NCBI GenBank assembly: GCA_021819125.1
Contig: JAKARW010000016.1
Span: 1-37,783, forward strand
DNA length: 37,783 nucleotides
Direction: 5' to 3'
Source of the DNA: Pseudomonadota bacterium
GTDB taxonomy: Bacteria > Pseudomonadota > Gammaproteobacteria > Acidiferrobacterales > Acidiferrobacteraceae
The translations under genes were made by a program, and so were the position numbers. The stretch's first letter is position 1; each line of letters opens with the position of its first letter. The notes under the pieces are model-generated. The model was not told where the DNA came from, made no database searches, and saw nothing but the letters and a program-made list of their open reading frames with translations. This document shows, piece by piece, positions 1-37,783 of the stretch.

Positions 1-391
1 GTGATGGTCATGGCTTTGGCGTGCGCGAGGACGATCTACCGCAATGCGGTCAGGATCAAAGTGGGCCCATGCGACTTTCGGTGATGCGGCCTTGGCCATG
101 AGCGGTCCGTGGCGTGTGTCCGCGCTTTGTTCCCTTAGGCGCACGGCTTATGACTGGGGCGTGCGGTGCCAGTGGCGTCGCGATGACGGGAAAGGCGCTT
201 TCCGGGATCCGGCCTACCGTGCTACGGGGTTTTATGTCTTTCTCGTGTCCTCGGCATGATCTTGCAGGTCTCGGATAGGACCATCACCTCGCGGGGTGCG
301 CGATGCGCCATCTTGGCAGGGCGTGCCGCAAGCGGCCTTTAATGTCCTGATCGTGTCCCCTCGCTATCGTGGCGGATGTCATGGCGGCGTG
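1..391. other. No recognisable gene
   Basis: I see no supported gene here. The only open frame of any size, 44-259 on the plus strand, gives 71 residues rich in Trp and Arg with no family resemblance and no clear ribosome site. The stretch lies downstream of tas, so it should hold that gene's transcription end. A short GCCGC-AA-GCGGC dyad near 328-339 is too small to call a terminator. It may also contain the edge of a gene lying to the left of the window. Confidence 0.5.
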
Positions 392-1432
392 TCAGGGGGC
401 CGGACTGGGCGATCTCAGGTGGATCTCTTCGATGGCGGCGAGCGCCTCGGGGGATAGCACCGCTTGGGCGTGCATGATGTCTTCCTTGAGCTGCTCGAGG
501 GTGCGCGCGCCCAGCAGTGTGGAGGCCGTGAAAAAACGCGAGCGCACAAAGCCGAGTGCCAAGGCCCCGAGCGGCAGACCGAAATTCTCGGCGATATGTG
601 CGTAGGCCTCTATCGCCGGGTCGATCGCCGCCTTGCGGTAGCGAGGGCCGAATTCCGGGAAGCGGTTCAAGCGCGCCTCGGGGTCGCTCGGCATCAAGTA
701 TTTGCCGGTAAGAAGGCCGAAGGCAAGCGGGCTGTAGGCGAGGAGGCCCAGGCGTTCGCGATGGCAGACTTCGGCAAGCCCTGATTCGAAGGTCCGGTTC
801 AGCAGATTGTAGGCATTCTGGATGGTCACGATCCGGGGCAGACCCAGGCGTTCTGCGGCTTCCAGGAAGCGAAATGTCCCCCAAGGGGTCTCATTGCTCA
901 GTCCGATATAACGTACCTTGCCTTCGCGCACGAGCGTGGCGAGCGCCTGTAGCTGCTCGTCGATCTCGGCCGCCCGGTCTTTGGTGTCTCGTGCCTCATA
1001 CTGTGTCGCGCCAAAAAGCGGCAAGGGACGCGACGGCCAGTGGATCTGGTAAAGGTCCACATAATCGGTCTTGAGCCGCTTAAGGCTCGCTTCGAGCGCG
1101 GCGCGCACATTGGCAAGATCGATGGCAAGCGGACCGCCGCGTAGCCAGTGAAAGCCGCGCAAGGGCCCGGCGACCTTGGTGGCAATGATCACGCGGTCGC
1201 GTGCCTGGCGCGCAAGCCACGCCCCGACGATCGTCTCCGTGGCCCCCTGAGTCTCGGCGCGTCCGGGCACCGGATACATTTCCGCCATGTCGAATAGATT
1301 GATGCCTTCAGAGAGCGCATGATCGAGTTGGGCGTGCGCGCAGGCCTTGTCCGTCTGCTCGCCGAAGGTCATGGTACCAAGGCCGATGTCGGAGATGGCG
1401 AGATCGGTGCCGGGGAGGTGATGGATGCGCAT
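392..1432 (-). CDS. tas: Tas-type NADP(H)-dependent aldo/keto reductase
   Basis: A 346-residue aldo/keto reductase, the same length as E. coli Tas and closely similar from memory of that protein (shared GLGTMTFGEQ, AEMYPVP, ASTLLGA). Family members reduce carbonyls with NADPH in a TIM barrel in the cytosol; the physiological substrate of Tas is not settled. The catalytic tetrad is visible as D48, Y53, K86 and H131. The frame stays open upstream to 1519, but the family N-terminus (MRIHH...) begins at the ATG at 1432, so the longer form is rejected. The gene is transcribed away from rfbD, with about 230 bp between them. Nothing nearby suggests a pathway. Confidence 0.9.
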   Translation of the reverse strand: MRIHHLPGTDLAISDIGLGTMTFGEQTDKACAHAQLDHALSEGINLFDMAEMYPVPGRAETQGATETIVGAWLARQARDRVIIATKVAGPLRGFHWLRGGPLAIDLANVRAALEASLKRLKTDYVDLYQIHWPSRPLPLFGATQYEARDTKDRAAEIDEQLQALATLVREGKVRYIGLSNETPWGTFRFLEAAERLGLPRIVTIQNAYNLLNRTFESGLAEVCHRERLGLLAYSPLAFGLLTGKYLMPSDPEARLNRFPEFGPRYRKAAIDPAIEAYAHIAENFGLPLGALALGFVRSRFFTASTLLGARTLEQLKEDIMHAQAVLSPEALAAIEEIHLRSPSPAP

Positions 1433-1489
1433 CGGCGGACTTTGCCAATTTACGATAAGACTGTCAAATGGCGGCCGGCGCGCGGTGTT

Positions 1490-1498
1490 TGTTATACT
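1490..1498 (+). promoter_or_regulatory. Possible extended -10 promoter before rfbD
   Basis: TGTTATACT is an extended -10 (TGn plus TATACT, 5 of 6 to consensus) on the plus strand in the tas/rfbD divergent gap. There is no good -35 at 17 bp, which extended -10 promoters tolerate. It would give a leader of about 160 nt before rfbD. Inferred from sequence only. Confidence 0.3.
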
Positions 1499-1663
1499 CG
1501 CACCCCTTAGGCGGCGCATCCGTCGTAAAGGTCATGTGGCGCGTGAGCTGAAAGGCCTACCGTAAGGTCCCGGCCGTCTGAACGGAGCCTTGGATAGGCG
1601 TGCGAGCGTGGACGGAAGACTGCTATTATTGGAATCATTGTTATGAAAGGTAAGGGGGCGGCC

Positions 1664-2536
1664 ATGGCGTCAGCGAGCGAGGCCCGCCGCGGCATCGTGC
1701 TGTTTGGGGCTCATGGCCAGCTCGGTCGCGCGCTCACGCGGGCTTTGGCGGGACTTGGGCCGGTGTATGCCTTAAGTCACGCGGATTGCGATATCACGGA
1801 TGAGGCGGCGGTGCACGAACGGGTGCAACGCCTGCGTCCCGGGATCATCGTGAACGCGGCGGCCTATACCGCAGTCGACAAGGCCGAGACGGAGTGCGAT
1901 GCGGCGTTACGCATCAATGCCCATGCCCCGGGATATCTGGCCGATGCCGCTTTGGCCGTCGGGGCCTGGCTTGTGCATTACTCGACTGACTATGTCTTCG
2001 ATGGGGCCGCGGCTCGCCCCTATCGGGAGGACGACCCCACGGCCCCGCTCAACGTCTATGGAGAAACCAAGCGCCTGGGTGAGGAGGCGGTGCTTGCGCG
2101 TCCGATCACGGCCTTTGTTCTGCGTACCGCCTGGCTTTACGATCGCGAGGGCCGAAACTTTCTGACGACTATTCAGCGGCTGGCCGCACAGGGGCCGCTA
2201 CGCATCGTCGCCGATCAGTATGGGAGTCCGACGCCGGTGACCGTTCTTGCGCAAGTCACGCGCGCGATCATGGCGCATCCGCGGGCCGCGGACTGCGCCG
2301 GTCTTTATCACGCGGCATGCGCCGGCGTCACGAGTTGGCATGGCTTTGCCGAGGCCATCGTGCGGTCGCTTGGGCTTGCGGTCGCGGTATCGCCGATTGC
2401 GACGGCAGACTATCGGACCGCGGCGCGCCGCCCGGCCTATTCGGTGCTCGATGGCGGGCGCCTGAAAGAACGCCTGGGAATCGTCCTGCCCCCGTGGGAT
2501 CGGGCGCTCGCCGAGCTTTTAACGGGGGCGCCATGA
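1664..2536 (+). CDS. rfbD: dTDP-4-dehydrorhamnose reductase
   Basis: Final step of dTDP-L-rhamnose synthesis: NAD(P)H reduction of dTDP-4-dehydrorhamnose, supplying rhamnose for surface polysaccharide. The protein is an extended short-chain dehydrogenase of 290 residues (E. coli RfbD is 299). The nucleotide-binding loop GAHGQLG is at 15-21, STDYVFDG at about 107-114, and the catalytic pair Y132/K136 sits in VYGETK. The start at 1664 is preferred because GGGGG lies 5 nt upstream; an in-frame ATG at 1643 would add seven residues. It overlaps tsaB by 4 bp (ATGA), so the two are translationally coupled. The other rhamnose genes (rfbA, B, C) are not in the window, so this copy is detached from its pathway cluster. 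Confidence 0.92.
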   Translation: MASASEARRGIVLFGAHGQLGRALTRALAGLGPVYALSHADCDITDEAAVHERVQRLRPGIIVNAAAYTAVDKAETECDAALRINAHAPGYLADAALAVGAWLVHYSTDYVFDGAAARPYREDDPTAPLNVYGETKRLGEEAVLARPITAFVLRTAWLYDREGRNFLTTIQRLAAQGPLRIVADQYGSPTPVTVLAQVTRAIMAHPRAADCAGLYHAACAGVTSWHGFAEAIVRSLGLAVAVSPIATADYRTAARRPAYSVLDGGRLKERLGIVLPPWDRALAELLTGAP

Positions 2537-3189
2537 ATCTGCTGGCAATCGAGACCGCGAGTGCGTTTGTGTCGGTGGCCGTGAAGATCGATGGTGTGGT
2601 CCATGAGGCCGGTCTGCGCGATGTCGCGGCGCGGGCCGAGACCGTGCTCGATCTGCTGCGCGCGTTATGTGCCGACATTCGATGCGATCTCGGTGTGATC
2701 GATGCGATCGCCTTTGGGCGGGGCCCCGGCTCATTTACCGGCCTGCGCGTAGCGGCCGCCGTGGCGCAGGGGCTTGCCTATGCGCGCCGTTTGCCGGTCG
2801 TTCCCATCTCGTCGCTTGCGGCGTTGGCGCAGGAGGCCCCGGGTCAGCAGGTACTGGCGGCCCTCGATGCCCGGCGCGACGAGGTCTATTACGGTTTCTA
2901 TAGGCGTGAGGCCACGGGCCTCGTTCAAGCCTACGGGGCGGAGCAGGTGGCAGCGCCGGAGCAAGTCGTGTGCCCGGCGGGTACCGACTGCGCGGTCGGC
3001 AGCGGTATCGATCATTACTTGGACCGTTTTGGGAAGACACTTCCAAAGTCGCGTGTCTTTGGGCATTCACCCACCGCGCGCGCGGTCCTGGCTTTGGCCG
3101 AGGACGCCTATCAGCGCGGGGCCTTCGTGCAGGCCTGTGCGGCGGTGCCGGTCTATGTGCGCGATGATGTGGCCCAAATCCGATCGTAA
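2533..3189 (+). CDS. tsaB: tRNA threonylcarbamoyladenosine biosynthesis protein TsaB
   Basis: TsaB is the non-catalytic partner of TsaD in the TsaBDE complex that installs t6A at position 37 of ANN-decoding tRNAs. The 218-residue product has the ASKHA-fold N-terminus MNLLAIETAS and the family motif GPGSFTGLR (64-72). The reading frame is open much further upstream (2317), but that part overlaps rfbD. The ATG at 2533, which shares ATGA with the rfbD stop, fits the family start exactly. The C-terminal half is variable, as is usual for TsaB. Essential in most bacteria. Confidence 0.93.
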   Translation: MNLLAIETASAFVSVAVKIDGVVHEAGLRDVAARAETVLDLLRALCADIRCDLGVIDAIAFGRGPGSFTGLRVAAAVAQGLAYARRLPVVPISSLAALAQEAPGQQVLAALDARRDEVYYGFYRREATGLVQAYGAEQVAAPEQVVCPAGTDCAVGSGIDHYLDRFGKTLPKSRVFGHSPTARAVLALAEDAYQRGAFVQACAAVPVYVRDDVAQIRS

Positions 3190-3210
3190 ACGGTCTTAAA
3201 AAGAGACGAT

Positions 3211-4776
3211 ATGGACGCTGACCTCGATGCCCTGGAATTCGCTGCCATACGACGTCTCCTGGAGCGCCTGACGGTCACGCCCTACGGGGCGGATGCCGCG
3301 CGCGGGCTGGCCCCGGCCCCCGATATCGCCGCCGCTTGGGCGCTACAGCGGGCCGTGACCGCCGCACGGCATGCCATAGAGCACGGCACGGCCAGCCTGC
3401 CGCGGCTGCCGGATATTCGCGCGGCCCTGCGCCAGGCAAGCCAGGCGCATGCCGCATTGCCCGCAACCGCGCTTGCCCATATCGCCCAGTTGATGCGTGC
3501 CGGGGCGGCGTTGCAGGCGTTGTGGTCGCGTTACCCGGACTTGTACCAAGACGGCGAGGTTTGGGCGGGTGCGCCACAACTGCTTACGCAGTTGGACGCG
3601 GCAGTGACGCCAAGCGGGCGCGTGAACGATGCGGCAAGTGTGCGGCTCACGGAGCTGAGCGAGGAGCTGAGCCGGGGGCGCGCTGAGGTCGAGGCCTTAT
3701 TGAAGAAGCGGCTGGCGGCGCTTCATGTCGCAGATGAGCCGCGCGACGCCATCGTCGCAAGCGGATCGCGGCTCCTGCTTGCGCTCGCCCCGCAAATCGC
3801 CGATACCATCAAGGGCGTGCGCCGCGGACCCGCCGGCCACGGGCACCGTTATCTCGTGGAGCCGCTGGAGGCGGTGGCTGCCAACAATCGCCTCGAGGCG
3901 TGCGCCGGGCGGCGCGATGCCGAGGAACTCATCGTGCGGCGGACATTGACCGCCGCCGTCGCGGCCGCGCTCGGGGCCCTCGAGGCCTTGCTCGGGGCGA
4001 TCACCTGGATCGATCTTGCGTTCGCCGCCGGTCATCTCAGCATCCACATGAACGCGCACGCCCCACGGCTCGTACCCGAACCGCTCCTGCGGCTTCACGC
4101 CGTGTACCACCCCGCCATGCTGCTGGCCTTCGCCGATCGCCGCGGTCCCTGCCCTGTGCCGCTTTCGATCACGCTCGACGATAGCCACCCCATGCTGCTC
4201 GTGACCGGTCCCAATACCGGCGGCAAGACCGTCGTCCTAAAGACCGTGGGGTTGCTCGTGGCGATGGCCCATTGCGGACTGCACATCCCCGGGGAGGGGG
4301 AGGCGGTGGTCGGCTGTTTTCGGCGGATCATCGTCGATATCGGCGACCGCCAGAGCCTCCTCCATCAGTTGTCGACGTTTGCAAGTCATGTAGAGGTCTT
4401 GAAGCGGCTCCTGAATGAAGCCGACGGCGAGACGCTCGTACTGATGGACGAGCTTGGGACCGGAACCGATCCGGAGGAGGGCGCGGCGCTCGCCATGGCG
4501 GTAATCGATGAGTTGGCGCACCGCCTAGTGCGCGGCATCATCACGACTCATTTAAGCCCCCTCAAGGGCTATGCCGCCGCCCATCCCTACCTGACCAACG
4601 CAACCATGCGTTTTGATGACGAACGCCTGGTGCCCACCTATGAGCTTGTCGTGGGGGAAAGCGGCTCCTCGCATGGCCTGACGATCGCCGAGCGCCGGGG
4701 GCTTGCGCCGGCGCTCCTGCACGCGGCGCGCGCGCATCTTGCCCGCCTGGAGGCCGCCCGCGGCGCACCCGTGTGA
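3211..4776 (+). CDS. MutS2-like ATPase lacking KOW and Smr domains
   Basis: A 521-residue MutS-family protein. The N-terminus (ALEFAAIRRLLERLTVTPYG) and the core match MutS2 rather than MutS. The P-loop TGPNTGGKT is at 332-340, Walker B (LVLMDELGTGTD) has D413/E414, STFASHVEVLKR lies between them, and THLSPLKGY follows. Bacillus MutS2 is about 785 residues, with a long coiled coil and a C-terminal KOW-Smr region used in ribosome splitting and DNA nicking. Here the protein ends just after the ATPase core and has no Smr residues. The converging corB gene starts 27 bp on, so no decayed tail is hidden. It starts 21 bp after tsaB, probably in the same transcript. Function is unclear: a stalled-ribosome or DNA-junction ATPase without its own nuclease is a guess. 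Confidence 0.85.
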   Translation: MDADLDALEFAAIRRLLERLTVTPYGADAARGLAPAPDIAAAWALQRAVTAARHAIEHGTASLPRLPDIRAALRQASQAHAALPATALAHIAQLMRAGAALQALWSRYPDLYQDGEVWAGAPQLLTQLDAAVTPSGRVNDAASVRLTELSEELSRGRAEVEALLKKRLAALHVADEPRDAIVASGSRLLLALAPQIADTIKGVRRGPAGHGHRYLVEPLEAVAANNRLEACAGRRDAEELIVRRTLTAAVAAALGALEALLGAITWIDLAFAAGHLSIHMNAHAPRLVPEPLLRLHAVYHPAMLLAFADRRGPCPVPLSITLDDSHPMLLVTGPNTGGKTVVLKTVGLLVAMAHCGLHIPGEGEAVVGCFRRIIVDIGDRQSLLHQLSTFASHVEVLKRLLNEADGETLVLMDELGTGTDPEEGAALAMAVIDELAHRLVRGIITTHLSPLKGYAAAHPYLTNATMRFDDERLVPTYELVVGESGSSHGLTIAERRGLAPALLHAARAHLARLEAARGAPV

Positions 4777-4803
4777 CGGGGGCTTTGTCGGGTCCACTGC
4801 GAC

Positions 4804-6093
4804 TTACTCATCCTCGTCGGTTTTTTTGACACCCGCCATGCCGTGGACCTTGAGGCGCGCTACCTGGATCGCGGTGCCGCGCGTGCGAACGATCTCCACG
4901 AGGTAGCCGTTCAAGAGCAGACTGGTCCCGGGCGAGGGGATGTCCTCGAGGTACTCGGTGATGAGCCCGTTGAGCGTCTTGGGCCCATTCAAGGGAAGCT
5001 GCCAGCCGAGGGTGCGATTGATGTCGCGGATGCTGGTACTGCCGTTGATGAGGAAGCTGCCATCGGGTTGCGGGAAGATGTCCTCGGGTGTGCCCGGGGC
5101 CTGGGTCGTGAATTCGCCTACGATCTCCTCGAGAATCTCTTCCAGGGTTACAAGACCCATAAGGTCGCCGTATTCATCGACCACAAGCCCGATGTGGCGG
5201 CGCATGGTCTTGAAATTCATGAGCTGGGTGGCAAGCGGCGTGCCTTGGGGAATGTAGTAAGGCTCGAGCGCCGCCGATTGCAGGCTATCGCGGGTCAGCC
5301 GCCCGGCGAGCGCAAGATGCAAGGCGCGGCGCACGTGGAGCATGCCGATGACATTGTCGAGGCTGCCGCGATACACCGGCAGGCGTGTGTAATGGCTGCG
5401 CCCGAGGAGGTCCACGATCTCGTCCCAGTCGGCCTCGAGGTCGATGCCCTCGACCTCACGGCGGGGCACCATGACGTCTTCCACCGTACTCTTTTCGAGA
5501 TCGAGGATGGCGAGCAGCATCGCCCGGTGGGTCGTGGGAATGAGGCTCCCGGCCTCGAGGACCACGGCCCGCAGCTCCTCGGCGCCCATCTGGTCGGGGG
5601 TGCGCGGCTTGATCGACACCCCAAAGGCGCGCAATAGATGATTGGCGGCGAAGTTGACGGCGGCAACGAGCGGGTAGACCACGCGCAAAAGGGGTGTCAG
5701 CACATAGGCTGACCCGAACGCCACGGGCTCTGGATAGAGTGCCGCTAAAGTTTTGGGGGCCACCTCCGAGACGATGAGGATGACAAGCGTGAGCAGCCCC
5801 GTGACCAGGGCCAGTACCCCAGCCCCGTAGAGTCGGACGGCCATCAGGGTGGCGACCGAGGAGGCGGCGATATTGCCGAAGTTATTGCCAAGCAGCACCA
5901 CGCCAAGGACGCGGTCCGGGCGGCGCAGCAGGCGACGAGCCAGGCGCGCGCCGCGGTGACCGGATTCGGCCAGGTGGCGGAGGCGGTAACGGTTGACCGT
6001 CATGAGGCTGATTTCAGCCGCGGAGAAGAATCCGGACAAAAAGATCAGAAATAGCAGTACGCCGGCCAGCATACCGAGGCGGACGTGATCCAA
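4804..6093 (-). CDS. corB: CorB/YfjD-type DUF21-CBS membrane transporter
   Basis: 429 residues, matching E. coli YfjD (CorB, 428) along the length. An N-terminal DUF21 membrane domain (hydrophobic segments at about 8-30, 60-85, 90-115 and 130-160) is followed by the cytosolic DLEKSTVEDVMVPR region, a CBS pair (about 200-325) and a C-terminal CorC/HlyC domain. Family members are implicated in Mg2+/Co2+ export. The TTG start at 6093 gives MDHVRLG, aligning with the E. coli MEHISTT start; ATG at 6072 is the alternative and would trim seven residues. It lies downstream of corE on the same strand and close to ffh, an arrangement also found in E. coli. Confidence 0.9.
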   Translation of the reverse strand: MDHVRLGMLAGVLLFLIFLSGFFSAAEISLMTVNRYRLRHLAESGHRGARLARRLLRRPDRVLGVVLLGNNFGNIAASSVATLMAVRLYGAGVLALVTGLLTLVILIVSEVAPKTLAALYPEPVAFGSAYVLTPLLRVVYPLVAAVNFAANHLLRAFGVSIKPRTPDQMGAEELRAVVLEAGSLIPTTHRAMLLAILDLEKSTVEDVMVPRREVEGIDLEADWDEIVDLLGRSHYTRLPVYRGSLDNVIGMLHVRRALHLALAGRLTRDSLQSAALEPYYIPQGTPLATQLMNFKTMRRHIGLVVDEYGDLMGLVTLEEILEEIVGEFTTQAPGTPEDIFPQPDGSFLINGSTSIRDINRTLGWQLPLNGPKTLNGLITEYLEDIPSPGTSLLLNGYLVEIVRTRGTAIQVARLKVHGMAGVKKTDEDE

Positions 6094-6188
6094 GGGTCGA
6101 AGGGGCTCCGAAGAGTTAAACGTGAAACCCTATCATAGGTTGCGGCGTTTTTCGAGATTCGTGTCCGGCTTTCGTTCGCCCAGAACGG

Positions 6189-7001
6189 TTAGCTTGGCAG
6201 CACAAGCTTGAATAGAAACTCGGCGCTCAGGTAGGCAAATACCAGCAGCACGAAGCCGCCGACGGTCCAGCGTACGGCATTGCGCCCGCGCCAGCCGAAT
6301 TGGCGGCGTCCTATGAGCAGGATGGCGAAGGAAAGCCATGCCACGAGCGACAGCACGCTGTGATGGGTGAAAGGAAGGGGGTCGCCAAAGAGTTGCTCCG
6401 AGAAGAAGAATCCACTAATGAGTGTCAGTGTAAGGAGCACAAAGCCCACCTGGATCATCTCGAACATGAGCGTCTCCATGGTTTCCATCGGCGGAATGGC
6501 GCGCAGCAGCTGGGCCGGGTGGCGGTGGCGCAGGCGGCTTTCCTGGACCCACAACACAAGGCTTTGAACGACCGCGATGCTGAGGAGGCTGTAGGCCAGG
6601 ATGGAGATGACGATATGCGCCACGAGCCAAGGATCGGTGATGCGGGTATCCTCGCTGCTCGCCGGCAGGAATATCTGTCCAATGGTGGCCACCGCGCTGC
6701 TTGGCATGATGAAGGCTCCGAGGCTTGCGATGGGTTTGCGCAGCGATGCCATAAGGAAGATTGCGGCCACCGCCCAGGCGTCGAGGGATAAAATGGTGCC
6801 TACGCCCAGCGTCAGATGGCCATCGTGATCGATGTCGCCTGTGAGCAGGCCTGCCTGCAAGACGACCGCGAGCGCCCCTATGAGGGCGCCGCGCCTGCGG
6901 TCCCGCCCGTTGCCTGGGGGCGATTCCAGGGCTCGCCAATAATATACGCCGGAGAGCGCATAGAGGATGACGGCCACGATATGGAAAAGGAGTTGTATCA
7001 T
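6189..7001 (-). CDS. corE: CcsA/YpjD family inner-membrane protein (CorE)
   Basis: A 270-residue polytopic protein of the cytochrome c assembly (CcsA/ResC-like) superfamily, close to E. coli YpjD (263). It has eight or so hydrophobic segments, the conserved VHIGLS-like segment (here AHIVISILAYSLLSIA) and a C-terminal SIVAW-like region (SLVAWLSFAILLIGRRQFGWRGRNAV). The open frame continues to 7310, but that extension runs into ffh and is not membrane-like; ATG at 7001 fits the family. Ribosome site is poor. In E. coli this gene is linked genetically to cobalt/magnesium resistance; a true haem role is not shown. It precedes corB by 95 bp and diverges from ffh. Confidence 0.88.
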   Translation of the reverse strand: MIQLLFHIVAVILYALSGVYYWRALESPPGNGRDRRRGALIGALAVVLQAGLLTGDIDHDGHLTLGVGTILSLDAWAVAAIFLMASLRKPIASLGAFIMPSSAVATIGQIFLPASSEDTRITDPWLVAHIVISILAYSLLSIAVVQSLVLWVQESRLRHRHPAQLLRAIPPMETMETLMFEMIQVGFVLLTLTLISGFFFSEQLFGDPLPFTHHSVLSLVAWLSFAILLIGRRQFGWRGRNAVRWTVGGFVLLVFAYLSAEFLFKLVLPS

Positions 7002-7099
7002 AGGGCGACATGAATAACGGTGGCACGATAATGGCATACCCGGGGGGTTGCGGGAAGGCCCCACGCCGGGGGGCGGTGATGGGTCACTAGGAGACTGAG

Positions 7100-8455
7100 A
7101 TGTTCGAAACGCTGAGTAATCGTTTGCGGGGCGCGTTACGCGCCCTGCGCAAAGAGGCGCGCCTGACCGAGAAAAACATCGGTGAGACATTGCGTGAGGT
7201 GCGCATCGCCCTACTGGAGGCCGATGTCGCGCTATCGACCACCAAGTCCCTGATCGAGACGATACGCGCCCGGGCGCTCGGCCAGGAGGTGATGGCCACC
7301 CTGAATCCAAGCCAGGCGGTGGTCAAGATCGTGCATGACACCTTGGTCGAGACCATGGGGGTGGCCTGTGACCGCTTGAATCTCGCCACCCGCCCGCCCG
7401 CGGTGGTCCTGCTCGCGGGTCTGCAAGGCTCGGGGAAGACGACCAGCGCCGCCAAGCTTGCGCGGCTGCTGCGCGAGCGCGAGCGCAAGAAGGTGGCGCT
7501 CGTGAGTGTCGACGTCTATCGTCCGGCGGCCATGGACCAGCTCGAGCGTTTGGCAGAGGAGGTCGGAGCGGTTTTCTATAAGGGATTGCCTACAGAATCC
7601 CCAGAGACGATTGCGCGCCGCGCCTTGGATCAGGCGCGGCGCGAGGCCATCGATGTCCTCATCGTCGATACCGCGGGGCGGCTCCACATCGATGAGGTCA
7701 TGATGAACGAGGTGCGTGCCCTGCACGCCGCCACGACCCCGATAGAAACCCTGTTTGTGGTCGATAGCATGACCGGCCAGGATGCGGTCCATACCGCCAA
7801 GGCCTTCGACGAGGCCTTGGCGCTGACCGGTGTGATCCTCACCAAGACCGACGGTGATGCCCGCGGGGGGGCGGCGCTGTCGCTGCGCGCGGTGATCGGT
7901 AAGCCCATCAAGTTCCTCGGTACGGGCGAGAAGACCGATGGCCTCGAACCCTTCCATCCCGAGCGCCTGGCCTCGCGCATCCTGGGCATGGGCGACGTCT
8001 TGACGCTGATCGAGGAGGCCGAGCGTAAGGTCGACCGGCAGAGCGCCGAACGCTTGGCCGAGAAATTCAAGAAGGGTAAAGGTTTCGATCTCGAGGATTT
8101 TCGGGAGCAGATGCTGCAGATGGAGCGCATGGGTGGCATGGCGGGCGTGCTCGACAAGCTCCCAGGCATGAACGAGCTCCCGGCCTCGGCGCGCGCGCAG
8201 CTCCAAAACCACGACACCCGTCGCCTCGTGGCCATCATCAATTCCATGACGCCCCAGGAGCGCCACTTTCCCGACACCATACGCGGCTCGCGCAAGCGGC
8301 GCATCGCTTTGGGTTCGGGCACCGGTGTGCCGGAGGTCAACCGTCTTCTAAAGCAGTTCGCGCAGGCCCAGCGCATGATGAAGCAGATGGGCAAGGGGGG
8401 GCTCAAACGCATGTTGGCAGGCATGAAAGGCAAGATGCCGGGGATGCCGTTCTAG
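7100..8455 (+). CDS. ffh: Signal recognition particle protein Ffh
   Basis: The SRP54 GTPase binds signal sequences of nascent membrane proteins and, with 4.5S RNA and FtsY, delivers ribosomes to SecYEG. The length is 451 residues (E. coli 453). The N domain is at 1-85. The G domain has the P-loop GLQGSGKTT (107-115), DVYRPAA, DTAGR and TKTDGDARGG. The Met-rich M domain follows from about 300, with GSRKRRIALGSG (RNA-binding) and QRMMKQM near the end. A good site (AGGAG) precedes the ATG. In many proteobacteria rpsP-rimM-trmD follow ffh; here rsd follows instead. Confidence 0.97.
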   Translation: MFETLSNRLRGALRALRKEARLTEKNIGETLREVRIALLEADVALSTTKSLIETIRARALGQEVMATLNPSQAVVKIVHDTLVETMGVACDRLNLATRPPAVVLLAGLQGSGKTTSAAKLARLLRERERKKVALVSVDVYRPAAMDQLERLAEEVGAVFYKGLPTESPETIARRALDQARREAIDVLIVDTAGRLHIDEVMMNEVRALHAATTPIETLFVVDSMTGQDAVHTAKAFDEALALTGVILTKTDGDARGGAALSLRAVIGKPIKFLGTGEKTDGLEPFHPERLASRILGMGDVLTLIEEAERKVDRQSAERLAEKFKKGKGFDLEDFREQMLQMERMGGMAGVLDKLPGMNELPASARAQLQNHDTRRLVAIINSMTPQERHFPDTIRGSRKRRIALGSGTGVPEVNRLLKQFAQAQRMMKQMGKGGLKRMLAGMKGKMPGMPF

Positions 8456-8460
8456 GCGTC

Positions 8461-8489
8461 TTGTCGCGGTCCGCTCTTGGCCTTATAGT
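8461..8489 (+). promoter_or_regulatory. Putative sigma-70 promoter of rsd
   Basis: TTGTCG (8461-8466), a 17-bp spacer and TATAGT (8484-8489): 4/6 and 5/6 to consensus, starting 6 bp after the ffh stop. A dyad GGACCG/CGGTCC (8509-8514, 8524-8529) lies in the predicted leader just ahead of the rsd ribosome site. Sequence inference only. Confidence 0.4.
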
Positions 8490-8560
8490 GCTATCAAGAA
8501 AATTATGGGGACCGCCTGCGGGACGGTCCACGGATGCAAACGTGGTACGGGGAGGGTGGC

Positions 8561-9040
8561 ATGGCCACGGCGACAGGGACAAAGGTTGTCGACCGGCGTA
8601 TCGCCGGGCGCGGAATGATCGAACGGTTGCTGGCCGAGCGCCGCGAGATGCTGGTGCTTTTCTGCCGCGTCGCGGGTCTCGACCCCTTCGCTGACGGTGC
8701 GGTCGGAAACGACGTGCTCCAAGCGTTCTGTCAGATCCTCGTGGACTACATGGCCAGTGCCCATTTTTCGTTATATCAGCGCCTCATCGATGGCAGCGAG
8801 CGCCGGCAGGATGTCATAGCGCTCGGAAGCGAGATCTACGGGCGCATCGAGGCCTGTACGGAGGTCGCCGTTTGCTTCGACGACAAGCATGCGCGTCTCG
8901 GTAATCGCGAGGACGCGGCCGATCTCCATGCGGACCTCTCGGTATTAGGCGAGGCGCTCGCGACACGGATCGAACTCGAGGACCGGTTGATCGCGGCATT
9001 GCTGGGCGAGACCGTCAAATCATTGAAAACGGGCGGGTAG
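8561..9040 (+). CDS. rsd: Rsd/AlgQ family anti-sigma-70 factor
   Basis: A 159-residue helical protein matching E. coli Rsd (158) and Pseudomonas AlgQ. The clearest stretch is FCQILVDYMASAHFSLYQRL, which corresponds to FCQSLVDYLSAGHFSIYERI in Rsd; the C-terminal GEALATRIELEDRLI also matches. Rsd binds region 4 of the housekeeping sigma factor and frees core polymerase for alternative sigma factors, mainly in slow or stationary growth. The ATG at 8561 is chosen over 8534 because GGGAGGG sits 4 nt upstream and the length then equals the family length. It has its own putative promoter after ffh. Confidence 0.85.
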   Translation: MATATGTKVVDRRIAGRGMIERLLAERREMLVLFCRVAGLDPFADGAVGNDVLQAFCQILVDYMASAHFSLYQRLIDGSERRQDVIALGSEIYGRIEACTEVAVCFDDKHARLGNREDAADLHADLSVLGEALATRIELEDRLIAALLGETVKSLKTGG

Positions 9041-9326
9041 CGCAACCGGCTTTTGCGGGCCCGCGCCCGGGGCGCCGATAGGGTGTTCCTTACAGGCGTG
9101 GTGCTTTTGTCTTGATATTCGGCGCGCGGTAGCCGGCGATGATTCCGTCGCACAAGGCGGCCGTCGCGCACCAAACCCTTAAAAGCGCGGCGGCTGCCAG
9201 AGACCATCGCCGAGCACCAGGTCATAACGGTGTTGTCACCGCCGGATGGGTCGGATGGCGACTCATGGGGTGCTGGCGATAAGGGGCGGGCGTGGGGGCG
9301 CGAGAGCGGCCCCGCTGCCGCCGGTA

Positions 9327-9650
9327 TCATTTCTCGAGCTGGTCGCGCTTACCCTTTACCCCGTCCCATTGCGCGGCGTCCGCCGGCGCGTCCTTTTTCT
9401 CCAGGATCACGGGCCAGGCCTTCGCCAGTTCGGCATTGAGGGCAATGAAGTCGCGTTGGTCCTCGGGGATCTCATCTTCCGAAAAGATCGCACCGACCGG
9501 ACACTCCGGGACGCACAGCGTGCAATCGATGCATTCGTCCGGGTCGATCACCAGAAAATTGGGGCCTTCCCGAAAACAATCGACCGGACAGACTTCCACG
9601 CAGTCTGTGTATTTGCACTTGATGCAGTTCTCGGTGACCACGTAGGTCAT
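9327..9650 (-). CDS. fdxA: 7Fe ferredoxin FdxA ([3Fe-4S][4Fe-4S])
   Basis: 107 residues, nearly collinear with Azotobacter ferredoxin I. Cys9, 12, 17, 21, 25, 40, 43, 46 and 50 are all present in the spacing that binds one [3Fe-4S] and one [4Fe-4S] cluster. The C-terminal [11 protein letters not shown]...WDGVKGK segment is the long tail of this class. It is a cytosolic low-potential electron carrier. The frame is open to 9941, but the family begins at the ATG at 9650, with GGGAGGA upstream on the minus strand. It diverges from the gene at 9775. Confidence 0.96.
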
Positions 9651-9699
9651 GACGCATGTCCTCCCAAAAGCCGCCATATTAGGCGAAGCTGTGGTCCCA

Positions 9700-9723
9700 G
9701 GAAACCGTGTGCTTGCGGTTTTC
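9700..9723. promoter_or_regulatory. Dyad in the fdxA divergent promoter region
   Basis: GGAAACCG (9700-9707) and CGGTTTTC (9716-9723) pair over 8 bp, with one G-T, around an 8-nt loop, in the 124 bp between fdxA and the divergent gene at 9775. It could be an operator or a leader hairpin. No known regulator motif is recognised. Confidence 0.3.
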
Positions 9724-9774
9724 TGGCGCCCGTGGTTACTATGGTCTTGTCTGCTACCAAAGGAATCCTCACTA

Positions 9775-11112
9775 ATGGACGTGATCGAGGGGCGGCAAGG
9801 GCGGTGGATGACATGGCGTGAGCGGCGTCTCAAGGCCTGGATCGACGCGCTGCCGACGGCAGAACCCGGGCGCGCGTTGGCGCTCCTCGGGCAATCGGTG
9901 CGCGCGCTGAACGCGACACTCCTCGACCCTGTCACGCGCATCGCGCTTCTTCGTCATTACACGCGCTCGGCGAGCGATCTGAGCGCGGCGCTCACCCGTC
10001 CCGGGAGCGCGCGCGCCCCCGCCGTGCTGGCCACGACATTGCATTCCGAGATGGCCCAGGGATATCAGATGGCGCTGACCGCGGAGCTTTCGGCCGATGG
10101 ACGGCGAATGGCCGTGGCCGGCGCGATCAGCGGCTTGTCGGAGGTCCTGCGCGCGGCCTATCGGGCCTATGTGCCGGCCCCGCCCGGGCTGTGGCGGCGT
10201 ATCCACACCCTATTCCATTCAGCCGGCATCCCGACGCTCGAGTTGGAGCGCCTCTATACCGGGACCCTCCTTATGGGTCTGTCGGATCCCTATGCCCTGC
10301 CGGAAGGCGGCATAGATGCCGTCTGCGAACTGATCGCCGAGGTTGGTGACCGGGCGGTATTGAGCGAGACCACCGGGTTTGCGATCGTCCCGGAGGCCGA
10401 TAGGGCCGCGGACCCGGCGGAGAGCGAGGCCTTGTTATATCTTGATACCAGCGCCGTGCTGTCGGAGCTCGCGCGGCTGCGGGACGACATCCGGGCGCAC
10501 CGGCCCTTGCCGCCGCGGCTTGCCGCGCGCGTGCTACCGGACCTCGCCTTGCGCCTTTGCGCGGGACTGGGAGAGACATGGCGGCCGGGGACGCGGCGGC
10601 GTTCCTTGCGCGTGCGATTGCGGGGCGAACGCCTCGTCTGTCAGGGTCTTGCCGGTTTGCGGCGGGTGCGCGCAGACGACAGGGCCCGCCAGGGTTTTGT
10701 CGATCTCGGCCTGCCGTGGGATGGGCGCGAGGCGGCGGTGGCAAAGGGCCGGGTCCTCGGCCTGCCGCGGGTCACGACCTGGGCGATCCGTGATGCCGGG
10801 CGGTCCGGTCTGTGGCTGAGCTGCCAGGATCTCGAGGGACCTCCACCGGTGCCCGGAACCTGGATCGGGGTCAAGGACCCGTCGGGGGACGGTCATTGGC
10901 TGGCGGCCACCGTGCGCTGGCTCAAGCGCTCGCGGCCGCGCGAATATGCGATGGGTGTGGCCGTGCTAGGCGAGGCGCAGACCGAGGCCGTTTTGCGGAT
11001 AACCCCGCGGCGTGCGGCATTTGCCGCGTCGCCGGCATCGACCCCGCCGCAGGCGGGCGAGACCACTGCCGAGGCGCAGGTGTCGCGACCGACGCGGCGC
11101 GCCCTACCTTAA
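9775..11112 (+). CDS. Uncharacterised protein, possible C-terminal PilZ-like domain
   Basis: A 445-residue soluble, Arg/Ala-rich protein. I do not recognise the N-terminal 320 residues: they are mostly helical, without membrane segments or catalytic motifs. The region at about 345-425 ([15 protein letters not shown]...[11 protein letters not shown]...[25 protein letters not shown]) has the strand pattern of PilZ-like domains at the end of large cytosolic proteins, but the usual RxxxR...(D/N)xSxxG c-di-GMP signature is not clear. The last 30 residues are low-complexity Pro/Ala/Thr. The start at 9775 has AAAGGA 10 nt upstream; the frame is open to 9649 but that part overlaps fdxA. The gene stands alone, converging on suhB. 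Confidence 0.6.
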
Positions 11113-11131
11113 AGCGGCGTGCGCGCGCCGA

Positions 11132-11944
11132 TTAGTTGGCCGGACGCGTCGGCTGATCGGCCGGACGCGTGTCATCGGCGAAGGCCGTGCGCATGTGGCC
11201 ATACACCCGCGGATTGGCCGCCAGGATATTGCCGCTGTCGAGCGGATCGCCGTCGGTGAAAAGGTCACTCGCGATGCCTCCGGCCTCGCGTATGAGCAGG
11301 GCCCCCGCGGCGATATCCCAAGGTTTGAGACCGGTTTCCCAAAAGCCATCGAGACGGCCGCAGGCCACATAGGCCAGATCCAGCGCCGCGGATCCGGCGC
11401 GCCGCACCCCGCTCGTACGGCAGGCCACGCGCTCGAACAGGCGTACCCATTGCGCCACCGAGTCACTCTCGCGGAACGGAAAGCCGGTCCCAAGGAGCGC
11501 CAAGTCGAAGTCGGCCACGCGGCTTACGCGGATGCGCCGATCATTGAGTTGCGCGCCCTCGCCGCGGGTGGCGGTGAAGAGTTCATCGCGTAGCGGATCG
11601 AAGACCACGGCCTGCTCGAGGCGACCGCGGCGGCGGAGCGCGATGGATACCGCAAATTGCGGAAAGCCATGGAGAAAATTGGTCGTGCCGTCGAGCGGGT
11701 CTATGACCCATTCCCACTCGTTGCCGGCATCCGCGCCGCTTTCCTCGGCGAGGATGCCGTGATCGGGATAGGCGGCCTTCAAGGTCTTGATGATGATCTC
11801 CTCGGCACGGCGGTCTACCTCAGTCACGAAATCATGGCGGCTTTTGGTCTCGACACGCAGACGGTCTATATCGGGCAGGGCGCGGACGATAACCGTCCCG
11901 GCGCGACGCGCGGCCTTGACGGCGGTATTCAGCATGGGGTGCAT
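11132..11944 (-). CDS. suhB: Inositol monophosphatase family protein SuhB
   Basis: A 270-residue Mg2+-dependent phosphatase collinear with E. coli SuhB (267), from MHPMLNTAV onward. Metal-site motifs are visible: EES (67-69), DPLDGTTNF (82-90) and the later WDIAAG. In E. coli SuhB also joins the rRNA transcription antitermination complex; whether that holds here is inference. The start at 11944 has GGGAG just upstream. The frame stays open to 12418, but that is the antisense of trmJ. A good promoter lies 24 bp upstream. It diverges from trmJ, as in E. coli. Confidence 0.95.
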   Translation of the reverse strand: MHPMLNTAVKAARRAGTVIVRALPDIDRLRVETKSRHDFVTEVDRRAEEIIIKTLKAAYPDHGILAEESGADAGNEWEWVIDPLDGTTNFLHGFPQFAVSIALRRRGRLEQAVVFDPLRDELFTATRGEGAQLNDRRIRVSRVADFDLALLGTGFPFRESDSVAQWVRLFERVACRTSGVRRAGSAALDLAYVACGRLDGFWETGLKPWDIAAGALLIREAGGIASDLFTDGDPLDSGNILAANPRVYGHMRTAFADDTRPADQPTRPAN

Positions 11945-11967
11945 GGCAGCTCCCGGAAAAGGCGAGC

Positions 11968-11995
11968 ATTGTAGCGGGGTGCGGCGACGTGTAAA
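11968..11995 (-). promoter_or_regulatory. Putative sigma-70 promoter of suhB
   Basis: On the minus strand, TTTACA (11995-11990), a 16-bp spacer and TACAAT (11973-11968), each 5 of 6 to consensus, end 24 bp before the suhB start. Confidence 0.55.
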
Positions 11996-12008
11996 AGGCG
12001 GGGTGCAT

Positions 12009-12026
12009 CCGGCCTCTCGCGGCCGG
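12009..12026. promoter_or_regulatory. Small hairpin upstream of trmJ
   Basis: CCGGCC, a 6-nt loop and GGCCGG form a perfect 6-bp GC stem, 30 bp before the trmJ start. There is no T-run, so it is not a terminator. It may be a leader structure or chance in GC-rich DNA. Confidence 0.25.
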
Positions 12027-12056
12027 CGCTCAGGAGCGGGGTTATTTGTCGTGAAT

Positions 12057-12800
12057 ATGCCGGATATTCGTATCATTCTGGTGCGGCCGCAGCACCCCGG
12101 TAATATCGGGGCGTGCGCGCGTGCCATGAAAAATATGGGCTTGAAAAATCTCGTGCTGGTCGCGCCCCAGTGCTTTTTGGCGGAAGAGGCGGTGGCGCGT
12201 GCGGCCGGCGCCGACGATATCCTGGCGGGGGCGACGGTCGTGGCCGATGTCCGCGCCGCGGTCGCCGACTGCGTGTTCGTGGCCGCCACCAGTGCGCGCG
12301 CGCGTACCATTGCCTGGCCGCGTCTCGAGCCCCGGGGGGCGGCCGCGACCTTATGCGCCCAGGCGCGCTCAGGTCCCGTGGGACTGCTTTTCGGGGCCGA
12401 GCGCACCGGGCTTACCAACGAAGAGGTCGACTACGCCCATGCCCTCGTGCAGATCCCGGTCGACCCGGGGTTTGCGTCGCTGAATCTGGCGGCGGCGGTG
12501 CAGATCCTTTGTTATGAGGTCCGCTGTGCCGTCCAGGAACCGGTGCCGGTCCCCGAATCCGACCATCGGCCGGCCCCGCAAGAGGCCTTCAACCGTTTTC
12601 TCGAGCACCTGGAGCAGGTGATCACGGATATCGGTTTCCTGAACACACACCATCCGCGCAAGCTTATGCGTAGGCTCACCCGGCTCTTTCGGCGTGCGCA
12701 ACCCGACGATAATGAGCTCCAGATCCTGCGCGGTATCCTAAACGCGGTCCAGAACCCCTATCCTGCCCAAAAGGGGCCGCCTGACTCGGATAATACTTGA
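12057..12800 (+). CDS. trmJ: tRNA (cytidine/uridine-2'-O)-methyltransferase TrmJ
   Basis: A SPOUT-class enzyme that methylates the 2'-O of nucleotide 32 in several tRNAs using S-adenosylmethionine. 247 residues (E. coli 246). Recognisable parts are [25 protein letters not shown] at the start, [19 protein letters not shown] (the trefoil-knot region) and [17 protein letters not shown]; the C-terminal helical region carries LRRLFxRA-like and ELQILRGIL segments. ATG 12057 is used; a GTG two codons upstream is possible. The trmJ-cysE-isc order extends the suhB/trmJ/isc neighbourhood of E. coli. Confidence 0.95.
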
Positions 12801-12817
12801 CAAAATTGGTAGGGAAA
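12787..12817 (+). promoter_or_regulatory. IscR-like half site and -35 element before cysE
   Basis: The 19-mer CGGATAATACTTGACAAAA (12787-12805) matches the 19-mer before iscR (13635-13653) at 17 of 19 positions. Its left part fits the left arm of an IscR type 1 site (ATASYYGAC); the right arm (to 12817) fits poorly. TTGACA inside it is a perfect -35. No convincing -10 follows at 17 bp. It spans the trmJ stop. Confidence 0.4.
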
Positions 12818-12832
12818 GGCCTAATTACCACT

Positions 12833-13648
12833 ATGGGGAAGAGGCAAGCCGACCAGGCACAACCGACCGCGAAGGGCTATTTTGCCAGTATCTTTGCGCG
12901 CGATCCAGCGGCGCGTTCGTGGTTTGACATTGTCACATTATACCCAGGCGTGCATGCCCTGGCATTGCACAGGGTAGCCCATGGCCTATGGCGCCGCCGC
13001 TGGCGTTGGTCGGCGCAGGCGGTCGCCCGGTTGTCGCGCTTTTTGACGGGGATAGAGATCCATCCCGGGGCGCGCATCGGACGGCGGTTTTTCATAGACC
13101 ATGGGCTCGGGGTGGTGATCGGCGAGACCGCCGAGGTGGGTGATGATTGCACCTTATACCAGGGTGTGACGCTCGGCGGCACGACCTGGCAGCGTGAGAA
13201 GCGCCATCCGACGCTTGGCAACAACGTCGTGGTCGGGGCCGGGGCCAAGGTTCTGGGGCCGATCCTGGTGGGTGACGGGGCGCGCATAGGGTCGAACTCG
13301 GTGGTGGTGAAGGATGTCCCGGCGGGGGCCACCGTGGTGGGCATCCCCGGTCGCGTGGTCGTCAAGCGCGGCGCGCGCGAGCGTTCGCGCGCGGCGTTGG
13401 CCCAGCGGATCGGCTTTGAGGCCTACGGCCAGGCTGCGCAGATGCCGGATCCGGTCGCCCAGGCCATCGATCGGGTCCTCGATCACTTAGGCGGCGTCGA
13501 CCGGCGCATCGAGCAGCTGTATGAGGAATTACATAAGGCGGGAATCCCGCTCGGCACGCTGACCGAAGAGGGGGCGCATGGCGGTGACGGGGCAGCGCAA
13601 AGCGAGATCGCCCCCGATCTTAAAGGGGTGCGGGCGGATAATAGTTGA
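12833..13648 (+). CDS. cysE: Serine O-acetyltransferase (EpsC type)
   Basis: Makes O-acetylserine from serine and acetyl-CoA, the carbon skeleton for cysteine. 271 residues. A short N-terminal helical part ([34 protein letters not shown]) is followed by the left-handed beta-helix of hexapeptide repeats (about 75-190), with D89/H90 in [14 protein letters not shown]. The C-terminal 70 residues are an acidic/Ala-rich tail. This is the short EpsC/NifP class, not the long enteric CysE. The start is uncertain: ATG 12833 (weak site AAAGG) or TTG 12797 overlapping the trmJ stop. Its place next to iscR and iscS suits a role in feeding cysteine to the desulfurase. Confidence 0.9.
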
Positions 13649-13665
13649 CTAAACTACTATGCTAT
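13641..13665 (+). promoter_or_regulatory. IscR type 1 binding site upstream of iscR
   Basis: ATAGTTGACT (13641-13650), AAACT, then ACTATGCTAT (13656-13665). Against the published 25-bp type 1 consensus ATASYYGACT-RWWWY-AGTCRRSTAT I count 21 of 25 positions, with a perfect left arm. It lies 39 bp before the iscR start. In E. coli [2Fe-2S]-IscR binds such sites to repress the isc operon, so autoregulation is expected. The -10 element is not clear. Confidence 0.75.
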
Positions 13666-13703
13666 GTCACGATGCCTACGAGAAATGATGCCCCGAGGGC
13701 CTT

Positions 13704-14195
13704 ATGAAACTGACAACCAAGGGACGCTATGCCGTCACCGCCATGCTCGATCTGGCCGTGCATCAACACCACGACACGGTGGCGTTGGCGGATATCGCGG
13801 CCCGACAGGGAATCTCTTTATCCTACCTCGAGCAGCTCTTTGCCAAGTTGCGGCGCAAGGGGCTGGTGGCGAGTGTGCGGGGCCCCGGGGGCGGTTACAG
13901 TCTGGCGCTGCCGGCCTCGCGGATCTCGGTGGCGCAGATCGTCATGGCCATCAACGAGAATATCGATGCCACTCGCTGCGGCGGCGAGGAGAATTGCCAT
14001 GGCGAGGAGCGATGCCTCACCCATCAGTTGTGGACGGAGCTCAGCCGGCGAATCTACGAGTTCTTGGACGGCATCACGCTCGCGACCCTGGTGTCGGAAC
14101 CTGGGGTGCAAGAGGTGGTGATGCGTCAGGCCAAACGGCCCGAGGCCGGATTACCGATCAATGGGAGCGAGTATGAGAAAGCCGATCTATCTTGA
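13704..14195 (+). CDS. iscR: Fe-S cluster-sensing regulator IscR
   Basis: An Rrf2-family winged-helix repressor of 163 residues (E. coli 162). The N-terminal helix-turn-helix ([18 protein letters not shown] ... [20 protein letters not shown]) and the wing SVRGPGGGY match E. coli closely. The [2Fe-2S] ligands Cys92, Cys98, Cys104 and His107 have the E. coli numbering. With a cluster it represses isc; cluster loss relieves repression, tuning Fe-S assembly to demand. A type 1 site lies just upstream. The 3' end overlaps iscS by 23 bp. Confidence 0.97.
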
Positions 14196-15387
14196 TTATT
14201 CGGCGACTACCCCGGTGGATCCGCGGGTGGCGGAGGTTATGTGTCGCTACCTCACGATGGAGGGCGATTTCGGGAACCCGGCATCGCGTTCGCACGCGTT
14301 TGGGTGGGACGCGGAGAAGGCCGTGGAGCGCGCGCGTGGCGAAGTCGCGGCCTTGATCAACGCGGACCCCAAGGAGATCGTCTGGACCTCGGGGGCGACC
14401 GAGTCGGATAATCTGGCCTTAAAGGGCGCAGCGCACTTCTACCAGACCAAGGGTCGTCACATCGTCACGGTCAAGACCGAACACAAGGCGATCCTCGATA
14501 CCGCGCGCCAGCTGGAACGCGAGGGCTTCGAGGTCACTTATCTGGATCCAGAGCCCAACGGCCTGCTCGATCTCGGCAAGCTCGAGGCGGCGTTGCGCAA
14601 AGACACCATCCTCGTGTCCGTGATGCATGTGAATAACGAGATCGGCGTCATCCAGGATCTTGCGGCCATCAGCCGTATCGTAAAACCGCGCGGTATCCTT
14701 TTTCATTCGGATGCGGCGCAAAGCGCGGGCAAGATTCCGATCGATGTGGCAGCGCTCGGGGTCGATCTTTTGTCTTTGAGCGCGCACAAGGTCTATGGGC
14801 CCAAGGGGATAGGGGCGCTTTATGTGCGGCGCAAGCCGCGGGTGCGTCTCGAGGCCCAGATGCACGGCGGGGGCCATGAGCGCGGGATGCGCTCGGGGAC
14901 GCTTGCCACCCATCAGATCGTGGGCATGGGCGAGGCCTTCCGGCTGGCGCGCGAGGAGATGGAGACCGAGGCTACGCGACTCAAAGGGTTGCGTATGCGC
15001 CTCCTCGCGGGCCTTTCGGACATCGAGGAGGTGTATGTAAATGGCGACCTCGAGCAGCGCATTCCGGGCAATCTCAACATCAGCTTCAATTTCGTGGAGG
15101 GCGAGTCGCTGATCATGGCGTTGAAGGAACTCGCGGTGTCATCGGGATCGGCGTGCACATCGGCGAGTCTCGAGCCCTCTTATGTGCTGCGCGCGCTCGG
15201 GCGTAACGACGAGCTCGCGCACAGCTCCATCCGCTTCACGATGGGGCGGTTTACGACCGAAGAGGATATGGAATATACGATACGGCTATTGCATGAGAAG
15301 ATCGGCCGGCTGCGCGAGCTCTCCCCCTTGTGGGAGATGTACAAAGACGGAGTCGACCTGAATTCTGTGCAGTGGGCTGCCCATTAA
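14173..15387 (+). CDS. iscS: Cysteine desulfurase IscS
   Basis: A PLP enzyme converting cysteine to alanine and passing persulfide sulfur to IscU and to tRNA thiolation. 404 residues, identical in length to E. coli IscS. PLP-binding Lys206 ([10 protein letters not shown]) and the mobile-loop Cys328 ([13 protein letters not shown]) are at the E. coli positions. The C-terminus ends in [18 protein letters not shown], the IscU/frataxin-contact tail of group I enzymes. ATG 14173 is preferred over 14161 by family length and by GGGAG upstream. It overlaps iscR. Confidence 0.98.
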
Positions 15388-15414
15388 GGTTTGGTTTGAG
15401 TACGGGAGAGATAT

Positions 15415-15819
15415 ATGGCATACGGAACCAAGGTATTGGATCACTATGAGAACCCGCGCAATGTCGGATCGTTTGACAAGGCCGACCCCGCGATAGGTAC
15501 CGGCATGGTGGGGGCCCCGGCGTGCGGGGATGTGATGAGACTCCAGATCCGTGTCAATGATCAAGGTGTGATCGAGGAGGCGCGCTTTAAGACCTATGGC
15601 TGCGGGAGCGCCATCGCCTCAAGCTCGCTGCTCACTGAATGGGTCAAGGGCAAGACCCTGGAGCAGGCCGGACAGATCAAGAACACCGATATTGCCGAGG
15701 AATTGGCGCTGCCGCCGGTCAAGATCCATTGTTCGGTATTGGCCGAGGACGCCATCAAGGCGGCGATCGCCGACTACCGCAAAAAGAACGGCAAGGACGA
15801 GAACGTCAACGCGGCCTAG
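15415..15819 (+). CDS. iscU: Fe-S cluster assembly scaffold IscU
   Basis: The scaffold on which [2Fe-2S] and [4Fe-4S] clusters are built from IscS sulfur before HscA/HscB hand them on. 134 residues. Cluster ligands Cys37, Cys63, Cys106 and the essential Asp39 are present, with His105. The HscA-recognition motif LPPVK is at 99-103, confirming IscU rather than SufU or NifU. GGGAGAG precedes the ATG, 27 bp after iscS. Confidence 0.98.
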
Positions 15820-15833
15820 GAGAGGGTAGGGTT

Positions 15834-16157
15834 ATGGCGGTAACACTGACCGAAAATGCGGCCCGGCATGTGCAGCGCTCATTGGATAAGCGTGGGCGTG
15901 GCGCGGGATTGCGTCTGGGCGTGCGCACCAGTGGTTGTTCGGGCATGGCTTATGTTTTGGAGTACGCCGATCAGGTAGCCCCCGAGGACTGCGTGTTCGA
16001 GAGCCATGGCATCAAGGTGCTGGTGGATCCGAAGAGCCTCGTCTACCTCGATGGCACGATACTCGATTACACCCGCGAAGGATTGAACGAGGGGTTCCGG
16101 TTCCAGAATCCCAATCAGAAGGAGACCTGCGGCTGCGGCGAGAGTTTCACCGTCTAG
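15834..16157 (+). CDS. iscA: A-type Fe-S carrier IscA
   Basis: 107 residues, as in E. coli. The three conserved cysteines are Cys35 (SGCSGM), Cys99 and Cys101 (CGCGESF). A-type carriers pass clusters, especially [4Fe-4S], from the scaffold to target proteins. The ATG at 15834 follows TAGGAGAGGG, 14 bp after the iscU stop; an open frame to 15639 is antisense-like overlap with iscU and is not used. Confidence 0.97.
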
Positions 16158-16173
16158 TCTTGTGAGGTCCGGT

Positions 16174-16695
16174 ATGGTGCGCAATTATTTTGAGCTTTTC
16201 GACCTGCCGGCGCGATTTGATATCGACCCCAGGGAGCTTGCCGCGCATCACCGGGAGCTTATGCGTATCTGGCATCCGGATCGTCGCTATGCCCAGGCTA
16301 CGAGCGAGGAGCGTCGGCGGGCGGTGGCGATGAGCGCCGACCTCAATGACGGCCTGAAGGTCCTGCGCGATCCGGTCGCGCGCGCCCGCCACTTGCTTGC
16401 CTTGCGCGGGGTATCGACGGACGAGGAGACCGATACCGCCATGGATGGGGTTTTTTTGATGGAGCAAATGGTCTGGCGCGAACGTCTGGAAGAGGCGGCG
16501 GGGCGCGCAGAAGAGGTCACGGCGTTGGCCGACGAGGTCACGGCAAGCCGTCAGTTGAAAGAGGCACGTCTTGCCGCGGCCTTGGGCCGCGGGCAAGCCG
16601 CTGATCTTCAGGAGGCACGAGTGCTTGTGCGAGAGTTGCAGTTCCTTGAGCGTTTCCTAAAGGAGCTCGACTCCGCCCTGACCGAGGTTCAATAG
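16174..16695 (+). CDS. hscB: Co-chaperone HscB (J-protein)
   Basis: 173 residues (E. coli 171). The N-terminal J domain carries HPD at 34-36 (RIWHPDRRY), followed by the C-terminal helical bundle that binds IscU. HscB brings IscU to HscA and stimulates its ATPase. ATG 16174 has a GAGG ribosome site and gives the family N-terminus (NYFELFDLP). GTG at 16162 is in frame but lacks a site. hscA starts immediately after the stop, with no gap. Confidence 0.95.
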   Translation: MVRNYFELFDLPARFDIDPRELAAHHRELMRIWHPDRRYAQATSEERRRAVAMSADLNDGLKVLRDPVARARHLLALRGVSTDEETDTAMDGVFLMEQMVWRERLEEAAGRAEEVTALADEVTASRQLKEARLAAALGRGQAADLQEARVLVRELQFLERFLKELDSALTEVQ

Positions 16696-18537
16696 ATGGC
16701 CTTGCTTCAGATCAGCGAACCCGGACAGTCGCCGGCGCCCCATGCCCGAAAATTTGTCGCCGGGATCGATCTTGGGACGACCAATTCGCTGATCGCCACC
16801 GTGCGTGACGGCGAAGTGGCGGTATTGGCGGACGCCGCAGGCGAGGTGTTGCTGCCGTCGGTGGTGCGATTCCATGATGATACGCGGGTGACGGTGGGGC
16901 GCGAGGCGCAGGACGCCGAGATCGCAGACCCCCTTAACACCATCGCCTCGGTCAAACGGCTCATGGGCCGCGGGCGCGCCGATATTTCCGAGAGCCCCTA
17001 TCGGCTCGCGGCCGACACGCAAGGGATGGTACGTATCGAGACCGTAGCCGGCGGCAAGACACCGGTCGAGGTCTCGGCGCACGTGCTGGCGGCCCTCAAG
17101 GCGCGCCTCGAGGAGACCCTAGGCGGTCCGCTCTCGGGGGCGGTGATCACGGTGCCCGCCTATTTCGACGAGGCCCAGCGGCAGGCCACCAAGGACGCCG
17201 CGCGGCTGGCCGGCATCGAGGTCCTGCGCCTTTTGAACGAACCCACCGCAGCGGCCGTGGCCTACGGCCTCGACCGCAATCCCGAGGGGCTCTATTGCAT
17301 CTATGATCTCGGCGGCGGCACCTTCGATGTCTCGCTTTTGCGGCTCTCGCAGGGGGTATTCGAGGTTTTGGCTACCGGCGGGGATGCGGCCCTTGGGGGG
17401 GATGACATGGACGCCGCGGTCGTGGCGCTATGGATGGCGCGCGGCGCGCGGGCGGGCACCCCAGAGGAGCAGCGTCGGCTTTTGCGTCTGGCGCGCAGCG
17501 CCCGCGAGCGCCTGACAGTCGAGACCGAGACTACGATCGATGTTGAACCGATCTACTCCGGGCGGCTGACACGCGCCGACCTCGATGCCGCCATCGATCC
17601 CTTGATCGAGCGCACGCTCGCCGCCTGCCGGCGCGTATTGAAGGACGCGGGCGTAAAGATCGCCGACGTCGGCGCGGTGGTGCTGGTGGGCGGGGCCACT
17701 CGTACTCCTCGGGTTCGCGAGCGCGTTGGTACACTGTTTCGCAAGACCCCTTTGCATGACATCGATCCCGACCGCGTGGTCGCGGTTGGGGCGGCGCGCC
17801 AAGCGGATCTTTTGGCCGGTAATGCCGGCGCCGCCGACATGCTGTTGCTGGATGTGATCCCGCTGTCGCTTGGTATCGAGATCATGGGGGGGCTTAGCGA
17901 AAAGATCATCCCCCGCAACTCGCCGATTCCGGCGTCGCGTGCCCAGGAATTTACGACCTACAAGGACGGACAGGGGGCGCTTGCCATTCATGTGGTCCAA
18001 GGTGAGCGTGATCTCGTGAGCGACTGCCGATCGCTGGCGCGGTTCGAGCTGCGGGGCATCCCACCCATGGTGGCGGGTGCGGCGCGTATCCGTGTGACCT
18101 TCCAGGTGGATGCCGACGGCTTGCTGAACGTCTCGGCGCGCGAGATGATCTCGGGCGTCGAGAGCGCGGTGACGGTCAAACCCTCGTTTGGATTATCCGA
18201 TACCGAGATCGAGCGCATGCTAAAGGAGTCGATCGCGAGCGCCGAGGCGGATGCGGCCTCGCGCGCGTTGCGTGAGCTCCAGGTCGAGGCCGACCGCATG
18301 ATGGAGGCGGTGGGCGCGGCGTTGGCCGCAGACCCCGATCTGCTGGCAGCCGGGGAGCGGGAGGTGATTGCAAGACATCTGGCGGCGCTCAAGACGGCCC
18401 GCGACGGCGCGGATGGACCGCGGATACGCGAGGCCATCACCGCGCTTGATCACGCGAGCGCGGCTTTTGCCGCGCGGCGCATGGACGCCGGGCTTGAGCG
18501 GGCCATGAAGGGCCGTTCGGTCACGGAGTTCGGGTGA
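16696..18537 (+). CDS. hscA: Hsp70-type chaperone HscA
   Basis: A specialised Hsp70 that binds LPPVK of IscU and drives cluster release. 613 residues (E. coli 616). The ATPase domain begins at [12 protein letters not shown] and includes [11 protein letters not shown] and [13 protein letters not shown]. The substrate-binding domain starts near 385 ([17 protein letters not shown]), with a shortened lid. The start abuts the hscB stop, and its TGA overlaps the fdx ATG (TGATG), so all three are coupled in translation. Confidence 0.97.
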
Positions 18538-18878
18538 TGCCGCGGATCCGGGTTTTACCGCATGCCGAGATCTGTCCGCAAGGGGCCGATATCGAGGGTC
18601 CCGAAGGCATGAGCATCTGCGATGCCTTGCTGCGCGCCGGTATTCCCATCGAGCACGCCTGTGAGAAGGCCTGCGCGTGCACGACCTGTCATGTGCTCGT
18701 GCGCGAGGGTTATGAGGCGCTGAGCCCCGCCTCCGACAAGGAGGAGGACCTGCTCGATAAGGCCTGGGGGCTTGAGCCGGACTCGCGTTTGAGCTGCCAG
18801 GCCAGGATCCCCAAGGAGACGGCGCTGGTCATAGAAATACCAAAGTACACCATTAACATGGTGTCGGAAGGCCATTGA
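18537..18878 (+). CDS. fdx: ISC-system [2Fe-2S] ferredoxin
   Basis: Adrenodoxin-type ferredoxin that supplies electrons for cluster assembly on IscU. 113 residues (E. coli 111). Ligands are Cys42, Cys48, Cys51 and Cys87, in HACEKACACTTCHVL and LSCQAR; an additional non-ligand Cys46 matches E. coli. The C-terminal EIPKYTINMVSEGH is typical. The ATG at 18537 overlaps the hscA stop. Confidence 0.97.
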   Translation: MPRIRVLPHAEICPQGADIEGPEGMSICDALLRAGIPIEHACEKACACTTCHVLVREGYEALSPASDKEEDLLDKAWGLEPDSRLSCQARIPKETALVIEIPKYTINMVSEGH

Positions 18879-18888
18879 CGGGGGTTTC

Positions 18889-19095
18889 ATGGGTCTGAAG
18901 TGGCGTGACGCCGAGGAGATCGCGATCCTCTTACATGAGCGGCATCCCGAAGTGGATCCGCGCTATATCCGCTACACGGACCTGCATCGCTGGGTGCTTG
19001 ATCTCGATGACTTCACGGATGACGCCGAACGTTCGGGGGAAAAGCTCCTTGAGGCGATTCAGATGGCATGGATCGAGGAGGTCGACGGCGATTAG
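18889..19095 (+). CDS. iscX: Fe-S assembly protein IscX
   Basis: A 68-residue acidic protein matching E. coli IscX (66) from MGLKWRDAEEIA to WIEEVDGD. It binds IscS and iron and modulates desulfurase activity, competing with frataxin. It is the last gene of the isc operon, 10 bp after fdx. A 203-bp gap with a promoter follows. Confidence 0.95.
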   Translation: MGLKWRDAEEIAILLHERHPEVDPRYIRYTDLHRWVLDLDDFTDDAERSGEKLLEAIQMAWIEEVDGD

Positions 19096-19226
19096 GTGAG
19101 TTTGCGGCCCTTTGGCTTGGGGCGGCGGGGCGGGGACGGTGGTCGCGCCCGCTTGAGATTTAAGGTCCGCGCGGTTTGGTGTTCCCGGGCGTGGCGGCCG
19201 CGTAGCGCGGGCCGGTCGCGCAAAAA

Positions 19227-19255
19227 TTGCCGCGCCGCGGCCAAGGCGCTAGAAT
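19227..19255 (+). promoter_or_regulatory. Putative sigma-70 promoter of ndk
   Basis: TTGCCG (19227-19232), 17 bp, TAGAAT (19250-19255): 4/6 and 5/6 to consensus. It ends 43 bp before the ndk start, so ndk and the genes after it probably do not depend on isc transcription. I see no clear terminator between iscX and this promoter, so read-through is possible. Confidence 0.55.
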
Positions 19256-19298
19256 GCGCCGGTTTCGGTATGCATCCCGTCAACCTCAAGGAATAGGC

Positions 19299-19730
19299 AT
19301 GGCCATTGAACGCACGCTCTCTATCGTGAAACCCGACGCCGTGGGCAAAAACGCCATCGGAGCCATCTACAACCGCTTCGAAAAGGCCGGCCTGCGCATC
19401 ATCGCCGCGCGTATGATGCATTTGACCCGGGCGCAGGCCGAGGGCTTTTATGCGGTGCACAAGGGCCGGCCGTTTTTCAACGACTTGGTGGCCTTCATGA
19501 GCTCGGGTCCGGTCATGATCCAGGTGCTCGAGGGCGAGAATGCGATTGTGAAGAACCGCGAGGTCATGGGTGCGACCAATCCCAAGGCCGCGGCGGCCGG
19601 CACCATACGCGCGGATTTCGCGGCGAGCATCGATGAAAACGCCGTGCATGGTTCCGATGGCGCGGACACGGCGCGTGCCGAGATCAGCTACTTTTTCGCC
19701 GACACTGATATGTGTCCGCGTACCCGCTAG
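19299..19730 (+). CDS. ndk: Nucleoside diphosphate kinase
   Basis: Transfers the gamma phosphate of ATP to other (d)NDPs through a phosphohistidine, balancing nucleotide pools. 143 residues, as in E. coli. The family start is [18 protein letters not shown], and the active-site His117 lies in [13 protein letters not shown] precedes the ATG. The frame is open from 19227, but the family N-terminus fixes 19299. rlmN follows 10 bp after the stop. Confidence 0.98.
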
Positions 19731-19740
19731 GGAGGATGAT

Positions 19741-20832
19741 CTGACCGCCGCTTACCCCGTCAATCTGCTGGGCCTTGATCGCGTGGCGCTTGAGGCGTAT
19801 GTCGCGGCGATGGGGGAACGCGCGTTCCGCGCCCAGCAGATCTTCCCATGGCTGCATCAGCGCGGGGTCACCGACTTTGCGGCGATGACCAATATCGGCA
19901 AGGCGTTGGCCGCGCGGCTTTCCGGCGAGGCGGTGGTGACGATTCCGGAGATGGCAAGCGAGCACCTGTCCGAGGATGGCACCCGCAAATGGGTGCTGCG
20001 TCTTGCTGATGGCAATGCCATCGAGACGGTATTCATCCCTGAGGCCTTACGCAACACCTTGTGCATCTCCTCGCAGGTCGGTTGCGCGCTCGATTGCGCG
20101 TTTTGCGCGACCGCCCAGCAGGGCTTCAACCGCAACCTGACGGCCGCCGAGATCGTAGGTCAGGTGTGGTTTGCCGAGCATAGGTTGCGCGCCGAGCGCC
20201 AAAGCCCCGAGCGCGTGATCTCCAATGTCGTGTTCATGGGCATGGGCGAGCCTCTTTTGAATCTAAAAGAGGTCGGTCCGGCGATCCATATCCTGCTCGA
20301 TGACCTAGGCTACGGGTTGTCGCGACGGCGCGTGACGGTGAGCACGGCCGGTGTCGTGCCGGCGCTCGACCGGCTCCACGAGGTGGCGCCGGTGAGTCTC
20401 GCCGTGTCTTTGCATGCCCCCGATGATGCCCTGCGCGATGAGCTTGTGCCGCTGAACAAGAAGTATCCGATCGCGGAGTTGCTGGCCGCCTGCCGGCGCT
20501 ATGTGGCGCGTGACGCGCGGCGGCGCGTGACCTTCGAGTATGCGATGCTCGCGGGGGTAAACGACAGTACCGCGCAGGCTCGGGCCTTGGCGCAGCTGTT
20601 GCGAACGGTACCCGCCAAGGTCAATCTCATACCCTTCAACCCGTTCCCTGGGACGTCCTTCGAGCGCTCATCGGATGCGGCTATCGACCGCTTTCGCGAT
20701 ATCCTGCTGGCGGCGGGGCTCGTGGCGGTCACGCGGCGCACGCGCGGCGACAGCATACGCGCCGCTTGTGGGCAGCTTGCGGGTGTCGTGAAGGAGCGGA
20801 CGCGACGTGTCGTGCCCATCCATGCGTCTTAG
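19741..20832 (+). CDS. rlmN: Dual-specificity RNA methyltransferase RlmN
   Basis: A radical-SAM enzyme making 2-methyladenosine at 23S rRNA A2503 and tRNA A37. 363 residues. The cluster cysteines are Cys115, Cys119 and Cys122 (CALDCAFC), and the methyl-carrying Cys343 is in RAACGQLAG. The N-terminal helical domain starts at PVNLLGLDR, matching INLLDLNR of E. coli. There is no ATG, GTG or TTG in frame at a suitable place. The CTG at 19741, 5 nt after AGGGAGG, is the best start. A further in-frame start is a GTG inside the conserved N-domain, which would truncate it. The 3' end overlaps pilW by 11 bp. Confidence 0.93.
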
Positions 20833-21586
20833 TGTCTTTGCGGCCATCCTCGGGATGGCGATGTTGGCGGGATGCGCAAGTGGCCCGCGGCTTACGCCTC
20901 GCACCCATAAGCTCGTGCAGTTGCGCACGGCGCTTGGAGTCGGGTATATGCGTCAGGGGCAGTTGGGGCTTGCGCGTAACGAGCTCGCCCATGCCCTGGC
21001 CCTGGACCCGACCGATGGCGCGGCCAACAACGCCATGGCGCTCGTCGAGGAGCGGCTGCGCGAGCCGGTCAAGGCGCGGCAGTTTTTCCGGCGCGGGCTT
21101 GCCCACCACCCGCATGACGGAAGTCTGCAGAATAACTACGGGGCGTTTCTGTGCGGGACCGGCCATGTGGCCGAGGGTCTCAGACACTTTCGGACGGCGC
21201 TACACTCACCGCTCTACCCGACACCGCAGCTCGCCGATCTCAACATGGCCGTATGCCTTCTGAAGGTGCCAAACGAGAAGGCCGCCATCCACTACTTTCA
21301 TCGCGCCCAGGCGCTGGCCCCGGAGCTTGCCGCCCCCTATTACTATCTGGCGCGTATCCGCTATGACCGCCGGGACTACGCGCAAGCCAAGGACGATCTC
21401 ACGCAATATCTGGCGCGCGCACGCAGCGCCCGCGCCTTGTTTCTGGGGGTGCGTATCGGACAGGCCTTGAAAGACGTCAGGTTTGTCCATTATTGCGCGA
21501 CCCGTTTGCTCGACGGTTATGGGCATAGCCGCGAGGCGCAAACGGTCATGCAGTGGCAGCGCGAGGGTACGCTTGATGGACATTGA
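20822..21586 (+). CDS. pilW: Type IV pilus biogenesis lipoprotein PilW (PilF)
   Basis: 254 residues with a lipoprotein signal: [18 protein letters not shown], lipobox LAGC with Cys18. About four TPR-like repeats follow ([58 protein letters not shown] and others). This is the outer-membrane pilotin that helps the PilQ secretin assemble. The position between rlmN and rodZ is typical outside the enterics. A GTG at 20807 with a better ribosome site (AAGGAG) would add five residues before the signal peptide. It overlaps rodZ by 11 bp. Confidence 0.9.
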
Positions 21587-22640
21587 GGGTGCGCCGAACG
21601 ACGCGCCACCGGTCAATCCCGGGGCGCGGCTGCGCGCGGCGCGCGAGCGCGCGGGATGGTCTGTGGAGCAGGTTGCGCAACGTCTGCGCCTGTCGCCCGC
21701 TCAGATCGTGGCCCTGGAAAGCGGCCGGCGCGAGGACCTGCCGCCGGCGGCTTATGTCCGCGGCTATCTGCGCAGTTATGCGCAGCTGCTCGGGCTCGAT
21801 CCCCAGGAATTTGCCAAGGCGCGGGTAGCGGAGGAAGGCGCGCCGCCCCCCTTGCCGGCGGCGCATGCGCCAACCCCGACCTCGAGGGCGCGTTTCGGGC
21901 CTATCCTCTATGGTTTGTTTCTGGTGGGGATCGTGGCCGGGGTGATGATTTGGCACACGCATGGGCATAAGCACCAGACGGCGCGCATGGCCGGGGCGGC
22001 GGCACCGGTGACCGGTGTGCTCCCGCCGCGGCTCACAAACCTCACCGCGATGCGTAACCGGAGCGGCGAACTACGGACTTTCCCGCTGCGGGCACCAGCC
22101 GACATTGGTTTGCCAGCGCCACAGGTGGCGCCTCGCGCGCCCATTTCGCGCCCGCGGCCGACCCCCGCCCGGGTGGCACCGGCGGCCGCCGCAAGGGTCA
22201 CCACTCCCCCGCGTGGGCCGATCGCGCATCCGGCGGCGCCGACCGGCCCCGCGGCCCTGGCCGCCGTCCCGCAAAGGCCTGTAAGCCATGCGCGTCTGCA
22301 GGCGGCCCCCGCGCGCGTGCCGGCGCCGGCCGTCGCCTCTCAGTCGCCTGCTGTACCGAGCCCCGGAGGATTGGTAAGCTTGCCGCAGGGGCATCGTTAT
22401 GTCGGGTTGCGTATCGGGGCCGGTGATGCGCCGTTGCGGGTCTTGGTGCGCGATGCGCGTGGCGTGCGGTTGATGGCAGGCCGCATAGCGCCTCATCGCG
22501 CGGTGTACCTCATGGGACGCCCCCCGTTCCGGCTGATACTGAGCGGCAGCCGGGGGGTCGCCGTCCGTGTCGGCGGCCACGCGATCGCCTTGCCGAGTAC
22601 GCACCGGGGACATAATTTGCGGGTCACAGTCGGCCCTTAA
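21576..22640 (+). CDS. rodZ: Cytoskeleton protein RodZ
   Basis: 354 residues. An N-terminal Cro/CI-type helix-turn-helix (16-75) is followed by one membrane span (108-126), a periplasmic linker of about 140 residues rich in Pro and Ala, and a C-terminal beta domain (275-354, DUF4115 type). RodZ links MreB filaments to the inner membrane and the elongasome, setting rod shape. The start overlaps the pilW end. The length and low-complexity linker are normal for the family. Residues in the linker are hard to align, so homology rests on the two ends and gene order. Confidence 0.9.
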   Translation: MDIEGAPNDAPPVNPGARLRAARERAGWSVEQVAQRLRLSPAQIVALESGRREDLPPAAYVRGYLRSYAQLLGLDPQEFAKARVAEEGAPPPLPAAHAPTPTSRARFGPILYGLFLVGIVAGVMIWHTHGHKHQTARMAGAAAPVTGVLPPRLTNLTAMRNRSGELRTFPLRAPADIGLPAPQVAPRAPISRPRPTPARVAPAAAARVTTPPRGPIAHPAAPTGPAALAAVPQRPVSHARLQAAPARVPAPAVASQSPAVPSPGGLVSLPQGHRYVGLRIGAGDAPLRVLVRDARGVRLMAGRIAPHRAVYLMGRPPFRLILSGSRGVAVRVGGHAIALPSTHRGHNLRVTVGP

Positions 22641-22658
22641 AAACGGGATCAGAACCTT

Positions 22659-23774
22659 ATGCACGAGAAGACCGAGATTACCCGTCGCAAGAGCCGCATG
22701 ATCCATGTGGGCCGCGTGGCGGTGGGGGGCGATGCCCCGATCAGTGTCCAGAGCATGACCAACACCGAGACCTGCGATGTCGCAGCGACGGTCGCTCAGA
22801 TCCAGCGCCTGGTGGCCGCCGGCGCCGACATAGTGCGGGTGTCGATACCGACGATGGAGGCGGCGCAGGCGTTCGCAAAGATCCGCAAGGCGGTGGACGT
22901 GCCGCTCGTGACGGATATCCATTTTGATTACCGTATCGCGCTCGAGGTCGCCAAGCTTGGCGCGGACTGTCTGCGCATCAATCCCGGCAATATCGGACGC
23001 GAGGATCGCGTGCGTCAGGTCGTCGAGGCGGCGCGCGACCGCGGTATCTGCATCCGAATCGGCGTGAACGCGGGCTCGCTCGAGAAGGAGCTGCAAAAGA
23101 AATACGGTGAGCCCAATGCCGAGGCGCTCGTCGAGTCGGCGCTCCGGCATATGGAGATCCTCGAGCGTTTGAACTTCTGGGATTACAAGGTGAGCCTCAA
23201 GGCCTCCAACATCGCGATGGGGGTGGCCGCCTACCGCAAGATGGCGACCTTGACCGAGCAGCCGCTGCATCTGGGCATCACCGAGGCCGGCGCCCTGCGC
23301 GGAGGGACGGTCAAATCGGCGATCGGTCTTGGTATGTTGCTGGCCGAGGGCATAGGCGACACTTTGCGTGTCTCGTTGGCCGCGGATCCCGTCGAAGAGG
23401 TGAAAGTCGGTTTTGAAATATTAAAGAGCCTGGGGCTGCGCAAAAAGGGCGTGAATCTCATCGCCTGCCCGTCGTGCTCACGGCAGGAGTTCGATGTCAT
23501 CGCCACCGTAAACGCCCTGGAGGCGCGCCTGGAGGACATCCAGGAGTCGATCGACGTGGCGGTCATAGGATGCGTGGTCAATGGACCCGGAGAAGCCAAG
23601 GAGGTGCATGTGGGACTTGCCGGGGGATCACCCAATCTGCTCTATAAGAATGGCAAGCCGCACGGCAAGGTCGGTAACGAGGAGCTGGTCGATACCCTTG
23701 AGCGCGCGGTGCGCGAGGAATTGAGGAATCGCGCGGCGTCGGCGCCGGTGATCCCGATCAAGGCCTTGTCGTGA
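22659..23774 (+). CDS. ispG: 4-hydroxy-3-methylbut-2-enyl-diphosphate synthase IspG
   Basis: Penultimate step of the MEP isoprenoid pathway, reductive ring opening of MEcPP using a [4Fe-4S] cluster. 371 residues (E. coli 372). Cluster ligands Cys270, Cys273 (CPSC) and Cys305 ([10 protein letters not shown]), with the fourth ligand Glu312, are at the E. coli positions. The TIM-barrel N-terminus is standard ([21 protein letters not shown]). It is a client of the isc system upstream. hisS begins within 8 bp of the stop. Confidence 0.98.
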
Positions 23775-23781
23775 GGTGGGA

Positions 23782-25044
23782 TTGACCGGTCAAGTCGCCG
23801 GGGTACGCGGTGTCACGCCGCTATTGCCGGCGGATGCCGCGCGCTGGGGAGCGGTCGAGGAGTCCCTGCGCGCACTCATGGAGGCCTACGGGTTTCATGA
23901 GATTCGCCTGCCCATACTGGAGCGTACCGAGCTCTATGCGCGGGCCGTGGGCGAGGTCACAGACATCGTCGAGAAGGAGATGTACACCTTTTCCGACCGG
24001 AGCGGCGACAGCCTGAGCCTGCGCCCGGAGGGGACCGCCGGGTGCGTGCGCGCCGGGATCGAAGGCGGGCTTTTCCATAACCAAACCCAGCGTTTATGGT
24101 ATCAGGGGCCGATGTTCCGCCACGAACGGCCGCAAAAGGGCCGCTACCGGCAGTTCCATCAGTGGGGCGTGGAGGCCTATGGCATGGCCGGCGCGGCGAT
24201 CGAGGCCGAGATCATCGCGCTTGGCGCGCGGTTGTTGACAAGGCTTGGCGTGAAGGCGCGCCTGCTCGTCAACTCCTTGGGAACGCCGCAGTGCCGGGAA
24301 CGCTACCGCGAGGCCTTGGTGCATTATCTGATGGCGCATCGCGATCGGCTCGATGACGATAGCCTAAGACGGCTTACGCGCAATCCGCTGCGTGTGCTAG
24401 ACAGCAAGAACCCGGATATGGCGGCGCTGCTTGCCGAGGCGCCGGCGATCGCCGATTACTGGAGCGCGGATGCGCGCTCGCATTTTGCGGCGCTGCGGGA
24501 TTATCTGGCGGCGCTTGGCGTAGAGTTCGAGGTCGCGCCGCGATTGGTGCGCGGGCTCGACTATTATACGCACACGGTTTTCGAGTGGACGCCGCACGAG
24601 ACCCTGGCGCAGGCGACGGTGATCGCCGGTGGTCGTTACGATGGATTGGTATCGGGACTGGGGGGCGCGCCCACGCCGGCGGTCGGGTTTGCGATCGGCA
24701 TGGAGCGTTTGGTGGCGCTCGTCACGCGCCTGTCCATGCGGCCGACGCTCGATGTGTTCATCATGGCGCCTGCCGCTTTCCAGGGGCGGGCACTGCGGTT
24801 GGCCGAGGGTCTGCGCGACGCGGGGCTTACCGTGGAGACGCATCTTGCGGGGGCGAGCGCCAAGAGCCAGATGAAGCGTGCGCGCGATAGCGGCGCGCGC
24901 GTGATCGTGGAGGCGCTGGACGAGGCGCGGGCGGCCATCGTTTCGGGTGGGGCGGCGCAAGGCGAGGGGGTCATGACGTGGGCCGAGGCCATGGCGCGGA
25001 TTTCACAGATTGTGGGGGCGGAAGCGAAGAACGATGGCAAATGA
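23782..25044 (+). CDS. hisS: Histidyl-tRNA synthetase
   Basis: A class II synthetase of 420 residues. The class II motif 2 region (GPMFRHERPQKGRYRQFHQ) and the histidine-specific motifs LVRGLDYYTHTVFEW and AGGRYDGLV are present, followed by the C-terminal anticodon-binding domain. The start is not ATG: TTG 23782 after GAGGTGGG gives an N-terminus equal in length to E. coli (MAKNIQAIRG aligned with TTG-start MTGQVAGVRG). GTG 23776 is in frame but sits inside the ribosome site. It overlaps yfgM by 11 bp. Confidence 0.95.
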   Translation: MTGQVAGVRGVTPLLPADAARWGAVEESLRALMEAYGFHEIRLPILERTELYARAVGEVTDIVEKEMYTFSDRSGDSLSLRPEGTAGCVRAGIEGGLFHNQTQRLWYQGPMFRHERPQKGRYRQFHQWGVEAYGMAGAAIEAEIIALGARLLTRLGVKARLLVNSLGTPQCRERYREALVHYLMAHRDRLDDDSLRRLTRNPLRVLDSKNPDMAALLAEAPAIADYWSADARSHFAALRDYLAALGVEFEVAPRLVRGLDYYTHTVFEWTPHETLAQATVIAGGRYDGLVSGLGGAPTPAVGFAIGMERLVALVTRLSMRPTLDVFIMAPAAFQGRALRLAEGLRDAGLTVETHLAGASAKSQMKRARDSGARVIVEALDEARAAIVSGGAAQGEGVMTWAEAMARISQIVGAEAKNDGK

Positions 25045-25666
25045 CTGGGCGCACGATGAGTTGGCGGAAATCAAGGAATTTTGGGGTAAATATGGGCGCG
25101 TCATCGTTTATGGCGTCATCGCTGCGGCGCTTGCCGTGGGCGGATTTTTTTATTATCGCCACTACCGGGCGCAGCAGCGGATGTTGGCTGGGGCGTTGTA
25201 CGAAGAAGTCTTAAACGCCGCAAGCCAAATGCGCTTTGGATTGGCCACGGCCGCCGGCCGCAAGCTTGAGCAAAGCTATGAATCGACGCCCTATGCCGGT
25301 CAGGCGGCGTTGGTGCTGGCGCGTCTTGCCTATGAGAAAAACGAAATTCCCGCGACGATCGCGGCGCTCAAGTTCGCGGCGCATAAGGGCCGCCAGTGGA
25401 GTGTGCGCACCACCGCGCGGCTGCGTCTTGGGAGTCTATTGTTGGCGCTCGGGCATCCGCACCAGGCGTGGGGTTATGCGGATATCGTCAAGCCCTACGG
25501 TTTCAAATCGATGGCGCTCGGGCTGCAAGCGGAGATCCTCTCGCGCGAGGGGCACAAGCGGCAAGCCTTGGCGGCCTTTAACGAGGCACTGAAGGGCGCG
25601 CCCAAGAAATCGGCCCTGACGACTTTATGGCGGCGTGAGCGGGCGCAATTGCAGGCCGCCTCATGA
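25034..25666 (+). CDS. yfgM: YfgM-type membrane TPR protein
   Basis: 210 residues. A short cytosolic N-terminus (about 1-21, HDELAEIKEFWGKYG) is followed by one membrane span (22-42, VIVYGVIAAALAVGGFFYY) and a periplasmic part with TPR-like helices. In E. coli YfgM associates with SecYEG and PpiD as a periplasmic chaperone, and its N-terminus helps control RcsB. The place between hisS and bamB matches E. coli. The hisS stop overlaps its start, and its stop shares ATGA with bamB. Confidence 0.9.
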   Translation: MANDWAHDELAEIKEFWGKYGRVIVYGVIAAALAVGGFFYYRHYRAQQRMLAGALYEEVLNAASQMRFGLATAAGRKLEQSYESTPYAGQAALVLARLAYEKNEIPATIAALKFAAHKGRQWSVRTTARLRLGSLLLALGHPHQAWGYADIVKPYGFKSMALGLQAEILSREGHKRQALAAFNEALKGAPKKSALTTLWRRERAQLQAAS

Positions 25667-26835
25667 AGCGCCTGCTTGCGATCCTTATGGCGGCGGTGCT
25701 GCTTGGCGGCTGCGGGCTTTTTGGCAGCGAACGCAATGTGGCGCCGCCGGCCAAGCTCAAACCGTTTCATGCGCGCCTCAAGGTGACACGCGTTTGGTCG
25801 CGTGATACCGGTAATGGCACCGGCGGTTATGACCTCGTGCTGCGCCCGGCACGGATCGGTGGCACGATCTTTGTGGCCAACGAGGATGGGGTGGTGGCCG
25901 CCTATCGGGCGCGCGATGGTCATAAGCTTTGGCGCCGGGACCTGAAGGCGCAGATCACGGCGGGCGCAGGCGCCGGGGCAGGGCTTGTGGTGGTGGCGAC
26001 GCGCCGCGGTCGGGTGCTGGCCTTGAAGGCCGATACCGGGGCGAACGCGTGGACCGCGCAGGCACCAAGCGAGGTGGTGGCGGCACCGGTGGTCGCGTCC
26101 CACGGTGTCTATGTCGCGTCGCTCGACGGCCATGTCACGGCCTTTAGCCTGGCCCATGGCCGGCCGTTGTGGGTGGCGGCGCACACGCACCCTGCGCTGA
26201 CGCTTTTTCTGACGGCGCGCCCGGCGCATGCCCCAGGGGTGTTGTATGAGGGCTACGCCAATGGCGAGATGGTGGCGCTGCGCACGACCAACGGCGAACG
26301 TGTCTGGACGAGCGCGGTCGCGCAGCCGCGCGGCGGCGATGCCGTGGAGCGGCTCATCGATCTCGCGCATCCGATCTATACACAAAACATCGTGTATGTC
26401 GACGGTTATCACGGGGCGGTGGCGGCCTTGGCCGCGCATTCAGGGCACATCCTCTGGGGCCGGCCGCTGTCGTCGTATCGCAGCATGGCCTTGGGCGGCC
26501 AATCGCTTTATGTGGTGACCGCGCATAGCCGCGTCATGGCGCTCGCCAATGCAAGCGGCGGGACCTTGTGGGCGCAGAAGGCCTTTTTGAACCGTCGGTT
26601 GGGTAGTCCGGCACTGGCCGGCCCGGCGGTGGTCATGGGTGATCTCGCCGGCTATACGCAGTGGCTATCGCGGCGCACGGGCAAGATCGTGGCGCGTAAG
26701 CGCGTAGGCGAGGGCGCGATCCGTGCGGCCCCTCTCGTGGCGTCGGCCGGCGGGCATAAAGGGCGCCCCTACGTCTTCGTGCTCACCACTACCGGACGAC
26801 TGGCCGCGCTTACGTTCCGACCCATCCGGCCATGA
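25663..26835 (+). CDS. bamB: Outer-membrane assembly lipoprotein BamB
   Basis: 390 residues with a lipoprotein signal (MKRLLAILMAAVLLGGC, lipobox LGGC, Cys17) and an eight-bladed PQQ-type beta-propeller. Repeats of the kind VVAAYRARDGHKLWRRDL, VLALKADTGANAWTAQ, VTAFSLAHGRPLWVA and VVALRTTNGERVWTS are visible. BamB supports BamA in folding outer-membrane barrels. ATGA overlaps at both ends, with yfgM and der, indicate a coupled operon. Confidence 0.95.
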   Translation: MKRLLAILMAAVLLGGCGLFGSERNVAPPAKLKPFHARLKVTRVWSRDTGNGTGGYDLVLRPARIGGTIFVANEDGVVAAYRARDGHKLWRRDLKAQITAGAGAGAGLVVVATRRGRVLALKADTGANAWTAQAPSEVVAAPVVASHGVYVASLDGHVTAFSLAHGRPLWVAAHTHPALTLFLTARPAHAPGVLYEGYANGEMVALRTTNGERVWTSAVAQPRGGDAVERLIDLAHPIYTQNIVYVDGYHGAVAALAAHSGHILWGRPLSSYRSMALGGQSLYVVTAHSRVMALANASGGTLWAQKAFLNRRLGSPALAGPAVVMGDLAGYTQWLSRRTGKIVARKRVGEGAIRAAPLVASAGGHKGRPYVFVLTTTGRLAALTFRPIRP

Positions 26836-28223
26836 AGCCGGTGGTGGTTCTTGTCGGACGGCCCAACGTCGGCAAGTCCACGCTTTTTAATGCGCTCACG
26901 CGCTCGCGTCAGGCCCTGGTCGCCGACATGCCCGGCCTCACCCGGGATCGGCAGTACGGCGAGGGCCGGATCGGCGGGCGCCCTTATCTCGTCGTCGATA
27001 CCGGCGGCATCGTCCGCGACCATGACCCGCTCGCGACCTTGGTCGCGTCTCAGACGCGGCTCGCCCTGGCCGAGGCCGATGCCGTGATTTGCATGGTCGA
27101 CGGTCGGGACGGCCCGAACCCCGATGATTTCCTGATCGCAGACCAGATTCGCACCCTCAACCGGCGCATCTGTCTTGCCGTGAACAAGACCGAGGGAGTG
27201 GAACCCGAGATGGCGGTGGCCGAATTCCATGCCCTGGGCCTTGGCAGACCCTATGCCATCGCCGCCACCCACAACCGCGGGCTCGACGAGCTCATGACGG
27301 CCGTGCTCGCGGGATTTCCGGAGCCGACCGGGGAGGCGCCAACGGGGGGCATGCACATCGCTCTTGCCGGGCGACCCAACGTCGGCAAAAGCACACTGAC
27401 AAACGCCCTGCTCGGCGAAGAGCGGGTCGTGGTATCGGAGCGCCCGGGGACCACGCGCGACAGTATTCATATCCCATTTACCCGCAACGGCAAGGATTAT
27501 GTCCTCATCGATACCGCCGGCGTGCGCCGCCGCAGCCACATTACCGACCCGCTCGAGCGCCACAGCGTGGCCAAAACCCTGCAGGCGGTCGACGAGGCGC
27601 AGGTCGTACTGCTCGTGTTCGATGCCCGCGAGGAGGTAAGCGAGCAGGATGTGACGCTTGCCGGCCATATCCTGGCCCAGGGCCGCTCGCTCGTGCTCGT
27701 GGTCAACAAGTGGGAGGGCCTCGATAGCGCGCGGCGCGACTGGATCCGCCGGGAGCTCGTGCGCCGGCTACCGTTTCTGTCGTTTGCGCAGCCGCATTTC
27801 ATTTCGGCGCTCGAGGGATTGCACATCGGGCCGCTGTTTCCGGCCATGGAGCGCGCCTATCGCTCGGGCGGCCGCATCTTGCCGACTCCGGAGCTAAACC
27901 GCGTCCTAAGGGAGGCGATCGCCGCCACCCCCCCGCCCATGGTGCGCGGCCGGCGCATCAAACCTAAGTTCGCTCACCAGGGTGGCAAGTATCCCCCGCG
28001 CGTGATCGTGCACGGCAACCTGGTGGGGGAAACGCCGGACGCTTGGCGGCGCTATTTGGCCCAGCGCGTGCGCGAGCACTTCCGCCTCGAGGGCACGCCG
28101 GTCGAGATCGAGTTTCGCGAGGGTGAAAACCCGTTCGCCCATCGCCCGGTCAAGGCGCCGAGCGCGCGCACGGAGGCCAAGAGGCGACGCTTGAAGCGGT
28201 TTCGCAAGGCCCACTACGGTTGA
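26832..28223 (+). CDS. der: Tandem-GTPase ribosome assembly factor Der (EngA)
   Basis: 463 residues, two Era-like G domains and a C-terminal KH-like domain. P-loops GRPNVGKST lie at 9-17 and 181-188; DTGGI and DTAGV (G3) and NKTEG and NKWEG (G4) follow. Der acts in 50S subunit maturation and is essential. The C-terminal 30 residues are very basic (AKRRRLKRFRKAHYG). It ends by overlapping the convergent xseA by 10 bp, and it is the last gene of the run that starts at ndk. Confidence 0.97.
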   Translation: MKPVVVLVGRPNVGKSTLFNALTRSRQALVADMPGLTRDRQYGEGRIGGRPYLVVDTGGIVRDHDPLATLVASQTRLALAEADAVICMVDGRDGPNPDDFLIADQIRTLNRRICLAVNKTEGVEPEMAVAEFHALGLGRPYAIAATHNRGLDELMTAVLAGFPEPTGEAPTGGMHIALAGRPNVGKSTLTNALLGEERVVVSERPGTTRDSIHIPFTRNGKDYVLIDTAGVRRRSHITDPLERHSVAKTLQAVDEAQVVLLVFDAREEVSEQDVTLAGHILAQGRSLVLVVNKWEGLDSARRDWIRRELVRRLPFLSFAQPHFISALEGLHIGPLFPAMERAYRSGGRILPTPELNRVLREAIAATPPPMVRGRRIKPKFAHQGGKYPPRVIVHGNLVGETPDAWRRYLAQRVREHFRLEGTPVEIEFREGENPFAHRPVKAPSARTEAKRRRLKRFRKAHYG

Positions 28224-29704
28224 GTCGCCTTCACCTCGACGATGATCTCCCCTTGGGCCAGGCGCACGCGCAGGGTCGTCCCGGGGGGGTAAGCGCGCGC
28301 CTCACGCGCCACATGTCCTTGGGTATCCGTGACGATCGCATAACCGCGGTTTAATACACCAGGCGGCCCGGTCAGGGCCAGCGCCCGATTAAGGAGCGCC
28401 ACGCGCTCGGCGCGGGCCTTTAAAGCGTTTTGCATCGCGCGCTCCAGCCGGTCTTTCAAGAGGCCATGGCGGCCCGCGAGGCGCTCCCAGAGGCGATCCG
28501 GCGGATGGGCGCGTAACCGTTCATTCAGGCGCGTAAGCCTCGTTTCTTGCGCGCGCAGGGCGGCGCGGACCGCAGCCGACAGCCGCCCAGGCAAGAGGGT
28601 CAGACGGACGCGATAAACATGTAAGCGCGTGAGAGGCGAGCGGCGCTCCAGCCGTTGGCCGAGGGCCTGCAGCCGGGCGCGTGCGCGCGCTGGATAGACG
28701 GGCAGCGCCATGATGAGCCGCCGGGCGAGGGCGGCTACCTTGAGGCGTTTTTCCGGAAGGCCACGCAAGGGTTGGGTGACGAGCCGGCGTTTGAGGTCAT
28801 CGAACCGTTGCACGCGTTCACGAAGCGTCCGCTCGAGGAGCCTCTGGAGCCGGTGGCGCGCCTCGGCGTGCCGACGACGCCACAAGACCTGGTCTGGGCT
28901 CAGGAGTTCGGCGGCGGCCGTAGGGGTGGGTGCGCGCAGATCCGCGACCCAGTCGGCGATCGTGGTGTCGGTCTCATGCCCGATGCCTGCGACCACCGGC
29001 AACTGCGAACGGAAGATGGCGCGCGCCACGATCTCCTCGTTGAAGCACCAGAGATCCTCCAGGGAACCGCCGCCACGGGCGAGCAACAAGACATCGCATT
29101 CGCGCCGCTCGTTGGCGAGATCAAGCATGCGCGCGATCGCCGTGCCCGCGTCCCGCCCCTGGACTGGCACCGGATAGAGCAGCACGGCGATCGCCGGGAA
29201 GCGGCGTCGCAAGGTGGTCACGATGTCATGCCAGACGGCGCCGTCGGGGGAGGTGACAACGCCGATACGGCGTACGACGCTGGGGAGCGGTTTTTTGTGG
29301 CGTGCGTCGAACAGCCCTTCGGCGGCAAGGGCGCTCTTTAGGGCTTCGAAGGCGCGACGCAGGGCGCCTTCCCCGGCATCCTCCATTTGTTCGACGATGA
29401 GCTGAAAGTCGCCGCGCCCTTCATAGAGGCTGACGCGCGCGCCTACCAGTACCTGCATACCGTCGGTCACGGCACAGCACAGGCGCCGCGCCCCCCGAAA
29501 CAGCGCGCAGCGTACCTGCGCGCGGGCATCCTTTAACGTAAAATAGATATGGCCCGAGGACGGTTGCGAGAGGTTGCCGATTTCGCCCTCGACCCAAACG
29601 CGCCCCAGTCGGCCCTCGAGCAGGCCGCGGACCTCCTGGTTCAAGCGCGAGACCGTGTAGACCGGGAGGCCTTGGCGGAAGGATGGCGGGCTGTCGGTTT
29701 CCAT
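28214..29704 (-). CDS. xseA: Exodeoxyribonuclease VII large subunit
   Basis: 496 residues (E. coli 456). The N-terminal OB fold (YTVSRLNQEVRGLLEGRLGRVWVEGEIGNL..GHIYFTLKDA) is followed by the catalytic segment with ARGGGSLEDLWCFNEE, AGIGHETDTTIADWVADLRAPTPTAAAE and a long coiled-coil arm. With XseB it degrades single-stranded DNA to oligonucleotides. The family start is the ATG at 29704; the frame remains open to 29821 without homology. No xseB is seen in the window. It overlaps der tail to tail. Confidence 0.95.
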   Translation of the reverse strand: METDSPPSFRQGLPVYTVSRLNQEVRGLLEGRLGRVWVEGEIGNLSQPSSGHIYFTLKDARAQVRCALFRGARRLCCAVTDGMQVLVGARVSLYEGRGDFQLIVEQMEDAGEGALRRAFEALKSALAAEGLFDARHKKPLPSVVRRIGVVTSPDGAVWHDIVTTLRRRFPAIAVLLYPVPVQGRDAGTAIARMLDLANERRECDVLLLARGGGSLEDLWCFNEEIVARAIFRSQLPVVAGIGHETDTTIADWVADLRAPTPTAAAELLSPDQVLWRRRHAEARHRLQRLLERTLRERVQRFDDLKRRLVTQPLRGLPEKRLKVAALARRLIMALPVYPARARARLQALGQRLERRSPLTRLHVYRVRLTLLPGRLSAAVRAALRAQETRLTRLNERLRAHPPDRLWERLAGRHGLLKDRLERAMQNALKARAERVALLNRALALTGPPGVLNRGYAIVTDTQGHVAREARAYPPGTTLRVRLAQGEIIVEVKATQP

Positions 29705-29724
29705 CGCCGCACCATACCCTACAA

Positions 29725-29749
29725 CGCCCCGGGCAGGGAACCCGGGGCG
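29725..29749 (-). terminator. GC-rich hairpin after the small lipoprotein gene
   Basis: CGCCCCGGG (29725-29733) and CCCGGGGCG (29741-29749) form a perfect 9-bp stem with a 7-nt loop. It is 9 bp after the minus-strand stop at 29758 and 21 bp before the xseA start. The T-run on the minus strand is short (TTGT), so termination may be partial. Confidence 0.5.
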
Positions 29750-29757
29750 CCTAGGGC

Positions 29758-30072
29758 TTAGTTGGGGTAATAAGGCTTGACATGGGCATTGGCCACGGCT
29801 TGACGTTCGGCCGTCTGGCACTGAAGGATGACCATGTTGGCGTCCTTGATCGCCGCACTATAGTGGCCCTTGGCATCGGCCATGCGCGCCATGGCGAGCA
29901 GATGCGGGGTGGCAAGCCACAGGGTGCCGTGGGCGCGGGCATCCTTGACCGCGACAGCGGCCTGTTTCAGGCGCGCACCGGCGAGTGCGCCCTGCGGGGC
30001 GTGGTGGGTGGTTACGTGCGCGCAGCCCGCCAATATGAGCGCGCAGGCGGCCGCCAAAGCGATTTTTTTCAT
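29758..30072 (-). CDS. Small lipoprotein, possibly DUF4398-like
   Basis: 104 residues. A signal peptide with lipobox (MKKIALAAACALILAGC, Cys17) makes it a probable outer-membrane or periplasmic lipoprotein. The mature part (AVKDARAHGTLWLATPHLLAMARMADAKGHYSAAIKDANMVILQCQTAERQA) is helical, with Ala-rich spacing like that of DUF4398 proteins; the match is from memory and weak. A strong AGGAGG lies 8 nt before the ATG. It has its own promoter-like sequence and a hairpin after it, so it is likely a single-gene transcript. Function unknown. Confidence 0.75.
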   Translation of the reverse strand: MKKIALAAACALILAGCAHVTTHHAPQGALAGARLKQAAVAVKDARAHGTLWLATPHLLAMARMADAKGHYSAAIKDANMVILQCQTAERQAVANAHVKPYYPN

Positions 30073-30103
30073 CGTTTACTCCTCCTGGTCAGTATGGGCT
30101 TAG

Positions 30104-30131
30104 TGTATAGACGTTTGCGATCGAAAAACAA
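30104..30131 (-). promoter_or_regulatory. Possible promoter of the small lipoprotein gene
   Basis: Minus strand TTGTTT (30131-30126), 16 bp, TATACA (30109-30104). The -10 is 5/6 and the -35 only 3/6 to consensus. It would start transcription about 25 nt before the lipoprotein ATG. Confidence 0.35.
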
Positions 30132-30360
30132 AGTGAGGCACGCCGCAGGCCATCTCGGCCACCCATTGCCCATGTCGCAACGGCGAGCGGCATCCGGTTG
30201 CTTCATGCCTATGAACTTTGAGGCCTGGCCCCACCCGGCTTAAGTGTGCTCTCTTGCGCCCCCATTCTGACGCCGTTACCGGCTCTGTTTCGGGCGCTCT
30301 ACCATAACCTCTCGGGCTTATCCCTTTCTATGGTGAATGGCGCCGATAGGCCCCGGGGCG

Positions 30361-31852
<1,492 letters not shown>

Positions 31853-31861
31853 GCTGAGGGT

Positions 31862-33448
31862 ATGTCCAGACAGGGCAAGGCAGAGGACCCGGGTCGTGAG
31901 CGGATCCTGATTCTGGATTTCGGCTCGCAGTATACGCAGCTTATCGCCCGGCGCGTGCGCGAGGCCGGCGTCTACTGCGAGATCATGCCCTATGACGTGC
32001 AAGACGAGGCCATCACGCGTTTCGCGGCGCGCGGCGTGATTTTGTCGGGCAGCCCCGAGTCGGTCAATGAGCGCGATACCCCACGAATCCCGGATGCGGT
32101 GCTGGCGGCGAACGTGCCGGTGCTCGGCATTTGCTACGGCATGCAAGCCTTGGCGGCACAGCTCGGCGGGCAGGTAGCGGCCGCGGCGCATCGCGAATAC
32201 GGCTATGCGCGCGTGCGCACCGTCGGGCATTCGCCATTGCTTGCGGATTTGACCGATGGCGGCGATGGTGAGGCGGTGCTTGATGTGTGGATGAGTCATG
32301 GCGACCGGGTCGAGGCCTGCCCGCCGGGCTTTTTGGCCATCGCCGAAACCGACAATGCACCGTTCGCGGCCATTGCCGACGAGGCGCGGCGCTACTACGG
32401 TCTGCAATTCCATCCCGAGGTCACCCATACCCGGCAGGGGCAACGCATCATCGAGCGCTTCGTGCATGAGATCTGCGGGTGTCCGCGCGCCTGGACGGAG
32501 CGGACGATCATAGACGGCATCCTCGAGGAGATTCGCGCGCAGGTGGGTGATGAGGAGGTGGTGCTCGCACTCTCCGGCGGCGTTGATTCCTCGGTGGTCG
32601 CGGTGCTTTTGCATCAGGCGATCGGCGACAGGCTCACCTGCGTATTCGTGGACAACGGGCTTTTGCGATTGCACGAGGGCGATCAGGTGATGGCGACCTT
32701 CGCCGATCATCTCGGGGTGCGCGTGATCCGCGTGAACGCCGCCGCGCGCTTTCTCGGGGCCTTGAAGGGCGTGGACGACCCCGAGCGCAAGCGCAAGATC
32801 ATAGGCGAGACCTTCATCACGGTGTTCGAGGAAGAGGCCGCGCGTCTTCCGCAGGTTCGGTGGCTCGCCCAGGGGACGATCTATCCCGACGTCATCGAAT
32901 CGGCGGGCGCCAAGGGCGGCAAGGCCCGGGTGATCAAGTCGCACCACAACGTAGGCGGCCTGCCCGAGCGCATGAAGTTGAAACTTCTGGAACCCTTGCG
33001 GTCGCTTTTTAAAGACGAAGTGCGGCGTATCGGACTTAGTCTCGGACTGCCGGAGGCCATGATCCACAGGCATCCCTTTCCAGGGCCGGGCCTGGGTGTG
33101 CGTATCCTTGGGGCGGTGGAGGAGCGCTATGCCGATATCCTGCGGCAGGCCGATGCGATCTTCATCGAGGAATTGCGGCGTGCCGGCTATTACGACAAGG
33201 TGAGCCAGGCATTCGCGGTGTTCCTGCCAGTGCGGTCGGTGGGGGTGGTGGGCGACGGCCGCGCCTACGAGCACGTCATTGCCCTGCGCGCGGTCGAGAC
33301 CATCGATTTCATGACGGCGAACTGGGCCGAACTCCCCTACGCCCTCCTTGGGCGCGTCTCGAATCGAATCATAAACGAGGTGCGTGGCGTAAGCCGTGTG
33401 GTTTACGACGTATCGGGCAAGCCCCCCGCTACTATTGAGTGGGAATGA
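31862..33448 (+). CDS. guaA: GMP synthase (glutamine-hydrolysing)
   Basis: Converts XMP to GMP using glutamine and ATP. 528 residues (E. coli 525). The class I amidotransferase domain has Cys91 (GICYGMQ) and FHPEVTHT. The ATP-pyrophosphatase loop SGGVDSS is at 238-244, and the C-terminal dimerisation domain ends [16 protein letters not shown]. It is intact. The 3' end adjoins the integrase region. guaA 3' ends are a known target of tyrosine integrases, and the last codons can be restored by the incoming element. Confidence 0.97.
33431..33439 (+). repeat. 9-bp repeat at the guaA 3' end, copy 1 (candidate att core)
   Basis: ACTATTGAG lies in the last codons of guaA and recurs at 33617-33625, 186 bp downstream. 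It may belong to the left attachment site of the island. The right attachment site is outside the window, so the core cannot be fixed. Confidence 0.35.
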
Positions 33449-33749
33449 ATTGACGTCCTTCGGGGACTATCGGCAGCTATCGAAAAACTGACGTAACGTG
33501 TTGATATAAAACGAAATACGTCACGGCAGCTATCGGTGGCTATCGCCGGCCAGCAAAACGGGTTGACGGTAGAGCTGACGGTAAGAACCGGAGGTCGGAT
33601 TAAGACCCTCCCGTTTACTATTGAGACCAAACCGGTCTTTGACGGTAAAACGCTCCCCTGGAAAGCTTGTTTCATGCGGCTTTCCGGGCATCGACGGGTC
33701 TCCTGGCCCCTGACGGTAAAAGCCGTCACCAACAGGAGGAAAAACCTCG
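33449..33749 (+). promoter_or_regulatory. Island left-end control region (attachment, arm and operator repeats)
   Basis: 301 bp without a gene between guaA and the integrase. It contains: CTATCG four times in two pairs phased at 10 bp (33467, 33477; 33530, 33540); an inverted repeat TGACGTA (33489-33495) / TACGTCA (33517-33523); an extended -10 TGATATAAA between its arms; TGACGGTA four times here and twice just inside the integrase gene; and a second ACTATTGAG. This is the expected layout of integrase arm sites and an int operator. A strong AGGAGG at 33734-33739 serves the integrase. Confidence 0.55.
33489..33523 (+). promoter_or_regulatory. Inverted repeat bracketing a candidate int promoter
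   Basis: TGACGTA and TACGTCA are 7-bp perfect arms 21 bp apart. Between them TGATATAAA (33502-33510) is an extended -10. A protein bound to the arms would cover the promoter, so autorepression of int, or excisionase binding, is a fair guess. Confidence 0.4.
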
Positions 33750-33856
33750 ATGCTTACCGACACAGCACTGCGCAATCTTAGTCCTAAGTCATTGATTTAT
33801 AAGGTTTCTGACCGGGATGGGATGTACGTGACGGTATCGGCCGCCGGTACCGTCAC
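33563..33856 (+). repeat. Six TGACGGTA repeats before and within int
   Basis: TGACGGTA occurs at 33564-33571, 33576-33583, 33640-33647, 33711-33718 and 33829-33836, and in reverse (TACCGTCA) at 33849-33856. Copies 1-2 are 12 bp apart, copies 3-4 are 71 bp apart. Three continue as TAA(AA). An 8-mer recurring six times in 300 bp is far above chance. Likely arm-type sites for the DUF4102-like N-domain of the integrase. Confidence 0.6.
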
Positions 33857-35006
33857 CTTTCGCTACGATTACCGTCTCAACGGGCGCCGCGAGACCCTGA
33901 CCATCGGCCGCTATGGTCCTGGCGGCATCTCGTTGGCGCTGGCCCGCGAAAAGCTGCTCGATGCCAAGAAGGCCGTCGCTGCTGGCCGTTCTCCGGCACT
34001 GGAAAAGCAGCGTGAGAAGCGCCGGCTGACTGCTGCCAAGAACTTCGGCGACGTCGCCGTCAAGTGGCTGGCGGACGCCCGGATGGCTGACAGCACACGC
34101 GCGATGCGCAAGCACGTCGTCGATCGCGACATCCTGCCGGTGTTCCAGAACCGGCTGCTCAACGAAATCACTGCCGATGACCTGCGCGCCTTGTGCAACA
34201 AGGTGAAGGCGCGCGGGGCGCCCGCCACGGCGGTGCATGTCCGCGACATCGTAAAGCAGGTCTATGCCTTCGCCATCCTGCACGGCGAGAAGGTGGACAA
34301 CCCGGCCAGCGATGTGGCAGCGGCCTCGATCGCGACCTTCGTGCCGAAAGACCGGGCGCTTTCGCCGGCAGAGATCCGGCTGGCGTTCCATCAGTTGGAG
34401 TCCATCGCGACCTATCCGACGATCCGCCTAGCGCTGCGCATGGTTCTGCTGACCCTGGTGCGCAAGAGCGAGCTGATCGAGGCCACCTGGAGCGAGATCG
34501 ACTTCGAGAATGCCACCTGGACGATCCCGAAGCAGCGAATGAAGGGACGCAACCCGCACGTGGTCTATCTGTCGCGGCAGGCCCTGGACATCCTGGTGGC
34601 GCTGCACACGTGCGCGGCGGGCTCGAAGTTCGTGCTGCCCTCGCGCTATGAGCCGACGCGTTGTATGTCGCACGCGACCCTGAACCGGGTGACACAGCTC
34701 ATCGTGGAGAGGGCCAAGGCAGCCGGTCTGCCGCTGGAGCCGTTCACGGTGCATGACCTGCGCCGCACCGGCTCGACGCTGCTCAACGAGGTGGGCTTCA
34801 ACGGCGACTGGATCGAAAAGTGCCTCGCGCACGAGGAAGGGCGTTCCTCGCGCTCGGTCTACAACAAGGCGGAGTACGCCGAGCAGCGGCGCCACATGCT
34901 GCAGGAGTGGGCGGACATGGTCGATGCTTGGATCGACGGGCGCACCCATGTGCCCAAGCTGCTGCCGGAGAACGTGTCGGTCACGGTGCTCAGTGCGGCT
35001 TTGTGA
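33750..35006 (+). CDS. P4-type tyrosine integrase at guaA
   Basis: 418 residues. An N-terminal arm-binding domain of the DUF4102 kind (about 1-90), then a core-binding SAM-like domain (100-190) and the catalytic domain (200-390). Candidate active-site residues are R238, K265, H335 and R338 (VHDLRR), H361 (CLAHE) and Tyr371 (VYNKAEYAEQRRHMLQEWADM), as in P4 and other island integrases. It is co-directional with guaA and lies 301 bp after it, which suits a guaA-specific integrase. It should cut and join the element at the guaA 3' end; excision would need a partner, perhaps the AlpA-like protein. Confidence 0.93.
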   Translation: MLTDTALRNLSPKSLIYKVSDRDGMYVTVSAAGTVTFRYDYRLNGRRETLTIGRYGPGGISLALAREKLLDAKKAVAAGRSPALEKQREKRRLTAAKNFGDVAVKWLADARMADSTRAMRKHVVDRDILPVFQNRLLNEITADDLRALCNKVKARGAPATAVHVRDIVKQVYAFAILHGEKVDNPASDVAAASIATFVPKDRALSPAEIRLAFHQLESIATYPTIRLALRMVLLTLVRKSELIEATWSEIDFENATWTIPKQRMKGRNPHVVYLSRQALDILVALHTCAAGSKFVLPSRYEPTRCMSHATLNRVTQLIVERAKAAGLPLEPFTVHDLRRTGSTLLNEVGFNGDWIEKCLAHEEGRSSRSVYNKAEYAEQRRHMLQEWADMVDAWIDGRTHVPKLLPENVSVTVLSAAL

Positions 35007-35074
35007 AGGGATGCCCGCATGATGCCTGCATCGGAACTCGCTGTCGGCGGGCAGCGCAGGGTTTGCATAAATCG

Positions 35075-35105
35075 AAAAAGGATCACTATGAGTGATCTTT
35101 TCAAA
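35075..35105 (+). promoter_or_regulatory. Palindrome between int and abiEi (operator or terminator)
   Basis: GATCACT (35081-35087), ATG, AGTGATC (35091-35097): perfect 7-bp arms, extended by A-T pairs to about 11 bp, with As before and TTTT after. It can be read as an intrinsic terminator for int, or as the inverted repeat that AbiEi antitoxins bind to repress their own operon. Its central ATG is in frame with abiEi and has AAAGGA upstream, so it is also a possible start. Confidence 0.5.
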
Positions 35106-35162
35106 TTCTTGTCAAACTGGTCGGCCTTGGCGATGGTTTATAAATCTGGTATTTTGGGCACT

Positions 35163-35984
35163 ATGGATGCTCAAAATTCAGGAAAGCTGAACCGCTTGCT
35201 GGCCGAGCTGGGCGATACGCGCCTGGTGTCCAGCCGCTGGCTACGAGCGCACGGCTACTCCAACAGCCTTGTGGCGCGCTATGTGGGCAGCGGCTGGCTG
35301 GTTTCGCCGGCGCGTGGCGTCTACATGCGCAGGGGCGGGCGGCTGCAATGGGATGGGGTGCTCCGCAGCCTACAGGTCGGGGAGGGCATGCCGCTGCACG
35401 TCGGGGGGCGTTTCGCACTGGCCCTGCAGGGGCACGAGCACTACTTGCGCCTGGGCGATGCCGGGACGATCACGCTGTATGGACCACAGCAACCGCCGCG
35501 CTGGTTAGGCAAGCTGTCGCTGGAGCAACGCTTCGAGTTCCTGGGCAAGGGGCCGCTCGATCTGCCGGCCGTGTCTGTCACCGCGGAAGTCTCCGAGAAG
35601 GCGCTGTCAGAGGTGGGCCTGGCTTGGCATTCCGCGGCGCCTGGGACCGATGCCCTGATTTGCTCGACGCCCGAGCGTGCCATGCTGGAGCTGTGCGATG
35701 GCGTGACGGACGCGGCGCTGGTCTACGAGGCCGATGCGCTGATGCAGGCCATGACCACGCTGCGTCCGCAGCGGGTCGGCCTGCTGCTGCGCCACTGCCG
35801 CAGCATCAAGGCCAAGCGGCTGTTCCTGGCCCTGGCCGATCGTCATCGGCATGCGTGGCTGATCCATGTGCCGCTGGATGGCGTCGATCTGGGTCGGGGC
35901 AAGCGCGCGCTGGTCCCCGGCGGGCGTCTGCATCCGACCTACCAGATCACCTTGCCGGGAGACCTCGATGAGCACCTGGCTTGA
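35163..35984 (+). CDS. abiEi: AbiEi family antitoxin / transcriptional regulator
   Basis: 273 residues. The N-terminus (SGKLNRLLAELGDTRLVSSRWLRAHGYSNSLVARYVGSGWLVSPARGVYMRRG) is the winged helix-turn-helix of AbiEi, and the rest is the C-terminal antitoxin domain. In type IV AbiE systems AbiEi represses the operon and neutralises AbiEii without forming a stable complex. ATG 35163 is chosen because the family begins just before GKLNRLL. ATG 35088 is in frame, has a better ribosome site and would add 25 residues. The 100 bp upstream are AT-rich, unlike the surroundings. The 3' end overlaps abiEii by 17 bp. Confidence 0.88.
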   Translation: MDAQNSGKLNRLLAELGDTRLVSSRWLRAHGYSNSLVARYVGSGWLVSPARGVYMRRGGRLQWDGVLRSLQVGEGMPLHVGGRFALALQGHEHYLRLGDAGTITLYGPQQPPRWLGKLSLEQRFEFLGKGPLDLPAVSVTAEVSEKALSEVGLAWHSAAPGTDALICSTPERAMLELCDGVTDAALVYEADALMQAMTTLRPQRVGLLLRHCRSIKAKRLFLALADRHRHAWLIHVPLDGVDLGRGKRALVPGGRLHPTYQITLPGDLDEHLA

Positions 35985-36915
35985 CCATTGGGACCGGCGC
36001 TACACCGACCGGGTGCGGCTGCTGGTCGAGATCCTGCCAATACTCGCGTGGGAGCCGCGTTTCGCGCTCAAGGGCGGCACGGCCATCAACCTGTTCGAGC
36101 ACGATCTGCCGCGTCTGTCGGTGGACATCGATCTGGCCTGGTTGCCGGTGCATGACTATGCCGAGGATGCGAGGCTGATCGCCGAAGCGCTGGGGAGGCT
36201 GGCCGATGTGCTGCGCGCCCGGCCTTTGCAACTGCAGGTGCAGACCTCGGCGGGCGAGGGCGGGGCGGTCACCCGTTTGGTGGCCAGCCGCAGCCGGGCG
36301 CGCGTGCAGATCGAGACGACGCCGGTGATGCGCGGTACGGTGCATCCGGTGCGCCGCATGGTCGTGCGGCCACGGGTGGAAGAGGCGTTCGGCTTCGCCG
36401 AGGTGCAGGTGCTGGACTTCGCCGACCTGTATGCCGGCAAGCTGGCGGCGGCGCTGTCTCGGCAGCATCCGCGCGATCTCTTCGACGTAGGCTTGCTGCT
36501 GCAGGACGAGCGGGCGGACGAAGCGCTCTGGCACACCTTCCTCGTGTACCTGACGTGCAGTCCCAAGCCGGTTTGGGAGATGCTGGCGCCGCGTGTGCCC
36601 ACGGATTTCGAGGCCACCTTCGAGGCCCATTTCAAGGGCATGACAGCCGAGCCTATCGGCGTGGCGGCTTTGCTGGAGAGCCGCGAGCGCCTGTTGGCGC
36701 GGGTCGCGCATTGGCTGGATGGGCCGTCGCGCGCCTTTCTGCAATCCGTCGAGGATGAGAAGCCGGATTTCAATTTGATCGGACTTGACCATGCGGCCGA
36801 TCTGCCCGGCGTGCGGCGCAAGCTGCACAACCTGGCGCAGCGCACGGTCGCCAAGCGTGCGGCAGATCGCCGGCAGCTTGACGAAACGCTGGCGCGGATC
36901 GCTGGTGCCGGATGA
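35968..36915 (+). CDS. abiEii: AbiEii family nucleotidyltransferase toxin
   Basis: 315 residues of the DUF1814/AbiEii DNA polymerase-beta-like transferase family. Motif I is LKGGTAINLF (GGT at 36-38) followed by D53 and D55 (VDIDL). DLYAGKLAAALSRQHPRDLFDV (K158, R169, D170, D173) holds the later motifs. Members modify tRNA or other RNA by adding nucleotides, stopping growth; AbiE systems can abort phage infection. The start has GGGAGA upstream and overlaps abiEi. All motifs look intact, so the toxin is probably active. Confidence 0.9.
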   Translation: MSTWLDHWDRRYTDRVRLLVEILPILAWEPRFALKGGTAINLFEHDLPRLSVDIDLAWLPVHDYAEDARLIAEALGRLADVLRARPLQLQVQTSAGEGGAVTRLVASRSRARVQIETTPVMRGTVHPVRRMVVRPRVEEAFGFAEVQVLDFADLYAGKLAAALSRQHPRDLFDVGLLLQDERADEALWHTFLVYLTCSPKPVWEMLAPRVPTDFEATFEAHFKGMTAEPIGVAALLESRERLLARVAHWLDGPSRAFLQSVEDEKPDFNLIGLDHAADLPGVRRKLHNLAQRTVAKRAADRRQLDETLARIAGAG

Positions 36916-36931
36916 CAGGGAGGCCGATGCG

Positions 36932-37174
36932 ATGGTTCACGATTTCACACTGGTCTATGCACTGGACTCGGGCATGGGGTCGCAGGAGGATGTCCTTCGC
37001 CAGTTGGCGGACAGCGACTGCGCCGATGCCACGGTCGGCTGGGGGCGGCCGGGTCATGTCGGCTTGGCTTTCAGCAGGGAGGCGAGCGACCGCGATGCTG
37101 CGGTCACGCTTGCCACGGCTCAGATGGCACAAGCGCTGCCTGGAGCGGTGCTGGTCCGGGTGGATGCGGGGTAG
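36932..37174 (+). CDS. 80-residue protein trailing the abiE operon
   Basis: 80 residues, 16 bp after abiEii, with AGGGAGG 8 nt before the ATG, so it is probably co-transcribed with abiEi/abiEii. The sequence (MVHDFTLVYALDSG, CADATVGWGRPGHVGLAFSREA, QMAQALPGAVLVRV) recalls, from memory, the N-terminal half of short helix-turn-helix proteins common in proteobacterial accessory DNA, in which a DNA-binding half follows. Here it stops at VRVDAG and no frame after the stop continues the DNA-binding part. It may be a truncated copy or a stand-alone small protein. Function unknown. Confidence 0.6.
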   Translation: MVHDFTLVYALDSGMGSQEDVLRQLADSDCADATVGWGRPGHVGLAFSREASDRDAAVTLATAQMAQALPGAVLVRVDAG

Positions 37175-37199
37175 TCGCCGTAGGTGCTGGATAGAAGTG

Positions 37200-37577
37200 T
37201 CATCGAACAGGGCGGTGCCGGCGCAGTCTCACGTCCGGGCCGGCCGATGCGTCGGTGTTCGCTGATCGAGAGGCTTGCTTGCGGTCTTCGATCCAGGCTT
37301 GGACCTCTTCCAGATCCCAGACGACGCAGCGGGGCGTGAGTCGGAACCGCCTGGGGAACTCGCCGCGCTGCTCCATTTCGTAGACTGTTGTCTCGGCCAG
37401 GGGGACGATCTGGTGCAGCTCGTGCCGGCGGATGGTGCGACGAAAGGGCAGGGGACTGCGCTTCGGAAACTGCGGCAGTGTCTCGTAGGCTTCCGTGCCC
37501 GGCAAGGGGAGAGATTGGTCGGCGTCAATGCCGACGGCGTTGGATGCTTGCGCTAGCTGTTCCACCTCGGACTCCAT
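37200..37577 (-). CDS. AlpA-like helix-turn-helix regulator
   Basis: Up to 125 residues from ATG 37577; GTG at 37649 and ATG at 37619 are longer in-frame starts, none with a good ribosome site. The core RRHELHQIVPLAETTVYEMEQRGEFPRRFRLTPRCVVWDLEEVQAWIEDRKQAS is the MerR-like winged helix of AlpA proteins, which in P4-like elements activate integrase or act as excisionase. The first 45 residues and the last 25 (Arg-rich) are low in conservation. It faces the 80-residue gene 25 bp away. Pairs of an integrase at one side and AlpA inside are typical of islands. Confidence 0.8.
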   Translation of the reverse strand: MESEVEQLAQASNAVGIDADQSLPLPGTEAYETLPQFPKRSPLPFRRTIRRHELHQIVPLAETTVYEMEQRGEFPRRFRLTPRCVVWDLEEVQAWIEDRKQASRSANTDASAGPDVRLRRHRPVR

Positions 37578-37690
37578 GAATTTGCTGCATGGAGTGTTAA
37601 CGATCACGAAGAAGCGCATTAATTTGGGACAGGTACGCGGAACGTCCACCGGGGATGGGGGGTGTAGCTGTCACGGGGTTGGATGGAAGA

Positions 37691-37715
37691 CGGGCAGGCC
37701 ATGGAAGCCTGCCCG
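37691..37715 (-). terminator. Strong hairpin near the window end
   Basis: CGGGCAGGC (37691-37699) and GCCTGCCCG (37707-37715) form a perfect 9-bp stem with a 7-nt loop. It lies 36 bp after the stop of the possible minus-strand gene at 37751, so termination of that gene is the natural reading, although the T-run is poor. Confidence 0.45.
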
Positions 37716-37750
37716 CGCAAGGGGACGGGGCGGTGGTTAGAGGTGGGAAG

Positions 37751-37783
37751 CTATTTGGAGCGGCGTGAGATCCAGGGGTGGTG
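37751..37783 (-). CDS. Possible 3' end of a minus-strand gene
   Basis: On the minus strand, from the window edge, the codons read HHPWISRRSK and then TAG. Ten codons prove nothing alone, but the stop is followed by a clear hairpin, and the end composition fits an island gene running in from the right. Family unknown. Confidence 0.25.
   Translation of the reverse strand, partial: HHPWISRRSK

Follow-up and report, generated by a model that had tools for sequence, protein, structure and literature searches.

The gene guaA is a described integration target of epsilon15-type phages (PMC8138268, PMC9782041), and a published tree groups the epsilon15 cluster of guaA integrases with the epsilon15 and CMGI-3 integrases (PMC8138268). 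The attP/attB core of phage ZX5 contains GAGTGGGA (PMC9782041), a sequence that was also proposed as the core of GIsul2, for which Int is described as sufficient for integration (PMC9376610). For ICEMlSymR7A, the described IntS arm consensus is TGKTGGTATC, with five sites, none of them dispensable for integration (PMC11963761). KplE1 has an attL that overlaps the intS promoter, and self-repression by IntS is given as about five-fold (PMC2951348). The GenBank record of phage epsilon15 holds four 'protein_bind, integrase' features, each GTGACGGTAT, at −287, −65, +170 and +260 of int. Since the motif and sites within int are already labelled for this relative, as annotation without experiment, sites of this kind are already known.

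The window analyzed here is a stretch of 37,783 nucleotides of contig JAKARW010000016.1 (assembly GCA_021819125.1) from a Pseudomonadota bacterium of the Acidiferrobacteraceae. It carries six clustered copies of the 8-mer TGACGGTA around the start of an integrase gene (int) next to guaA. An earlier note read these repeats, from their spacing and placement, as arm-type integrase binding sites. That reading is strongly supported by sequence comparison: the motif is found at the int start in the best 80 of 473 relatives and at the other end of relatives' elements. The repeats are very probably arm-type sites of the element's own integrase. The element would be an ICE or island of the guaA/epsilon15-type integrase group, integrated at GAGTGGGA in the 3′ end of guaA, with the window as its attL.

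Repeats between guaA and int

Features of the locus are listed in Table 1. The guaA stop codon lies about 300 bp before the int ATG and the core is in the guaA tail, which indicates integration at the guaA 3′ end. Three Pfam domains were assigned to the int product, Arm-DNA-bind_3, Phage_int_M, and Phage_integrase. The Phage_integrase match (PF00589, E 2e-21) identifies a tyrosine recombinase, and the N-terminal match (PF13356, E 8e-18) is to the family of DUF4102 or IntSXT-type arm-binding integrases. The N-terminal domain also matches structures 3ju0 and 3jtz by sequence. Residues R238, K265, H335, R338, H361, and Y371 are invariant in 25 of 25 aligned integrases and correspond to the catalytic R, K, H, R, H, and Y of tyrosine recombinases. 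An AbiEi/AbiEii type IV toxin-antitoxin pair (Pfam) is encoded at 35019–36915, directly 3′ of int. The contig ends at 37783, 2.8 kb past int, and three pattern searches for this element's own right end gave no convincing attR or P-arm pair.

Table 1. Features of the guaA–int locus (window positions)
Feature	Position	Strand	Basis or remark
guaA (GMP synthase), target gene	31862..33448	+	ORF; Pfam GMP_synt_C, GATase; last codons are the attachment site
attL core GAGTGGGA	33437..33444	+	published core in GIsul2 and ZX5; more copies at right ends of relatives
Four CTATCG boxes at 33467, 33477, 33530, 33540 (core+30, +40, +93, +103)	33467..33545	+	candidate AlpA sites
Candidate arm site P′1 (core+127)	33564..33571	+	exact motif; position kept in relatives
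Candidate arm site P′2 (core+139; 12 bp past P′1)	33576..33583	+	exact motif; position kept
Candidate arm site P′3 (core+203)	33640..33647	+	exact motif; near relatives
Candidate arm site P′4 (core+274), just 5′ of int ribosome-binding site	33711..33718	+	exact motif; near relatives
int, tyrosine recombinase, 418 aa, N-terminal Arm-DNA-bind_3	33750..35006	+	ORF, Pfam, AlphaFold model
Possible weak site TACCGACA, one mismatch, at int start	33755..33762	-	sequence match
Candidate arm site in int, codons 27–29	33829..33836	+	exact motif; codon bias
Candidate arm site in int, reversed, codons 33–36	33848..33855	-	exact motif
Weak candidate site TACCGTCT, one mismatch, in int	33870..33877	-	codons 42 and 43 biased (ranks 8 and 5 of 319)
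AlpA-family gene, candidate recombination directionality factor	37200..37649 (ORF bounds)	-	Pfam PF05930, E 2e-11

The six copies of TGACGGTA span 292 bp between the guaA end and int codon 36, and the last two fall within the int frame. Exact positions thus confirm the five forward copies and one reversed copy that the earlier note placed in about 290 bp reaching into int. A seventh copy in the window is at 30975, within the IMPDH gene (guaB). No other 8-mer in the window has at least five copies inside 300 bp. Dinucleotide-shuffled versions of the window hold a mean of 0.30 copies, and seven copies were reached in 0 of 100 shuffles. The whole genome (2.15 Mb, both strands) has 66 copies, the six of the cluster included, versus 50 of a reversed-letter control. 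The genome-wide count, which the earlier note had proposed, is near background outside the cluster, at about one copy per 36 kb. At this background 0.008 copies are expected in 292 bp; the probability of at least six is about 3e-16, and about 4e-7 once corrected for every 8-mer and every window start. The count of 66 versus 50 therefore rules out a common host-genome word. Six copies in 292 bp are far from chance, and a chance cluster is ruled out by the shuffles, the genome count, and the corrected probability.

Conservation of the repeats and sites inside int

A scan of one genome per species gave 473 stretches encoding an int relative, and the best 80 (79–96% identity) were kept. At least one exact TGACGGTA is found near the int start in each of these 80. 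The surroundings of their int starts, a nominal 38.4 kb in total, hold 341 copies, versus 18 in the other 498 kb of these loci. Usual distances from the int ATG are −186, −174, −110, −39, +79, and +98 (reversed), within 1–2 bases. Sites are shifted by about 10 bp in seven relatives (L074–L080), and L008 has one exact copy only. guaA or its tail is upstream of int in 71 of the best 80 of 473, in some as a contig fragment only. The guaA end is about 305 bp before int in relatives, with one at 1408 bp.

Leaders were aligned for 77 of the 80 near relatives, leaving out L009, L032, and L056, which have too little upstream DNA, and conservation was seen over much of the leader, not at the sites alone. 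Because of this broad conservation, close relatives alone prove no site-specific selection, and the argument was moved to relatives below 80% identity. Distant integrases were drawn from plasmids, E. coli, phages, viral contigs, and whole-genome searches. The drift comparison used 45 rows (40 distinct genes) with Asp40 whose identity to the closest of four reference integrases is <80%. In these rows identity to the window is 75% over the first site pair (543 of 720 ungapped columns), versus only 42% over the rest of core+12 to core+184 (3002 of 7065 ungapped columns). The repeats are thus kept while their flanks drift, as the earlier note had asked of related integrases. TGACGGTA persists down to about 51% amino acid identity with largely drifted flanks. 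The first pair is out of ungapped register or poor in some distant rows (e.g., 2–4 of 16 columns in L155, L160, L211, L226, and L227), and others keep only one good copy of the pair (e.g., L158 and L247).

An exact TGACGGTA lies inside int in 67 of the best 80 of 473 relatives and is missing from 13. Intragenic sites are not universal. In distant groups the copy stands elsewhere (+65, +79, +170, or +260) or is missing, and several distant rows have none (e.g., L146, L149, L150, L152, and L097).

Codon usage was ranked over 319 testable columns for synonymous-codon bias. Codon 29 (Val) ranks 1; all 81 integrases compared (the window's and those of the best 80 of 473 relatives) have GTA there, although GTA makes up 8.4% of their valine codons. 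Thr28 is ACG in all 72 integrases having Thr there (rank 10), and Gly33 is GGT in 67 of 81 (rank 11). At the weak site at 33870, Arg42 and Leu43 rank as listed in Table 1. Little bias is seen at Val27 (rank 92) and, in the reversed site, at Thr34 (rank 132) and Thr36 (rank 91); Val35 is not rankable. Codons 2 (Leu2), 6 (Ala6), and 12 have strong bias (ranks 4, 2, and 9) unexplained by strong sites, and codon 2 adjoins the possible weak site at 33755. Because Ala6 and Leu2 rank high without a strong site, sites explain only part of the codon bias in early int. The proposal that codons inside int carry both protein and binding information holds for the forward site at 33829, which is clearly constrained at the DNA level (codons 28 and 29). 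At the reversed site at 33848 dual coding is weakly seen, with bias at Gly33 and little at Thr34 and Thr36. The forward site offers a clear case of a protein code and a putative DNA-binding site on the same bases.

The intragenic pair at 33829 and 33848 might instead be kept as a hairpin of the int mRNA. The pair belongs to a 14-nt inverted repeat that is 93% complementary with 1 nt between the arms, and inverted arm-site pairs followed by T runs, terminator-like by eye, lie between core and int in L094, L097, and L098. Among the best 80 of 473 relatives, however, nine have an exact forward copy but no exact reversed one, and seven show the converse. Codon 29 is GTA in all 80, even in the 17 with neither copy exact, and the intragenic copies of distant relatives stand at the other positions given above. 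An RNA hairpin as the main cause is disfavored by these sequences and appears improbable; DNA sites for Int are preferred for the intragenic copies as well.

Site base, integrase residues, and CTATCG boxes

Whether the fourth base of the site is C or T goes with integrase residues 40 and 47 in 170 of 170 guaA-group rows. CGGTA exceeds TGGTA in 134 of 134 Asp40 rows, and the reverse is found in 32 of 32 Asn40 and 4 of 4 Gln40 rows. These rows have at least 100 bp upstream and include repeats; rows distinct by the first 600 int bases number 125, 27, and 3. The D/N/Q comparison excludes ten rows whose residue 40 is R, K, or S; none of these has the guaA core in reach. Gln40 rows also hold some CGGTA (mean 1.75 vs 4.00 TGGTA). 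GIsul2-type integrases lack exact TGACGGTA near int and have CATGG(T/C)A-like pairs in its place, and a third integrase group has TGTTGGTA pairs. Only three of the first 120 columns show no overlap between the classes: 40 (D vs N/Q), 47 (R vs Q/S), and 87, the last of which divides them as cleanly as the other two. The tree has two switches of site class within the guaA group. A single clade of all N/Q rows was rejected (p-AU 0.00014) in a test that was run after the tree was seen and whose tested columns were in the tree. The contig of L209 (D40/R47), the sister of the Q40 clade, starts 66 bp upstream, and its site class was left unread. The rule is looser outside the guaA group, where ICEMlSymR7A look-alikes have Ala40/Gln47 with T and L099 has Ser40/Gln47 with an apparent G (TGTGGGTA, TGCGGGTA).

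In the AlphaFold model of Int (mean pLDDT 84.6, pTM 0.54), residues 35–43 and 46–55 are strands joined by a two-residue turn. Strand pairing would place residues 40, 42, and 47 on one face of this hairpin. As a rule of thumb, Asp goes with C, Arg with the opposite G, and Asn or Gln with T:A. It is about an even call whether a two-residue code operates, with Asp40 and Arg47 specifying C (TGACGGTA) and Asn/Gln40 and Gln/Ser47 specifying T (CATGGTA, TGTTGGTA). The tandem-pair attP design would have stayed, while Int and the sites at both ends, and in int where present, would have been rewritten together at least twice. The link between residues and site base may be the new part here. Literature searches on guaA-integrase arm sites and arm-domain specificity found no title or abstract stating such a link (subscription papers were outside their scope), and a search for the 8-mer TGACGGTA itself gave no integrase work among the titles listed. 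With this link, arm-site recognition by the Arm-DNA-bind_3 group becomes a testable two-residue, one-base hypothesis.

The CTATCG boxes form two 10-bp-spaced pairs between the core and the first arm pair. In 42 distant D40 rows CTATCG is the top 6-mer of this interval, with 45 copies, some at the same positions, and with at least two copies in only 38% of rows. It is absent from 31 N40 rows, where TGGCA repeats are found. CTATCG is not rare in the window (30 observed vs 17 expected). Their position between core and arm pair, together with the AlpA gene, suggests that the boxes are putative sites of the directionality factor.

The TGACGGTA repeats themselves might be bound by the AlpA-family directionality factor and not by Int. 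An AlpA gene lies in the window, and the directionality factor TorI is described as binding repeated sites in KplE1 attL (PMC2951348). Against this, the motif class tracks residues 40 and 47 of the Int N-terminal domain in every guaA-group row, the matching ICEMlSymR7A motif is described as an IntS arm site (PMC11963761), and the CTATCG array is separate, between core and arms. Binding of the repeats by AlpA is thus very improbable, and binding by Int is preferred.

Both ends of the element and comparison with known systems

Right cores of relatives were picked by sequence and place before the adjoining DNA was read for arms. Eleven right ends came from 19 genomes and seven from 13 genomes or records; the rest had no clear copy or were left aside. 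The core GAGTGGGA recurs at the right end of relatives' elements, and a motif pair lies about 84 and 72 bp before it at all 18 right ends or junctions examined (including L092 and L250–L256). The first copy is 82–85 bp before the core, and the spacing is 12 bp in 17 of 18, the same as in the int-side pair at core+127/+139, and 13 bp in L083. Some pairs are imperfect: L085 has one mismatch per copy, L090 has two mismatches in the second copy, and the copies differ in L250 and L251. Five of the 18 right ends (L083, L085, L090, L251, and L256) are on another contig than int, and their link to int is presumed. Where the link to int is known, the right-end sites belong to the same class as that element's Int; the 18 ends come from 12 D40, 4 N40, and 2 Q40 elements. 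The two ends are 12–131 kb apart where both are on one contig.

Both pairs are seen together in the unbroken attP of viral contig L103. The attP of epsilon15, phiV10, and Tyrion has the P′-side pair, with mismatches in P′1, and one exact P site. The core+127/+139 and approximately core−83 distances are kept from this element to the epsilon15-type phages (51–53% identity). As far as sequence can tell, in the attP of relatives the core has arm-like sites to its left and right, an arrangement like that of lambda-type systems. Paired arm sites provide a sequence-only route to both ends of guaA islands, the GIsul2 type included.

Further arrangements were observed in single records. L092, with L063 and L091 (one Xanthomonas arboricola contig), is a tandem array at guaA. 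At the right end of an N40 GIsul2-like element there is a CATGGCA pair, and the int side of a D40-type TGACGGTA element follows directly; each end carries its own site class. L100 (Sphingomonas parapaucimobilis p5, 3975 bp, circular) is annotated with only guaA, int, and alpA, and its annotated int start comes after an in-frame stop. L100 is either an excised guaA–int circle or an assembly product. Outside the guaA group, L135, L139, L173, L190, and L099 have 12-bp-spaced repeat pairs of other motifs upstream of int, and L190 has GGGCACA, on either strand, seven times near int. Tandem arm pairs may be a general feature of Arm-DNA-bind_3 integrases.

In the proposed mechanism, the N-terminal domain of Int would grip TGACGGTA and the catalytic domain would act on the core, with Int bridging arms and core. 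Left of the core, the circular form would have two sites 12 bp apart, at about 84 and 72 bp; integration would place this pair at the far right end, where relatives have it and which for this element is outside the contig. On its int side, after the pair at core+127/+139, sites would stand singly at +203, +274, +392, and +411 (reversed), with those at +392 and +411 in int. Since both the int leader and the first 105 bases of the frame carry such sites, Int is expected, when bound to them, also to lower its own transcription. At 33300–34100 there is no promoter or terminator call and a simple scan gave no sigma-70-like promoter; the expectation of autorepression therefore rests on analogy.

A role as operator only, by which Int or another repressor would control int with no part in recombination, is hardly credible. 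The repeats do surround the int leader, and KplE1 IntS is described as repressing itself from attL, with P4 cited too (PMC2951348). However, a same-spaced pair lies at the opposite end of relatives' elements, as far from attL as the two ends are apart, and autorepression is expected in addition to recombination, not in its place.

As arm-type sites of Int, the repeats can be compared with those of four described systems. Salmonella phage epsilon15, with phiV10 and Tyrion, shares the core GAGTGGGA, the pair at core+127/+139, the P site at core−83, and the guaA target, and two of the GTGACGGTAT copies labelled as integrase sites in epsilon15 are inside int. In a tree built here without CMGI-3, the epsilon15, phiV10, and Tyrion integrases fall among the guaA integrases. 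Differences are that the epsilon15-type integrases are only about 51–53% identical to this Int, that P′1 has one or two mismatches, that the int start is 204 bp from the core in epsilon15 versus 313 bp here, and that the intragenic sites are at +170/+260 versus +79/+98. GIsul2 also has the guaA 3′ end, the core GAGTGGGA, an AlpA gene, and tandem arm-like pairs, but differs in motif (CATGG(T/C)A), in pair position (near core+139/+151), and in residues (N40 and Q47). The word 'arm' is absent from the main text of the GIsul2 paper (PMC9376610).

ICEMlSymR7A likewise has repeated arm sites upstream of int (PMC11963761) and differs in its tRNA-Phe target (PMC8627217), in its motif TGKTGGTATC, and in its directionality factor, RdfS. 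Its arm consensus is the motif of the Q40 class here. A pair pattern derived from this consensus was found in 12 of 119 genomes of one genus, and a control gave 0. In 11 of these 12 loci the start of a related integrase lies a few tens of bases farther downstream (L262, L264, L266, and L268 were read in part); the spacing between the first and second motif copies is 12 bp in ten of the 11 and 10 bp in the other. These look-alike loci share the Arm-DNA-bind-type N-terminus, by alignment, and the 12-bp pairs. KplE1 IntS differs in its arm motif (TAAA part) and its tRNA target. Compared with these systems, the locus is ordinary in kind and unusually clear, with putative arm-type sites of a guaA integrase that lie partly in its own gene.
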